Shown here: positions 1 through 64,000 of the stretch, piece by piece
Numbering within the stretch: position 1 is the stretch's first letter
Layout of the letters: every line of letters starts with the position of its first letter
Assembly: GCA_937868015.1 (NCBI GenBank)
Contig: CALMLW010000236.1
Location: 1-64,000, forward strand
DNA from: an uncultured Synergistaceae bacterium
Lineage (GTDB): Bacteria > Synergistota > Synergistia > Synergistales > Aminiphilaceae
Direction of reading: 5' to 3'
Length of the DNA: 64,000 nucleotides
Notes under the pieces: model-generated
Told to the model about the DNA's origin: nothing
Databases searched by the model: none
Seen by the model: only the letters and a program-made list of their open reading frames with translations
Translations under genes and position numbers: made by a program

Positions 1-569
1 TCTCCCCGGGCTTCCACGTCGATGTGGATGTCCAGGTCCCCCACCCGTCCCTCCACCAGGGTGAAGTCCCCTCGGTAGATGGCTCCCCTTTCCAGCGTTA
101 CCCGGGTCACGGGGCGGACGGTGATTTTCCCCTCGGGGCCGTGGACGTGCACTTCGTTGTAGGTGAAATCTCCCCCCTCGTCCACCACGAGGTCCCCTTC
201 CATGGCGTGGAGAAACTCGATGGCGTTAGGAAAGATGCAGTGGGCCAGAAAGGTGGCCCGGGCTCCCTTGCCGATGTGGATGCGGCTTTGGATGGTCTGG
301 CGCCCCTCATGGCCCAGGTGCCCGAAGCACAGATGGACGGGCTTGGCGATGACGGTGCCATCGGCCACGGTGATGCGGGCGGCGATGCCGTCTGGCAGCT
401 CATCGGCCTCGATGGTCACCCCGGGGAGTTCGTGGTGGGCCAAGACCTTGTTGGCGTGGACCACCACGTACACCGCGTCGTCCTGTCCCAGAAGGCTCCC
501 GGAGCCTTCTCCTGCGGTGCGTTCGGCGATGTCCACCAGGGTCTTGTATTCGTCCTGCACGCTGAACAT
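1..569 (-). CDS. SufB/SufD-like Fe-S cluster scaffold protein (3' end outside window)
   Basis: The minus-strand frame starts at ATG 569 and stays open to base 1, giving 189 codons with no stop, so the C-terminus lies outside the window. The protein begins MFSVQDEYKTLVDIAERTAG and continues as beta-strand-rich sequence with Gly/His turns (HVHGPEGKITVRPVTRV, LERGAIYRGDF), as expected for the right-handed beta-helix of SufB/SufD scaffolds. It follows the SufC ATPase by 2 bp, and its Shine-Dalgarno AAGGAGGTG is the very end of that gene, so the two are probably translationally coupled. Known role of the family: Fe-S cluster assembly together with SufC in the cytoplasm. With only one SufB/D-like gene visible, it may belong to the minimal SufBC-type systems of anaerobes. 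Other suf genes could lie beyond base 1. Confidence 0.75.
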   Translation of the reverse strand, partial: MFSVQDEYKTLVDIAERTAGEGSGSLLGQDDAVYVVVHANKVLAHHELPGVTIEADELPDGIAARITVADGTVIAKPVHLCFGHLGHEGRQTIQSRIHIGKGARATFLAHCIFPNAIEFLHAMEGDLVVDEGGDFTYNEVHVHGPEGKITVRPVTRVTLERGAIYRGDFTLVEGRVGDLDIHIDVEARG

Positions 570-571
570 GG

Positions 572-1342
572 CTAACACACCTCCTTGGGGACGGGTAAGG
601 CGGCCGGGAGTTCCGGAGCGACCGGAAGGAGGGGCGTTTCGGTGCAAGGAGAGCACTGACTCATGAAGTATCGCTTTACGGCTTCGGCGCTGCCCTCCAG
701 GATGATGCGCCCGTTGCACATGAGATAGGAACGGTCACAGGCCGCCGCCACGTCCTCCCGGTGGGTGATGAGCAGCACGCCGTTGGCGCCCCCCGCCAGA
801 TCGCGGAAGAGGTGCATGATGTCCCCCAGGGCGATGAGGTCCACGCCGGAGTCGGGCTCGTCCAGCATGGCCAGCCGGGGCTGCATGAGGAAGATGGAGG
901 CGAGCTCGATGCGCTTGCGCTCCCCCCCCGAGAGAGCCTTGTCCACCATGCGCTCCAGATAGGGGGTTTCGAGCTGCACCCGGGAGAGGGCGTCCTCCAT
1001 GTCCGCCTCTTTGACCCCCTGGGCCGAGAGCCGGAGGTACTGGCGCACGGTGATACCCTCGTACCGGGCGGGGTGTTGCCACGCTAAAGTTAGTCCTCGC
1101 TTGGCCCGCTGAGAGATCGGCTCTCCGGTGATATCCTCTCCGGCAAAGAAGATCTTCCCCGACGACGGGGTGTAGCGATGGGTGCCCATGAGGGCGTAGG
1201 CCAGGCTCGACTTGCCCGCCCCGTTGCGCCCCAGCACTCCCACGATCTCTCCGGGGTTGACCCGGAGCGTCACTCCTTTGAGGATGGGGTTCCCTTCTCG
1301 CGTCACGTGGAGATCGTCCACAAAAAGTAGGTTCTCTCGCAT
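572..1342 (-). CDS. sufC: SufC-type Fe-S assembly ABC ATPase
   Basis: This 256-residue soluble ABC ATPase energises Fe-S cluster assembly on the adjacent SufB/D scaffold. The nucleotide-binding motifs are all visible: Walker A GRNGAGKSS near residue 39, a Q-loop region AWQHPARYEG, signature LSGGERKRIE, Walker B LAMLDEPDSGVD and the H-loop LITHRED. The AWQHPA and SGGERKR wording is typical of SufC rather than of importer ATPases, and no permease gene is adjacent. The start ATG is preceded by GGGAGGAAGG. A C-terminal tail carries CSPC, a Cys-x-x-Cys that canonical SufC does not need; it may be incidental or may bind metal. A promoter-like TGGACA-17-CATAAT lies about 75 bp upstream. Confidence 0.87.
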   Translation of the reverse strand: MRENLLFVDDLHVTREGNPILKGVTLRVNPGEIVGVLGRNGAGKSSLAYALMGTHRYTPSSGKIFFAGEDITGEPISQRAKRGLTLAWQHPARYEGITVRQYLRLSAQGVKEADMEDALSRVQLETPYLERMVDKALSGGERKRIELASIFLMQPRLAMLDEPDSGVDLIALGDIMHLFRDLAGGANGVLLITHREDVAAACDRSYLMCNGRIILEGSAEAVKRYFMSQCSPCTETPLLPVAPELPAALPVPKEVC

Positions 1343-1417
1343 GATCCTTCCTCCCTGCGCCGCCCGGCCGAGGGGCGGGGTCCGTATGTTTGGTGGAGAA
1401 ACGCCCTATCTATCGCT

Positions 1418-1446
1418 ATTATGGGGCTTCGGGATGGGAGTGTCCA
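1418..1446 (-). promoter_or_regulatory. Candidate sigma70 promoter for the suf genes
   Basis: On the minus strand TGGACA (1446-1441) and CATAAT (1423-1418) are separated by exactly 17 bp, one mismatch each from the -35 and -10 consensus. Transcription would start near 1411, giving a leader of about 70 nt before sufC. A second TATAAT at 1497-1492 on the same strand has no good -35 partner. Confidence 0.5.
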
Positions 1447-1648
1447 GGGCCTTCGGGGATAAGGGGAAGTAAGGCTATCAAAAAGACCGAAATTATACGG
1501 ATCCCTTCCGGATCCCCCTGTGATATACCGATGAGGCCCTTCGCCGGGGGCGACCCCTTTCCCGGGAAGGTTTTTCTCGCCCTGCGGGAAGGGCCTTTTG
1601 GCAGTCAAGGTAAAATATTTATCAATTTTTCGAAGGGAGGGGATCCTC

Positions 1649-4177
<2,529 letters not shown>

Positions 4178-4291
4178 CGGCCCGGGGGCCTTTATTTTCC
4201 GCCATCGGTGCCCCCGGCCGGGGTCTAATCGGCCCTGCCGAGGGGAGAAGGGCATGGGAAGTTTTGAAAGACCAGAAAGGGATGACTTTGG

Positions 4292-5647
4292 ATGGGCTCT
4301 TCGCCGAAAAAGACTTTGAAGCCCCAGGGGGCCTCGATGAGCGCCGAGAAGGGGATGTCGTCGGTGCGTCTTTACGTCCGGGGTATGCACTGCCCCTCTT
4401 GCGAGATGATGGCGGAGTCCCGGTTAGGCTCCCAGTCGGGCATTTTAGGGGCGAAGGCCTCTTTCCGCGACGGCACGGTGGTTTTTGAGACGAACTGCCC
4501 GGAAAAATGGACCCCCGAGGCCCTGGGAGATCTTTTTCGGGATCAGGGGTACCGCTTCTCCCGGGAGGAGCCCTCCAAGGGGTCTCGGGTCGCGGCTCTT
4601 TTGGGAATCCTTGGGGTGGTAGGGGTGATCGTCCTCTCCGCCCGATGGGATCTGGGGGCCCTGATAGACCTGTCTCCGACCTCGTCTCTGGGAATGGTGG
4701 CCCTCTTTGGGGTCCTGGCGGGATGCTCCTCCTGCGCGGCCCTGGTGGGGGGAATGGTGTGGGCCCTGGCCCCCCGGTGGCGAGGCAAAGGGGCCCACGG
4801 AGCCTTCGCCGCCGGACGCCTGGGGGCCTATCTCGTGGGAGGGGCGCTCCTGGGGGGATTGGGGGCGGAGGTGCGCCCTTCGCCGATGCTTTCGTCGGTA
4901 TTGGTGTTTGGCGTGGCCCTCGTCATGGCGGGACTGGGGCTTTCCATGATGGGCCTTCCGGGGTGGCATGCCCTTCCCCTGCCGGGGGGTAGGATGGGGA
5001 GGCGTTTCCTGGAAGCCCAGGGACTCTCGGATAAGGGTCCCTGGCTGGCGGGGGTGGTATCGCTTTTTCTGCCCTGCGGTTTTTCCCTGACGGTGCAGGG
5101 GTTGGCCCTGGTCTCGGGGAGCCCCTGGCGGGGGGCGGCGCTCATGGGGGTCTTTGCCTTGGGGACCCTGCCTTCTCTGGCCATCATCGGCCTTTCCGGA
5201 GCCTCGTGGGGAGGGGCCCCGAGGGCGTGGGGACGGAGGGTGGCGGGGGCTTTGGCGGTGGCGGCGGCGGTATGGAGTGCCAATACCCAGCTGAACGTCC
5301 TGGGGGTCCCCAGCCTATCCGACCTGGGGCGCCCCGTCGCGGCGTCGCCCGAAATCTCCCCGTCCCCGGTGGATTCCGGCCCCCAGGAGCTCACCATGGA
5401 GGTGGGGGGACGGGGTTACTCCCCTCGCCATTTCACGGTGAAAGCGGGAGTTCCCGTGCGATGGCACATCGTGGACAGGGGCTTCAGCGGGTGTACCAAC
5501 GCCATCCAGGCTCCGGGGCTCTTTGACGGCGTGCTCCCCCTGGTGCGGGGAGGCACCGCCACGGTGGAGTTTACCCCCGAATCCCCCGGGACATACAAGT
5601 TTGCCTGCTGGATGGGCATGGCCACGGGGGAGATTCAGGTGGAGTGA
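4292..5647 (+). CDS. HMA / SafE-like (DsbD-type) membrane / cupredoxin fusion protein
   Basis: About 451 residues in three blocks. Residues 23-88 form a heavy-metal-associated domain with GMHCPSC. The middle, about residues 100-340, is a polytopic membrane region with GCSSC and LPCGFS cysteine motifs, resembling the SafE/DsbD-TM (cytochrome-biogenesis-like) families. The last ~90 residues resemble a periplasmic cupredoxin: SGCTNA and FACWMGMATG supply the expected Cys/Cys/Met copper ligands. Known relatives are annotated as possible membrane copper-tolerance proteins. Position right after copA supports copper handling, perhaps moving Cu or reducing equivalents across the inner membrane (inference). 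The start is uncertain: ATG 4292 has GAAAGGG ten bases upstream, and ATG 4337 (AGGGGG six bases upstream) is equally plausible and would trim 15 residues without affecting a domain. Confidence 0.8.
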   Translation: MGSSPKKTLKPQGASMSAEKGMSSVRLYVRGMHCPSCEMMAESRLGSQSGILGAKASFRDGTVVFETNCPEKWTPEALGDLFRDQGYRFSREEPSKGSRVAALLGILGVVGVIVLSARWDLGALIDLSPTSSLGMVALFGVLAGCSSCAALVGGMVWALAPRWRGKGAHGAFAAGRLGAYLVGGALLGGLGAEVRPSPMLSSVLVFGVALVMAGLGLSMMGLPGWHALPLPGGRMGRRFLEAQGLSDKGPWLAGVVSLFLPCGFSLTVQGLALVSGSPWRGAALMGVFALGTLPSLAIIGLSGASWGGAPRAWGRRVAGALAVAAAVWSANTQLNVLGVPSLSDLGRPVAASPEISPSPVDSGPQELTMEVGGRGYSPRHFTVKAGVPVRWHIVDRGFSGCTNAIQAPGLFDGVLPLVRGGTATVEFTPESPGTYKFACWMGMATGEIQVE

Positions 5648-5670
5648 CCCTTTCGAGGGGCGGGGTGGCC

Positions 5671-6699
5671 TCACGGAGTGTACATGTCGAAGACCGCGTT
5701 GTAGACCGTGCTGAAACGTTCGTTGTAGTTCCCGGAGACCTCCACCACGGGGGAAAAGCCGTATTCTTCGTACATCCGGCGCAGCATGGCGTGGAGGCGC
5801 CAGCGTTCGGGCTCCGCCCCGTGGATGCGCTGGCCGTCGGGTACCCAGGGGACGCTGGGGGTGAGCAGAAAGGTCACGTCGTATCGGGCGGGATCGACGA
5901 AGGCCCCCACCCGGGGGTTGCGGGCCCCCATGTATAGTTCGGAATAGTAGTTTGTCACCACGGCGTCGGTGTCGAAGAAGACCACGCGGTTGGCGGTGCG
6001 CATGGCCTTATAGTCTTCCTCGTACTGGAGGTGTGCCATGCGGGCGAAGTCCATGGGGGTAAAGATGGTCTCGTCGCCGCCGAGGTGCTGCTGGGCGTAG
6101 TATCGCCCCACCTCTTCTGACCAGGAGGTGTGAAAGATCTTGGCGAGCTTTTTCACCAAAGTGGTTTTTCCCGTGGATTCCGTGCCGCTCACCAGGATCT
6201 TTTGCACGAAGAAAGGACGGGCGGAGCCGCAGATAAAATCCCAATATCGCAAGGGGTTCTTGCGGATGCTGGTGCCGGAGATATTCCACTGCCCCCGGTG
6301 GGGGTCCACCATGACGTACTGGGCCCCGGGGAAGAAGTGGCGAAAGCTCACGGCGTACTCCGGTTCTCCGCCGAAGATCAGATCTATGGGCTCCCCCACG
6401 GCCTCTTGGACCCGAAGGGCCCACTCCTCCCACCCTCCGGGAAAGGGGGGCACGGTGGATTCGTCCACGGAGCGCACGTCGATGTTCTCGAAGCCCTGAA
6501 GCTCCTGGCGGAGCCATTGTTTTCGCTGCACCTCGGAAATGGGGCGACGCAGGCCGTCTCTAAGGCAGATGGCGTCGTCTTCGGGGCTCCAGGATAGGAC
6601 CACCACCAGGCGGTCCACCAGGGTATGGGCCTGGAGGATCCCCGCCAGATGCCCCCGGTGGAGGGGGAGAAACTTTCCCGGAAAGATGCCCAGGGTCAT
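5671..6699 (-). CDS. nadR: NadR-like bifunctional NMN adenylyltransferase / ribosylnicotinamide kinase
   Basis: A 342-residue cytoplasmic enzyme for NAD salvage: NMN + ATP to NAD, and phosphorylation of nicotinamide riboside. The N-terminal nucleotidyltransferase domain (1-160) starts directly with GIFPGKFLPLHRGH, the HxGH motif, and ends with ISGTSIRKNP, matching the ISxTxxR motif. The C-terminal kinase domain (about 170-342) has the P-loop SGTESTGKTTL and a DTD acid motif. The N-terminal helix-turn-helix of enterobacterial NadR is absent, so it should not act as a repressor. It lies 12 bp downstream of the metallopeptidase-like gene on the same strand, so the two are probably co-transcribed. 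No PnuC-type transporter is nearby. Confidence 0.9.
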   Translation of the reverse strand: MTLGIFPGKFLPLHRGHLAGILQAHTLVDRLVVVLSWSPEDDAICLRDGLRRPISEVQRKQWLRQELQGFENIDVRSVDESTVPPFPGGWEEWALRVQEAVGEPIDLIFGGEPEYAVSFRHFFPGAQYVMVDPHRGQWNISGTSIRKNPLRYWDFICGSARPFFVQKILVSGTESTGKTTLVKKLAKIFHTSWSEEVGRYYAQQHLGGDETIFTPMDFARMAHLQYEEDYKAMRTANRVVFFDTDAVVTNYYSELYMGARNPRVGAFVDPARYDVTFLLTPSVPWVPDGQRIHGAEPERWRLHAMLRRMYEEYGFSPVVEVSGNYNERFSTVYNAVFDMYTP

Positions 6700-6711
6700 G
6701 GTCGATTCCTC

Positions 6712-7206
6712 CTAGCTTTCTGAGGGGTGGGGAGCCTCGTAGAAGGATCCCATGAGCTTTTTCCAGTCCACGCCCTCCGCCAGGAGGTCCGGGCAGGTGG
6801 CGTCGGGATAGAACCAGTGGCGTCCCAGTCCCTGGATCATCTGGTACCAGTCATGGACGTCGGGGGGCACCACGCCCCCTTCGGGGGTAATCTTGCGGAG
6901 TTCGTGATAGATCAGGGCGGTTATCTGGGCCTGATCCAGGGGCTCCAGGCTCTTTTCGTAGAACTCCACCATGAAGAAGTACGAGCCTCCGCCAAGCTGG
7001 TAGAGCACCTCCTGCCACTTGGGGGGAACCTTGGAGGTCCGGGCCAGCACCACCCTCTTTTTCTGTTTCCCCAGGCTCTTGCGGTTCATCAAAAACAGTA
7101 CGCTTTCGGGATCCACGTGCCGCAGTTCCTCGTACTTGCGCCTCAGGGCCTCGGCCATGGGGCGGAATCGTTCGTTGCACACTTCGAAGCCGAAGATCTC
7201 CTCCAC
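6712..7206 (-). CDS. Putative metallopeptidase-domain protein (degenerate zinc motif)
   Basis: 164 residues, no signal peptide and no membrane segment. The sequence LIYHELRKI (near residue 100) followed about 18 residues later by PPDVHDW resembles the predicted metallopeptidase family often seen in phage and anaerobe genomes (COG4900 / phage-metallopeptidase type), where HExxH plus a downstream acid/His region binds zinc. Here the second zinc histidine is replaced by lysine (HELRK), so catalysis is doubtful. Start is GTG 7206, chosen because GGGGAGGTGG lies seven bases upstream. It is first in a two-gene operon with nadR. The family assignment is from memory of motif and length, not a search; the role is unknown. 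Confidence 0.6.
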   Translation of the reverse strand: MEEIFGFEVCNERFRPMAEALRRKYEELRHVDPESVLFLMNRKSLGKQKKRVVLARTSKVPPKWQEVLYQLGGGSYFFMVEFYEKSLEPLDQAQITALIYHELRKITPEGGVVPPDVHDWYQMIQGLGRHWFYPDATCPDLLAEGVDWKKLMGSFYEAPHPSES

Positions 7207-7239
7207 TTTGCATCCACCTCCCCGTCATTCTCGCCTCGC

Positions 7240-7247
7240 ATTATAAT
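7240..7247. promoter_or_regulatory. Symmetric -10 element between divergent genes
   Basis: ATTATAAT at 7240-7247 is self-complementary and reads TATAAT on both strands (7242-7247 plus; 7245-7240 minus). It sits in the 145-bp gap between the minus-strand nadR operon and the plus-strand chemoreceptor, so one element could serve both directions. Neither side has a good -35 hexamer. Confidence 0.4.
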
Positions 7248-7351
7248 ACGCCCGAGGCCCTTCGGCGGCAGAATTTCGGGTAAAATGGGGAGCAGCTTTG
7301 GAAGAGGCCCCTCGAAGGGGCCCCTCGAAGAGTAGAAAAGGGGGATAACTC

Positions 7352-9067
7352 GTGGGAAAACGGCTGATGGTGAAGCTCGTGGCTCCGCTGGTGCTTTTGG
7401 TGGCCCTGCTGGGGGGAGGATTCCTCGTCACCATGGGCATTCTGGAGTCCCAAAAGGACGACGGGCTGCTGGTGAACCTGGCGGGAAGGCAGCGCATGCT
7501 CTCCCAGCGCATGTCCAAGGAGTTTTTTGCCTTCTTGGTGACGGGGGACGAGGCCCTTAAGGGTAAGATAGAGCAAGGGATCAAGGTCTTCGATGCCACC
7601 ATGAAGGCCCTATCCCGAGGGGGCTTGGCCCCCCTGGATATGGCCTTTTCCCGCACGGCGGAGCTCCCTCAGGCGCCGTCGGAGCTCCGGGAGCGCCTGG
7701 ATGCGGCGGAGAAGATGTGGGGCCCCTTTCAGGAGCATCTTCGGGCCGTTAATCGCAGTGATTTGCTCCAAGATAAGGCTTTGATAGATACGGTGAAGCA
7801 GGAAAACGAAGTCCTGGTGGGGGCCCTGGACGCCCTCACGTCGGAATTCCAGAAAGTGGCCGAGGATCGGGTGTCTCAGATCATCCTCGTGCAGGAGGGA
7901 CTGACGGTGTTGGGGCTCCTTATCCTGGGGCTCTGTCTGGTCTTTTACACCCGATCCATTTTGCACCCCTTGCGCCAGTTGGGAGCCATGGCCCAGGAGC
8001 TATCCAGTGGCGACGCGGACCTCACCCGGCGTCTGCCCGTGACCACCGAGGACGAAATAGGGCGGCTGGCGAGGGACTTCAATGCCTTTTTAGAGACCCT
8101 GGGGGACCTGGTGTCCCAGGTAAAAGAAGAATCCGAGGCCCTGGCTCGAAAGGTGGAGAGCGTGGACTCCTCCGCCCGATCCATGGAGGAGATGGCCTCC
8201 CTTCTGGCGGAAAGCGGCACCAAGCTGAAAGGCGTGGTGGCTCAAAACAGCGAGGCCGTGGAGACCATCAACGCGGGCATGGAAGAGGTGGCCTCGGGCA
8301 CCCAGACCGCAGCCTATTCCAGCTCCAGCGCGGCGGAGGGGGCGGAAGGGGTGCGGGCCCTGGCCCAGGAGGCCCAGGAAAAGGTCAAAGTATTGGGAGA
8401 AGCGGCCCAGAGCCTGGCGGATCAGACCCGTTCCACCGGAGGCAAGGTCTCCACGGTGCAGGGCTTTGCCCAGGAGATCGGCAAGTTGGTGGATGTCATT
8501 GCCCGGATCGCCGACCAGACCAATTTGCTGGCCCTGAATGCGGCCATCGAGGCCGCCCGGGCGGGGGAGGCGGGACGGGGCTTCGCCGTGGTGGCGGAAG
8601 AGGTGCGCAAGCTGGCGGAGGAATCCAACGGCGCCGCCAAAAACATCGTCGGCCTGGTGAGCCACATCCGGGGCTCCGTGGGAGAAGCGGTGGTGGCCAT
8701 GGGGGAAACGGGAGAGGCGGTGTCCTCGTCGGTGTCCCAGGTGGGCACCGTGCGGTCGAGCCTGGAGACGCTCCTGCATAAAGTGGAGCAGATCGTGGAC
8801 GCCGTGCAAGACATCGCGGCGGTGAGCGAAGAACAATCCGCCAGCGCCGAAGAGGTGGCGGCCTCCACGGACAAGATCGCCGCCTTCTCCGGGCGGACCT
8901 CGGATGAGGCGGACCATCTGGCGGTCATGGCCGCCGACCTGTCCCGCCTGGTGGAAACGGTGTCCGAGGCCGTGAGGCTTCTATCGGAGAGATCGCACAA
9001 CCTGGAGAGGCTCACGGCGGGCTTCCACACGGCCCCCAGAACAGGGGTCCGGGCCTTGTCCCGGTAG
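7352..9067 (+). CDS. Methyl-accepting chemotaxis protein with PilJ-type sensor
   Basis: 571-residue transmembrane chemoreceptor. TM1 (about 7-27) is followed by a periplasmic helical domain with [13 protein letters not shown], the hallmark of the PilJ/NIT-like four-helix sensor. TM2 lies at about 187-203, then HAMP (205-260) and a long cytoplasmic signalling coiled coil. The CheA/CheW-binding hairpin tip reads [20 protein letters not shown] near residue 390. Start is GTG 7352 with GGGGG nine bases upstream. A GGCCCC-TCGAA-GGGGCC hairpin (about 7307-7323) precedes the gene. Its ligand cannot be read from sequence. It is one of three MCPs in this window, each with a different sensor domain. Confidence 0.93.
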
Positions 9068-9119
9068 ACCTGGGGGGAAGGGCGGAACGCCGTAAGATCT
9101 TTTTTAGGGGAGGATTTTC

Positions 9120-9986
9120 ATGCGCGTCGTGGACGTGAGTGCCCTGACCGACCTGGTGAGAAATCTGGCCCTGGAGGCCAACTTTCGCCTGCCTCCGGAC
9201 GTGATCCGGGCCCTGGAGGAGGCCCATTCTCGGGAGATCTCCCCCGGGGGGAGGCGGGTGCTGGCCGACCTCCGGGAAAATGGCCGCGTGGCCCAGGAAG
9301 AGGGCTTGCCCCTGTGTCAGGACTGCGGTCTGGCGGTGGTCTTTTTGGACGTGGGAGAAGAGGTGGCCTTCTCCGGTAAGGGGGTGGAAGAAGCGGTGCA
9401 CGAGGGCATTCGCCAGGCTTATCGCCAAGGCTATCTCCGAAGATCCGTGGTGTCCGATCCTCTCTTTGACCGCCGAAACACGGGGGATAACACCCCGGCC
9501 ATTCTCCATCTCCGGTGGGTGCCCGGAGATCGGATCCGGGTCACGGTGGCCCCCAAGGGCATGGGAAGCGAGAATATGAGCGCCCTGAAGATGCTGCGCC
9601 CCGTCGACGGGGAAGAAGGGGTGCGGGCCTTCGTGGTGGAGACCGTGGCCGCCGCAGGGCCCAACCCCTGCCCCCCCGTGGTGGTGGGGGTGGGCATCGG
9701 GGGAAACTTCGAAACCGCCCCCCGGGCGGCCAAGAGGGCTCTGTTGCGCCCCTGCGGCGATCCCCACCCCGATCCCCGCTATGCCGCGTTGGAACGGAAG
9801 ATACTCGAAGAGATCAACGCCCTAGGGGTGGGTCCCGCCGGATATGGAGGGAGCATCACGGCGCTGGCGGTACACGTGGAGTGGCTTCCCACCCATCTGG
9901 CGGGCTTGCCCACGGCGGTAAACATATGTTGTCACGCCCATCGCCACGCCTCGGGAGAGCTTGGGGGAGAGGAGAGGGGATCATGA
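9120..9986 (+). CDS. fumA: Fumarate hydratase class I, alpha subunit
   Basis: 288 residues, matching the N-terminal (Fe-S binding) half of class I fumarases when split into two proteins, as in many anaerobes and archaea. LPLCQDCG, NPCPP and NICCHAHRH carry conserved cysteines for the [4Fe-4S] cluster; IGGNFETAPRAAKRALLRP is a strongly conserved family block. It catalyses reversible fumarate/malate interconversion together with the beta subunit, whose ATG overlaps this gene's TGA by 4 bp. GGGGAGG precedes the start. The related L(+)-tartrate dehydratase alpha subunit is the main alternative, but the adjacent malic enzyme favours fumarase. Confidence 0.88.
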   Translation: MRVVDVSALTDLVRNLALEANFRLPPDVIRALEEAHSREISPGGRRVLADLRENGRVAQEEGLPLCQDCGLAVVFLDVGEEVAFSGKGVEEAVHEGIRQAYRQGYLRRSVVSDPLFDRRNTGDNTPAILHLRWVPGDRIRVTVAPKGMGSENMSALKMLRPVDGEEGVRAFVVETVAAAGPNPCPPVVVGVGIGGNFETAPRAAKRALLRPCGDPHPDPRYAALERKILEEINALGVGPAGYGGSITALAVHVEWLPTHLAGLPTAVNICCHAHRHASGELGGEERGS

Positions 9987-10576
9987 TATCCCGACCGGAG
10001 ACCCCCTTCAGGATGACGACGCCCCTGGTTCCAGAGGCCCTCCGAGGCCTCCGGTGTGGCGACGCAGTGCTCCTTTCGGGGACGATCTTCACCGCCCGGG
10101 ACGCGGCCCACCGGCGCATGGTGGAGGTCCACCTCCGGGGAGAGCCCCTTCCCTTAGACCTCCGGGGGCAGGTGATCTACTACGCAGGCCCCTCTCCCAC
10201 CCCCCCGGGGAGGGCGGTGGGAGCCATTGGTCCCACCACCAGCGGCCGCATGGATCCCTACACGCCCCTGCTCCTGGAGCTGGGGCTCCGGGGGATGATC
10301 GGCAAGGGGCGGCGGAGCGCCGAGGTGGTGCGCGCCATGGTAAGCTTTGGGGCGGTATACTTCGGCGCCACGGGGGGAGCGGCGGCCCTCTTGGCCCGGT
10401 CGGTGCGGCGAGTCCTTCCCGTGGCCTATGACGACCTGGGCCCCGAGGCCATCACGGCGCTGGAGGTGGAGGACTTTCCCGTGACGGTGGTGGTAGACCT
10501 CCGGGGACACGACCTCTACGATGAGGGCCCGGCGGCGTTTCTTGAAAGCCTGAAAGGAAGCGGGACCGGGGCCTGA
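9983..10576 (+). CDS. fumB: Fumarate hydratase class I, beta subunit
   Basis: 197 residues, the C-terminal half of class I fumarase. The conserved block YYAGPSPTPPG and GPTTSGRMDPYTP are typical of fumarase/tartrate dehydratase beta chains, as is LGLRGMIGKG. The frame is open further upstream, but ATG 9983 is chosen: it overlaps the alpha-subunit stop as ATGA and is preceded by GGAGAGGGG. Works as a complex with the alpha subunit in the cytoplasm. Followed 58 bp later by malic enzyme, giving a fumarate-malate-pyruvate cassette. Confidence 0.88.
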   Translation: MISRPETPFRMTTPLVPEALRGLRCGDAVLLSGTIFTARDAAHRRMVEVHLRGEPLPLDLRGQVIYYAGPSPTPPGRAVGAIGPTTSGRMDPYTPLLLELGLRGMIGKGRRSAEVVRAMVSFGAVYFGATGGAAALLARSVRRVLPVAYDDLGPEAITALEVEDFPVTVVVDLRGHDLYDEGPAAFLESLKGSGTGA

Positions 10577-10634
10577 GGCCCTTAAGAATTCGGGGAGGAC
10601 CTCTCCCCGGAGACGAACGAAGGAGGATGCGGCG

Positions 10635-11816
10635 GTGGGAGAAAGTCGCGACGATATTTACCGGGAAGCCCTGGAGGCGCATCGGAGGCACCGAGGTAAG
10701 ATCTCCGTGGAGTCCCGGATGCCCGTGGATAACTTTCATGATCTATCTCTGGCGTACACCCCCGGAGTGGCGGAGCCCTGCCGGGCCATCGAAAAAAACG
10801 TGGCGCAGGTCTGGGAGCTCACCAACCGGGGCAACTGCGTGGCGGTGGTGAGCGACGGCAGCGCCGTTCTGGGGCTGGGAGACATCGGCCCCGAGGCCGC
10901 CCTACCGGTGATGGAGGGCAAGTGCGTTCTTTTCAAGCGCTTCGCGGGGATCGACGCCTTTCCCCTGGTGGTGGCGGAGCGGGACCCCGACGCCCTGGTG
11001 GATCTGGTGGCGCGTCTGGCCCCATCCTTCGGAGGCGTAAACCTGGAAGACATCTCCGCCCCCCGGTGCTTTGACGTCGAAGCCCGGCTTCAGGATCGCG
11101 TTTCCATCCCGGTGTTTCACGACGACCAGCACGGCACCGCCGTCATCGTCCTCGCCGGAGTGCTCAACGCCCTGAAACTTGAGGGCAAGGTTCTGGAGAC
11201 GGCCCGGATCGTCATATCGGGGATGGGGGCCGCCGGCACCGCCATCGCCCGCATGTTGGCCTCGGCGGGGGCTCGGCATCTGGTGTGCTGCGGCCGCCGG
11301 GGCGTTTTGGATCCCGAAGATCCCCAGGCCTCTCCGGTGCAGCGTCTCCTGGCCCGGGAGACCAACCCCGAAGGCGTGCGGGGGGATCTTGCCCAGGCCC
11401 TGCGGGGCGCCGACGTCTTCATCGGCGTCTCCAAAGGGGGGACGGTGACCCGGGAGATGGTGGCCTCCATGGCGCCGGGGAGCGCGGTCTTCGCCCTGGC
11501 CAACCCCGTGCCGGAGATTTTCCCCGAGGAGGCCCGGGCGGGGGGAGCGGCCATCGTCTCCACGGGGCGCAGCGATTTTCCCAACCAGGTGAATAACTGC
11601 CTGGGATTTCCCGGTATTTTCCGGGGGGCTCTGGACGCGGGGGCCCTCCGCATCACCGAGGGCATGAAGCGGGCGGCGGCAAGGGCCCTGGCGGAGATGG
11701 TGGGGGATGGGCTCACCCGGGAGTACATCATCCCCTCGGCCTTCGATCCGGAGGTGGTGCCCTCCGTGGCGGCGGCGGTGGCCCGGGCGGCCCGGGAAGA
11801 GGGCGTGTGCCGGTAG
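10635..11816 (+). CDS. NAD(P)-dependent malic enzyme
   Basis: 393 residues, the short bacterial malic enzyme without a phosphotransacetylase tail. Oxidative decarboxylation of malate to pyruvate and CO2 with NAD(P)+. Motifs: [25 protein letters not shown] (catalytic Lys), FHDDQHGTA (metal-binding acids) and the Rossmann stretch [14 protein letters not shown]. Start is GTG 10635 with AGGAGG eight bases before; an ATG at 10627 is out of frame. Probably co-transcribed with the upstream fumarase and possibly with the downstream MFS transporter and cysteine desulfidase, all on the same strand with short gaps. Confidence 0.93.
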
Positions 11817-11886
11817 GTTCCCACCGCCTTTGGGAACGTATCGATGATGATGGGATCCTCCGGCGCTCCGGAGGGATGGGGGAGCC

Positions 11887-13059
11887 ATGAAGCGTCGTGA
11901 CCTGGGGTTGTCCGCCTTGGCCACCTACTTGGTGCAGGCCTATGTGGCGGTGTTTTTTCTGTACCCCGTGGCCTTGCAGCAGGAAGGGATCCCCCTGACG
12001 CTGGTGGGGGGGCTTTTGGGGGCCTATTTCGGCGCCACCACCCTGGGGCGCCCCCTGGGAGGGGTGATGGTGGAGCGCCTGGGGGTGCGGTGGGCCCTGA
12101 TCCTCTCAGGAGTGGGATTGGTGCTCACCACCACGCCCATGATCTGGGTGCGTTCCCTGGGGCCCCTTTTGCTCCTGAGGGGAGGGATGGGGCTCTTCTA
12201 CGGGGTGGCCATGGTGGCGGTGACGGCGTATCAGACGGCGGCCATTCCCGCCGCCGTTCGGGGGCAAGTCTTCGCCTGGATCGCCGTGGCTTACGTCCTC
12301 CCCCAGATCACGGTGATGCCCCTGGGGGACTTTTTCCTGTCCCGGGGGGGCACGGAGCTTTATCTGGCGCTGGCTCCGGTGCTGGCTTTGGGATGCCTCG
12401 GGGCGAGCCTTTTTTCGTCGGACCTCCCCCCGGCGACGGCGACCCCGGATCAGGGCTGGGGTTCCTGGGGAGAGCTCCTTCGGGTGAGGCCCTTTTACTT
12501 TGTGTTGGCCTCCGGGGCCGTGTTTTCCCTGGTGAATAGCTCCACCCTCCAGTACCTCAGCGCCGCCGCTGCGGAAAAAGGCCTGAGCTCCAGCGCGTTT
12601 TTCGTGGCCAACGCCGCCTCGGCGTTGGCCATGCGCCTGTTGGGATCCCGGGTGCTGGACCGTTTTCCCCGGGGGATCCTGTCAGGGGTCATGATCGCCC
12701 TCATGGGGGGAGTGCTGGTCCTCTTTCCCCGGGGAGATACCCATCTTTTTCTGGGGATCTTGGGGCTTGTGTACGGCGTGGGCATGGGATTTGGCTTTCC
12801 CATCCAGCTCGCCCTGGCCCCGGACTTTGTCCCCCGGCACCTTCTGCCCAAGGGTGTGGCGGGATCATTTTTCGTCATGGATCTGGCCTGGATAGTTACC
12901 ACCGTGGGGGCCGCCCTGTTGGGAACGCGTTGGGGCATGGGGGGCACCCTGGCGGGGGTGGGGATCTTGGGCCTGGGGGGAGGATTTTTGGTGGCGGGGG
13001 CGGCGTGGCGCCTGGACAAAAGGCGCGCGGGGCTTCGGGACGAGGGCAAAAAAGATTAA
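11887..13059 (+). CDS. Major facilitator superfamily transporter
   Basis: 390 residues with about twelve hydrophobic helices and the MFS loop signature between TM2 and TM3 (GRPLGGVMVERLGVRWAL). It is an inner-membrane secondary transporter. The substrate is not readable. Its position between malic enzyme and cysteine desulfidase (only ~20 bp downstream) suggests a C4-acid, amino-acid or product exporter, but this is inference. A CCTCCGG/CCGGAGG hairpin lies just upstream of the RBS GGGGGAG and might modulate initiation. Confidence 0.8.
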   Translation: MKRRDLGLSALATYLVQAYVAVFFLYPVALQQEGIPLTLVGGLLGAYFGATTLGRPLGGVMVERLGVRWALILSGVGLVLTTTPMIWVRSLGPLLLLRGGMGLFYGVAMVAVTAYQTAAIPAAVRGQVFAWIAVAYVLPQITVMPLGDFFLSRGGTELYLALAPVLALGCLGASLFSSDLPPATATPDQGWGSWGELLRVRPFYFVLASGAVFSLVNSSTLQYLSAAAAEKGLSSSAFFVANAASALAMRLLGSRVLDRFPRGILSGVMIALMGGVLVLFPRGDTHLFLGILGLVYGVGMGFGFPIQLALAPDFVPRHLLPKGVAGSFFVMDLAWIVTTVGAALLGTRWGMGGTLAGVGILGLGGGFLVAGAAWRLDKRRAGLRDEGKKD

Positions 13060-13082
13060 AATTACTGACGGGGGCGATGGGC

Positions 13083-14351
13083 ATGGATCTGAGGGCTTTT
13101 CTGCGGGCTGAAGTGAAGCCCGCCTTGGGATGTACCGAGCCGGGGGCGGTGGCCCTGGCGGCGGCCACGGCGGCCAAGGAGTTTTCGGGCCCCTTGGAGG
13201 GCATTAGGCTTCGCCTCTCGGCGAATGTGTTCAAAAATGGCCATAGCGTGGGCATCCCCGGTACGGGGGGGCTCCAGGGTAATCGCCTGGCGGCGGCCCT
13301 GGGGGCCCTGGCGGGGGACGCATCCAAGGGGCTTAGATCCCTGGAAGGGCTGCCCTCGGAGGCCGTGGAGCGGGCCCAGAAGCTGGTGGAAACAGGGAAC
13401 GTCACGGAACAAGTGGTGCCCGACGTGCCCAGCGTCTATGCCGAGGTGGAGCTCCGGGGCCCCGAAGGCACGGCGGGGGCCGTGGTTTCCGGATCCCACG
13501 ACCGGGTGGCAGAGGTGAGGAAAAACGGCAAGGTGGTGCGCCGCTTGTTGGAGGCGGACACCTCGGTCCAGGGTAGGCCCGCGTACCTGGAAGAGCTCAT
13601 GCGCCTGACCATGGAAGATCTGTGGCGCCTCGCCGGAACCCTGGATGGCGAAATGGAGATCTTTCTCTTGGATGGGGCCCGGACGAACATGGAAGTGGGA
13701 GAGGCGGGCCTCCAGGGTGATTGGGGGTTGGGAGTGGGGCGGGTCCTACAGGAGCGCGGCACCCCCGGGGATCTTCTCTGGGAGATCAAGGCCACCGCCT
13801 CTGCCGCAGCGGATGCCCGGATGGGAGGGGTTCCCCTGGCGGTCATGAGCAGCGCGGGAAGCGGAAATCATGGCATCACCGCCATCATCCCCCTGGTGGT
13901 GGCGGCCCGCCATTGGGGTAGTCCTTTCCGATCCCTGGCGGAGGCCCTGGCGCTGAGTCATCTGGTGACGGGATACATCAAGGCCCATACGGGACGGCTC
14001 ACCCCCATCTGCGGGTGCGCCGTGGCGGCGGGGGCCGGGGCGGCGGCGGGATTGGTGCGCCTGGCGGGGGGGACGGCGGCCCAGGGGGATCGGGCCGTGG
14101 CTTCTCTGGTGGCGTCTTTGGTGGGAATGTTGTGCGATGGGGCCAAGGGGTCCTGCGCCCTCAAGGTGGGGGCCGCCGCCGGAGAGGCCTACACCAGTGC
14201 CCTGCTGGCCCTGGAAAACTGCGGGGTGGGGGAGCGCCAAGGAGTGGTCTATGCCACCTTGGCCGACACCGCCCGGGCGGTGGGGACCCTGAGCACCCTG
14301 GGATTCTCCAGCGCCGACTCCGTCATGCTACGTCTCCTGGGAGAGCCGTAG
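13083..14351 (+). CDS. cyuA: L-cysteine desulfidase family protein (CyuA / UPF0597)
   Basis: About 422 residues. The N-terminus reads MDLRAFLRAEVKPALGCTEPG, the diagnostic start of the CyuA/YhaM family. Further cysteines occur in ICGCAVAAG and in MLCDGAKGSCALK, matching the [4Fe-4S] ligands known from archaeal L-cysteine desulfidase. Reaction: L-cysteine to pyruvate, H2S and ammonia (some members may act on serine or other substrates). The frame is open far upstream, but family alignment fixes the start at ATG 13083 or ATG 13077 (two residues longer). Linked to the MFS gene by a short gap and followed by a strong palindrome. Yields pyruvate, consistent with amino-acid fermentation. Confidence 0.87.
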   Translation: MDLRAFLRAEVKPALGCTEPGAVALAAATAAKEFSGPLEGIRLRLSANVFKNGHSVGIPGTGGLQGNRLAAALGALAGDASKGLRSLEGLPSEAVERAQKLVETGNVTEQVVPDVPSVYAEVELRGPEGTAGAVVSGSHDRVAEVRKNGKVVRRLLEADTSVQGRPAYLEELMRLTMEDLWRLAGTLDGEMEIFLLDGARTNMEVGEAGLQGDWGLGVGRVLQERGTPGDLLWEIKATASAAADARMGGVPLAVMSSAGSGNHGITAIIPLVVAARHWGSPFRSLAEALALSHLVTGYIKAHTGRLTPICGCAVAAGAGAAAGLVRLAGGTAAQGDRAVASLVASLVGMLCDGAKGSCALKVGAAAGEAYTSALLALENCGVGERQGVVYATLADTARAVGTLSTLGFSSADSVMLRLLGEP

Positions 14352-14376
14352 GCAGGTAACCCTCGGGGGTTTGGGA

Positions 14377-14428
14377 AGGCTCGCGCCCCTTCTTTGCCCC
14401 CTAGGGGGCAAAGAAGGGGCGCGAGCCT
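14377..14428. terminator. 52-bp perfect palindrome between convergent genes
   Basis: Arms 14377-14402 and 14403-14428 are exact reverse complements (26 bp each) with no spacer; the centre is CTAG. It would fold into a very stable hairpin in RNA from either strand and lies between the convergent cyuA and chemoreceptor genes, so a bidirectional terminator is the natural reading. Neither side has a long U-tract (GGTTTTC on the plus side). Confidence 0.7.
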
Positions 14429-14442
14429 CAGGTTTTCGGTCG

Positions 14443-16554
14443 TCACGGGCCTTCGTCGAGGACGTAGCCCTGGAGAATCTCTTCCAGATCGTCCAGCACC
14501 TCCTGTTGCCCCTGCCGTATTTCTTCCAGGCGCTCCATCTGGGCGGCCACCTGGCGAGACCCCTCCTCCACCCTATGGGCGGCCCGGTGTCCTTCGCTCA
14601 TCTGGAGGTGTACGGAGTCCATGGCGCCTTCCACGGCCTCGTTGCCAGCGAGCTGCCCCTGGGTGGCCTGGGCGATGGACTGGATGCCCTTGGCGATATC
14701 CGAGACGTCTTCCATGATTTTTCCGATACGTTCGGCCGCCCCCGTGGAGTTCTCCACCGTTTTGGATATGAGCTCAATGGCGCCGTCGGTGTCCCGCACG
14801 GTCTCGTCCGTCCGGGTGCCCACTTCTTCAATTACCGACTGGATTTGGCGCGCCGCCTCGTTCGACTCCTCTGCCAGCTTACGCACCTCTTCGGCCACCA
14901 CGGCAAAACCCCTACCGGCTTCTCCGGCCCGGGCGGCTTCGATGGCGGCGTTGAGGGCCAGGAGGTTCGTCTGGTCCGCGATGCCCCGGATGGTGGAGAC
15001 GAAGCGAGATATGCTTTCCACCGAGTGCTCCAGGGCTCCCAGGGCATTCCTGACACGGGTGCTGGCCTTTCCCGCCTCCGCGATCTCCGCCGCCACGGAG
15101 CGCACCGCGTCGCCGTCGGAGGCCGCCTCCCGGGCCACCGTTTCGGCCTTTCGGGATAGGTCTTGGACCAGCTCCGCCGCTTCCCGGGAGGATCGGGTCA
15201 CCGAGGCCACTCGGGCCTTGGTGCTCTCTGCCGCCTGGGCCACGTCCCCCACGGTGCGGACCATATCTCCCGCCGCCGCCAGCGCCTCTCGGAGGGAATC
15301 GGCCACTTCCACGTTGATCTGCTCCATGGCGTCGCCCCGCTCTTGAGATAGCTCCTGGATGCGGCGCATGCGGAGCACCAGATCCCGAAAGGAGGCGCTG
15401 ATGCGGGAAAAGGCCCCCAGGACCACCTGGATCTCGTTGCGGCTTTCTTCTTGCCCCAGGGAGCAAGCCCTCAGGTCTCCCTGGGCCACTCGCTCCGCCG
15501 TATCTATCACCGAACGAAGGGGGGCGAGAAGGCGGCGAAGGACGATGGCCGCCAAGGCCATGCCCACCACCAGGGATAGGAGACCCCAGAAGATCATGCG
15601 CCCCCTCATGGCCCCCAGGGGGGCTAGGATCACCGATGAAGGGAGGGAGAGGGCCACGGTCCAAGAGGGGTCTTCAGTGCGAAAGGCAAAGACCTGGCGG
15701 GCCTCGCTGCCCGAGCCCACTGCGAAACTCCAGACCGTCCCCGGGGTCTGCCCCCGGCCGTTTTCTCTCAGGACGGCGCCAATTTCTTCCTCGGCGGCTC
15801 CCGGGTCGGCCCCTCCCAGAGGTCTTCCCTCCCCGTCGAGGATCAGGGCTTGGCTCCCTTCGCCGATATGGGTCTCCCGGATGAGCTTCACCAAGGGCTG
15901 AAGTGAAGTGCCCGATGATATCACGATAAAATCCTGGGGATCGCGGCCGGGGAGGGGGCGGTAGCTAGCGAAGTACGGCTCTCCTTGGATCGTGGTGGTT
16001 CCCGGGAATTCCTTTCCTTCGGTCACCACGCTTTGAAAAACCGGGCTATCTTCGGGGATCACCGTGCCCACCATGGAGTTTCCCTGGCCATCGCGCAGGG
16101 ACGTGGCCACGCGCACCAGGGCGCTTTTCCCGTCCGACGACGCCACCTGAAAGAGGCTGAAGACCCCTCGCATGCGCCGACTCCACTCTTCGGGGAGGTC
16201 GTTGTTTCCGGTGAGCTTGGTTACCTTGCCTCCGCAGGAAAGGAGCAGCTGAGGAAGCTGCCATGTTCCCACGGCCCCGGGGGGGCGGGCGATGATGTTT
16301 CCCTGGGTCAGGGTGCTGGCGGCCACGTCCAGGTTAGAGACGCAGGCCTGGTTCAGGAGCTCCAGGGTCTTGTCCGTGGCCTGGGCCAGACCGGACACGG
16401 CCCCCGATTCTTGGGCCACGAAGCTCTCCATCAGCCTATCTCGGGCGGTGAGGTAGCTCCCCCAAAAGGACGCAGCCAAGACCCCCAGGACGATGAGGGC
16501 CACGCCGGATAAGATCTGAAACTTGAGAGAAACTCCGCGACGGCTACGATGCAT
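14443..16554 (-). CDS. Methyl-accepting chemotaxis protein with Cache sensor
   Basis: 703-residue chemoreceptor. TM1 is at about residues 10-30 and is followed by a ~270-residue periplasmic region with [17 protein letters not shown] and [13 protein letters not shown], typical of Cache3-Cache2 fusion sensors. TM2 (near residue 320) leads into HAMP and the signalling domain with [20 protein letters not shown]. The frame extends 51 codons upstream, but ATG 16554 is chosen because a hydrophobic TM1 follows at once and GGGGGGTGAC precedes it. Cache domains of this class commonly bind small metabolites directly; the ligand is unknown. It ends 14 bp from the shared palindromic terminator. Confidence 0.92.
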
Positions 16555-16723
16555 CGTGTCACCCCCCGCAAACAACCCCCCCCAGAGGAAACGCCTCTCC
16601 CCGGGAGTCCCGTGGCGCCCTGCGGCGCGACCATCGAAAGTCGACGTCGTGTGACGGGAAAAAGTTTTCTCAGGCGATGGAATCCCCCCCCGGTGTCCGC
16701 GCCCCATGCCCTATAATGGAGCC

Positions 16724-17524
16724 TCAGGCGGGGATGATCAGGACGGGACTTTTTGCCGCGCCGATAAGGGCTTCGGCGGTACTTCCCACCAGGAGCCCCC
16801 ACATTTCGCCGTGGCGGGATAGCCCTAGCACTAACAGAGAGGGGGCGAGGTCCTCCAGCACGGCGGGAAGTTCCTCGTTCGGGTCTCCGCTCACCAGGCG
16901 GGCGGTCACTTCCCCTCCCCAGGGGAGGAGAGATTCTTTCACCGCTTGGAGCGCCTCGTCCGCCGCCATGACGAGCTCTTCCGCCGCCCCGGGGTCGTCC
17001 AGGGGCACGGCGTGCAAGAGCACGGTCTGGCGAGCCCGCCCCTCGGCCACGCGCCGGAGGGATTCCAGTAGGGCGTCCGTGCGATCGGGGGCGAGGTCGG
17101 TGGCGACCACCATACGAGAGAAAAGATCCCCGGCGGGGAGCGTGCCGTCGTCGGGGAGGGGAATCAAGAGATGGGGCAGGGGGATGGGGCGTATCAGGGG
17201 CAGGGGGTCGTCTTCGGGGTGGATGATATGGGCCACCAGGGAGCACTTTTCTCTGTGAGCCACCTCCGCCAGGACTTCTTCGTCGTCTCCTGCGAGAACC
17301 AGGGAGCTGACGCCGCCGTGGAGGGCCTGGAGCTCCTCTTCCAGGGGACCCATGTGCTCCTCGGCGTCCCGTACGAGGCCAGGAGTTTCCAGCCCCGCTT
17401 CGGGGTTGACCACGTGAACCAAAAGCAGGGAGGTCCGGGGAGTGGCCAGGGAGTCCAGGATCCACTTCGCCCCTTCCAGGGACTGGGGGGAGAGATCGAT
17501 GGGGTGGAGTATTCTTCGCAGCAT
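16724..17524 (-). CDS. Tandem universal stress protein (UspA family)
   Basis: 266 residues made of two UspA-like halves. The C-terminal half ends with GLSRHGEMWGLLVGSTAEAL, fitting the G-x2-G-x9-G-S/T ATP-binding signature, and PVLIIPA, the usual last strand. The N-terminal half (MLRRILHPIDLS) keeps the first strand but has a poor nucleotide signature, so only one site may bind ATP. Start ATG 17524 has AAGGAGGAA upstream, better than an in-frame ATG nine codons earlier. Cytoplasmic stress or energy-state protein; monocistronic behind its own promoter. Confidence 0.85.
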   Translation of the reverse strand: MLRRILHPIDLSPQSLEGAKWILDSLATPRTSLLLVHVVNPEAGLETPGLVRDAEEHMGPLEEELQALHGGVSSLVLAGDDEEVLAEVAHREKCSLVAHIIHPEDDPLPLIRPIPLPHLLIPLPDDGTLPAGDLFSRMVVATDLAPDRTDALLESLRRVAEGRARQTVLLHAVPLDDPGAAEELVMAADEALQAVKESLLPWGGEVTARLVSGDPNEELPAVLEDLAPSLLVLGLSRHGEMWGLLVGSTAEALIGAAKSPVLIIPA

Positions 17525-17568
17525 GGGGATTCCTCCTTCTCGCGATGGCACGCTAAAATCTCTCCATC

Positions 17569-17597
17569 AGCATAGAGCGCGAAGGGCGCGCCGTCAA
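17569..17597 (-). promoter_or_regulatory. Sigma70-like promoter of the universal stress gene
   Basis: On the minus strand TTGACG (17597-17592) and TATGCT (17574-17569) are spaced by 17 bp. Each differs from consensus at one or two positions. Predicted start is near 17562, giving a leader of about 38 nt. Confidence 0.55.
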
Positions 17598-17620
17598 GGC
17601 GCTGGGGTAGGAGGTCTCCC

Positions 17621-18499
17621 ATGGGAAGCGATGTGACGTGGCGTGCGCTGGGCGTGGTACGAAGGGCCTTCGAGGCCTTGCCTCCGGATTGGGCCCTCTT
17701 TGGAGGGGGAGTCCTGGGAGGATTGGTCTGGGCCCTGGACAAGGGGCGGGTGGACGGGGCGGAAGCCCGGTGCGTGGGGGCCCTGGGAGTGGGGGTGACC
17801 CGGGCCCGACGGATCGTGCGGGCCTCCTACGTCAACCTGGGGCGGAGCGTGGTCGAGTTTCTGCTCATCCCCAAAAGAGGAGAGCGGTGGCGATCCCGCG
17901 TGGCGGTGCACGGAGAGGAGTACCTCCGGAGAGCCCTGGAAGGGGGGCGCGGGGTGGTGCTCCTGACGGCCCACTTTGGCAGCTGGGAGCTGGCCGCCGC
18001 CACGCTGGCGGCCCGGGGTTTCCCCATGAACGCCATAGGGGCGGAGCAGCGGGATCCCCGTATTACCGATCTCATCATATCCTTGCGGGAGGCGGCGGGG
18101 GTGCGGACCATCGGCAAGGGCTTCGACCTCAAGGGAGCGCTACGGTGCCTTCGCCGGGGGGAGATCCTGGGGGTTCTCCTGGACCAGGACGCCCGTAGCG
18201 CCGGGATTCGGGTTCCCTTTTTGGGACATCCCGCCAGTACGCCCTACGGCCCGGTGAAAATGGCGGCTAAAATGGGATCCCGGGTGGTGCCCCTCTTCAT
18301 GGTGCGGCGCCCGGACGGGATCTCCCACGACCTTCACCTTCTCCCTGCCCTGGAGGGCAAAGACGGCCTCCCCTTTGGCCAGGACGAAGAGTATTCCGTG
18401 GCCCTCTGCAACGAGGTGTTGGGGACATGGATCCGGCGCCACCCCGATCATTGGATGTGGCTCTATCCCCGGTGGGCCTCCACCCAGGCCTTGCCATGA
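17621..18499 (+). CDS. LpxL/HtrB-family lysophospholipid (lipid A) acyltransferase
   Basis: 292 residues. The catalytic HxxxxE motif is seen in LTAHFGSWELAA (near residue 119), followed by the LLDQDARSAGIRVPFLG block and PLFMVRRPDG, typical of the LpxL/LpxM family. A weak hydrophobic N-terminal segment (WALFGGGVLGGLVWAL) would anchor it to the inner membrane. Known role: secondary acylation of Kdo2-lipid IVA; its presence supports an outer membrane with lipid A-like glycolipid. Start ATG 17621 follows TAGGAGGTC. The stop overlaps the next start as ATGA. Confidence 0.87.
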   Translation: MGSDVTWRALGVVRRAFEALPPDWALFGGGVLGGLVWALDKGRVDGAEARCVGALGVGVTRARRIVRASYVNLGRSVVEFLLIPKRGERWRSRVAVHGEEYLRRALEGGRGVVLLTAHFGSWELAAATLAARGFPMNAIGAEQRDPRITDLIISLREAAGVRTIGKGFDLKGALRCLRRGEILGVLLDQDARSAGIRVPFLGHPASTPYGPVKMAAKMGSRVVPLFMVRRPDGISHDLHLLPALEGKDGLPFGQDEEYSVALCNEVLGTWIRRHPDHWMWLYPRWASTQALP

Positions 18500-18942
18500 T
18501 CATCCTGGGAGTGGATCCGGGGAGGGGCAAGTTCGGGTGGGCCTTCGGCTCCGAGGAGGGCACCCTACTTTTTGCGGGCATCACCCCCACGGCGGCGAGG
18601 GACGCCTGGGGGGCCCGGGTACGGGAGGGACGATGGGACGCCCTCTTGCCCTGGAGCACCGAGGGGCATGCAGAGGCGGTGCGGTCTTTTCCGGAGCACT
18701 TTGTGTTGGGAGACGGCACGGCGCGACACCCCTTCCTGGCGCTCATGGAGGGATATGGTTGGGCCGTCACCCTGGTGGGGGAAGAAAACTCCACCCTGGA
18801 GGCCCGGAGGCTCTACGCCCAAATCCATCCCCCCCGGGGATGGCGGAGGCTCCTTCCCGCCGCCCTTTTTCCCCCATCCCGGGATCTGGACGACCTGGCG
18901 GCCTGGGAGCTCGTGCGGCGTTTTTTGGGGGAGGCCCCCTAG
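18496..18942 (+). CDS. YqgF/RuvC-like RNase H-fold nuclease
   Basis: 148 residues starting MIILGVDPGRGKFGWA, the first RNase H-fold strand with its metal-binding Asp. GEENSTLEARRLY and DLDDLAAWELVRRFL correspond to the DExxT-EA and D-xxAA motifs of YqgF/RuvX (pre-16S rRNA nuclease, putative Holliday junction resolvase). The Asp/Glu/Asp set is complete. It is chosen at ATG 18496 because it overlaps the acyltransferase stop by 4 bp and the upstream in-frame extension is non-homologous. It differs enough from standard YqgF that a second, canonical copy may exist elsewhere. Role in rRNA or DNA processing is inferred. Confidence 0.7.
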   Translation: MIILGVDPGRGKFGWAFGSEEGTLLFAGITPTAARDAWGARVREGRWDALLPWSTEGHAEAVRSFPEHFVLGDGTARHPFLALMEGYGWAVTLVGEENSTLEARRLYAQIHPPRGWRRLLPAALFPPSRDLDDLAAWELVRRFLGEAP

Positions 18943-19025
18943 CTCCCAAAGAGGGGGAGCAACCCTTTCCCCGGGTCTCAAGCCCCCCTTACCGTAGTTT
19001 TCATCACAAAGGAGAAGTTGTCCCC

Positions 19026-19054
19026 TTTTGAAAAGATTCCTGAGCGTGTAGAAT
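19026..19054 (+). promoter_or_regulatory. Candidate promoter upstream of cheX
   Basis: TTTTGA (19026-19031) and TAGAAT (19049-19054) are spaced by 17 bp. The 296-bp gap 18943-19238 otherwise contains a long untranslated leader with a direct GGGAGATC repeat (19148-19163 area) and no recognised RNA motif. Confidence 0.35.
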
Positions 19055-19238
19055 GGGAAAAAAGGCCGAGGGACCCCCGCGACCCTTTGAAGCCTCCGTA
19101 CCCGGGGGTTTTCCCCAGGAATGTGGGGTAAAAAAGGCCCCGTACCTCGGGAGATCGGGAGATCCTAAAGAAAAAAGGAGCGAGAAACCGATTGTTCCGG
19201 TGAGCCAGAGCCCCGGTCCTATAAGAGGAGGAATACCC

Positions 19239-19730
19239 GTGAGTCAGCAGATTCTCTCGAAGTTCGTCAACGCCAACGGGGCGGCGCTCGTCTCCGTGAG
19301 CTCTACCCTGGGAGTTAAAGCCGAGCTCCAGAAGTCCCATATCGCCCAAGGAGTCAACACGCCGGGAAGCCGGGTGGCGGCGGTGGTGGGCATCGTGGGG
19401 GGAGGGGTGCACGGCACATCGTCCATCATGGCGGACGAAGGGGGATTTGCCGCCTACGTCAACGCCATGGGAGGAGGCATGATCTCGGCCGATCTGGAGG
19501 ACCCCGTGGCCCTCTCGGTCATCGCCGAGCTGACGAACATGGTCAACGGCCAGACCTTGATGGCCCTCGACATCGACGGGGTGGATTTGACGCCCCCCCA
19601 GGTAATCACCGGGGAAAACATCAAGGCCGTGCCTCCCCAGAAGCCCGCCATCAAGTCCTTCACCCTCCCCTTTTCCGTGGTTCCCTCGGGGACGGTGTTT
19701 CTGGTCATATCCATTTACCAGGAAGAGTGA
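19239..19730 (+). CDS. cheX: CheX-like chemotaxis phosphatase
   Basis: 163 residues. CheX/CheC family protein that dephosphorylates CheY-P. The catalytic motif E-x2-N is visible in AELTNMVNGQ (near residue 102), and the GGGVHGTSSIMADE and PFSVVPSG segments fit the CheX fold; a single E-N motif points to CheX rather than CheC. The start is GTG 19239 with AGAGGAGGAA upstream; the frame is open 62 codons further but that part has no homologous look. It is not beside other che genes here, but three MCPs lie in the window. Followed 268 bp later by an unknown membrane protein. Confidence 0.85.
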   Translation: MSQQILSKFVNANGAALVSVSSTLGVKAELQKSHIAQGVNTPGSRVAAVVGIVGGGVHGTSSIMADEGGFAAYVNAMGGGMISADLEDPVALSVIAELTNMVNGQTLMALDIDGVDLTPPQVITGENIKAVPPQKPAIKSFTLPFSVVPSGTVFLVISIYQEE

Positions 19731-19998
19731 GGCGGCCATCGACCTCGGGGGATAGATTCCCCACGAAGGTCCGCCTGCGGGAGCGCTCCGCCGGGGAAAG
19801 CCCTCCGGGCGAGGCCGGTAGAGCCCTTCGCAGCACATCCTCTTCCCAGGCATCCGTTTTTGGAACTGCGGGGTGCGCCGGGGCGCCGTCGAGGGCAGCC
19901 CTTCGGTGGAGGTGGGGGATCTCTGGCCGTAGAAAGACCTTTGGGATGACGCGGGGTCGGTGCGAGGATCGCCGAAGACCGATGAGGAGGCGAGGGGG
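19731..19998. other. Non-coding GC-rich gap after cheX
   Basis: 268 bp without a credible gene. A plus-strand frame crosses it, but it is Arg/Ser-rich low-complexity sequence. Several short GC-rich inverted repeats occur (around 19760-19820) but I recognise no RNA family or promoter. Confidence 0.4.
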
Positions 19999-21117
19999 AT
20001 GGAGACGGGCGCGGCGCAGACTTCCAGCCTGCTGGACTTGCTATCCTACCTCCTGGGGGTGCCCCAGGAGGAAGTTTCGCGGCTGGTGGCGGAATTTTCC
20101 TCCGATGGAGGGGCGGATAATCCGAGAAACCTCTTTTCCTTCCTGGCGGCCCAGACCCGTCGGTACCACGTCCTCTGGGTGGTATCTCCCTTCACGGACC
20201 AGTTGAGCATTCTGGCGGTGGCGGTGATGGGGCCGGGGCGCGAAGTGGTGTGGTGGGCGTCGACGGCGGTGCCCCACGGCCGGGATAGCGCCACCTTTCG
20301 GCTCTGGCACCGGGTGATAGAGGTGGCGTCGGGAAAGGCCTCCCTGGGGAGCACTAATCCGGCGGAGAGCGAGGTGGTGAGGGCCCAGGAGGTGGCGCGC
20401 AAGTACGGAGTCCCGTGGCCCGGCCTCGCGGCGGGGATCGTCCCGGAGCTGGAAAGCGCCATGGCGGAGAAGGGGTCCGACCAGGAGGACGACGACGGAT
20501 ACTTCGAGGACTCCGGGATGACGCGCCGTTTCTCTGCGGTGATTGAGCAGTACCTTCGGGAATCGCTGGGAAAGGTCTCTCCCCTTACGGCCCTGCGCCT
20601 TTCCCGAGTTTCCCTGCCGGACCTGCGGGATCTGGGCCTTGAGGTGGCGGCGCTCCAGCAGAGCCTGGACAAGTTTTTGGGATTTCACCTCAACGCCGAT
20701 CTTTCCTCCAAAGAAGGGGGAGCTGAAGCCCTTGGGGGAGAGGGCCTGGGATCGCTCATACTCCCCAGCGCGGGGGTGCGTGAGCTCGATCCCGTGGTGG
20801 ACCCCTTGGGAGGGGTTCCCCTCTCTTCCGTGGTGCCGGGGGACATGATGTCGCTCCAGGAAATTGGAGGCAGCCCCATCCCTGGGCGGGTGTACCTAAT
20901 AAGGGTCATGCGCGACGGGCAGTTTGAGATCTACGGTCACCTGGGGGGAGACAAGGGGTTTTTCAAGGCCGTGGCGCCGGGGGATATCAAGATCGCCCTA
21001 TCGCCCTACGACGAAGAAAAAGACAAACCCCCCTTGTCGGAGAGAGCCCTTCTCTGGGGAGCCGTGGGATTGGTGGGGTTGATGGTGGTGCTGCTATTTT
21101 ACTTTTTGTGGGGGTAG
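19999..21117 (+). CDS. Unknown tail-anchored membrane protein
   Basis: 372 residues with no recognised family. It is acidic and soluble through residue ~345, with an Asp/Glu-rich stretch (DQEDDDGYFEDS, about 170-181), a helical segment around 185-240 and a Gly-rich region with PLSSVVPGDMMSL. It ends in one hydrophobic helix (WGAVGLVGLMVVLLFYFLWG) with almost no residues after it, so it should be a tail-anchored inner-membrane protein facing the cytoplasm. ATG 19999 is preferred because AGGAGG lies eight bases upstream; GTG 19960 is possible. Position after cheX suggests signalling or motility, but that is only context. A hairpin terminator follows. Confidence 0.7.
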   Translation: METGAAQTSSLLDLLSYLLGVPQEEVSRLVAEFSSDGGADNPRNLFSFLAAQTRRYHVLWVVSPFTDQLSILAVAVMGPGREVVWWASTAVPHGRDSATFRLWHRVIEVASGKASLGSTNPAESEVVRAQEVARKYGVPWPGLAAGIVPELESAMAEKGSDQEDDDGYFEDSGMTRRFSAVIEQYLRESLGKVSPLTALRLSRVSLPDLRDLGLEVAALQQSLDKFLGFHLNADLSSKEGGAEALGGEGLGSLILPSAGVRELDPVVDPLGGVPLSSVVPGDMMSLQEIGGSPIPGRVYLIRVMRDGQFEIYGHLGGDKGFFKAVAPGDIKIALSPYDEEKDKPPLSERALLWGAVGLVGLMVVLLFYFLWG

Positions 21118-21144
21118 GATGGGGACGTCCCTTCAAAAAGATCG

Positions 21145-21188
21145 AAGCGCCGCGAAGGGCCGACCGATCTGGCCCATCGCGGCGCTTT
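21145..21188 (+). terminator. Hairpin terminator after the tail-anchored protein gene
   Basis: Stem of 11 bp (21145-21155 with 21177-21187) continued by 5 bp (21157-21161 with 21171-21175) across one A/A mismatch, 9-nt loop, then only a short TTT. Probable terminator with a weak U-tract. Confidence 0.5.
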
Positions 21189-21455
21189 GCCTTGGCTCGG
21201 CATGGCCCTTCGCCCGAGGCCGGGGAGACTTTCTCAGTGGTTAAAATAACGGGACCGTCGTCATCTCCTCCGGGATTTCCCCTTTCTTGGTTTGCGAGTA
21301 TACTGGCGGGGCGGTTTTTTCCTAAAGCCCTCCCTTGCCAGGGAGGAGCGGGATAGGTGATGTTCGTTAAAAATAAAATGACATATTCCCCGAGCCCCCG
21401 TCGTCTTCAAACCGGGTCCGGGACGACTCGGGCAAAAAATCCGGAGGTGTGGCGT

Positions 21456-23537
21456 ATGGGGTGGAGGGCGATGAAGGGCTTCCTGGCCTTGGGGGTGGGG
21501 CTTTTGGTCCTGGGGGGGGCGGCGTGGGGAGAAACCGGGGGGGTAGTCCTGGCGCTTTCCGGCGGAGGCACCAAGGGCTTCGCCCACGTGGGAGTGATCC
21601 AGGTGTTGGAGCGGGCGGGGATCCCCGTGGCGGGCATCGTGGGCACCAGTATGGGATCCATCATCGGGGGACTTAGGGCCGCCGGATACGACGGAGCCTC
21701 TTTGGAAGAGGTGGTGCGGGGCATTGATCTCCCGGCCCTGTTGGACGATCGCAACGCCTCCTCTTCGGCGAACGGCGAGGTGCACAGCCTCTTTCGCCGC
21801 ACCTTCGACCGTCGAGGGCGCTCCACGGGTCCCCTGGGCATCATGGAGGGAAAGCACCTTTTGTCCACCCTACATCAGCTCACGGCCCAGGTCCGAGAGG
21901 GTAATTTCGACGACCTTCCCATCCCCTTCGTGGCGGTGGCTACCGACATGGAAACGGGGGAAACCCTGTTGATCCGCCGGGGAAGCCTGGCTTCCGCCCT
22001 TCGGGCCTCCATGGCCATCCCGGGGTTTTTTGAGCCCTGGCCCGTGGAGGGGCGCATGGCCCTGGACGGAGGGCTGGTGGCCAACCTCCCCGTCCACATC
22101 GCGAAAGAGGTCTTTCCCGGGTATCCCGTGGTGGCGGTGGACGTATCGAGCGCCCTCCAACCCGCCTCCCGCCTGAGGAACGCGGTGGAGGTCTTCGATC
22201 AGAGCACGGCCATCATGACCCGGCAGGGCTACCTGGATAACCTAAGGGCCGCCGATTTGGTGATCCGCCCCGCCGTGGGAGACCGCCCCATGTTGGAGTC
22301 GGGGCACGTGGGGGAGATCGTGGCCCTGGGGCGCCAGGCGGCGGAACAGGAGCTTTCGGGGCTCCTCCGGCTGGCTGCGGCGGCCCCCCCGGTGCCTCCT
22401 CGCCCCGCCAGAGCCGATCGGACCGTGGCGGCGGTGCGGGTGGAGGGCCTTTCTCCGGTCACCGGGGCCTTTTTAGAGCACTCCTACTCTTCCTGGGTCG
22501 GCCGCCCCTTCGACGCCGTCGCCGTGCTCGACGCCTGCGAGACCATCAAAGAACGCGATGACGTGGGGGTGGTGGAGTACCGCCTGGAGGACGCTGGGGT
22601 GGGGCAGGTGGCGGTGGTGCTCCAGGTGCACCCCGCCCCCGACGTGGAGATTCGGGTGGGGGGATACACCTCCAACCTGGCTCCGGAACGGTGGCTCGCG
22701 GTGGAGGGCGTTCAGCGCGGGGTCTGGGCCGAGGGAGACATCCTGACGTCGGAGTTGCGAGTGGGGGAGGATTGGGGCGCTGGCCTGCACTACTTCGCCC
22801 CGGTTTCCGGCTTCCGCCGCATGGAGTACTACCTGGAGGCCCGGAGCGAAACCGTCACCCCCCACGGCATGGACCGAGAGGCCTGGGATCGGTACGTGGC
22901 GGGGGTGCGGCGCTTCTTCTGGCGCGATGGCATGGAAATTGGCTGGGGCATCGTGGGAGAGAGGGTGGAATACGGCGGGGAAACTCAGTCCGCCTGGGGG
23001 CCCAAGGTCTCCTTGTCCTGGTCCACCTTGGACAACCCCGATGATCCCACCGAGGGGGTCCGGTTCCAGGGGAACCTCTGGTGGTCGAACCTGGATGCCC
23101 TTCTGTGGACGGCGGATATGCTGTGGGTCCAGCCCTGGGGGGCCCAGAGCCGCCTTCTCCTCTCCGGAGGGGTCCAGGGCGGAGACGCCAGCTCCCCCGC
23201 TCACGCCGCCTACCTGGGGGGGCCCAAGGACCTCTTTCATCTGGCCTCCACTCCCTGGCGGGGAGAGCGTTCCGCCTGGGTGCGCCTGGGGATCCGGCGC
23301 ATGCTCTGGGAGAGCGTCCTCCTCGGGCCCATCTACGGCGACCTCTTCGTGACGCGGGGAGCCCTGTTCGACGAAGATTGGGATGAAGTGGCCTCCCCTT
23401 GGGAGGCGGGCCTCGCCCTGGCGGTGCCGGGAAAATTGCTGGGGGGACGGGTCCTGGTGATCTACGACGGCGACGGCAACGTGACCTTCGGGTTTGAACT
23501 GGGGTCCGACTTTAGGCGGCGGGAGATCATCCCTTAA
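21456..23537 (+). CDS. Patatin-like phospholipase with outer-membrane barrel (type Vd autotransporter)
   Basis: 693 residues. Signal peptide (MKGFLALGVGLLVLGGAAWGE), then a patatin domain with the oxyanion motif SGGGTKGFAHVG, nucleophile elbow GTSMGS and catalytic DGG (LDGGLVANLP). A POTRA-like linker (VAAVRVEGLSPVTGAFLE) and a ~270-residue C-terminal region of alternating aromatic/polar strands resemble a BamA/FhaC-type barrel. This is the layout of PlpD/FplA type Vd proteins: lipase carried to the cell surface by its own barrel. Start ATG 21456 has GGAGGTG six bases upstream, although the frame is open 33 codons further. The C-terminus ends REIIP instead of the usual terminal Phe. Monocistronic or in front of proS. 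Confidence 0.85.
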   Translation: MGWRAMKGFLALGVGLLVLGGAAWGETGGVVLALSGGGTKGFAHVGVIQVLERAGIPVAGIVGTSMGSIIGGLRAAGYDGASLEEVVRGIDLPALLDDRNASSSANGEVHSLFRRTFDRRGRSTGPLGIMEGKHLLSTLHQLTAQVREGNFDDLPIPFVAVATDMETGETLLIRRGSLASALRASMAIPGFFEPWPVEGRMALDGGLVANLPVHIAKEVFPGYPVVAVDVSSALQPASRLRNAVEVFDQSTAIMTRQGYLDNLRAADLVIRPAVGDRPMLESGHVGEIVALGRQAAEQELSGLLRLAAAAPPVPPRPARADRTVAAVRVEGLSPVTGAFLEHSYSSWVGRPFDAVAVLDACETIKERDDVGVVEYRLEDAGVGQVAVVLQVHPAPDVEIRVGGYTSNLAPERWLAVEGVQRGVWAEGDILTSELRVGEDWGAGLHYFAPVSGFRRMEYYLEARSETVTPHGMDREAWDRYVAGVRRFFWRDGMEIGWGIVGERVEYGGETQSAWGPKVSLSWSTLDNPDDPTEGVRFQGNLWWSNLDALLWTADMLWVQPWGAQSRLLLSGGVQGGDASSPAHAAYLGGPKDLFHLASTPWRGERSAWVRLGIRRMLWESVLLGPIYGDLFVTRGALFDEDWDEVASPWEAGLALAVPGKLLGGRVLVIYDGDGNVTFGFELGSDFRRREIIP

Positions 23538-23597
23538 AAATGGTGGAATCACACCCTCGGAGGACCTCCGGGGGGCTAAACGAAGAGGGGGACGGTC

Positions 23598-25906
<2,309 letters not shown>

Positions 25907-25909
25907 TCT

Positions 25910-26839
25910 ATGGCTTGGAGTCACAGGAATTTGCTGGACGTGGATGTGTTGACCCGGGAGGATTTGGAAACCTTGCTGGATCAGGCGATGCACATGGAAG
26001 ATCTCATGGATCGCCCGGTAAAAAAGGTTCCCGCCCTGCGCGGCAAGCTGGTGGTCAACATCTTTTTCGAGGCTTCTACCCGCACCCGGGTATCCTTTGA
26101 ACTGGCGGAGAAGTTTCTGGGAGCCGACGTGGTGAATTGGGCCTCATCGGGATCTAGCGTCAGCAAGGGAGAGACCCTTCGGGATACGGTTTGGACCTTG
26201 GAAGCCATGGGGGCCGATGCGGTGGTGGTGCGTCACTCCATGCCCGGAGTGCCCTGGTATCTTAGAGATAAGCTTCGGCGGGCGTCGGTCTTCAACGCGG
26301 GAGATGGGGCCCACGCCCACCCCACCCAGGCCCTGCTCGACGTCTACACCGCCTGGCGCCATCTGGGATCCCTGGAGGGCAAGCGCATCGCCATCGTGGG
26401 GGACATCCTCCACAGTCGGGTGACCCGCAGCGACATCATCGCCTTCCGTACCATGGGAGCTTCTCTGGTGTGCTCCGGTCCCCGATCTCTCATGCCGAAG
26501 GACATGGGGGCCCTGGGGGTGGAGTACGAACCCGACGCCCGGAGGGCCGTGGTGGGAGCCGACGCCATCTACCTGCTCCGCATCCAGATGGAGCGCCAGA
26601 TGGCGGGGCTCTTCCCCTCCGAGGACGAATATCATCGCCTGTGGGGGGCGAACGAGGAACTGGTGCGCCGGGCCCGCCCCGGGGCACTGGTGATGCACCC
26701 GGGGCCCATCAACCGGGGAGTGGAGATCGAATCTCGGGTGGCGGACGGCCCCCAGAGCGTGATCTTGCCCCAGGTGAAAAGCGGCGTGGCCACTCGCATG
26801 GCCCTTCTGTACCTTTGCATGGGAGGTGGAGAAGCATGA
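25910..26839 (+). CDS. pyrB: Aspartate carbamoyltransferase catalytic chain
   Basis: 309 residues. Carbamoyl phosphate + aspartate to carbamoyl aspartate, the first committed step of pyrimidine synthesis. Motifs: FEASTRTRVSFE (carbamoyl phosphate loop), GDGAHAHPTQALLD and HPGPINRG. No pyrI regulatory chain follows, so it is probably the unregulated trimeric type with control by PyrR. Starts 3 bp after pyrR; its TGA overlaps the pyrC start as ATGA. Confidence 0.97.
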   Translation: MAWSHRNLLDVDVLTREDLETLLDQAMHMEDLMDRPVKKVPALRGKLVVNIFFEASTRTRVSFELAEKFLGADVVNWASSGSSVSKGETLRDTVWTLEAMGADAVVVRHSMPGVPWYLRDKLRRASVFNAGDGAHAHPTQALLDVYTAWRHLGSLEGKRIAIVGDILHSRVTRSDIIAFRTMGASLVCSGPRSLMPKDMGALGVEYEPDARRAVVGADAIYLLRIQMERQMAGLFPSEDEYHRLWGANEELVRRARPGALVMHPGPINRGVEIESRVADGPQSVILPQVKSGVATRMALLYLCMGGGEA

Positions 26840-28143
26840 TCCTTCTCAAGAATGCCCGGCTTTTCGATGGGGTCCAGCTCCACGGAGGGGCGACGGACCT
26901 CTTGGTGGAGGGAAAGACGGTGACGCGCATCGCTTCGGGCCTTTCGGGCTCCGAGGGAGCCCGGGTGATGGACCTGGCGGGGCGCGTCGTGGCCCCCGGC
27001 TTTGTCGACCTGCACGGACACTTTCGGGATCCCGGGCAGACCTGGCGAGAAGACCTGACTTCCGGAGCCCGGGCGGCGGCGGCGGGGGGATTTGCCGTGG
27101 CGGTGGCCATGCCTAACACCGAACCTCCCCTGGACTCCGAAGCCCTGGTGCGGGACGTGCGGGAGCGAGGGCGGCACACCGGGGGGGCCCTGATTCTTCC
27201 CGCCGGGTGCGTGAGCCGGGGTCGAAGTGGTGAGGAAATGGCGGAACTGGCCTCCATGGTAGAGGCCGGGGCGGTGCTTTTCACCGACGACGGAGCCCCG
27301 GTGCTCCGGTCGAGCCTGCTACGCCACGCCCTGCTCTACGCCTCCGATCTGGGGGTGCGGATCATGGAGCACCCCGAGGACCCCGACCTCTCCAAGGGAG
27401 CCCAGGTGCACGAGGGGCGCTGTTCCGCCCTGAGCGGCATGAGGGGCATGCCCGCAGCGGGGGAGGTCATCGGCGTCGGCCGGGCGGTGGCCCTGGCCCG
27501 GGAGACCTCCTGCGCGGTCCACCTGACCCACGTGAGCACCGCCCAGGCCCTGGAAGAGATCCGTCGGGCCAAGGGGGAGGGGCTCCCGGTGACCTGCGAC
27601 GTGACGCCCCACCATCTGATTTTTTCCGAAGAAAACGTGCTGACGAGCCATCTTAGCGCCATCTTTAAAGTGAATCCTCCCCTGCGATCCCTGGGAGACG
27701 TGGAAGCCCTCTGGGAGGGCGTCGCCGACGGCACGGTGGACGCCCTGGGCACGGATCATGCCCCCTGGCACGAGGATGAGAAGGACCTACCCTTCGTCGA
27801 GGCCTCCTTCGGCATCGCCTCCTACGAGTGCGCCGTGGCGGCGGTACTGGACGAAGGGCGTCGCCGTAAGGTTCCCTTGGAGGCCCTTCTGCGCCTGTGG
27901 ACCTCGGGGCCCGCCGCCCTTCTTCCGCCCTGGGCCGGGGTCCCCGGACGAATCGAGGAGGGGGGGGGCGCCTTCCTCACGGTGTTGGATCTCGACCTTC
28001 CCCTGGAGGTAAATCCCGATCAATGGCGCAGCAAGGTGCGCCTCACCCCGTATCGGGGCAAGCGCTTCATCGGCGCCCCGGTGGCCACGATGGTGGCCGG
28101 GGCCTTGGTCTTCGACGCCCTTTCGGAGCCTCCTCATGAGTAG
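26836..28143 (+). CDS. pyrC: Dihydroorotase
   Basis: 435 residues, class I dihydroorotase: cyclises carbamoyl aspartate to dihydroorotate. Metal ligands are in DLHGHFRDPG (HxH), CDVTPHHL and the catalytic Asp in LGTDHAPWH; NTEPPLD binds substrate. The frame is open far upstream, but ATG 26836 is fixed by the 4-bp overlap with pyrB, by GGAGGTGGAG and by the family start (LLKNARLFDG). Ends 8 bp inside pyrK. Confidence 0.96.
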   Translation: MILLKNARLFDGVQLHGGATDLLVEGKTVTRIASGLSGSEGARVMDLAGRVVAPGFVDLHGHFRDPGQTWREDLTSGARAAAAGGFAVAVAMPNTEPPLDSEALVRDVRERGRHTGGALILPAGCVSRGRSGEEMAELASMVEAGAVLFTDDGAPVLRSSLLRHALLYASDLGVRIMEHPEDPDLSKGAQVHEGRCSALSGMRGMPAAGEVIGVGRAVALARETSCAVHLTHVSTAQALEEIRRAKGEGLPVTCDVTPHHLIFSEENVLTSHLSAIFKVNPPLRSLGDVEALWEGVADGTVDALGTDHAPWHEDEKDLPFVEASFGIASYECAVAAVLDEGRRRKVPLEALLRLWTSGPAALLPPWAGVPGRIEEGGGAFLTVLDLDLPLEVNPDQWRSKVRLTPYRGKRFIGAPVATMVAGALVFDALSEPPHE

Positions 28144-28927
28144 GGAGTCCTCTCTGGAGGAGCGCGCCCTCGTGGTGGGAGGGCGCCCCCTGATTCCCGG
28201 CCTGGGGGAAGTTATCCTGGAAGCCCCTCGCCTGGCCCGGGAGCTCCGTCCGGGGCAGTTTCTCATGGCCCGGGTTTCTCCCTGGCAAGACCCCCTTCTG
28301 GGACGCCCCTTGGGGGTGTCGGCGGTGCGGGGAAGCCAGATCACCCTGATGGTGGCTGCCCTGGGCCGGGGCTCTCGGGCCCTCTTGGCCCTGCGCCCCG
28401 GCGCCGAGGTGACGCTGAGGGGCCCCTTGGGGACTCCCTTCCCTCCCCCGGCCCAGGCTCCCCTGGTGTTGGCCGGAGGAGGCTTTGGCGTGGCCCCCCT
28501 GATGTATGCCTGGGACGAGCTCCGGGCGGGGCGCGGTGAGGTCCCCACGGTGGTTTTGGGGGTTCCCGATGGATCCTGGGCGCCCCTGGAGCGGCTGGTG
28601 GCCCACCGAGTGGGTAAGCACCTGCGCGTCTTCTCGGACGACGGATCCCTGGGCGAGCGGGGTACCCCCTGTGACGCCCTGGAGGGGGCGGGAGAGGTCT
28701 GGGCCTGCGGTCCCCCGGCCATGATCCGGGCGATGGCCCGCTGCGCCCCCCCGGAGATGCGCCTCTTGGTGAACCTGGACCAGCGGATGGGGTGCGGCTA
28801 CGGCGGCTGCCTGGGATGCACCGTGCCCACGGTACGGGGCCCCGTGCGGGCCTGCGTGGAGGGCCCCTTTTTCGACGCCCGGGACGTGGACTGGGGAGCC
28901 CTGGAGGAGTTGGAGGGACGCTCATGA
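28136..28927 (+). CDS. pyrK: Dihydroorotate dehydrogenase electron-transfer subunit
   Basis: 263 residues. FAD and [2Fe-2S] subunit that passes electrons from class 1B dihydroorotate dehydrogenase to NAD+. The FAD-binding RPLGVSAV region, NAD-binding LAGGGFGVAPL and the C-terminal cluster motif GCGYGGCLGCTVP plus a later Cys (VRACVEGPFF) are complete. Overlaps pyrC by 8 bp and pyrD by 4 bp, consistent with a stoichiometric complex with PyrD. Confidence 0.95.
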   Translation: MSRESSLEERALVVGGRPLIPGLGEVILEAPRLARELRPGQFLMARVSPWQDPLLGRPLGVSAVRGSQITLMVAALGRGSRALLALRPGAEVTLRGPLGTPFPPPAQAPLVLAGGGFGVAPLMYAWDELRAGRGEVPTVVLGVPDGSWAPLERLVAHRVGKHLRVFSDDGSLGERGTPCDALEGAGEVWACGPPAMIRAMARCAPPEMRLLVNLDQRMGCGYGGCLGCTVPTVRGPVRACVEGPFFDARDVDWGALEELEGRS

Positions 28928-29847
28928 GAAAGAGATCCGTGCAAACCCGGGTGGGAGGGGTGATCCTAGATTCTCCGTTGATCGTTGCCTCGGGGGTCTG
29001 GCCCTTGGAAAGGGACCTCTGGCCCCGGGAGCCCCTCCCCTTCGTGGGGGCGGCGTGCACCAAGGGCATCACCCTGGAACCCCGGGAAGGAAATCCGGGG
29101 GTGCGCCTTTGGGAGACCCCTGCGGGGGTGTTGAACAGTGTGGGGCTCCAAAACGGTGGGGTGCGATCCTTCGTCGAAAGGGATTTGCCCGAGATGGCCC
29201 GGGAGGGGGTGCCCCTGGTGGCCAACGTGGCCCCCCTGACCGAGGAAGACTTCGATCCCCTTTTCGGGGCACTGGAGGCCGGGGCGGAGCATCTGGCGGC
29301 GGTGGAGCTGAACCTCTCCTGTCCCAACGTGGCCTGCGGCGGCGCCGCTTGGGGAGTGACGGCGAAAGGGGTATCCCGGGCGGTGGCCCTGGCCCGGAGC
29401 CGGTGGCGGGGGCCCCTGTGGGTCAAGCTCACCCCCCAGGCCGCCGACCTGGGGGCCACGGCCCGAGCGGCGGAAGATCGGGGCGCCGATGCGGTGGTGG
29501 TGGCGAACACTTGGCTCGGCATGGCCTTCGACGTGGAGCGCCATCGCCCGGCCCTGGCAAGGGTCGTGGGGGGACTCTCGGGGCCTGCGATATTTCCTTT
29601 GGCCCTGCGCTGTGTCTGGGACGTGGCGGGGAGCGTATCCATTCCCGTGGTGGGGTGTGGCGGCGTCACCACGGGAAACGATGTGATCTCCATGCTACTA
29701 GCGGGGGCCTCGGCGGTGGAAGTAGGCACCGCCCTCATGGCGGATCTGGGGGCGGCCAAGGCCATGATGGAGGCCGTCGAAGGACATCTGGAGCGCTTTG
29801 GCCTGGACACCATCTCCTCCCTGGTGGGGGCGGGGCGGCGGGCCTAA
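28924..29847 (+). CDS. pyrD: Dihydroorotate dehydrogenase, class 1B catalytic subunit
   Basis: 307 residues. FMN enzyme oxidising dihydroorotate to orotate, with NAD+ as final acceptor via PyrK. LNLSCPNVACGG and IPVVGCGGVTTGND are family blocks; GAACTKGITLEPREGNP is the usual beta-1 region. ATG 28924 overlaps the pyrK stop as ATGA; the longer upstream frame is not homologous. Presence of PyrK assigns it to class 1B. Confidence 0.96.
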   Translation: MRKRSVQTRVGGVILDSPLIVASGVWPLERDLWPREPLPFVGAACTKGITLEPREGNPGVRLWETPAGVLNSVGLQNGGVRSFVERDLPEMAREGVPLVANVAPLTEEDFDPLFGALEAGAEHLAAVELNLSCPNVACGGAAWGVTAKGVSRAVALARSRWRGPLWVKLTPQAADLGATARAAEDRGADAVVVANTWLGMAFDVERHRPALARVVGGLSGPAIFPLALRCVWDVAGSVSIPVVGCGGVTTGNDVISMLLAGASAVEVGTALMADLGAAKAMMEAVEGHLERFGLDTISSLVGAGRRA

Positions 29848-29896
29848 AGCCCTGGGATGAACAGGAGATCTTAGACCTAGAAAGGAGAGGTGGGCC

Positions 29897-30598
29897 GTGC
29901 AAAGGAAAGCCGAAGTCATTCTGGCCCTCGACACCAGGACCTTGGAAGAGGGGCAGGCGATGCTGGATCGCGTGGGAAGGGGGCTTCGCCACGTGAAGAT
30001 CGGGCCCCGGCTCTACGCCCTGGGAGGGCGGGACTTTATCGAGGCGGTGCAATCCCGGGGCTACGACATTTTTCTGGACCTCAAGCTCCACGACATTCCC
30101 AACACCGTGGCCCTAGCGGTGGACGTCTTTGCCCGGATGGGGCTCTGGGCCCTATCCCTTCACAGCGCGGGGGGGCGGGAGATGCTCTCCCAGGCCCGGG
30201 ACGCCCGGGACGGGGCGGAGAGCGTCATGAAGCTTCTTGGCATTTCCGTTTTGACCAGCCTGGATGACGATCTCTGGGGCGAAGTTTGTCCCGCCGGAGG
30301 AGGGGTGCGAGGGGCGGTGGCCGCCCGGGCTCGGCTCTGTGCTGCGGTGGGCCTCGACGGCTTGGTGTCCTCACCCCAAGAGCTGACGCTGGTAAGAGAA
30401 GAAGGGGGCGATCGGCTACTCAAGGTGGTTCCCGGCATTCGTCCTCAGCGGGGGGAAGACGATCAGCGACGCACGGCGTCGGTGGCCACGGCGGTCCGGG
30501 ACGGGGCGGACTACTTGGTCATGGGCCGTCCCCTCCTGGAGGCCCCGGACCCCGAGGCGGCCCTGGCCGCCGTCCACAGAGAGATCGAGGAGGCGTAG
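29897..30598 (+). CDS. pyrF: Orotidine 5'-phosphate decarboxylase
   Basis: 233 residues. OMP to UMP and CO2. Catalytic motif DLKLHDIPNT (Lys/Asp), start ILALDTRTLEEG and phosphate-binding GADYLVMGRPLLEA are typical. GTG 29897 follows AAAGGAGAGG with six-base spacing. 49 bp after pyrD, 1 bp before pyrE. Confidence 0.96.
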   Translation: MQRKAEVILALDTRTLEEGQAMLDRVGRGLRHVKIGPRLYALGGRDFIEAVQSRGYDIFLDLKLHDIPNTVALAVDVFARMGLWALSLHSAGGREMLSQARDARDGAESVMKLLGISVLTSLDDDLWGEVCPAGGGVRGAVAARARLCAAVGLDGLVSSPQELTLVREEGGDRLLKVVPGIRPQRGEDDQRRTASVATAVRDGADYLVMGRPLLEAPDPEAALAAVHREIEEA

Positions 30599-30599
30599 C

Positions 30600-31190
30600 A
30601 TGGGCATTTTGCGAGCGATGAATGGTTTAGAAGACATCATGAAGGAGACCGGAGCCCTGCTATCGGGACACTTCCTCCTAACTTCAGGAAAGCACAGCGA
30701 TCACTACATGCAGTGCGCCCTGCTCCTGAAGCATCCCCGGCATGCGGCCTTCGTCGGGGAAGGGCTGGCGAGGCTCTTGGCCCCCCTGGGGCCCCAGATG
30801 GTGGCGTCTCCGGCCTTGGGGGGGGTCATCATTGGTCACGAAGTGGCCCGGGCCTTGGGGGTTCCCTTTGTCTTCTGTGAGCGTCAGGAAGGGCGCATGG
30901 TCTTGCGACGCTTTCCCCACCCCGGCGCCGTGAGATTCGTGGTGGTGGAGGACGTGGTGACCACCGGTGGGTCCCTCCGGGAGGTGGGAGAACACCTGGC
31001 CACCGGTGGGGCGGAGTGGGTGGGATCGGCCTGCGTGGCGGATCGCAGCGGAGGGAAGACGGGGCTGCCCCACGATCTCACCAGCCTCCTCGTGGCGGCT
31101 TTTCCCCTCTACGATCCCGAAGAGTGCCCCCTGTGCGCTGCGGGCCTTCCTCTGGTGAAGCCCGGGAGCCGCAAAGGGCCAGGGGAATGA
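30600..31190 (+). CDS. pyrE: Orotate phosphoribosyltransferase
   Basis: 196 residues. Orotate + PRPP to OMP. PRPP loop VVVEDVVTTGGSLREVG and SGKHSDHYMQC (orotate site) are seen. ATG 30600 sits 1 bp after the pyrF stop with GAGGAGG inside pyrF; ATG 30618 (MNGLEDIM) is an alternative. The C-terminus has a CPLCAAG pair of cysteines found in many anaerobe PyrE proteins. Last gene of the operon; carA and carB are not in the window. Confidence 0.95.
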   Translation: MGILRAMNGLEDIMKETGALLSGHFLLTSGKHSDHYMQCALLLKHPRHAAFVGEGLARLLAPLGPQMVASPALGGVIIGHEVARALGVPFVFCERQEGRMVLRRFPHPGAVRFVVVEDVVTTGGSLREVGEHLATGGAEWVGSACVADRSGGKTGLPHDLTSLLVAAFPLYDPEECPLCAAGLPLVKPGSRKGPGE

Positions 31191-31308
31191 GGCCTCGGGG
31201 CGCGTCCTTGGCTCCGGGATAGTCCATGAAGAAAACTTGGTCCGTCATCGTCTTTTTCCCTCGACTCCGTTGTACAATGGGGCCATGTTCTGCGGGGAGG
31301 CTCTCGCG

Positions 31309-34300
31309 ATGACCATATCCCGGAAAATTATGCTGGGGCTGACGGCGGTGGTGATTTTTTCCCTCGGAATCTTTGCCGTGAGGGAGAACTTTATGGTAAT
31401 GGAAAGCCATCGATCCCTGGAAAGGGACGAGGCCCGGCGGGCGTTGCACCGCATAGAGGCCATTATCCAAGTAGAAGTGGGCCACCTGGACACCACGTGT
31501 CGGGACTGGGCCACCTGGGATTCCCTCTATGCTTATGTGGAGGATCACTCCCCCGAGTTCCGGCGGGAGAACCTCCACGACGGCGCCTTGCAGAGTTCGG
31601 GGGTTGATCTGATCCTTCTCTTCGATGCCGCCGGGGCGTTGGAGGAAAAACTAATTTCTCCGGTTTTTATGAAGGGTCCCTTGCCTCCGGAGTTCCTGGA
31701 GGGGCTTTATGAGGCCTTGGCGCCTCCTTGCCAGGGAATTCTGAAGACCCCCCAGGGCCTTATTATGGTGGCGTCGCGTCCCATCATCCGCAGCGACGGC
31801 CATGGCGTTCCCCGGGGAACCTGCGTCATGGGAAGAGTGGTGGATGCCGAGGCGGTGGAAAACTTGCGTCGCCAGAGCTCCTCCCAGGTCTATATCGACC
31901 CCGGGGAGGGGAAGATCTTCGAAGAGCTCCTCCGGGCGGAGGACGGCATGGCCCTGGACCAAAGCCGGGACGACCTGCTCCTGGGGTACGCCCTGATCAA
32001 AGACATCTCCGGAGTTCCCGTGGGGGTCCTGCGGGGAGAGTTTTCCCGCCCCTTCCACCAGGCGGGAAAAGGCATGGTGCGATCTTCCCTTGTCGCCATC
32101 CTGGCCACGGGGATCGTCTCGCTGGGGGCCATGATGATCCTCCTGCGCCACGTGGTGGTGCGTCCCTTGGGAGAGTTGGCGGCCCAACTTCGGGCGCCCC
32201 GGCGAGAGGGCGAAGGCGTGGCTAAGCTGATCTCCGACGACCGCGACGACGAGATCGGGGTGGTGGCTCGGGCCTTTAACGCCCTGATCGCCGATCTGGA
32301 GGAGTCCAACGAAGCGCTAAAGCGGGAGGTGTGGCACCGGAAGGAGAGCGAGGGAAACCTTCGCAAGCTCTTGCGGGTGACGGAGCAGAGCCCCATGGGC
32401 GTGGTGGTGACGGATCGGGAGGGGAGCATCGAGTACGTCAATCCCAAGTTTGAAGAGATGACGGGATACACCTTTGCGGAGCTCCTGGGAAAGAGTATCG
32501 AATCCATTGACGGCGACCGCCCGTCGGTGAGCCCTTGGGAAGAGGTATGGGAAACGATCCTGGCGGGGCGAGTTTGGTCGGGGGACTATCCCAACCGCCG
32601 TAAAAACGGTGAAGAGTATTGGGAACATGCGTCCATCGCCCCGGTGGCGGATGGCGATGGGCGCATCACTCACTTCGTGATCGTGAAGGAAGATGTCACC
32701 CTTCGCCTGCGATCCCAGGAAGAACTCCGGCTCTTTCGCCTGCTGGTGGATTCCTCGGGTCAGGCCGTGGCCGTGGCGGATGCGGACCGCCGTCTGCAGT
32801 ACGCCAATACCACCTTTTTGAGGTGGGTGGGGCAGAATTTGGAGACGGTGGAGGGGCGCCTCCTGGAAGACTTTTGCGCCCCCTCCTCGGCGGACCGCAT
32901 CCGGCGGGAGGTGGCGGTGGAGCTGGAGACCTCGGGGGAGTGGTCGGGGGAGTTGACCATGGGGGGCCCCTTCGGGGCGGCGAAGGAAGTCCTGGCGAGT
33001 TTTTTCCTGGTGCGCGATGAATCAGCCCCATGTCGCACCGCCCTGGTGGCCACCAACGTCACGGAACTGAAGGCGCAACAGGAGGAAATAGAAAGGGCCC
33101 GCAGGGCGGCCGAGAGCGCCGACCGGGCCAAGGGGGATTTCCTGGCCCGCATGAGCCACGAAATCCGTACTCCCATGAACGCCATTTTGGGCATGGCCCA
33201 CCTCATGAGCACCACCGCCCTTTCTCACCGCCAACGGGACTACCTGCAAAAGTCCCAGGGCGCCGCCGAAGCCCTGTTGGGGCTCATCAACGACATTTTG
33301 GATTTTTCCAAGATTGAGGCGGGGAAAATGACCCTGGAGTCGGTGCCCTTCGACCTGGACACGGTCTTCGAGCATCTGGCCACCGTCACCGCCCTACGGG
33401 CTCAGGAGAAGGGCCTCAAGCTTCTCTTCGACCCCCGTCCCGACGTACCCCGCTCCCTGGAAGGGGACCCCTTGCGCCTCGGGCAGATCCTCGTCAACCT
33501 GGTGACCAATGCGGTGAAGTTCACCGAGCGAGGCGAGGTGGTGGTGACCGTGGCCCTGGAGGATTGGTCTCCGAAGGTGGTGGTGCTTTCGTTCGCCGTG
33601 CGCGACACGGGGGTGGGCATTTCGGAGGACAAGATTGGCGCTCTTTTCCAGTCCTTCAGCCAGACCGACGGGTCCATCACTCGCCGTTACGGAGGCACGG
33701 GGCTGGGGCTTGCCATCTGCAAACGCCTCGTGGAGATGATGGGGGGGACGATAGAAGTTTCGAGCACCCCAGGAGTGGGGAGTACCTTCGAATTTTCCGC
33801 ACTGCTCGAGTTGGGAAAGGCCCAAGAGGCTCCTCTTTCTCCTCCGGAAGAGCTGCGGAGCTTGAAGGTGCTCTTGGTGGATGACAATGCTGTGGCCCGG
33901 GGAGTGATCTCCCGGATGCTGACGTCGCTTTCTTTCGAGGTGATCTCCACCTCCGGAGTGGAAGAGGCCTTGGAGACCCTCGCGGAGGATAGAGGCGCTC
34001 CGGTGCGATTGGTCGTGGCGGATGGCGATCTCCGGGCCGTGGCGGATGGCACGCTGCACCGGGCTCTTCAAGAGCTACCCTCGGGCCCCATTCCCTTGGT
34101 ATCCCTGGTATCCCTGGCGGAAGACCGAAAAAAATCCAAGGGCGGTAAGAAAACTAGGGAAGAAGCGGTCATTAAACCCGTCCTACCCTCCTCCCTCCTC
34201 GGGGCCGTGCTGGCGGCCCTGGGCCGCGACGACCTCAGGCTCCGGGAGCGAACCCCCTCCCCCAGGGGCGGCGTTTCGGAACGGTGGGAGGGGACGCAGG

Positions 34301-35310
34301 TCCTTCTGGCGGAAGACAATGACATCAATCGCCAGATTGCCCGGGAGATCTTGGAAGGGCGGGGCGTCGTGGTGACCGTGGCCACGAACGGCCGAGAGGC
34401 TCTGGAGGCGGCCTCCCGCCGGGAATTTGACCTGGTCTTTTTGGACATCCAGATGCCCGAGATGGACGGCCTGGAAGCGGCTCGGCGCATTCGGGCCCTA
34501 GGAGGGGCTTGGGAGACTATCCCCCTGGTGGCCATGACGGCCCATGCCATGGAACGGGATCGGGGGCTCAGCCTGGAGGCGGGGATGAATGACCACGTCA
34601 CCAAGCCCATAGACCCGGATGGGCTTTTTGAGACCATGGAAAGGTGGATCCTCCGGCCGGAGAAAAAAGTCCTCTCGGCGTCGGGGCCCGAAGAAGTCGC
34701 AGGGGCGGCGCCACCTCCTTTTGCGGGGGGAGTGGATCTGGCCCGAGGGGCGGAGCGCCTGGGGGTGGATGAGGCGTTCTATCGCCATCTTCTTCGGCTA
34801 TTCGTCGAAGAGCAGATAGATCTGGGAATCGCCCTGAAAGGAAGCGGGGCGGAGCCCTCCGATGAGCTTCGGCGCCGGATTCACACCCTCAAGGGCACGG
34901 CAGGGAACCTGGCCTTGGACGATCTGGCCGCAGTAGCGGGGGCCCTGGAAAGGGCCCTGGACTCCCCGTCGTCGGAGGTCGTGGAAGAGGCCAAGGATAA
35001 CGTGTTGGAAGAGTGGAGGGCGGTGCGCGAGGAGCTGGTGGCCCTATTAGGCGAAGAGGTCGAAGGGGATCCGGAGGCGGAGCCCATGGGGCTCCTCGAG
35101 GATCGGGAAGAGGCCCGGCGGCTCCTGGAGGAGGGGAGGGCCCTCTTGGACGACGACCTTCCCAAGGCCGAGGCCCGGATCGCCGAGGCCCGGCGCCGGG
35201 CGGGCCGGGAAGGAGAAGATCTCTTTCAGACCCTCGACCGGATGTTGCGCCACTTCGACACCGATGGGGCCGCCTCCGTCCTGGATCAGCTGGTGAAGCT
35301 CCTGTCATGA
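31309..35310 (+). CDS. Hybrid sensor histidine kinase (CHASE4-HAMP-PAS-PAS-HK-REC-REC-Hpt)
   Basis: About 1333 residues. TM1 (8-25), an extracytoplasmic CHASE4-like domain with TTCRDWATWDSLYAYV, TM2 (~260-280), HAMP, two PAS domains (~350 and ~470), HisKA with phospho-His in RMSHEIRTPMNAIL (~620), and HATPase with NAVKFT, DTGVGIS and GGTGLGLAI. Receiver 1 (~853-970) is divergent (VVADGDL at the acceptor, IKP lysine kept); receiver 2 (~997-1120) is canonical (LDIQMPEMDG, TKP). An Hpt domain (HTLKGTAGN) and a ~90-residue helical tail follow. It could run a full internal phosphorelay at the inner membrane. ATG 31309 has GGGGAGG eight bases upstream, and a TACAAT -10-like box (31273-31278) lies inside any longer reading. 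Likely partner: the HD-GYP regulator 63 bp downstream. Confidence 0.9.
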   Translation: MTISRKIMLGLTAVVIFSLGIFAVRENFMVMESHRSLERDEARRALHRIEAIIQVEVGHLDTTCRDWATWDSLYAYVEDHSPEFRRENLHDGALQSSGVDLILLFDAAGALEEKLISPVFMKGPLPPEFLEGLYEALAPPCQGILKTPQGLIMVASRPIIRSDGHGVPRGTCVMGRVVDAEAVENLRRQSSSQVYIDPGEGKIFEELLRAEDGMALDQSRDDLLLGYALIKDISGVPVGVLRGEFSRPFHQAGKGMVRSSLVAILATGIVSLGAMMILLRHVVVRPLGELAAQLRAPRREGEGVAKLISDDRDDEIGVVARAFNALIADLEESNEALKREVWHRKESEGNLRKLLRVTEQSPMGVVVTDREGSIEYVNPKFEEMTGYTFAELLGKSIESIDGDRPSVSPWEEVWETILAGRVWSGDYPNRRKNGEEYWEHASIAPVADGDGRITHFVIVKEDVTLRLRSQEELRLFRLLVDSSGQAVAVADADRRLQYANTTFLRWVGQNLETVEGRLLEDFCAPSSADRIRREVAVELETSGEWSGELTMGGPFGAAKEVLASFFLVRDESAPCRTALVATNVTELKAQQEEIERARRAAESADRAKGDFLARMSHEIRTPMNAILGMAHLMSTTALSHRQRDYLQKSQGAAEALLGLINDILDFSKIEAGKMTLESVPFDLDTVFEHLATVTALRAQEKGLKLLFDPRPDVPRSLEGDPLRLGQILVNLVTNAVKFTERGEVVVTVALEDWSPKVVVLSFAVRDTGVGISEDKIGALFQSFSQTDGSITRRYGGTGLGLAICKRLVEMMGGTIEVSSTPGVGSTFEFSALLELGKAQEAPLSPPEELRSLKVLLVDDNAVARGVISRMLTSLSFEVISTSGVEEALETLAEDRGAPVRLVVADGDLRAVADGTLHRALQELPSGPIPLVSLVSLAEDRKKSKGGKKTREEAVIKPVLPSSLLGAVLAALGRDDLRLRERTPSPRGGVSERWEGTQVLLAEDNDINRQIAREILEGRGVVVTVATNGREALEAASRREFDLVFLDIQMPEMDGLEAARRIRALGGAWETIPLVAMTAHAMERDRGLSLEAGMNDHVTKPIDPDGLFETMERWILRPEKKVLSASGPEEVAGAAPPPFAGGVDLARGAERLGVDEAFYRHLLRLFVEEQIDLGIALKGSGAEPSDELRRRIHTLKGTAGNLALDDLAAVAGALERALDSPSSEVVEEAKDNVLEEWRAVREELVALLGEEVEGDPEAEPMGLLEDREEARRLLEEGRALLDDDLPKAEARIAEARRRAGREGEDLFQTLDRMLRHFDTDGAASVLDQLVKLLS

Positions 35311-35373
35311 GCTCCGGGCGTTATAGTCCAGAACGAAGAAAGAAGAAAAAAGAAGAAAGGGGAGAGTTCCCCC

Positions 35374-36498
35374 GTGGAAGGAGATAGAGAAAAGCGTTTT
35401 AAGGTCCTCATCGTGGACGATGTCCCCGAGAACATCCACATCCTTATGGAAACGCTAAAGGACGAGTTTTCTCTGGTGGCCGCCACGGGGGGCGAGAAGG
35501 CCCTGCGCCTGGCCCGGGGGGAGGCTCCTCCGGATCTGATCTTGCTCGATGTCATGATGCCCGGCATGGGGGGGTACGAAGTCTGCACTCACCTGAAGGC
35601 CGATCCGAAAACGGCGCCGATCCCCGTGGTTTTTCTCACCGCCCTGTCCCAGGAAGAAGACGAGGCCCAAGGGTTGAAGCTGGGGGCTGTGGACTACGTA
35701 ACCAAGCCCTTTCGCCCCGCCCTGGTGAAGGCTCGGGTGCGCAACCAGCTCGAGCTGAAACACCACCGAGACCGGCTTGAAGATGCGGTGCGGGATCGGA
35801 CCCGGGAGCTGGAGCTCACCCGCGAGGTGATCATCGATAGCTTGGCGGCGATGGCGGAGCGGCGAGATCTGGAGACCGGGGGTCACATCCAGCGTACCCG
35901 GCGCTACGTCCAGTTCCTGGCGGAGCGGGCGGCGTCGCACCCCGACTTTGCCGGGGTCCTTTCCCCCGAGACCATAGCCCTTTTTGCCTCCACGGCCCCG
36001 CTACATGACATAGGCAAGGTGGGAATTCCCGACGGCATCCTTCTCAAGCCCGGCAAGCTCACCGACGAAGAATTCCGGGTCATGGGATATCACACACTCT
36101 ACGGGTACGAGATCCTGCGGGATGGGGAGCGAAGGCTTCGAGGGAACACCTTTCTTTCCCATGCTCAGGACATTGCCCGAGATCACCACGAGCGCTGGGA
36201 TGGCAAGGGATACCTCCGAGGCTTGGCGGGAGAGGAGATCCCCCTTTCGGCTCGCATCATGACCTTGGCGGATGTCTACGACGCCCTCGTGAGCCGGCGT
36301 CCGTATAAAGAGCCCTTTCCCCACCATGTGGCGATGGAAATCATCGCGGAGGGACGGGGGACGCGCTTTGACCCCCGGTTGGTGGACATCTTCCTGGCCT
36401 CAGGGGATGCCTTTTTCCAAATTTTCCAGGAGCACGCCGATGATAGCGAGGGAAGACCCTCCGGAGATGGTGGAGAAATGGACCAAGAGGTGATATAG
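35374..36498 (+). CDS. Response regulator with HD-GYP domain (c-di-GMP phosphodiesterase-like)
   Basis: 374 residues: receiver domain (8-125) with acidic pair DD, acceptor LLDVMMPGM and TKP, a linker helix, and an HD-GYP domain (~150-345). HDIGKVGIPDGIL (~211) and HHERWDGKGYL (~271) supply the metal ligands. The name-giving GYP is GYL here, and the usual K-x-H of the third helix is MGYHTLYG. Known family role: phosphorylation-controlled hydrolysis of cyclic-di-GMP (RpfG type). Start GTG 35374 follows GGGGAGAG. It lies 63 bp after the hybrid kinase, which probably phosphorylates it. Confidence 0.9.
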   Translation: MEGDREKRFKVLIVDDVPENIHILMETLKDEFSLVAATGGEKALRLARGEAPPDLILLDVMMPGMGGYEVCTHLKADPKTAPIPVVFLTALSQEEDEAQGLKLGAVDYVTKPFRPALVKARVRNQLELKHHRDRLEDAVRDRTRELELTREVIIDSLAAMAERRDLETGGHIQRTRRYVQFLAERAASHPDFAGVLSPETIALFASTAPLHDIGKVGIPDGILLKPGKLTDEEFRVMGYHTLYGYEILRDGERRLRGNTFLSHAQDIARDHHERWDGKGYLRGLAGEEIPLSARIMTLADVYDALVSRRPYKEPFPHHVAMEIIAEGRGTRFDPRLVDIFLASGDAFFQIFQEHADDSEGRPSGDGGEMDQEVI

Positions 36499-36719
36499 GC
36501 GCCCTCCTAGGGGCGACGGGCCGGTCCCGGGGGACCATCGGGGGAGGCGAAGGAGACGAAGGGCTTTTCATACAGTATTCTAGGGCCCGGGGCGGGGGCG
36601 ATCTCTGGACAGGGACACCCCCCGGATGTACAGTACGGGGGAGGGAAAAAACGTGATGTGCCACGGGGCGGGCGTTGGAGGAATTTGTGTATAATTGTTC
36701 CGAAAATAACGCTATGTAG

Positions 36720-36748
36720 TTGCCTTTTTCCGCACTCTGGGAAATAAT
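36720..36748 (+). promoter_or_regulatory. Candidate promoter of the propionate operon
   Basis: TTGCCT (36720-36725), 17-bp spacer, AATAAT (36743-36748); start would be near 36755, about 90 nt before the mutase. The 347-bp gap 36499-36845 also has a TATAAT at 36690-36695 without a -35 and a CGCCC/GGGCG hairpin right after the HD-GYP gene. No cobalamin riboswitch elements were recognised. Confidence 0.45.
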
Positions 36749-36845
36749 GGCCCCGAGGGGTGACGATGAGTAAAGTCGCCGGTTCCGGCGGCAGCAGTTT
36801 TGCCAGGGTGTTACTTTTTTGTTTTTCAGTCGGGAGGGAGAAACG

Positions 36846-38525
<1,680 letters not shown>

Positions 38526-38604
38526 CTCCCCGTAGAATCGCCTCCGAGGTCGGAGGCGAGGGCTGACTTGTTCCGTTTCGTCATGTGAAGGAGGCAGGAT
38601 TTCC

Positions 38605-39027
38605 ATGGAAGATCGCAAGATTCGTGTCGTGGTGGCCAAACCCGGCCTCGACGGCCATGACCGGGGAGCCAAGGTCATCGCCCGGGCCTTTCGCGACGCG
38701 GGCATGGAGGTCATCTACACGGGGTTGCGCCAGACTCCGGAACAGATCGTAGAGACCGCCATCCAGGAGGATGCCGACGCCATCGGCATCAGCATTCTCT
38801 CCGGAGCCCATGACCACTATTTCCGCACCATCATTGGCCTTCTCAAGGCCAAGGGGGCGGAAGACATCATCGTCTTCGGCGGGGGAGTGATTCCCGAGGG
38901 TGACATCCCCGGGCTTATGGATCTGGGGGCGGGGGCAATCTTCGGCCCCGGTACGCCCACCACCACCACTATAGAGTGGCTCCAGAAGGCGGTAGAGGAA
39001 AAAAGGGCCCGGGAATCCCGGGCATGA
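38605..39027 (+). CDS. Methylmalonyl-CoA mutase, cobalamin-binding small subunit
   Basis: 140 residues. DGHDRGAK near residue 17 is the DxHxxG motif whose His coordinates cobalt (base-off/His-on), and SILSGAHDHYF and FGGGVIPEGD complete the B12-binding Rossmann-like domain. Pairs with the large subunit to form the mutase. AAGGAGGCAGG precedes the ATG. Confidence 0.95.
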   Translation: MEDRKIRVVVAKPGLDGHDRGAKVIARAFRDAGMEVIYTGLRQTPEQIVETAIQEDADAIGISILSGAHDHYFRTIIGLLKAKGAEDIIVFGGGVIPEGDIPGLMDLGAGAIFGPGTPTTTTIEWLQKAVEEKRARESRA

Positions 39028-39150
39028 GGCTTTAGCGGGGCCTCAAAGCCTCGCCCTTTCCTGCTTTACCGAGGATTGGGTCTGCATATGGGGCCCGGGG
39101 TGAGAGAAGGGCGATAAGAGGCCAAAACAGTCCGGTGGAGGAGGGGGAGC

Positions 39151-39558
39151 ATGAAGCCGACGGTGGTGGACCACATCGGTGTGGCGGTGAAAGACCTTAG
39201 AAAAGCCCTGGAGTTTTGGGAAAATGCCCTAGGTATTTCCTGTGTGGGCGTGGAGGAAGTGGCCGAGCAGAAGGTGCGCACGGCCTTTCTTCCCGTGAAA
39301 GACACGGAGATTGAGCTCCTAGAGCCCACGGCCGACGATAGCCCCGTGGCAAAGTTTATCGAAAAAAAGGGCGAAGGAATCCATCACATCGCCCTGCGGG
39401 TGGAAAACCTCGAGGAAGCTCTGGAAGAGCTCAAGGCCCGGGGAGTGCAACTCATCGACGAGAAGCCCCGTTACGGCGCGGGGGGGGCGCGCATCGCCTT
39501 CGTGCACCCCAAGGCCACGGGAGGGGTGCTGTTGGAGCTTTCGGAGCGAAGTCACTGA
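39151..39558 (+). CDS. mce: Methylmalonyl-CoA epimerase
   Basis: 135 residues, vicinal-oxygen-chelate fold. [17 protein letters not shown] supplies the first metal His, IELLEP a Glu, and [11 protein letters not shown] the second His; VLLELSER ends the protein. Converts (R)- to (S)-methylmalonyl-CoA, the substrate of the decarboxylase. AGGAGGGGGAGC precedes ATG 39151. Located between mutase and decarboxylase genes. Confidence 0.95.
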
Positions 39559-39649
39559 TACGACAGGGACTAGCGGGAGGATCCCCTGGAAGGTCTTTGG
39601 GTCGCGGGGGGTTGGCGTGGTGTCTTTGAGCTAGGTGAGGAGGTATCGC

Positions 39650-41209
39650 ATGTCGGAGAAGACCATAGACCAGCTCTGTGAGCAGGTGCTGGCCAAGCGA
39701 GAGGCGGCGAAGGCTGGCGGGGGCGAAAAGGCCGTGGCCAAACAGCACGAGAAGGGTAAGCTTACCGCCCGAGAGAGGATCTTTAAGCTCTTGGACGAGG
39801 GGAGCTTCACCGAGATCGACGAGTTCGTGGAGCACCGTTGCACTAATTTCGGCCTGGAGAAGACCGTTTTCCCCGGTGACGGCGTGGTGACGGGATACGG
39901 CACCATCGATGGCCGGATCGTCTACGTCTACAGCCAGGACTTCACCGTCATGGGGGGGTCTCTGGGGGAGATGCACGCCCGCAAGATCTGCAAGGTCATG
40001 GACCTGGCGGTGAAAAACGGCGCTCCCGTCATCGGCATCAACGATTCCGGCGGAGCCCGCATCCAGGAGGCCGTGGACGCCCTTTCGGGGTACGGCAACA
40101 TCTTCTTCCGCAACGTGCTGGCCTCGGGCGTGGTGCCTCAGATCTCCGTCATTTCCGGCCCCTGTGCCGGGGGGGCGGTATATAGCCCGGCCCTCACCGA
40201 CTTCGTCTTCATGGTGGATCAGGTGGGGGTCATGCACATAACGGGGCCCGCCGTCATCAAGGCCGTGACGGGGGAAGACGTCACCAGCGAGCAGATCGGC
40301 GGCGCCATGACCCACAACGCCAAGTCCGGGGTGGCCCAGTTCTTCTCCAAGAACGAAGACGAGTGTTTTGCTGAAATTCGGCGCCTCCTGGGTTATCTGC
40401 CGTCAAACAACATGGAAGAGGCCCCCGGGGCGGAGTGCACCGAAGACCCCTATGCCCCGAACCTGGAGCTGCGAAACCTTGTCCCCACGAACCCGAACAA
40501 GTCCTACAACGTGATCTCCGTGATCTCGGCCATCGTCGATCAGGGGAGTTTCATGGAAGCGCAGCCCCTTTGGGCGAAAAACATCGTCACCGCCTTTGCC
40601 CGGGTGGGGGGGATCGCCGTGGGCATCATCGCCAACCAGGCGAATAACCTGGCGGGGTGCCTCGACATCGACGCCTCGGACAAGGCGAGCCGATTTATCC
40701 GCTTTTGCGACGCCTTCAACATCCCCATCGTCACCTTTGAGGACGTCCCCGGATACCTGCCCGGCACGGCCCAGGAGCTGGGGGGCATCATCCGGCACGG
40801 GGCCAAGCTCCTTTATGCCTACAGTGAGGCCACGGTGCCACTGGTGACCGTCATCCTGCGCAAGGCCTACGGAGGAAGCTACCTCGGCATGTGCAGCAAG
40901 GACCTGGGGGCCGATGTGGTCCTGGCGTGGCCCCAGGCCCAGATCGCCGTCATGGGGGCCCAGGGGGCGGCCAATATAGTCTTCCGTAAGGAGATCGAGG
41001 CCGCCTCGGACCAGAACGCCATGCGGCAGCAGAAGATCGACGAGTACGAAGATGCCTTTGCCAACCCCTACCAGGCGGCGAAGCGCGGCTTCGTCGATCG
41101 GGTCATCCTTCCCGAAGAAACCCGGGGCGCCATCTACGAGGCCCTGCTCCTCACGGAAAACAAAAAGGAGCAGCGTCCCAAGCGGAAGCACGGCGTCATG
41201 CCGCACTAG
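39650..41209 (+). CDS. mmdA: Methylmalonyl-CoA decarboxylase alpha subunit (carboxyltransferase)
   Basis: 519 residues, acyl-CoA carboxyltransferase family. It moves the carboxyl of (S)-methylmalonyl-CoA onto the biotin of the gamma subunit. GGSLGEMHARKICKVMDLA, NDSGGARIQE and the second-half LPGTAQELGGIIRHGAKLL with KAYGGSYLGM are typical oxyanion/CoA regions. ATG 39650 is chosen with TGAGGAGGT upstream. The same fold serves propionyl-CoA carboxylase, but the delta, gamma and beta genes following identify the Na+-pumping decarboxylase. Confidence 0.95.
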   Translation: MSEKTIDQLCEQVLAKREAAKAGGGEKAVAKQHEKGKLTARERIFKLLDEGSFTEIDEFVEHRCTNFGLEKTVFPGDGVVTGYGTIDGRIVYVYSQDFTVMGGSLGEMHARKICKVMDLAVKNGAPVIGINDSGGARIQEAVDALSGYGNIFFRNVLASGVVPQISVISGPCAGGAVYSPALTDFVFMVDQVGVMHITGPAVIKAVTGEDVTSEQIGGAMTHNAKSGVAQFFSKNEDECFAEIRRLLGYLPSNNMEEAPGAECTEDPYAPNLELRNLVPTNPNKSYNVISVISAIVDQGSFMEAQPLWAKNIVTAFARVGGIAVGIIANQANNLAGCLDIDASDKASRFIRFCDAFNIPIVTFEDVPGYLPGTAQELGGIIRHGAKLLYAYSEATVPLVTVILRKAYGGSYLGMCSKDLGADVVLAWPQAQIAVMGAQGAANIVFRKEIEAASDQNAMRQQKIDEYEDAFANPYQAAKRGFVDRVILPEETRGAIYEALLLTENKKEQRPKRKHGVMPH

Positions 41210-41233
41210 GTCCGGAAAGGGAGAGAGATCAGC

Positions 41234-41605
41234 ATGAATACTGCATCGCACTTCGTGGGCATGGGGGGCGCCATCACCCTTTCGCTTATAGCCTTCAGCA
41301 TCGTTTTTCTGGTGCTCATCGCCCTCATGGGCATCATTTATGCCAACCGCTATTTGGCAGAGCAGGTGGATCGGAGAAACCGAGAAAAGGCGGCCTCCAA
41401 GGCCCCATCGGGAGATGGATCCGGGGGGCGTATGGCGGCGGCGGTGGCCTTGCCGGACGACGGCGACCTAGTGGCCGCCATCACGGGGGCCCTGGCGATG
41501 TCATTGGGGCGCCCCGTGGTGGTGACGGGCATCCGGCCGGTGCGCCAGAGCGGCTCCCTGTGGAAGGCCCTGGCCCGGAGCCAGAACATCGAGGGGCTCG
41601 ATTAG
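41234..41605 (+). CDS. mmdD: Methylmalonyl-CoA decarboxylase delta subunit (OadG-like)
   Basis: 123 residues: one N-terminal transmembrane helix (LSLIAFSIVFLVLIALMGII), a basic stretch, then a small soluble tail ending SLWKALARSQNIEGLD. This matches the small OadG/MmdD subunit that anchors the soluble alpha and gamma subunits to the membrane-bound beta pump. 24 bp after mmdA. The gap to the next gene (102 bp) contains a TTTTTTAAAAAA palindrome (41643-41654), perhaps an internal promoter or UP-like element. Confidence 0.85.
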   Translation: MNTASHFVGMGGAITLSLIAFSIVFLVLIALMGIIYANRYLAEQVDRRNREKAASKAPSGDGSGGRMAAAVALPDDGDLVAAITGALAMSLGRPVVVTGIRPVRQSGSLWKALARSQNIEGLD

Positions 41606-41707
41606 CCCCTACCGCCCCTTGCTAGGTGCGGGTCATCTCTGGTTTTTTAAAAAATACATAGCGATCCCGATGGATCATGGTGATGGCGATCGAAGGAGGA
41701 ACTACTT

Positions 41708-42142
<435 letters not shown>

Positions 42143-42178
42143 GGGCCTGGCCCCTTTTTGTCGGGAGGAGAATCGGCG

Positions 42179-43300
42179 ATGCTGTACTTCCAAGCCCTGT
42201 CCAACCTTATTGCCCAGTCGGGCTTCGCGGGGCTCACCCTGGGAAACGTGGTCATGCTCCTGGTGTCCTTCGTGTTGCTCTATCTGGCCATCGTGAGAGG
42301 TTTTGAACCTCTTCTTCTGGTGCCCATCGCCTTCGGCTGCCTTCTGGTGAACCTGCCCCTGTCGGGCATCATGGACGAGGGGGGCTTCCTGCGCTACGTA
42401 TTTTTCGGTACAGAACATGAGATTTACCCCATTATAATCTTCATGGGCATCGGAGCCCTCACGGACTTTGGCCCTCTGCTGGCGAACCCCATCACCTTCC
42501 TGCTGGGGGCGGCGGCCCAGATGGGGGTCTTCGTGGCGCTCTTTTTGGCCACCGCCCTGGGGTTCAACATCCGGGAAGCGGCGTCCATCGGCATCATCGG
42601 CGGCGCCGATGGCCCCACGAGCATCTATCTCACCATGAAGATGGCGCCCCAGATCCTGGGGGCCATCGCTGTGGCGGCCTACAGCTACATGTCCCTGGTG
42701 CCCCTCATTCAGCCTCCGGTGATCCGGCTGCTCACCACGAAAGAGGACCGGGGTATCCGCATGGACAACCTGCGCCCCGTCTCCAAGATGGAGAAGGTGC
42801 TCTTTCCCATCGTCTGCACCGTGGCGTCGGGCCTCGTTCTCCCCATGTGCGTCCCCCTCGTGGGGGTGCTCATGTTCGGTAACCTCCTGCGGGAGTGCGG
42901 CGTCACCGAGCGCCTGAACCATGCGACCCAGAACGAAATTCTCAACACCACCACTATTTTCCTAGGGCTCACTGTGGGGGCCACCATGGAGGCCGCCACC
43001 TTCCTCACCGTGGCCACCCTCAAGATCATCTTCCTGGGGCTCGTGGCCTTCATGGCGAGCACCGCCGGGGGCGTGCTCTTCGGCCAAGTCATGAAAAAAT
43101 GGAGTGGTGGCAAGATCAACCCCATGATCGGTTCGGCGGGGGTCTCCGCCGTGCCCATGGCGGCCCGGGTGGTGCAGCGTATGTGCCAACAGGAGCATCC
43201 GGGGAACTTCCTGCTCATGCACGCCATGGGGCCCAACGTGTCGGGAGTCATCGGCACGGCGGTGGCTGCGGGGGCCATGCTCTCCCTGCTCACCAACTGA
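42179..43300 (+). CDS. mmdB: Methylmalonyl-CoA decarboxylase beta subunit (Na+ pump)
   Basis: 373 residues, polytopic membrane protein of the OadB/MmdB/GcdB family. It decarboxylates carboxybiotin and exports Na+. The conserved GGADGPTSIYLT motif carries the Na+/H+-binding Asp; NTTTIFLGLTVGATM and GSAGVSAVPMAARV are other conserved helices. ATG 42179 follows GGGAGGAG with eight-base spacing. Last gene of the module, followed by an intrinsic terminator. The sodium gradient can drive ATP synthesis or symport. Confidence 0.96.
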   Translation: MLYFQALSNLIAQSGFAGLTLGNVVMLLVSFVLLYLAIVRGFEPLLLVPIAFGCLLVNLPLSGIMDEGGFLRYVFFGTEHEIYPIIIFMGIGALTDFGPLLANPITFLLGAAAQMGVFVALFLATALGFNIREAASIGIIGGADGPTSIYLTMKMAPQILGAIAVAAYSYMSLVPLIQPPVIRLLTTKEDRGIRMDNLRPVSKMEKVLFPIVCTVASGLVLPMCVPLVGVLMFGNLLRECGVTERLNHATQNEILNTTTIFLGLTVGATMEAATFLTVATLKIIFLGLVAFMASTAGGVLFGQVMKKWSGGKINPMIGSAGVSAVPMAARVVQRMCQQEHPGNFLLMHAMGPNVSGVIGTAVAAGAMLSLLTN

Positions 43301-43340
43301 TCCGGAGACCCTATCCCGTCACCGGTCGATAAGAGCCGCG

Positions 43341-43378
43341 CCGAGGGGCGCCCTTCGGGGCCGCCCCTCGGTTGTTTT
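43341..43378 (+). terminator. Intrinsic terminator of the propionate operon
   Basis: CCGAGGGGCG-CCC-TTCG-GGG-C-CGCCCCTCGG (43341-43371), a 13-bp stem with one bulge and a TTCG tetraloop, followed by TTGTTTT. Confidence 0.85.
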
Positions 43379-43408
43379 AATAAAATTATTATAAATCGGA
43401 GGTGGGTC

Positions 43409-44716
43409 ATGGCGGGGGAAAAGGGCCCTATCAGGGAAGAAGATCGATATCTCCGCTACCTGGAGGCCCGGGCCTGCGAGGCGGAAGTCTTGGCCGCCTC
43501 GCAGGAGGCGCTTTTTAATTTAGTCCGGGAGCTCGAGAAGTGTCCTTCGGTATCGGCGGTGTTGGACCTGCTGGAACATCGTCTGCGTTCCCTCTTGCCC
43601 CTGGGGCCCGCTCTCCTGGTGATGCGGGATTCTCCCTCCTCCGACGTCTGGAGGTGGCGGGGCGCCGGAGCCAATCTCCGGGAGGGGATGTCCCTTTCAC
43701 CGAAAGACCAGGAAGCTTTGCGTTCCCTGGAAGGGCCCGCTTCCGTTCTCGCTTCCCAGATACCGGGTCTGGCCCCCGGCGGGGCGGAGAGCTTCTTGGC
43801 GGTGCCGGTGACCCAGGGAGGGGTCCTCTGGGGAGGAGTGGGGGGGAGCCCTCTCCCCTCGGGGGTCTTTCGCGACAATGAACGGCGCCTGGCGGGCCTC
43901 CTTGCCCTTCACTTGGGCCTTCGGCTGGAATCCATGGATCACGCCCGGCGCCGGGAGGAAGAGGCGGCCCGCCTTAAAAAAGAGCTTGCCTTGGCGGCGG
44001 CGGCCCAGAGGAGCATGCGCCCCCCGGAGGTCCTTCGATGGCCCGAGGGAGTGGCGGCGATATGGACCCGCCCCTGGGGAGAGGTGGGGGGGGATGCCTG
44101 CGACCTGCTGCGGGATTCGGCGGGAAATGTTCATCTCCTTCTGGCGGACGCCATGGGGCACGGGGTGGCGGCGGGGCTCCTCGTGACCTTCCTGCGGGGT
44201 CTTTTTTTCAGCCGCCTCCTCCGGGAGAGCCTGTCCCCCAAGGAGCTGGCCTCCCTGTTGGACGAGGGGCTGAAAAGCGTGGCGGGGGACTCCGATGACG
44301 CCCCCTTCTGCACGGTTATCCACGGCGTGTGGGACCCCCGAAAGAAGGTTTTTTCTTACCTCAGCGCCGCCGGGGCTCCGGCTTTTATCCTCCGCTCTTC
44401 GGGGGAGATGGTGGCGCTGGACTCCACCATGCCCTTGCTCGGCGTGCTCCCCGTGGAACCCGAAGGGCGCGAAGTGGAGGGATCTCCGGGGGACGTGGTG
44501 TGCTTTTGTTCCGATGGCCTTCTGGAGGCCCTGCCCCTCGACGAATCCCAATCTCCCCGGAGCCTTTTGGCGGCGTGGCTCCAGGGGGTCCTGAGAGAAG
44601 GCGACCCCTCGGGGGTCCCCGCCCTGGTCCAGAAGGAGGTGAGTGAGGGGCGCTGGGTCCCCAGAGACGACGCCACCCTGGTGCTTCTTTCCCTGGGGGC
44701 CGGGGGTGGGGGGTGA
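43409..44716 (+). CDS. GAF-linked SpoIIE/RsbU-type PP2C phosphatase
   Basis: 435 residues. A coiled coil and GAF-like sensor (~30-175) precede a PP2C-type SpoIIE domain (~190-430) with GGDACDLL, LADAMGHGVAAGLL and DDATLVLL metal-binding motifs. Family role: dephosphorylation of anti-anti-sigma factors in partner-switching stress or regulatory circuits. No anti-sigma or STAS gene is adjacent, so the target is unknown. SGGDxxD is slightly changed to VGGDACD. RBS CGGAGGTGG before ATG 43409 in an AT-rich gap. Confidence 0.85.
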   Translation: MAGEKGPIREEDRYLRYLEARACEAEVLAASQEALFNLVRELEKCPSVSAVLDLLEHRLRSLLPLGPALLVMRDSPSSDVWRWRGAGANLREGMSLSPKDQEALRSLEGPASVLASQIPGLAPGGAESFLAVPVTQGGVLWGGVGGSPLPSGVFRDNERRLAGLLALHLGLRLESMDHARRREEEAARLKKELALAAAAQRSMRPPEVLRWPEGVAAIWTRPWGEVGGDACDLLRDSAGNVHLLLADAMGHGVAAGLLVTFLRGLFFSRLLRESLSPKELASLLDEGLKSVAGDSDDAPFCTVIHGVWDPRKKVFSYLSAAGAPAFILRSSGEMVALDSTMPLLGVLPVEPEGREVEGSPGDVVCFCSDGLLEALPLDESQSPRSLLAAWLQGVLREGDPSGVPALVQKEVSEGRWVPRDDATLVLLSLGAGGGG

Positions 44717-44763
44717 GAAAAAAGACTGCGGCGTACTTTGCATGGTGCATTTTTTTTGCTTCG

Positions 44764-44772
44764 TGCTATAAT
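44764..44772 (+). promoter_or_regulatory. Extended -10 promoter of gdhA
   Basis: TGCTATAAT (44764-44772) is a perfect extended -10 (TGnTATAAT). No convincing -35. The leader of ~77 nt carries a CGGGGGG-ACG-CCCCCCG hairpin (44792-44808) before the RBS GAAGGAGG. Confidence 0.65.
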
Positions 44773-44855
44773 TTACGCGAAGGTTCGAAGGCGGGGGGAC
44801 GCCCCCCGGGGTATGGGTGGCGACGGCCACAAAATCATGAAGGAGGCAAAGGGAA

Positions 44856-46208
44856 ATGGCTAACGAGCACTATATCGACGGGTTGATCGCGGAACTGAAG
44901 GCCAAGTGGCCCTGGGAGACCGAGTTCATCCAGGCAGCGGTGGAGGTCCTGGAGTCCGTCAAGCCGGTGGTGGCTCAGCATCCCGAGTACGAGAAGTACC
45001 GCATTGTGGACCGGATGATCATTCCGGAGCGCGTCATCATCTTCAGCGTTCCCTGGCGCGACGACAAGGGCGAGTACCAGGTGAACCAGGGTTTCCGGGT
45101 CCAGTACAACAGCGCCCTTGGCCCCTACAAGGGAGGCTTGCGCTTCCACCCTTCCGTCAACCTCTCCATCCTTAAGTTCCTTGGCTTTGAGCAGACCTTC
45201 AAGAACGCCCTCACGGGCCTTCCCATGGGGGGCGGCAAGGGAGGCAGCGACTTCAATCCCAAGGGGCGCAGCAGCGAAGAAATGATGAACTTCTGTCAGT
45301 CTTACATGCGGGAGCTCTTCCGCCACATCGGTCCGGACACCGATGTGCCCGCCGGGGACATCGGCGTGGGGGGGCGGGAGATCGGCTATCTCCTCGGCAC
45401 GTACAAGAAGATCACCCGGGACTTCCAGGGTGGCGTGCTCACCGGTAAGAACGTCAACTGGGGCGGCAGCTTGATTCGTCCCGAAGCCACGGGCTTCGGC
45501 GCGGTGTACTTCCTCCAGGAGATGCTCGATAAGAAGGGCGACTCCATCGAGGGCAAGACCATCGCCCTTTCGGGCTTCGGCAACGTGACCTGGGGGACGG
45601 CCCTCAAGGCCTCCGAGCTGGGCGCCAAGGTCGTCACCATCGCGGGCCCCGACGGGTACATCTACGACAAGGACGGGATTTCCGGCGAGAAGGTCGAATT
45701 CCTCCTCTCCCTTCGCTCCTCCAACCAGGACATCGTGAAGCCCTACGCGGACAAGTTCCCCGGAGCCCAGTTTGTCCCGGGCAAGCGTCCTTGGGAAGTG
45801 AAGTGCGATATCGCCATGCCCTGTGCCTTCCAGAACGAGATGAGCGGCGACGATGCCAAGGCCTTGCTCTCCAACGGCGTGAAGTACGTGGTGGAAGTTT
45901 CCAACATGGGCTGCACCCCCGAGGCCATGGAGACCTTCGTGGGTAACAAGGTTCCCTTCGCCCCCGGCAAGGCAGCGAACGCGGGGGGCGTGGCCACCTC
46001 CGGCCTTGAAATGTCCCAGAACAGCCTCCGGCTCCAGTGGACCGAGAGCGAAGTGGATGCCCGGCTGCACCAGATCATGAAGACCATCCACCGCAACGCC
46101 TACGACACGGCGAAGGACTATGGCGTGGAGGGGAACTACGTGGTGGGCGCCAACATCGCGGGCTTCATCAAAGTGGCCAACGCCATGGTGGGACAGGGCG
46201 TCATCTAG
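44856..46208 (+). CDS. gdhA: Glutamate dehydrogenase
   Basis: 450 residues, hexameric small-type GDH of the NADP-dependent bacterial length. Glutamate + NAD(P)+ to 2-oxoglutarate + ammonia, central to amino-acid fermentation. PMGGGKGGSDFNPKG holds the catalytic Lys region, and LSGFGNVTWGTALKA is the dinucleotide-binding loop; NAGGVATSGLEMSQN is conserved near the C-terminus. Length fits NADP-type enzymes, but cofactor choice cannot be proven by eye. Strong promoter, strong RBS and strong terminator suggest high expression. Confidence 0.96.
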   Translation: MANEHYIDGLIAELKAKWPWETEFIQAAVEVLESVKPVVAQHPEYEKYRIVDRMIIPERVIIFSVPWRDDKGEYQVNQGFRVQYNSALGPYKGGLRFHPSVNLSILKFLGFEQTFKNALTGLPMGGGKGGSDFNPKGRSSEEMMNFCQSYMRELFRHIGPDTDVPAGDIGVGGREIGYLLGTYKKITRDFQGGVLTGKNVNWGGSLIRPEATGFGAVYFLQEMLDKKGDSIEGKTIALSGFGNVTWGTALKASELGAKVVTIAGPDGYIYDKDGISGEKVEFLLSLRSSNQDIVKPYADKFPGAQFVPGKRPWEVKCDIAMPCAFQNEMSGDDAKALLSNGVKYVVEVSNMGCTPEAMETFVGNKVPFAPGKAANAGGVATSGLEMSQNSLRLQWTESEVDARLHQIMKTIHRNAYDTAKDYGVEGNYVVGANIAGFIKVANAMVGQGVI

Positions 46209-46249
46209 AGACCTTTTTCGAGGCCCAAAGGGCCTCTCCGACACGAAAG

Positions 46250-46287
46250 AAGGGCTCCCCGAAAAAACTTCGGGGAGCCCTTTTGTT
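46250..46287. terminator. Bidirectional terminator between gdhA and phoU
   Basis: AAGGGCTCCCCGAA (46250-46263) and its exact complement (46269-46282) with a 5-nt loop, followed by TTGTT. A smaller GAGGCC/GGCCTC hairpin precedes it (46220-46236). It ends at the phoU stop codon and serves the convergent gdhA and phoU genes. Confidence 0.85.
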
Positions 46288-47026
46288 ACGGCTGCCCTTT
46301 CTCTGGGGCGGGGCTCCGGCGGGCCTCGTGTCGGTCGGGGAGCCTCTTGCCGGTGATCATGAAATAGGCTCGGGTGGCGATGTTCACCGCGTGGTCCCCG
46401 GCGCGCTCCAAGTATCGGGAGATCAGGATGAGGGCCGCCCCCCGGCGCACGCGGTCTTCTTCGGCGATGCCGTCGGCGATGAGCTGGGCCATGACGTCGC
46501 GAAAGACCTTGTCGTAGAGGGTGTCTACCACATCGTCCCGGCGTATCACCTCCAGGGCTCCGGGGGCGTCGTTTTGGGCAAAGGCCTGGAGGCTGTCCCG
46601 AAGCATGGCGGCGACGAGGTTTCCCATCTGGGGGATATCCACCAGGGGCTGAAACAAGGGGGCCCCTAGGAGCGCCATGGTTTTTTCCGAAATGTTGGCC
46701 GCCTCGTCCCCCAGGCGCTCCAGGTCGGTGACGATCTTGAGCACGGAGAAGACGAAGCGCAGATCCTCTCTTACGGGCTGGCGCATGGCGAGGGATAGAA
46801 GGCATTCCTGTTCGATTTCCCCCTCGAGGGCATCGATGGCGCCGTCTTGCGCGACGACGGCGGCGGCCCGGGGGCCATCCAGTGTCACGAGGGCCTCCAC
46901 CGCTTCCTCCAGGGCGCGGGCGGTCCGCTCTCCCATGGCGGACACCATCAGGAGGATGCGCTTGCGGTCCCGGTCGTATAAGTAATTCTCAAGGCGTTCC
47001 GTGGAGGAGTTGCGGTGGAAAAACAT
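46286..47026 (-). CDS. phoU: PhoU-family phosphate regulatory protein
   Basis: About 246 residues, all-helical with two PhoU repeats. FSVLKIVTDLERLGDEAANI and LISRYLERAGDHAVNIA are the paired E/DxxxD metal-cluster motifs. Known role: restraining phosphate uptake and signalling. GAAGGTG lies six bases before ATG 47026; a GTG nine bases earlier has no room for an RBS. Located 32 bp after the Na/Pi transporter gene rather than with pst genes, so it probably tunes that symporter. Confidence 0.9.
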   Translation of the reverse strand: MFFHRNSSTERLENYLYDRDRKRILLMVSAMGERTARALEEAVEALVTLDGPRAAAVVAQDGAIDALEGEIEQECLLSLAMRQPVREDLRFVFSVLKIVTDLERLGDEAANISEKTMALLGAPLFQPLVDIPQMGNLVAAMLRDSLQAFAQNDAPGALEVIRRDDVVDTLYDKVFRDVMAQLIADGIAEEDRVRRGAALILISRYLERAGDHAVNIATRAYFMITGKRLPDRHEARRSPAPEKGQP

Positions 47027-47058
47027 CCCATTCACCTTCTCTCCGAAGAGTAGTCCTT

Positions 47059-48612
47059 TTAGGACACCAGTTCTTGGGCGCTACGGGCGAGGGAAGAGGC
47101 TTCGTCGACCCATTCCAAGGCCTCCATGGTCTCTCGGGTTACCCGCCCTTCTCCGGAGCCCCTGAGGCGAGCCCTCAAGAGGTTTTCCTGGACGTGGAAA
47201 TTCTGAAACGACCGCCTTGCCAGAGGGGAAGGCTCCCTTTCTCCCAGCACAAAGGTGCCCAGGCTGTGGCGCACCAGCTCCACCAAGGCGGAGGCAAAGT
47301 CCTTCCAGGGAACCCCGTCGGGGCCTTCGTCCGTGAGCCTATATCCCAGGGCGTCGCTCCGGGGGGCGAAGCGGGTGACGAGTTGGGTCGTGAGCTGGCT
47401 AAGGGATCGTAGGCTGTCGAAGAGTTCTTCCCGGGAGGCCTCCACGCCCCTGTCGGCGCCGGAGGGAATGGAAAGGAGGAAGTCCGCGCAGGCCTCGGCC
47501 AAGGAGGGAAGGCCCTCCTGCAATGCGGATCGATCCCGGGGGCGAGATCGATCCGCCAGGGTCAACGTGAGGAGCTGTTCTAAGGCGCTGGCCAGTCTCA
47601 CCATTTCCCGGGAAAGCAGGGCGAGGGCCAGAGAGGGGAAGGGGAGGGCCGCATCGTCCAGATAAAGGGGAGTCCCCGGAGTTTCCCGTGCGAAGAGCCG
47701 GGCGACCCCTTGGCTTGCCTGGGCCAGCAAGGGAGCCAGGGGGAGGAGAAGGGCCGCGTTGCCCCAGAGGATGATCCCCTGGAGCAGGGCAAAGCGCAGG
47801 GGCAAAGGGAACGTCAGGGAGGCGAAAACTCCCTGAATTGGGGAGGCCAAAAGCAGCGCCGCTCCCACCCCCACGATCTTGTAGATCAACGAGGCCCAGG
47901 CCAGAGCTCGGGCCTGGGGGCGTCCTCCGAGCCCGGCCAGGAGAACGGTGGCCGAAGAGCCCACGTGGCTTCCCAGCACCACGGGGAGGGCCCCCTCAGG
48001 GGGAAGGAGTCCCTGGGACAAAAGGACCATGGCCAGAGCCACCACCAGGGAGCTGCTCTGGGTCCCGGCGGTGACGACGAGCACCCCCAGGCCCAGGAGC
48101 CATGGAGAGCTCCCCGCCGCCGCGAAGAGCTCCTGGAGATCGGCCCGGGCGGTGAGGGGTACGACGCCGAGTTTCACCAGGGCCATGCCCGTGAGGATGA
48201 GGGCCAGGCCCCGGACGACGGCGGAGAGCTGGCGAAAAGGTCCTCGGGTGAAGCGCTCTCCGAAGACGGCGACCCCGAGGATCAGGGGGGCGTAGGAGGT
48301 CACGTCTACGGAGATCAAGAAGGTCATCAAGGAGGGGCCCACGCTGGCCCCCATCATGACCACCACGGCGCCAGCGAGGGAGAGAACTCCGGCGTTGACC
48401 AATCCTATGGTCAAAGCGGTGGCGGCGGTGCTACTTTGGGACAGGGCCGACAGCACCGTCCCCAGCAAAAAAGAGGCCCCGGTGGAGCGGGACATGCGTC
48501 CGAAGAGGCGGCGGGACCGGGGACCCCACTCCTCTCGGAAGGTCCTGGTGCTGTCGTCCAGCCCCAGGAGAAAGAGCCCCAGTCCCCCCAATATGAGCGA
48601 TAGCGATGTCAT
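47059..48612 (-). CDS. Na+/phosphate symporter (NptA/PNaS family) with PhoU-like tail
   Basis: 517 residues. Two inverted membrane repeats carry the signature LSQSSTAATAL and GTQSSSLVVALAM (QSST/QSSS substrate and Na+ motifs). The last ~180 residues are a soluble PhoU-like helical domain. Imports phosphate using the Na+ gradient, which the methylmalonyl-CoA decarboxylase of this window could provide. GGAGG precedes the ATG. Followed by phoU on the same strand. Confidence 0.92.
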   Translation of the reverse strand: MTSLSLILGGLGLFLLGLDDSTRTFREEWGPRSRRLFGRMSRSTGASFLLGTVLSALSQSSTAATALTIGLVNAGVLSLAGAVVVMMGASVGPSLMTFLISVDVTSYAPLILGVAVFGERFTRGPFRQLSAVVRGLALILTGMALVKLGVVPLTARADLQELFAAAGSSPWLLGLGVLVVTAGTQSSSLVVALAMVLLSQGLLPPEGALPVVLGSHVGSSATVLLAGLGGRPQARALAWASLIYKIVGVGAALLLASPIQGVFASLTFPLPLRFALLQGIILWGNAALLLPLAPLLAQASQGVARLFARETPGTPLYLDDAALPFPSLALALLSREMVRLASALEQLLTLTLADRSRPRDRSALQEGLPSLAEACADFLLSIPSGADRGVEASREELFDSLRSLSQLTTQLVTRFAPRSDALGYRLTDEGPDGVPWKDFASALVELVRHSLGTFVLGEREPSPLARRSFQNFHVQENLLRARLRGSGEGRVTRETMEALEWVDEASSLARSAQELVS

Positions 48613-48649
48613 TTGGCCTCCGGGGGCGCTGAGCTCCGAAAGGTCGGGG

Positions 48650-49294
48650 CTAGGCGGACAAGAGGGCCGCCGCTCGCACCGGGGCGCCGTCGGCGTCGGC
48701 GTAGTGCAGGGGGAGGGCCAAGAAGGTGAATCCCTGGGGGGGGAGCTCCCCCAGACCCCGCAGGTTTTCCACGATCACCAGCCTCCGGGAAAGGAGGGCG
48801 CGGTGGACGGGGAAGGCCACGCTTTCCATGGGATCCACGGAGATGGCATCCACCCCCACGCCCTTAAGGGCCCGGGTGGCCAGGTACGCCGCCCCGTCGG
48901 GGGTCAGGGTGGGGAAGGGAGAAAAGTACTCCTCGGTGCCCCAGAAGCGATCCCATCCCGTATGGAGGAGCACAAAATCCGGGGTAAACGCCCCCTCCAG
49001 GGCCTCCTCAAGGAAAGACCGGGGGACCGCCCTTCCCGGAGGAAAGGAAGAGAGGTCCACCTTGACGGCGGCTCCCGCGAAGGCGCCGATGGCCATGGAA
49101 TCCAGGGATGGAGCCCCGGCGATCATGTGGGAGGGGGCGTCCATATGGGTTCCCGTGTGGGAAAAAAGGCGGAGCCGCGTCTCCCGAAAGCCCTCCCTCT
49201 CCAGGGTGGTGGCCTCCAGGAGCTCTGGGGGCTCGGTGCCGGGGTATACCGGCATGGCGGAAGTGATGAGATGGGTCAGGTCATACCACGTCAT
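48650..49294 (-). CDS. Cyclase-family metal hydrolase (kynurenine formamidase-like)
   Basis: 214 residues. SHTGTHMDAPSHM is the Mn/Zn-binding HxGTHxDxPxH signature of the cyclase/KynB family; YDLTHLITSAMPVYPG is the usual N-terminus. Family members hydrolyse N-formylkynurenine, isatin or other cyclic amides; the substrate here cannot be assigned. ATG 49294 is selected since AAGGAGG lies six bases upstream. Same strand as and 37 bp before the Na/Pi symporter, but a functional link is not obvious. Confidence 0.87.
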   Translation of the reverse strand: MTWYDLTHLITSAMPVYPGTEPPELLEATTLEREGFRETRLRLFSHTGTHMDAPSHMIAGAPSLDSMAIGAFAGAAVKVDLSSFPPGRAVPRSFLEEALEGAFTPDFVLLHTGWDRFWGTEEYFSPFPTLTPDGAAYLATRALKGVGVDAISVDPMESVAFPVHRALLSRRLVIVENLRGLGELPPQGFTFLALPLHYADADGAPVRAAALLSA

Positions 49295-49396
49295 GGGAGC
49301 CTCCTTAAAAGACCAGGGAGATAGTTCCTGGAGCGCTCCCAATTTACCACAAAGGGGTGAAAGATCAAAAAAGGCGTGGGCGGAAAGGGGGGGACG

Positions 49397-49405
49397 TGCT
49401 ATGAT
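49397..49405 (+). promoter_or_regulatory. Extended -10 promoter of the solute-binding protein operon
   Basis: TGCTATGAT at 49397-49405, 34 bp before ATG 49439. It has the same TGCTAT core as the gdhA and 60.4-kb promoters. No -35 element seen. Confidence 0.5.
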
Positions 49406-49438
49406 GGTTCGGAGTCGAGTGCTCGGGAGGTGGCCGAG

Positions 49439-50224
49439 ATGAACCGTTGGTCCCGTGGAATGGGATGGGTGTTATGGGTTATGGCCGTCTTTGCGGTGGG
49501 CTCTTCTGTGGCCGAAGGGGCCTCCCCTCGGTCCCTTCAGGAGATCCGGGCCCGGGGAGAGTTGGTGGTGGGCATCGAAGACGACACCTGGGGACGCTTT
49601 CACATATGGGATAAGGGATCGGTGGAGGGACTGGAGGTAGATCTGGCGGAGCGCATCGCCCAGGCGGTGGGGGTTTCCCTCCGGGTGATGCCCATCCCCT
49701 GGGGAAAGGGAGAGGCGGGCACCATTTCCGGAAGCTGGGAGTCGGGAACCTGGGTGGAGGCGGACCTTCTCTTGGCGGGGATCACGACGGATGCGGAGCG
49801 CGCCCAGAAGGTGACCTTCTCCGATTGGTACTTTTCCGCCGGACAGACGGTGCTCTTTCGAAAGGCCCTGGGGGCCCGGACGACGGGGGACCTGGCCGGG
49901 CGTCGGGTGTCGTTTCAGGGGGGTACCACCAGTGAGGCGGTGGTGCGAGACTCCATGCCTCGGAGCGAGGCCGTGCCCTTTGCCACGTGGAGCGACGCTT
50001 TTTCGGCCTTCATGGAAGGGACGGTGGATGCCGTGGTGGTGGATAGTCCCCTGGCCATCCAGAAGGCCCGGGAAAACCCCGAGCTCCACGTCCTGGGGGT
50101 TCTCCTTTCCCGGGAGCGCTACGGAGTGGCGATGCCCAAGGACGTGGACCCCGAGTTCAAGGCGTTGGTGGATCAAGTCGTCCGCCAATGCCGCGAGGAG
50201 CTTTTCCGGAAGTGGTTTTCCTAG
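49439..50224 (+). CDS. Family 3 (amino-acid type) solute-binding protein, orphan
   Basis: 261 residues with a signal peptide (GWVLWVMAVFAVGSSVAEGAS) and no lipobox Cys, so a soluble periplasmic protein. RSLQEIRARGELVVGIEDD and LEVDLAERIAQAVG are the classical family 3 start; ITTDAERAQKVTFSDWYFSAGQ and FQGGTTSE follow. No ABC permease or ATPase genes are near. Next gene, 27 bp away, is a GAF-GGDEF protein, so it may instead feed a signalling system or serve a transporter elsewhere. ATG 49439 has GGGAGGTGG upstream. Confidence 0.85.
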   Translation: MNRWSRGMGWVLWVMAVFAVGSSVAEGASPRSLQEIRARGELVVGIEDDTWGRFHIWDKGSVEGLEVDLAERIAQAVGVSLRVMPIPWGKGEAGTISGSWESGTWVEADLLLAGITTDAERAQKVTFSDWYFSAGQTVLFRKALGARTTGDLAGRRVSFQGGTTSEAVVRDSMPRSEAVPFATWSDAFSAFMEGTVDAVVVDSPLAIQKARENPELHVLGVLLSRERYGVAMPKDVDPEFKALVDQVVRQCREELFRKWFS

Positions 50225-50251
50225 TCGGATCTACGGTGTAAGGACGGGGCG

Positions 50252-52378
50252 GTGGAGAAGGTGGAAGGTCCCGCATCAATCGTTTCGGCCCAAGAAGGAT
50301 CCTTTCGGCTCACCGAAGGGTCGGCCATGGAAATCATCCTTCGCTATCTCAACGAAGTGGACCGGGCTAAAAGCCCCCAGCGGGCCTGTGCCCTGGCCAC
50401 GACCATCATAGCGGAGCAGACCCGTTACTCTCGCCCGGCCATATTCCTCTACAACCCTCGGACGGACAGCCTGGAACTCACGGCCTACGCCAACCATAAC
50501 CCCACGGCGGAACGGATTACCCGGGGCAAGGGGGTGTGCTGGCGCTCCTTTGCTTCGGAAGAGATTCAAGTGGTCAACGACGTGACCAAAGATCCGGACT
50601 ACTTCCAGGACATGTTGGATACCCAGGCGGAGCTCTCCGTGCCCATAGTCTGGCACGGCTCGGTTTTCGGCGTCCTGGACGTGGAATCGTCCCAGCGGGA
50701 CTGCTTCTCCGATGAGGACGTGCGCTTTGCTCGACTCTTGGCGGGGATCCTGGGGAGCGTCCTCTCCCACGTGGAGACGGAAACGCAGTTTCGAAAGAAC
50801 CTTGAGCGAGGGAAGATGTTTCGGGCCAACCTCATCAAGGCCCAGGAGGCCCTGAACCGCGCCCTGGAAGAAGCCAACGCCCAGAAGGGGGCGGTGGAGG
50901 AGCACGCCCGGATCCAGCGCGCCCTCATCGACGTTTCCCGCACGCTCTTCGTCTGCCGGGACGCCCGGCAGCTCTACCTCCTCATCATGGAAATTCTGGT
51001 GAGGGAGCTCGGTTTTCCCACGGTCCTCGTCTTCGGCCGAGATCACCGCGAGGCTCCCCTGTCTTGCCAGGCCTCCCTGGGCATTGAGCTTGATCTGGAG
51101 CAAGAAAGCCTCCTCATGGGGGGCTCTGGCATCGTGGGGCACGTGGTGAAGACCTTAGAGCCCTACCTCTGTAGCGATACCGCCCAGGACCCCTATTTTG
51201 ACCCCGATGACTACGGCACCCGGTCCGAGCTGGTGGTGCCCATCCGGTCGGGGGACTTCCTCTGGGGCCTCGTGGTGGCCATCGCCCGGCGCCCCGGCGC
51301 CTACACCCTCCGGGACCTCGAAACCCTCACCTTGGTGGCGGGGTTTATGTCCGTGGTGCTGGAAAACATCGCCAACCTGGACATGCTTGCCCGGGAGATC
51401 AAGCTCATGAGATTCCTCCACGGCATGGTGCACGAGCTCTCCGGGGAGCGGGACAACCGCTCCATAGCCCTGCGGATCATCGCCCTGCTGCGAGAGGCCT
51501 TTGATGACATGCTGGTGACGGTCTTCGACGTGAGAGAAGAAGGGGGAAGGATGGAGATCTTCCCCATGGCCTCCTCCGGGAGCATGGAAGAGGCCGAGGG
51601 GCTCTGGAGGGACGTGGTGCTCCGCCCGGGTCGGCTTTTCCAGTCCACGGTGGCCCAGGCGGCGACTTCCCGTAAGGTGGTGTCCGTTCCCGACACGGAT
51701 CAGGCCTCGGGCTACGTCCGAGGACACAGCGATACCCGGTCGGAGCTGAATATCCCCATCCTGCACGGAGAGCGGGTGCGGGGGGTGCTGTGCTTCGAGA
51801 GCCCCAGGCCCCGGACCTTCACCCAGGACGACGAGGAGCTCTTCGTCATCCTGGCCCGCCACCTGGGGGCCCTTTGGGCGGTGAACGACCTCTTGGACAT
51901 GACGGAGCTCAAGGCTATGCGAGATGGCCTCACGGGGATATGGAACCGTCGCTTTTTGTTCTCCTACCTTGAGGGCGATGGAGAAGACCTGGTGCGACGA
52001 GGGGGCACCCTTACCCTGGTCATGGTGGACCTGAGGCGCTTTAAATTGATAAACGACACCTATGGCCACGCCGTGGGAGACGAGGTGCTTACCACTGTGG
52101 CGGCCTTTTTTTACAAGCGATTGGAAGGAGTGGGCTTCGCGGGGCGCTATGGCGGGGACGAATTTCTCATCGTCCTTCCAGATAAAACCCTTGAGGAGGC
52201 AGAGAGGCTGGTGGAGGAGCTGGGGCAGGGCGTGAAGGAGTTGGCCTTTTCCGTCCCGGAGCTTAGGACCCAGGCGAACTTTGGCATCGCTTCCTGCCCT
52301 CGGGACGGGGTGTCCATCGTGGAGGCCTTGCGCCGGGCGGACGAACGGATGTACGAGGCCAAACGAAGGGGAACATGA
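50252..52378 (+). CDS. Triple-GAF diguanylate cyclase
   Basis: 708 residues, no membrane segment. Three GAF-like domains (about 25-175, 225-385, 395-550), the first two separated by a coiled coil (KAQEALNRALEEANAQ), lead to a GGDEF domain (~555-705) with intact active site YGGDEFLIV (~632) and DGLTGIWNRRF. Synthesises c-di-GMP in response to small molecules or redox state bound by the GAFs. Cys residues are present in GAF1 and GAF2 (KGVCWRSF, YLCSDT), but haem or Fe-S binding is not established. Start GTG 50252 with AAGGACGGGG. Stop overlaps the next start by 4 bp. Confidence 0.9.
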   Translation: MEKVEGPASIVSAQEGSFRLTEGSAMEIILRYLNEVDRAKSPQRACALATTIIAEQTRYSRPAIFLYNPRTDSLELTAYANHNPTAERITRGKGVCWRSFASEEIQVVNDVTKDPDYFQDMLDTQAELSVPIVWHGSVFGVLDVESSQRDCFSDEDVRFARLLAGILGSVLSHVETETQFRKNLERGKMFRANLIKAQEALNRALEEANAQKGAVEEHARIQRALIDVSRTLFVCRDARQLYLLIMEILVRELGFPTVLVFGRDHREAPLSCQASLGIELDLEQESLLMGGSGIVGHVVKTLEPYLCSDTAQDPYFDPDDYGTRSELVVPIRSGDFLWGLVVAIARRPGAYTLRDLETLTLVAGFMSVVLENIANLDMLAREIKLMRFLHGMVHELSGERDNRSIALRIIALLREAFDDMLVTVFDVREEGGRMEIFPMASSGSMEEAEGLWRDVVLRPGRLFQSTVAQAATSRKVVSVPDTDQASGYVRGHSDTRSELNIPILHGERVRGVLCFESPRPRTFTQDDEELFVILARHLGALWAVNDLLDMTELKAMRDGLTGIWNRRFLFSYLEGDGEDLVRRGGTLTLVMVDLRRFKLINDTYGHAVGDEVLTTVAAFFYKRLEGVGFAGRYGGDEFLIVLPDKTLEEAERLVEELGQGVKELAFSVPELRTQANFGIASCPRDGVSIVEALRRADERMYEAKRRGT

Positions 52379-53055
52379 TGGGATGGGCGATGAAAAACTG
52401 GGTAGGTTTCTTCGACGGAGGTTCCCGGGGGAATCCGGGGCCTGCGGCGGCGGGGGCGGTGCTCTTGGACGACCGGGGGGATGTGGTCTTCGAAGAGGGG
52501 CGTTTCCTGGGGCGACGGACCAATAACGAAGCGGAGTACGAGGCGTTGATCATGCTCCTGGAGGAAGTGGACCGCCGGGGTTTTTGCAAGGGCGTGGTGT
52601 TGGGGGATAGCCGCCTGGTGATCTCCCAGATGCGAGGGGAATGGAAGATTCGAGAGCCCCGATTGCGGGCCTTGGCGGAACGAGCCCGAAGCCTGGTGCG
52701 CGGAGACGTTCGTTTCGAATGGATCCCCCGGAAGGATAACGACCACGCCGATGATTTGGTGAACGAGGTCTTGGATCGCGAGGAAGAAAGGGGCCGTAGC
52801 GCTCCTCCTCGCCCCGACAGGGGTGAATTGCCGGAAGAAAAAGAAGAGTGGCGCCATGGGACCCTGAGATTGGTCTCGGACCATATCGCATTGGTGATGG
52901 GAGCCCCCGACGAGTACGTGGTGAACCTGGCAGAAGGGACCTGCTCTTGCCCAGGTTTCCAGGCCCGGGGAGATTGCGTCCACCTCCGAGAGGGGATGGA
53001 CGCGAAGCGATCTCTCGGCGCCCCGGGAAGGGGTGGAAGCGGAGCGTCCCGCTGA
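52375..53055 (+). CDS. RNase HI fused to a C-terminal SWIM-type zinc finger
   Basis: 226 residues. Residues 8-135 are RNase HI: D14 in FFDGGSRGNPG, E54 in TNNEAEYEA, D78 in LGDSRL and D126 in NDHADDLVNEVLD make the full catalytic set. A charged linker (136-165) leads to a small domain with C190-x-C192-x8-C201-x-H203 (TCSCPGF...CVHL), the SWIM zinc-finger signature. It should cut RNA in RNA/DNA hybrids; the SWIM finger probably adds nucleic-acid or protein binding. It overlaps the diguanylate cyclase as ATGA, so is translationally coupled to it. The fusion is unusual in my knowledge of RNase H architectures. Confidence 0.85.
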   Translation: MMGWAMKNWVGFFDGGSRGNPGPAAAGAVLLDDRGDVVFEEGRFLGRRTNNEAEYEALIMLLEEVDRRGFCKGVVLGDSRLVISQMRGEWKIREPRLRALAERARSLVRGDVRFEWIPRKDNDHADDLVNEVLDREEERGRSAPPRPDRGELPEEKEEWRHGTLRLVSDHIALVMGAPDEYVVNLAEGTCSCPGFQARGDCVHLREGMDAKRSLGAPGRGGSGASR

Positions 53056-53184
53056 TTTTCCGAGCCCTCTCCCGAGGGGAGAGAGGAAGGCGAAGGCTAG
53101 CTCGAAAGGGCTAGGGCCCCTGCGTCCTTTTCGAGCCCTGGGGGGGCGATGGGGGGCCAAAAAGAACCGAGGAGGGATGAAAAG

Positions 53185-54270
53185 ATGAGAAAGCGCGATG
53201 TGTGGTGGGGGGCATGGTTGTTGGTGGGGATCCTGGCGACGGGGGCCTGGGCCTTCGACCCCGTGGCTCCGGAGGAGCTCAAGCCGGGGTTCGTGTACAT
53301 CGGCCCCGTGGGAGACGGGGGATGGACCTACATGCACGAACAGGGGCGCCTGGCCATGGAGCAGGCCGTTCCCGGCGTTAAAAGCAGCATCGTGGAATCC
53401 GTGCCCGAGGGCCCCGATTCCGCCCGGGTGCTGGAGACCTTTGCCCGGAACGGCTCTAAGCTGATCTTCGCCACGTCCTTTGGGTACATGGACTTCGTCA
53501 TGGACGTGGCCAAGAAATTCCCCGACGTGGTCTTCATGCACTGCTCGGGGTACAAGACCGCTCCCAACGTGGGGGTGTACTTCGGGCGCATGTACCAGGC
53601 CCGGTACCTTTCTGGCCTGGTGGCGGGAAAGATGACCAAAAAGAACGTCATCGGCTTTGTGGCGGCCCATCCCATCCCCGAAGTGGTGCGGGGCATCAAC
53701 GCCTTCACCCGGGGGGTGCGCCGCGCTAATCCCGACGCCACGGTACGGGTGGTATGGCTCTTCTCCTGGTTCGATCCGGGCAAGGAAAAGGAAGCGACCA
53801 AGGCCTTGGTGGACGCCGGGGCAGACGTCATCGCCATGCACGCCGACACCGGAGCGGCTCCCCAGGCGGCGGAGGAGTCGGGGGTCTACGTGGTGGGGTA
53901 CAACAACGACATGAGCCAGTATGCCCCCACGAAGCACCTCACGGCCCCCATCTGGAACTGGGGCATGATCTACACGGCGGCGGCCCAGGAAGTGATCGCC
54001 GGCACCTGGAAGAGCACTTCCCAGTGGCCGGGGCTCAAGGACGGTATGGTGGGCCTCGCCCCCTACGGCAAGGATGTCCCCGAAGAGGTAAAGGCCTTGG
54101 TGGAAGAAGAGAAGGCCAAGATCGTCGGGGGTACCTGGGACGTCTTCACGGGCCCCGTGAAGGATCAGAGCGGCACCGTGCGGGTCCCCGAGGGAACCAC
54201 CATGACGGATGCGGAGATGCTCGCCTTCGATTGGTTCGTGGAGGGCGTGGAGGGCGAGGTGCCGAAGTAG
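53185..54270 (+). CDS. BMP-family substrate-binding protein (nucleoside type)
   Basis: 361 residues, signal peptide WWGAWLLVGILATGAWA without a lipobox Cys, unlike the PnrA/Med lipoproteins. GPVGDGGWTYMHEQGR, ATSFGYMDF and HCSGYKTAPNVGVYFGRMYQ belong to the basic membrane protein (BMP) family that binds purine nucleosides or related ligands. Start ATG 53185 follows GAGGAGGG. The 129-bp gap before it holds two short hairpins (about 53068-53087 and 53095-53115). Followed, after a terminator-like hairpin, by the matching ATPase and permeases. Confidence 0.9.
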   Translation: MRKRDVWWGAWLLVGILATGAWAFDPVAPEELKPGFVYIGPVGDGGWTYMHEQGRLAMEQAVPGVKSSIVESVPEGPDSARVLETFARNGSKLIFATSFGYMDFVMDVAKKFPDVVFMHCSGYKTAPNVGVYFGRMYQARYLSGLVAGKMTKKNVIGFVAAHPIPEVVRGINAFTRGVRRANPDATVRVVWLFSWFDPGKEKEATKALVDAGADVIAMHADTGAAPQAAEESGVYVVGYNNDMSQYAPTKHLTAPIWNWGMIYTAAAQEVIAGTWKSTSQWPGLKDGMVGLAPYGKDVPEEVKALVEEEKAKIVGGTWDVFTGPVKDQSGTVRVPEGTTMTDAEMLAFDWFVEGVEGEVPK

Positions 54271-54351
54271 GGGGGAAGCGCCGAAGGCGAGACCGTCCCC
54301 GGGAGAGATCTTTTCCCGGCGGGGCGGCGGCGCGACGGTCGCCGGAGCCTG

Positions 54352-54399
54352 AGCCCAGGGTGGAGCCTCGGAAAAAGAGGCTTCCCCCCTGGGCTTTTT
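54352..54399 (+). terminator. Intrinsic terminator between binding protein and ABC ATPase genes
   Basis: AGCCCAGGG ... CCCTGGGCT (54352-54360 with 54387-54395) plus inner GAGCCTC/GAGGCTT pairing, then TTTTT. Probably lets the binding protein be made in excess, with partial read-through or a separate promoter for the transporter. The 282-bp gap (54271-54552) shows nothing else clear. Confidence 0.7.
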
Positions 54400-54552
54400 G
54401 ATCGGTGGCCTCGGGGCGCTCTCGAAGCCCCCCTGGTCCGCTGGTCCGGGGGGACTGCGGTTGAGGTTTCCGCAGGACTCCGTGCGAAAGCCGCCGAGAT
54501 GTGGTACTCTGGCGCGGTGTACGCCATGCCGGGGAAAGAGCGGAGGAGTGCC

Positions 54553-56103
54553 ATGACGGAGGCGGAGCGGACCCTGGTGAGCATGCGGGGCATAGTCAAA
54601 TCCTTCCTGGGGGTTCGGGCGAACGACGATGTGGCCTTCGACCTGAGGGCCGGGGAGATTCACACCCTGTTGGGGGAGAATGGGGCGGGCAAGAGCACTC
54701 TCATGAACGTGCTCTGCGGGCTCTACACCCCCGAGGCGGGGTGCATCTTTGTCGACGGAAAAGAGCACTTCTTTCGGTCCCCTTCGGATGCCATCGCCGT
54801 GGGCATCGGCATGGTCCATCAGCACTTTCTCCTGGTGCCCGTCCTGACGGTATGGGAGAATATGATCCTGGGGGATCGGGCCATCCCCTCCGTCATCCCC
54901 CGGAAGAAGGTCTGCCGTCGCATCGAAGAGCTATCGACCCAATACGGCCTGGCGGTGGATCCGGAGGCGAGAATTTGGCAGCTTTCGGTGGGAGAACAGC
55001 AACGGGTGGCCATCCTCCGGGCGCTCTACCGGGGGGCCCGGACCCTCATCCTGGACGAACCCACGGCGGTGCTGACGCCCCAAGAGGCCCGGGCCCTCTT
55101 TTCCACCCTCCGGAGGATGGCGGAGGAAGGACACGGCGTGGTCTTCATATCGCACAAGCTGGACGAAGTCATGGCCCTCTCCTCCCGGGTGACGATTCTC
55201 CGCAAAGGCCGAGTCGTCGGCACCTGGCGGGCGGGAGAGATCTCCAAGGCCGCCCTGGCGGAGCAGATGGTGGGGTACCAAGTACCCCGTTCCGAGAATC
55301 CGTCTCCCCGGGGCGGAGAGGAGACCCTCCTGGAAGGGCGGGGCCTGGTGGTGCAAAGCGATCGCCACCTTCCTGCAGTCCGGGGGATATCGTTGGAGTT
55401 GCGTCGGGGGGAGATCCTGGGATTGGCGGGGGTGGCGGGCAACGGCCAGAGGGAGCTCTGCGAAGCCCTGGTGGGACTCCGCCCTCTGGAGGCGGGGGAA
55501 TTGACCCTCCGGGGGCGAAGGGTCACGGGGGCTCCCCCCCGGATCTTCCAGCGCCAGGGGGTGAGTTACGTCCCCGCCGATCGCATGGGGATGGGCCTCG
55601 TGGGGAACATGAACTTACGAGAGAACGTGGCGTTGCGGCACTACTGGCGCGAGGAATTTTCCCGGTGGAAAGAGATCCTGCGCTGGGACGTCTTGGGGGC
55701 CTTCACCGAAGAGCTGGTGCGACGCTTTCGGGTTCAGACCCTTTCCTGCGACGTGGCGGTGCGGACCCTGTCGGGGGGAAATCTGCAAAAACTGATGCTG
55801 GCCCGGGAGCTGGGCCTGCTCCCCTCCATATTGGTGGTACAGGAGCCCACCTGGGGGCTCGATGTGGGGGCCACCCAGTACGTGCGGGACCAGATCCTGG
55901 AGGCCCGAAACCGGGGAGCGGCGGTCCTTTTGGCTTCGGAGGACCTAGAAGAGATCTTTGCCCTGAGCGACCGGGTGGCGGTGATCCACCAGGGGCGCCT
56001 CATGGGGGTCTCCGATAACCCCCGGGATCTGGGAGAGGAGCGCGTGGGGCTCATGATGGCGGGCACGCCCCTGGGGGCGGAGAGGGGGGAAGGTCATGCC
56101 TAG
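54553..56103 (+). CDS. Nucleoside-type ABC transporter ATPase (double ATP-binding)
   Basis: 516 residues with two ABC domains in one chain. Domain 1: GENGAGKSTLMN, QLSVGEQQRVAI, LILDEPTAVLTP. Domain 2: the Walker A is degenerate (GVAGNGQRELCEAL, no GKS/T), with signature TLSGGNLQKLML and QEPTWGLDVGA. This is the normal pattern for the BMP/ribose-like importers (YufO/RbsA type). Energises the two permeases downstream. ATG 54553 is chosen with GGAGGAG upstream; overlaps the permease by 8 bp. Confidence 0.93.
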   Translation: MTEAERTLVSMRGIVKSFLGVRANDDVAFDLRAGEIHTLLGENGAGKSTLMNVLCGLYTPEAGCIFVDGKEHFFRSPSDAIAVGIGMVHQHFLLVPVLTVWENMILGDRAIPSVIPRKKVCRRIEELSTQYGLAVDPEARIWQLSVGEQQRVAILRALYRGARTLILDEPTAVLTPQEARALFSTLRRMAEEGHGVVFISHKLDEVMALSSRVTILRKGRVVGTWRAGEISKAALAEQMVGYQVPRSENPSPRGGEETLLEGRGLVVQSDRHLPAVRGISLELRRGEILGLAGVAGNGQRELCEALVGLRPLEAGELTLRGRRVTGAPPRIFQRQGVSYVPADRMGMGLVGNMNLRENVALRHYWREEFSRWKEILRWDVLGAFTEELVRRFRVQTLSCDVAVRTLSGGNLQKLMLARELGLLPSILVVQEPTWGLDVGATQYVRDQILEARNRGAAVLLASEDLEEIFALSDRVAVIHQGRLMGVSDNPRDLGEERVGLMMAGTPLGAERGEGHA

Positions 56104-57166
56104 GCTATGGCTGGAGAAAAGAAAAGATATCCCCTGGTGGATCGGCGGAACCCTGTCCGTGCTTTCCGTGATCCTCGCCCTGGGGGCGGGGGGAGGGCTG
56201 CTCCTGGCGCTGGGAGTATCCCCCTGGGAGGCCTACGTCACCATGTTTCGAGGGGCCCTAGGAAATTGGTATGGCCTCAGCGAAACGGTGGTGAAGGCCA
56301 TCCCCCTGGCCATGGCGGGACTGGCGGTGTCCCTGGCCTTTCGCATGCAGGTGTGGAACATTGGTGCCGAAGGGCAGATCCTCCTGGGGGCCCTGGCCAC
56401 GGCGGCGACGGTGCGCTACGCCTTTGTAGATAATTTTTTTGTCATGCTCTTCCTCATGATGCTCTCGGCGGCCCTGGCCGGGGGGCTCTGGGGAGCCCTG
56501 GCGGGATGGCTCAAAGGGCGATGGCGAGTGAACGAGATCATCTCCACCCTCATGATGAACTACATCGCTCTCCACACGGTGGATTACTTCATCTACGGCC
56601 CCTGGCGCGACCCTGCCAGCCTGGGCTTTCCCATGACCGCTCCCTTCCCTCCGGCGGCTCGATTGCCCCTTTTTCTCGACACCCGAGTCCATCTGGGGAT
56701 CTTTTTTGCTCTCATCCTGGCCGGAGCCCTCTATTTCTTTTTCCGATGGACCCGGTGGGGCTTCGAGGTGCGAGTGCTGGGGGAAAACCCGCAGGTGGCC
56801 CACTATGCGGGGATCCCCTACGTGAGGAACGTGGTGCTCCTCATGTTTTTTTCCGGAGCCCTCGCGGGGCTGGCAGGCATGGGAGAGATCGCCGGACTTC
56901 AAGGGCGCATGCAGCCCGGCTTCTCCCCGGGATATGGCTACACGGCCATCATCGTGGCGTGGTTGGCCCGGCTGAACCCGGGGGCCATCCTGGGCGTGGC
57001 CTTTTTTATGGGGGCCCTGCTGGTGGGAGGAGACACGCTGCAGGTGGTCCTGCGCCTGCCCCTGGCGAGCACCCACATCATCCAGGGATGCATCCTCATC
57101 TTTCTCCTAGGGGGAGACGTGTGGCGCACCCATCGGATTCGCCTATTTCGGGACAAAAAATGTTGA
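56096..57166 (+). CDS. Nucleoside-type ABC transporter permease 1
   Basis: 356 residues, eight or more hydrophobic helices; BPD_transp_2 family. VWNIGAEGQILLGALAT is the conserved cytoplasmic loop that contacts the ATPase, and NEIISTLMMNYIA is typical of YufP-like permeases. Forms a heterodimer with the second permease 78 bp downstream. Confidence 0.92.
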   Translation: MPRLWLEKRKDIPWWIGGTLSVLSVILALGAGGGLLLALGVSPWEAYVTMFRGALGNWYGLSETVVKAIPLAMAGLAVSLAFRMQVWNIGAEGQILLGALATAATVRYAFVDNFFVMLFLMMLSAALAGGLWGALAGWLKGRWRVNEIISTLMMNYIALHTVDYFIYGPWRDPASLGFPMTAPFPPAARLPLFLDTRVHLGIFFALILAGALYFFFRWTRWGFEVRVLGENPQVAHYAGIPYVRNVVLLMFFSGALAGLAGMGEIAGLQGRMQPGFSPGYGYTAIIVAWLARLNPGAILGVAFFMGALLVGGDTLQVVLRLPLASTHIIQGCILIFLLGGDVWRTHRIRLFRDKKC

Positions 57167-57244
57167 TTTCGGGGCCCTTGCTCGACCGAGGCCCCCTAAA
57201 AGGGAAGGTTTTGGCGGCGATCGCCGCATGGAGGGAGTGATCTC

Positions 57245-58177
57245 GTGGAGTACTTGATACCCATCATGGCGGCGGCGGTGCGAAGCGGCACGCCGATCCT
57301 CTTTGCCACCCTGGGGGAGCTCCTTACGGAACGGGTGGGGGTCATGAACCTGGGATTGGAAGGGATCATGCTCATGGGGTCCCTCTCGGGGTTCTGGGGA
57401 GCGCTCGTCTTTTCCAACCCCTGGGCGGGGATCGCCTTGGCGGTATTGGTGGGGATGGCCCTTTCGGCGCTACACGCCGTACTTTGCGTTTCCTTAGGGG
57501 CAAACCAGGTGGTGAGCGGCCTGGCCCTGGCCATGTTCGGCACGGGAACCAGTGCTTTGCTGGGGAAAAACCTGGTGGGAGTCACCATTCCCGGCCTTCC
57601 GGCGGCTCCCCTGCCGGGATTGGCGGAGTTGCCCTGGGTGGGGCCCATCCTCTTTTCCCACGACGTGCTGGTCTACGGGGGTTTTATTCTCACCGCCTTC
57701 CTGGCGTGGTTTTTGTATTTCACCCGGGGGGGGCTGAACCTCAGGGCCGCAGGAGAGGCTCCTCGGGTGGTGGATGCGGCGGGGCTGTCGGCGGTGCGCC
57801 TCCGTTACCTTTACACCATCTTGGGGGGGGGCCTGGTGGGGCTCGGGGGGGCGTACATGTCCGTGGTCTATACTAAGATGTGGGCGGAGATGATGACCGC
57901 CGGGAGGGGATGGATCGCCCTGGCCCTGGTGATCTTCGGCCTATGGCACCCGGTGCGTAGCGCCCTGGGAGCCTACTTCTTCGGGGGTGTGGGGGCATTG
58001 CAGCTTCGCATGCAGGCCGGGGGCACCACGGTGCCCGCGCCCCTCCTCATGATGTTGCCCTATGTGATGACCATCGCGGTCCTTTTTGTCATCGCGGTCC
58101 GCAAGGGATATGCCGTGTCGCTGGGGGCTCCCCGCTCTCTGGGAGTACCCTATCACCGGGAAGAAAGGGATGGTTGA
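57245..58177 (+). CDS. Nucleoside-type ABC transporter permease 2
   Basis: 310 residues, polytopic; YufQ-like second permease of the BMP transporter. TLGELLTERVGVMNLGLEGIMLMGS and LNLRAAGEAPRVVDAAG are family blocks. Start GTG 57245 after GGAGTGATCTC. Its stop is 2 bp before the amidohydrolase start region, so the five genes from the ATPase to the dipeptidase look like one transcript. Confidence 0.92.
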   Translation: MEYLIPIMAAAVRSGTPILFATLGELLTERVGVMNLGLEGIMLMGSLSGFWGALVFSNPWAGIALAVLVGMALSALHAVLCVSLGANQVVSGLALAMFGTGTSALLGKNLVGVTIPGLPAAPLPGLAELPWVGPILFSHDVLVYGGFILTAFLAWFLYFTRGGLNLRAAGEAPRVVDAAGLSAVRLRYLYTILGGGLVGLGGAYMSVVYTKMWAEMMTAGRGWIALALVIFGLWHPVRSALGAYFFGGVGALQLRMQAGGTTVPAPLLMMLPYVMTIAVLFVIAVRKGYAVSLGAPRSLGVPYHREERDG

Positions 58178-58179
58178 GA

Positions 58180-59340
58180 GTGCGAGAGCGGGGCAATTTG
58201 CTGATACGGGGGGCGACGGTCTGGACCGTCGGTCCTCGGGGGATCCTGGATAGGACCGATGTGCTGATCAAAGACGGGATCATAGCCTCTCTGGGGCCGG
58301 ATCTAAGAGGGGGCGATGGGGAGGAGCTGGATGGCCGGGGCATGGTGGTCACCCCGGGGTTGATCGATGTCCACACCCACGTGAGCCTTTGGGAAGAAGG
58401 GGCTCCCGAGGCGGAGGGGAGTGGCAACGAAGCCACGAACCCCGTCACCCCTCACCTGCGGGTGGTGGATGCCATTAACCCCCGGGATCGGGCCTTCGCC
58501 GAGGCTCGCTCCGGGGGGGTCACCATGGTGCAGATCCTACCGGGGAGCGCCAATGTGGTGGGAGGGCAGGGGGCCGTGGTGCGCACCTGGGGAGACACCG
58601 TGGAAGACATGGTGCGGCAGGCCCCCTCGGGCATGAAGGCCGCCTTCGGCGAGAATCCCAAAAACGTCTACAAGGGTAAAAATCTCTGGCCCTCCACGCG
58701 CATGGGCGTGGCGGCTTGCCTGCGCGATGCCCTGGTGGGGGCGGAAAACTACGCCGCCAAGGTCCGGGGGAAAAAGGGACCCCGGGAAAGAAACCTCCGG
58801 GACGAGGCCCTGGGGGCCCTCCTCCGGCGGGAAATGCCCCTGAGGATGCACGCCCACCGGGCGGACGACATCCTAACGGGCCTTCGTATCGCCGAAGAGT
58901 TTGGCCTGGATTACACCTTGGAGCACGGCACCGAGGGCTTTTTGATCTCTAGCCTCTTGGCCGCCAAGGGGGTTCGGACGGCCTTCGGCCCCGCCATGAC
59001 CTTCAGGTCCAAGTTGGAGCTCCGGGAGGCTCACATAAGAAACGTGGTAACCCTAGTGCGGGCGGGGGTCCCCGTGGCGCTCATGACGGACCATCCGGTG
59101 ATTCCCATCGGTTACCTCAGGAACGAAGCCGCCGAAACGATCCGAGAAGGCCTTTCCGAGGAAGAGGCCCTGGCCCTGGTCACCCGGACTGCGGCGGCCC
59201 ATCTGGGCCTGGAGGCGCGGTACGGGTCGCTGGAGGAGGGTAAGGGGGGCGACGCGGTGCTTTGGTCCGAATCGCCCTTTTCTCCCCGCTCCGTGGCGGT
59301 GGCCACGGTGGTGGACGGCGTGGTGGCCCACCGGGCCTAG
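58180..59340 (+). CDS. Imidazolonepropionase-like amidohydrolase
   Basis: 386 residues, metal-dependent amidohydrolase (COG1228 type). DVHTHVSLW (HxH), RMHAHRADD, EHGTEG and MTDHPV are the metal ligands in order. It hydrolyses C-N bonds in ring or amide substrates; the exact substrate is unknown. GTG 58180 has AAAGGGA nine bases upstream; a TTG at 58174 overlapping the permease stop is the alternative. Position behind a nucleoside-type importer suggests it acts on the imported compound or a breakdown product. Confidence 0.85.
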   Translation: MRERGNLLIRGATVWTVGPRGILDRTDVLIKDGIIASLGPDLRGGDGEELDGRGMVVTPGLIDVHTHVSLWEEGAPEAEGSGNEATNPVTPHLRVVDAINPRDRAFAEARSGGVTMVQILPGSANVVGGQGAVVRTWGDTVEDMVRQAPSGMKAAFGENPKNVYKGKNLWPSTRMGVAACLRDALVGAENYAAKVRGKKGPRERNLRDEALGALLRREMPLRMHAHRADDILTGLRIAEEFGLDYTLEHGTEGFLISSLLAAKGVRTAFGPAMTFRSKLELREAHIRNVVTLVRAGVPVALMTDHPVIPIGYLRNEAAETIREGLSEEEALALVTRTAAAHLGLEARYGSLEEGKGGDAVLWSESPFSPRSVAVATVVDGVVAHRA

Positions 59341-59350
59341 GGGGACGGCC

Positions 59351-60373
59351 GTGACTAATCCGGGAACGGGGGAAATCCCCTTTGTGATGGACGCCCATCT
59401 CGACCTAGCGTATGACGTGGAGCTCCGGCGACGCCGGGGAGAGCGGCGAGTGGTGGCGGAGCGTTACCTTCCGGCCTTCCGGCGGGGGGGGGTGGGGGCG
59501 GTGATCTCCTCCCTGTTCATCCCCAACGTTTTCCTCCCCGAGATGGCCTTGCGCAAGGCCCTGGAGCAGATCAGCGCCCTGGGGGCCGACCTGAAGGAGT
59601 GCGACGGCGCCGTGGTCCTATGCCGGACCATGGAAGACCTCCGGGCCGCCCGGAGGCGTGGCGCCGTGGGAGTTTTTATTTCCTTCGAGGGGGCGGAACC
59701 CCTCCAGGGGAACATGGCTCTCCTGAGGATTTTTTTCGATCTGGGAGTGCGAGGAGTGGGGCTGGTCTGGAGCCGCCGCAACGAGGTGGGGGACGGATGT
59801 CACTTCTTCCCCGAGAACGAAGGACGCCCCGGGGGGCTTACTCCCTTCGGCGTGGACTTGGTGGCGGCGGTGGAGGAGATGGGGATGTTCGTGGACGTGA
59901 GCCATCTGAACGACGCGGGGTTCGATGACGTGGCCCGATTTTCCCGAAAACCCTTTATAGCGTCGCACTCCAACTGCCGGGCCCTGGTGCCCGTGGCCCG
60001 AAACCTGACGGATGACCAGTTGCGCACCCTGGGGGCCCGGGGAGGGCTCACGGGGATGAATGCCTGTGACGCCTTCGTCTCTTCGGCGCCCCGGGAAGAA
60101 TCCCGCGACTTGGTGGACGTGCTGGGGGATCACGTGGATCACGTGAAAAAAGTGGCGGGCATCGCGGCGGTGGGGGTGGGGTTCGATTTCTGTGACCAAA
60201 TTCGCGACGCCCTCTCCGACGGGGGGAGCATCCAAACCCGGGATGTCATGGAAGGACACGGCGACCTGGGGCGTTTCACCCAGGCCCTTCGTCGCCGGGG
60301 GTACGACGAAGGAGAGATAAACGCGGTCCTCGGAGGGAACCTATGGCGCTTTTTGGAAAAGGTCCTGGGGTAG
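59351..60373 (+). CDS. Membrane dipeptidase family (M19) hydrolase
   Basis: 340 residues. Zinc ligands typical of M19 renal-dipeptidase-like enzymes: DAHLDLAYD (HxD), SFEGAEPL (bridging Glu), VDVSHLND and ASHSNCRAL (His), GFDFCD (Asp). No signal peptide, so cytoplasmic. Cleaves dipeptides or related amide bonds. GTG 59351 starts 10 bp after the amidohydrolase, with AGGGGGACGG. Suggests the transported ligand may be peptide-like or amide-containing rather than a simple nucleoside. Confidence 0.9.
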   Translation: MTNPGTGEIPFVMDAHLDLAYDVELRRRRGERRVVAERYLPAFRRGGVGAVISSLFIPNVFLPEMALRKALEQISALGADLKECDGAVVLCRTMEDLRAARRRGAVGVFISFEGAEPLQGNMALLRIFFDLGVRGVGLVWSRRNEVGDGCHFFPENEGRPGGLTPFGVDLVAAVEEMGMFVDVSHLNDAGFDDVARFSRKPFIASHSNCRALVPVARNLTDDQLRTLGARGGLTGMNACDAFVSSAPREESRDLVDVLGDHVDHVKKVAGIAAVGVGFDFCDQIRDALSDGGSIQTRDVMEGHGDLGRFTQALRRRGYDEGEINAVLGGNLWRFLEKVLG

Positions 60374-60425
60374 TTCTTTTGACAAAAGGAGACGCCCCGG
60401 AGTGCTTTTTTATGCCGCCGGAGTG

Positions 60426-60434
60426 TGCTATCCT
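60426..60434 (+). promoter_or_regulatory. Extended -10 promoter of the HBM chemoreceptor
   Basis: TGCTATCCT (60426-60434), with T6 at the -35 position (60406-60411, 17-bp spacer). An isolated consensus TTGACA lies at 60379-60384 but has no -10 at proper spacing. The resulting leader is about 170 nt. The rest of the gap 60374-60612 holds nothing recognised. Confidence 0.4.
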
Positions 60435-60612
60435 GGAGGAGTATGGAGCCCCGGAGGCCGGAGGAAGGAAGTCCGTTCTTTTCTGAAAAGGCGATCCAGT
60501 AGAAGGCTTTTAGATGCGTCTGCGGTGAGATAAGGACCTCTGGGGTGGTTTTTATTGCGGGGGCTTAGGTTTTGGGGCGGTTCGTGGCCTAAAGAGCGAA
60601 GGAGGGCGAGGC

Positions 60613-62775
60613 ATGCTTAAAAACCTCAAGATCGGTGTGCGGCTCATGTTGGGCTTTGGCATCGTGCTTATCATCGTGGTCTGCATGGGGGGGTTGGGAG
60701 TTTACCAGACGGGGCTCATCCGGGGGGAGATCGGCGTTTTGGCGAGCCGGGCCATGCCCCAGGTGGAGCTTTCGAGCACGCTGGAGCGTTATCTCCTCCA
60801 GGCCCTGCGGTGCTTCCAGACCTACAACCTGACCATGAAGCAGGGGGATTTTAACGGCGTGATCCAGATCTTGGGAGAGCTGGAGCGCGTTTTGGGGGAA
60901 GCCCGGGAGCTGGCGGACCGAGAAAAGATGGCGGAGTTCCTAAAGAGCCTGGATGACCTGGGGGGCAAGGTGGCGGAGTACCAGGCCCAGGCGAAGGAAG
61001 CCCAGAAGACGAACAAAGCCATAGGAGAGGCGCGGGAGAAACAAGACAAGGCCTTTCTCTCCTACCGGACCATCTGCAGCGAGTTTCTAGCCCTGGAAAA
61101 CAAGGAACTGGACAAGGAAATCTCCGACCGAGAAGACCCTTCCTTCGTCAAAGATCGCCTCTCCAAGATCGAAATAGTGTCCCGCATCCTCTCCACGGGG
61201 GAAGAGGCTAACGTGGCCACCCTCAAGGCCCAGCTGGCGCGCGACCCCGCCGTCATAGAGAAGGCCCTGGGGGGGTTTGCCCCGGTGAACGATTACGTGG
61301 ACGAACTCATCATGATCAGCATCCGGCCCAAGGACAAGGAGCGGATGGAGGCGGTGCGCCAGGCCACCGCAGATTACGTCGCCGCCGCCAAGGTGGTGGT
61401 GGAGGGCTATACCAAGCTGGCGGCCCTGTCCCAATCGCTGGAGACTGCCTCCAAGGGCGTGTTGGCGGTGACCAATGCCCTTTCTCTTGAGGGCTTCACC
61501 CAAGGTAAGGGCGTGGTGCAGCGGGCCTCGGAGGCCCTGTCCCTGTCCTCCCGGGTTCTCTCCTACGGCATGGTGATCGCGGCCCTGCTCGGGGCCCTGG
61601 TGGCGCTGGGCATCGTGAGAAGCATCACCAAGCCTCTAAGATTCGTCGTGGAGCACTGTCGGGCCATCGGCGATGGAGATTTCACCGTTTCCGTCGATTA
61701 CCAGAGTGGCGACGAGGTGGGACAGTTGGCCCACGCCTTCGACACCATGGTGAAAGAGCTAAGAGAGGTGATCCTCCGGGTGAAGACCGCCGCCCGGGAG
61801 CTCGCCGCCGCCTCCGAGGAGACCGCCGCGTCGGTACAGGAAGTGACGGCCACCACGATGGATCTGAGCCACAAAAACACCGAACTTTCCGGGGCCACCA
61901 CCATGGGGTTCGCGGCGGTGCAGGAAACCAGCGAGGTGTTGCTTGAGCTCTCGTCGCTGCTCCAGATATCGGCCAACCTGGCCCGCTCCGCCACGGAGCA
62001 GGCCGAAAGGACTCTGGCCACCGCGTCGAGCGGACGCGCCACGGTGGATACCGCCGTGCATCACATGGAGACGATCCGAGAAAAGGAGCTAGAGACAGAG
62101 AAAGTCATCGGGGGACTTTCGGCCTTTTCCGCCCGCATCGGCATCATCAGCGACACCATCACGGGGCTGGCGAATCAGACAAACCTCCTGGCCCTGAATG
62201 CCGCCATTGAAGCCGCCCGCGCCGGAGAGGCGGGGAAGGGCTTTGCCGTGGTGGCGGAAGAGGTGCGAAAGCTGGCGGAACAGTCCCAGCGGGGAGCCCG
62301 GGAAGTGGCGGAGCTGGTTACCAAGATCGCCGAGGGCACGCAGACCGCCGTTCTGTCCGTGCAGGAGAGTCGCGCCCGCATCGAAGAGGGGGTGGGGGCG
62401 GTGCGTCAGTCCGGCGAGGCCCTGGCGAACATCGTGGATGCGGCCCAGCACTCCGTGGACGATATCGGTAAGATCCAAAAGACCACGAGCGAAGAAGTGT
62501 CTCAGTCTGACCGCATCGTGGAGCTCATCCAGCGCACCGCCGTGGTCATTGAGCAGGCGGAGCGCCATGCCCAGGAGTTTTTGGTGGCCACGGGGAACGT
62601 GGTGTCGGTGATGGAAAACGTCTCCGCCGCCTCGGAAGAGAGCAGCAGCATGGCCAACGAGCTCGATTCCCTGGTGAATCGCTTCCGGGTGGAAGAAGGG
62701 GATGACCCCTTTGCCCTTCCCATGCCCGCAGGGGCCACGGAGCTTGCTCCCTTGGAGGAGGAAGAAGGAGAGTAG
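60613..62775 (+). CDS. Methyl-accepting chemotaxis protein with helical bimodular-like sensor
   Basis: 720 residues. TM1 (10-32), a ~280-residue all-helical periplasmic region rich in Glu/Lys/Ala (HBM or related four-helix sensor, as in McpS), TM2 (~318-338), HAMP, then the signalling domain with [23 protein letters not shown] receptors are known to bind C4 dicarboxylates or other organic acids; the ligand here is not predictable. GAAGGAGGGCGAGGC precedes ATG 60613. Confidence 0.92.
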
Positions 62776-62781
62776 CCCCGC

Positions 62782-62820
62782 GCCGGGCCTGAGGGAGCCC
62801 AGGCGGCGTTGCGGTTTTCT
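62782..62820 (+). terminator. Probable terminator after the chemoreceptor
   Basis: GCCG(GG)CCTG (62782-62791) pairs with CAGGCGGC (62800-62807) with a two-base bulge, followed by GGTTTTCTTTT. Confidence 0.4.
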
Positions 62821-62944
62821 TTTCTGGCGCGGCGGAGATAGGCCGCCTTTGCGCTGGGGGGTTTTCGGTGGCGCCGCCTTAAAAACGACCTTCGCAATTT
62901 AGCTATTACTGATATTTAACCGCGACGACGCCGGTCGGGGAGGA

Positions 62945-62973
62945 TTGACATCTCTTTTTTGTTGTGTCATATT
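62945..62973 (+). promoter_or_regulatory. Strong sigma70 promoter of the glyA leader
   Basis: Consensus TTGACA (62945-62950), 17-bp spacer, CATATT (62968-62973). Start near 62980, giving a ~158-nt leader before glyA. Confidence 0.65.
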
Positions 62974-63010
62974 GGGGGCGCCGTAAGGATTGAGCTGTCT
63001 CGTCGAGGGC

Positions 63011-63038
63011 GGCCTGGTGGGAGAGCCAGGCCCTTTTT
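63011..63038 (+). terminator. Leader terminator (possible attenuator) upstream of glyA
   Basis: GGCCTGG (63011-63017) pairs with CCAGGCC (63026-63032), 8-nt loop, one C, then TTTTT (63034-63038). It lies only ~30 nt after the predicted start and ~100 nt before glyA, so it either attenuates glyA or ends a ~60-nt RNA. Confidence 0.6.
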
Positions 63039-63137
63039 GTGCGCCCCGGGGCCCGGGGGACTTCGCATCGGATGAGACCATAAGGGGCTCCTTCCCCTCC
63101 TAAAGATAAAAATAGTATTAAGGAGATGATGATAGAG

Positions 63138-64000
63138 ATGCGACAGATCATGGAAATGGGCATGGCGGATCTGGATCCGGAAATTTACGGCCTGACGAAG
63201 TCGGAGCTCTCGCGGCAGCGAGATGGGGTGGAGCTCATCGCCTCGGAGAACTTCGTCCCCCGGGCGGTGATGGAGGCCCAGGGGTCGATCCTCACCAACA
63301 AGTATGCCGAAGGGTACCCCTACAAGAAGTACTACGGAGGGTGCGAGTACGTGGAGGCCATTGAGGAGATCGCCATCAACCGCGCCAAGGAGCTCTTCGG
63401 GGCGGATCACGCCAACGTCCAGCCCCACTGCGGTTCCGGGGCGAATATGGCGGTGTACTTCGCTGTGATGAAGCCAGGAGACACCCTTTTGGCCATGAGC
63501 CTGGACCAGGGAGGGCATCTCACCCATGGGCACCCGCTGAACTTCACGGGCAAGATGTACCACGTGGTGGGGTATGGGGTGACCCGGGAAACCGAGACCA
63601 TAGACTACGACGCCATGGAACGCCTTGCCCGGGAGCATCGCCCCCAGGTCATCGTGGCGGGGGGAAGCGCCTATCCCCGGGATATCGACTTCGGCCGTTT
63701 TGCCCGCGTTGCCCGGGAGGTGGGGGCGGTCTTTTTGGTGGACATGGCCCACATCGCTGGCCTGGTGGCAGGGGGGGCCCACCCGAGCCCCGTTCCCCAC
63801 GCAGATTTCGTCACCACCACCACGCACAAGACCCTGAGGGGAGCCCGGGGTGCCCTGGCCCTCTGCACGGCGCAGTACGCCAAAGACCTGGATCGGACGG
63901 TCTTCCCCGGCATCCAAGGAGGGCCCTTGGTGCAGGCCATGGCGGGCAAGGCGGTGTGCTTCCGCCTCGCCATGGAGCCCGAGTTCAAAGTCTATGCGGC
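63138..64000 (+). CDS. glyA: Serine hydroxymethyltransferase (3' end outside window)
   Basis: 287 complete codons to the window edge of an expected ~415-430. PLP enzyme: serine + tetrahydrofolate to glycine + 5,10-methylene-THF. [36 protein letters not shown] and [16 protein letters not shown] (PLP Lys in THKT) are diagnostic. In-frame ATGs exist at 63126, 63129 and 63138 behind AAGGAG (63120-63125); 63138 gives the most usual spacing. YKKYYGG replaces the common GYPGRRYYGG, a small deviation. Supplies one-carbon units and glycine. Confidence 0.95.

Follow-up and report, generated by a model that had tools for sequence, protein, structure and literature searches.

An RNase HI carrying a C-terminal SWIM zinc finger is encoded at positions 52375–53055 (forward strand) of the window, the stretch of 64,000 nucleotides from an uncultured Synergistaceae bacterium that was analysed here. 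Enzymes of the RNase HI family cut RNA out of RNA-DNA hybrids. The 226-residue fusion is real, as the original prediction held: it forms one open reading frame, matches the Pfam families RVT_3, RNase_H and SWIM, with the RNase H and SWIM matches above cut-offs, and has orthologues. The enzyme family is a known one; its combination with this finger is conserved and apparently undescribed. A full-text search of the open literature, outside which most subscription journals lie, found no paper on an RNase H with a SWIM domain, in keeping with the claim that a SWIM finger at this end of RNase HI is unusual. The architecture is probably already listed by automatic Pfam/InterPro annotation.

The catalytic domain occupies residues 10–134 (52402–52776, forward strand) and lacks the basic protrusion of the E. 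coli type. Matches to PF13456 (3.4e-20) and PF00075 (5.3e-8) span residues 10–131 and exceed the curated Pfam cut-offs. The catalytic residues D14, E54, D78 and D126 were found where they had been predicted, and these, together with the zinc ligands C190, C192, C201 and H203, are invariant in 20 orthologues, so the C-terminal motif is not a chance cluster of cysteines. Orthologues at 39–51% identity retain every catalytic residue and every ligand; conservation of the C-terminal cysteines, on which the original prediction depended, is thus established. The AlphaFold model of the protein has a mean pLDDT of 88.6, with 96–98 over the RNase H fold, which superposes on Halobacterium RNase H1 (4e19_A) with an rmsd of 0.9 Å and a TM-score of 0.94 (target length). 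The protein is predicted to cleave RNA in RNA-DNA hybrids.

Three in-frame ATG codons, at 52375, 52378 and 52390, are candidate starts. The orthologues favour 52390, in that their DG motif is preceded by 5–8 residues; a Shine-Dalgarno-like AAGGGG suits 52375 or 52378 better than 52390.

The best solved relatives of the catalytic domain are Halobacterium RNase H1, LC11-RNase H1 and the N-terminal domain of Rv2228c. With Sulfolobus tokodaii RNase HI (2ehg), these structures (4e19, 3u3g and 3hst) share the fold, the DEDD residues and the absence of a basic protrusion with the window protein. To our knowledge none of these four proteins of the protrusion-less subgroup carries a SWIM domain. E. coli-type RnhA, in contrast, has the basic protrusion between its last two catalytic aspartates: in the window protein the gap from D78 to D126 is 48 residues, against 64 in E. 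coli RNase HI, which leaves 16 residues fewer in the protrusion region. No N-terminal hybrid-binding domain was found by Pfam, and only 13 residues precede the first catalytic aspartate. RNases H1 with such a domain (e.g., that of Bacillus halodurans) resemble the fusion in bearing an accessory domain on RNase HI, usually in one copy per genome, but their accessory domain is an HBD/dsRHbd and not a SWIM finger. The hybrid-binding domain of B. halodurans RNase HI was proposed to compensate for the missing basic protrusion, and C-terminal dsRHbd domains occur in Gloeobacter, Bdellovibrio and Myxococcus (PMC1950709). The mycobacterial RNase H-CobC proteins Rv2228c and MSMEG_4305 belong to the same RNase HI subgroup and are likewise C-terminal fusions, whereas the window protein has no phosphatase domain. 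Its best NCBIfam match, NF005567, reaches 125 bits, below the cut-off of 326, and covers only its first 138 positions.

The catalytic domain is joined to the SWIM module by a low-confidence linker of variable length (about residues 135–160; 52777–52854, forward strand), with pLDDT below 50 at residues 149–159. Since linker length varies from 2 to 36 residues among orthologues, the module is probably tethered and not packed at a fixed interface. The module itself (residues 161–215; 52855–53019, forward strand) is modelled as three strands, the CxC, a helix, the CxH and a second helix, and modelled alone it is a compact three-strand/two-helix unit with a pLDDT of 89. PF04434 matches residues 181–204 and scores 21.3 bits over the full protein, against a cut-off of 19.6; run alone, the module scores 24.4 bits, and 22 of 24 orthologous modules are matched. 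The zinc-ligand motif C190-x-C192-x8-C201-x-H203 (52942–52983, forward strand) lies at its predicted place. Twenty-four diverse SWIM modules, some of them from a Firmicute and from two gammaproteobacterial elements, share no invariant column apart from the four ligands, and the window module is 19–36% identical to the others. Such invariance across phyla reads as the sign of selection on the metal site, and the module is predicted to bind zinc. No cysteine outside the SWIM module is invariant in the 20 orthologues.

SWIM domains of SNF2 helicases, transposases and Shu2/SWS1 have the CxC-xn-CxH pattern in common with the module but occur in other contexts, whereas here the domain is attached to RNase HI and has a fixed x8 spacing. 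A Foldseek search with the 58-residue model of the module returned no solved structure below E = 0.8. The closest SWIM-type match of the SWIM profile in the PDB was Shu2 of the Shu complex, which was non-significant (E = 0.33), and the module of Peptococcaceae bacterium CEB3 weakly matches an Snf2 family. We know of no well-defined molecular role for SWIM domains in bacteria so far.

A profile search recovered full-length matches extending through the SWIM module in 46 of 188 Synergistota genomes, with one more cut by a contig edge, and CxC-x8-CxH was read directly in 39 genomes of the phylum, as well as in a Peptococcaceae genome, in Rheinheimera and on an Alteromonas plasmid. In one Synergistota family (f5, about 47 genomes) the same RNase H stops right after the catalytic domain, and a classical RnhA takes the place of the fusion in two large genus groups (g5 and g11). 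No SWIM-bearing genome contains more than one PF00075 match, and a single match to PF01351 (RNase HII/HIII) was found in every one of 41 relatives searched. A host of the fusion thus has no other detectable RNase HI, and one gene of the RNase HII family besides. This argues that RNase HI-SWIM is probably the housekeeping RNase HI of these cells. The types of RNase HI are mutually exclusive among genomes, which resembles the exclusion described by Kochiwa et al. (PMC1950709).

Outside Synergistota the fusion is sporadic, with at least three lineages; the contig scan covered the 80 best loci, and further lineages may exist beyond these. It was found in one of 83 genomes of its class (Peptococcaceae bacterium CEB3), in one of 395 genomes sampled from its order (Rheinheimera hassiensis) and on a plasmid of Alteromonas mediterranea. 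On this plasmid (strain 615, CP004847; L191:7995-9333) the gene is followed by one for SSB, inside a conjugation region, and Rheinheimera has a gene for RecT at a distance of about 4 kb. CEB3 also has an isolated 29-residue SWIM fragment (G188:C52:49319-49399), 63% identical to the tail of its own RNase HI and perhaps the remnant of a second copy. In three Phycisphaerae loci of the same RNase HI family (L050, L053 and L069) a C-terminal CPxCG-like, zinc-ribbon-like motif replaces the SWIM module, followed in two of them by CxCG. A viral origin was rejected, as no SWIM-tailed RNase H was present in 160 rows from two overlapping viral-contig scans and a phage collection. A defence role was also rejected, there being no PADLOC match.

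The history of the fusion was reconstructed from a tree of the RNase H domain with 65 rows, which includes CEB3 and Rheinheimera and leaves out the Alteromonas row. The SWIM-bearing proteins, including those of CEB3 and Rheinheimera, form one clade together with the SWIM-less f5 (99/91), and f5 is the sister of a SWIM-bearing family, f7 (98/96). Rheinheimera sits on a long branch and its placement is unsure. Three state changes suffice for SWIM on this tree, and the distribution is best read as a single gain and two losses, one of them in f5 with its roughly 47 sampled genomes. No SWIM remnants were found downstream of the f5 RNase H genes.

By a modest balance of probability, we favour a role in which the SWIM module would hold RNase HI on its nucleic-acid substrate, with the neighbouring GGDEF gene being incidental. 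The finger would tether the enzyme to the hybrid itself, or to neighbouring single or double strands, and so would be the C-terminal counterpart of the hybrid-binding domain that other RNases H1 have at their N-terminus. Binding of nucleic acid by the module, and an effect of this on the enzyme, are what we infer. The charge of the zinc loop fits such contact: its nine non-ligand residues have a mean net charge of +2.2 and are positive in 40 of 50 rows, and a lysine or arginine precedes the ligand histidine in 37 of the 50 (some rows being near-copies), unlike the RNase H domain, which is about neutral. The SSB gene beside the fusion in Alteromonas, and RecT near it in Rheinheimera, provide a setting of DNA replication or recombination. 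Against tethering, the zinc loop of the window protein has a net charge of 0, the whole module also averages 0, and the structure search retrieved no solved SWIM. The SWIM module is dispensable in some lineages, as f5 lost it, and the RNase H of f5 has not become more basic (p = 0.26); no charge compensation is visible there, and the idea of compensation finds no backing in that family. The mycobacterial CobC deletion described below (PMC7466739) also counts against tethering. A wider form of the proposal, in which SWIM would be a second, independently evolved domain for recognition of hybrids or forks, replacing the HBD or basic protrusion in much of the phylum and spread between phyla by mobile elements, is put forward only tentatively.

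The SWIM module may instead serve for docking to proteins, bringing RNase HI to a partner in replication or recombination such as SSB, a RecA/RecT-type protein or a polymerase, which we consider somewhat unlikely. In the eukaryotic Shu complex, SWIM proteins work with recombinase paralogues. The nearest, non-significant PDB match to Shu2 points in this direction, as do the SSB and RecT genes beside or near the fusion in mobile elements and the free variation of the module outside its four ligands. No neighbour is conserved in Synergistota, however, and the basic zinc loop would suit nucleic acid equally well.

It is improbable that drift fixed the module as a passenger with little or no selective effect, comparable to the CobC domain of Rv2228c and MSMEG_4305. 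When MSMEG_4305 was deprived of its C-terminal CobC domain, growth hardly changed and hybrid levels in vivo did not rise; that fusion was ascribed to drift (PMC7466739), which gives a precedent to set beside the loss of SWIM in f5 with no visible compensation. Passenger status is difficult to reconcile with four ligands that stay invariant at 19–36% identity across phyla, and with only two losses on the tree.

The original prediction went further and joined the fusion to the gene directly upstream (50252–52378, forward strand), raising the possibility that R-loop or RNA processing is tied to a signalling state. Pfam confirms that this gene encodes a GAF-GAF-GAF-GGDEF diguanylate cyclase, whereas the 4-base ATGA overlap between the two genes holds only if the fusion starts at 52375. 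Neighbourhoods were compared by ORF clustering around 23 loci and with HMMs, about 85 loci being examined altogether. The clustering revealed no neighbour of the RNase HI gene conserved beyond close relatives, and the cyclase gene is not conserved upstream of the orthologues. Adjacent GGDEF or HD-GYP genes were seen only in the window, in f7 and in one SWIM-less termite-gut genome. Both f7 genomes (L248:7469-9700 and L249) have a PAS-HD-GYP gene upstream with an ATGA overlap with RNase HI-SWIM; its product occupies the same place as the cyclase of the window and is non-homologous to it. In the window's own family, two genomes (G001 and G003) have a divergent gene for a PLP enzyme upstream and a REC-PAS protein downstream, and a third (G002) has a REC-PAS-GGDEF gene about 1.4 kb downstream. 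Elsewhere the neighbours are RlmN, NrdD, RmlD-like, MFS or ABC genes, some of them named by eye only. In Synergistaceae bacterium Lab288P3bin103 (L043:3756-5393) a SWIM-less RNase HI, from residue 422, is in one open frame whose N-terminal portion by eye reads like argininosuccinate lyase, and two GGDEF ORFs lie downstream. Downstream of the fusion in the window (53149–58177) follow a Bmp/PnrA-like binding protein, a putative ABC ATPase and two putative permeases, of which only the first was run against Pfam and the others were assigned by reading.

The window's genome of 2.4 Mb has 13 GGDEF and 13 HD-GYP matches over cut-offs, so that these genes would make up about 1% of the total. At this frequency about one adjacency is expected by chance over several dozen genomes, against three independent ones seen (the window, f7 and L043), which is close to chance and establishes no link. 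A functional unit of RNase HI-SWIM and GAF-GGDEF, joining R-loop or RNA processing to c-di-GMP, is very improbable and the functional link is not supported: the possible overlap in the window, the overlapping gene in f7 and the two GGDEF ORFs in L043 speak for it, but other lineages, including members of the window's own family, have no such neighbour, the upstream partners are mutually non-homologous, and a housekeeping role is likelier. The GGDEF gene is almost certainly an incidental neighbour. Just as improbable is a zinc site acting as a redox or zinc sensor and so regulating RNase HI in these bacteria, most of which are anaerobic. Oxidants could in principle be sensed by a site rich in thiolates on such a flexible tail, but no cysteine outside SWIM is invariant.

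Accessory domains decide how an RNase H finds its substrate. Several families of Synergistota seem to depend on just one RNase HI, which has a SWIM module instead of a hybrid-binding domain, and the sister families f7, with the module, and f5, without it, offer a clean natural comparison of the effect of the tail.
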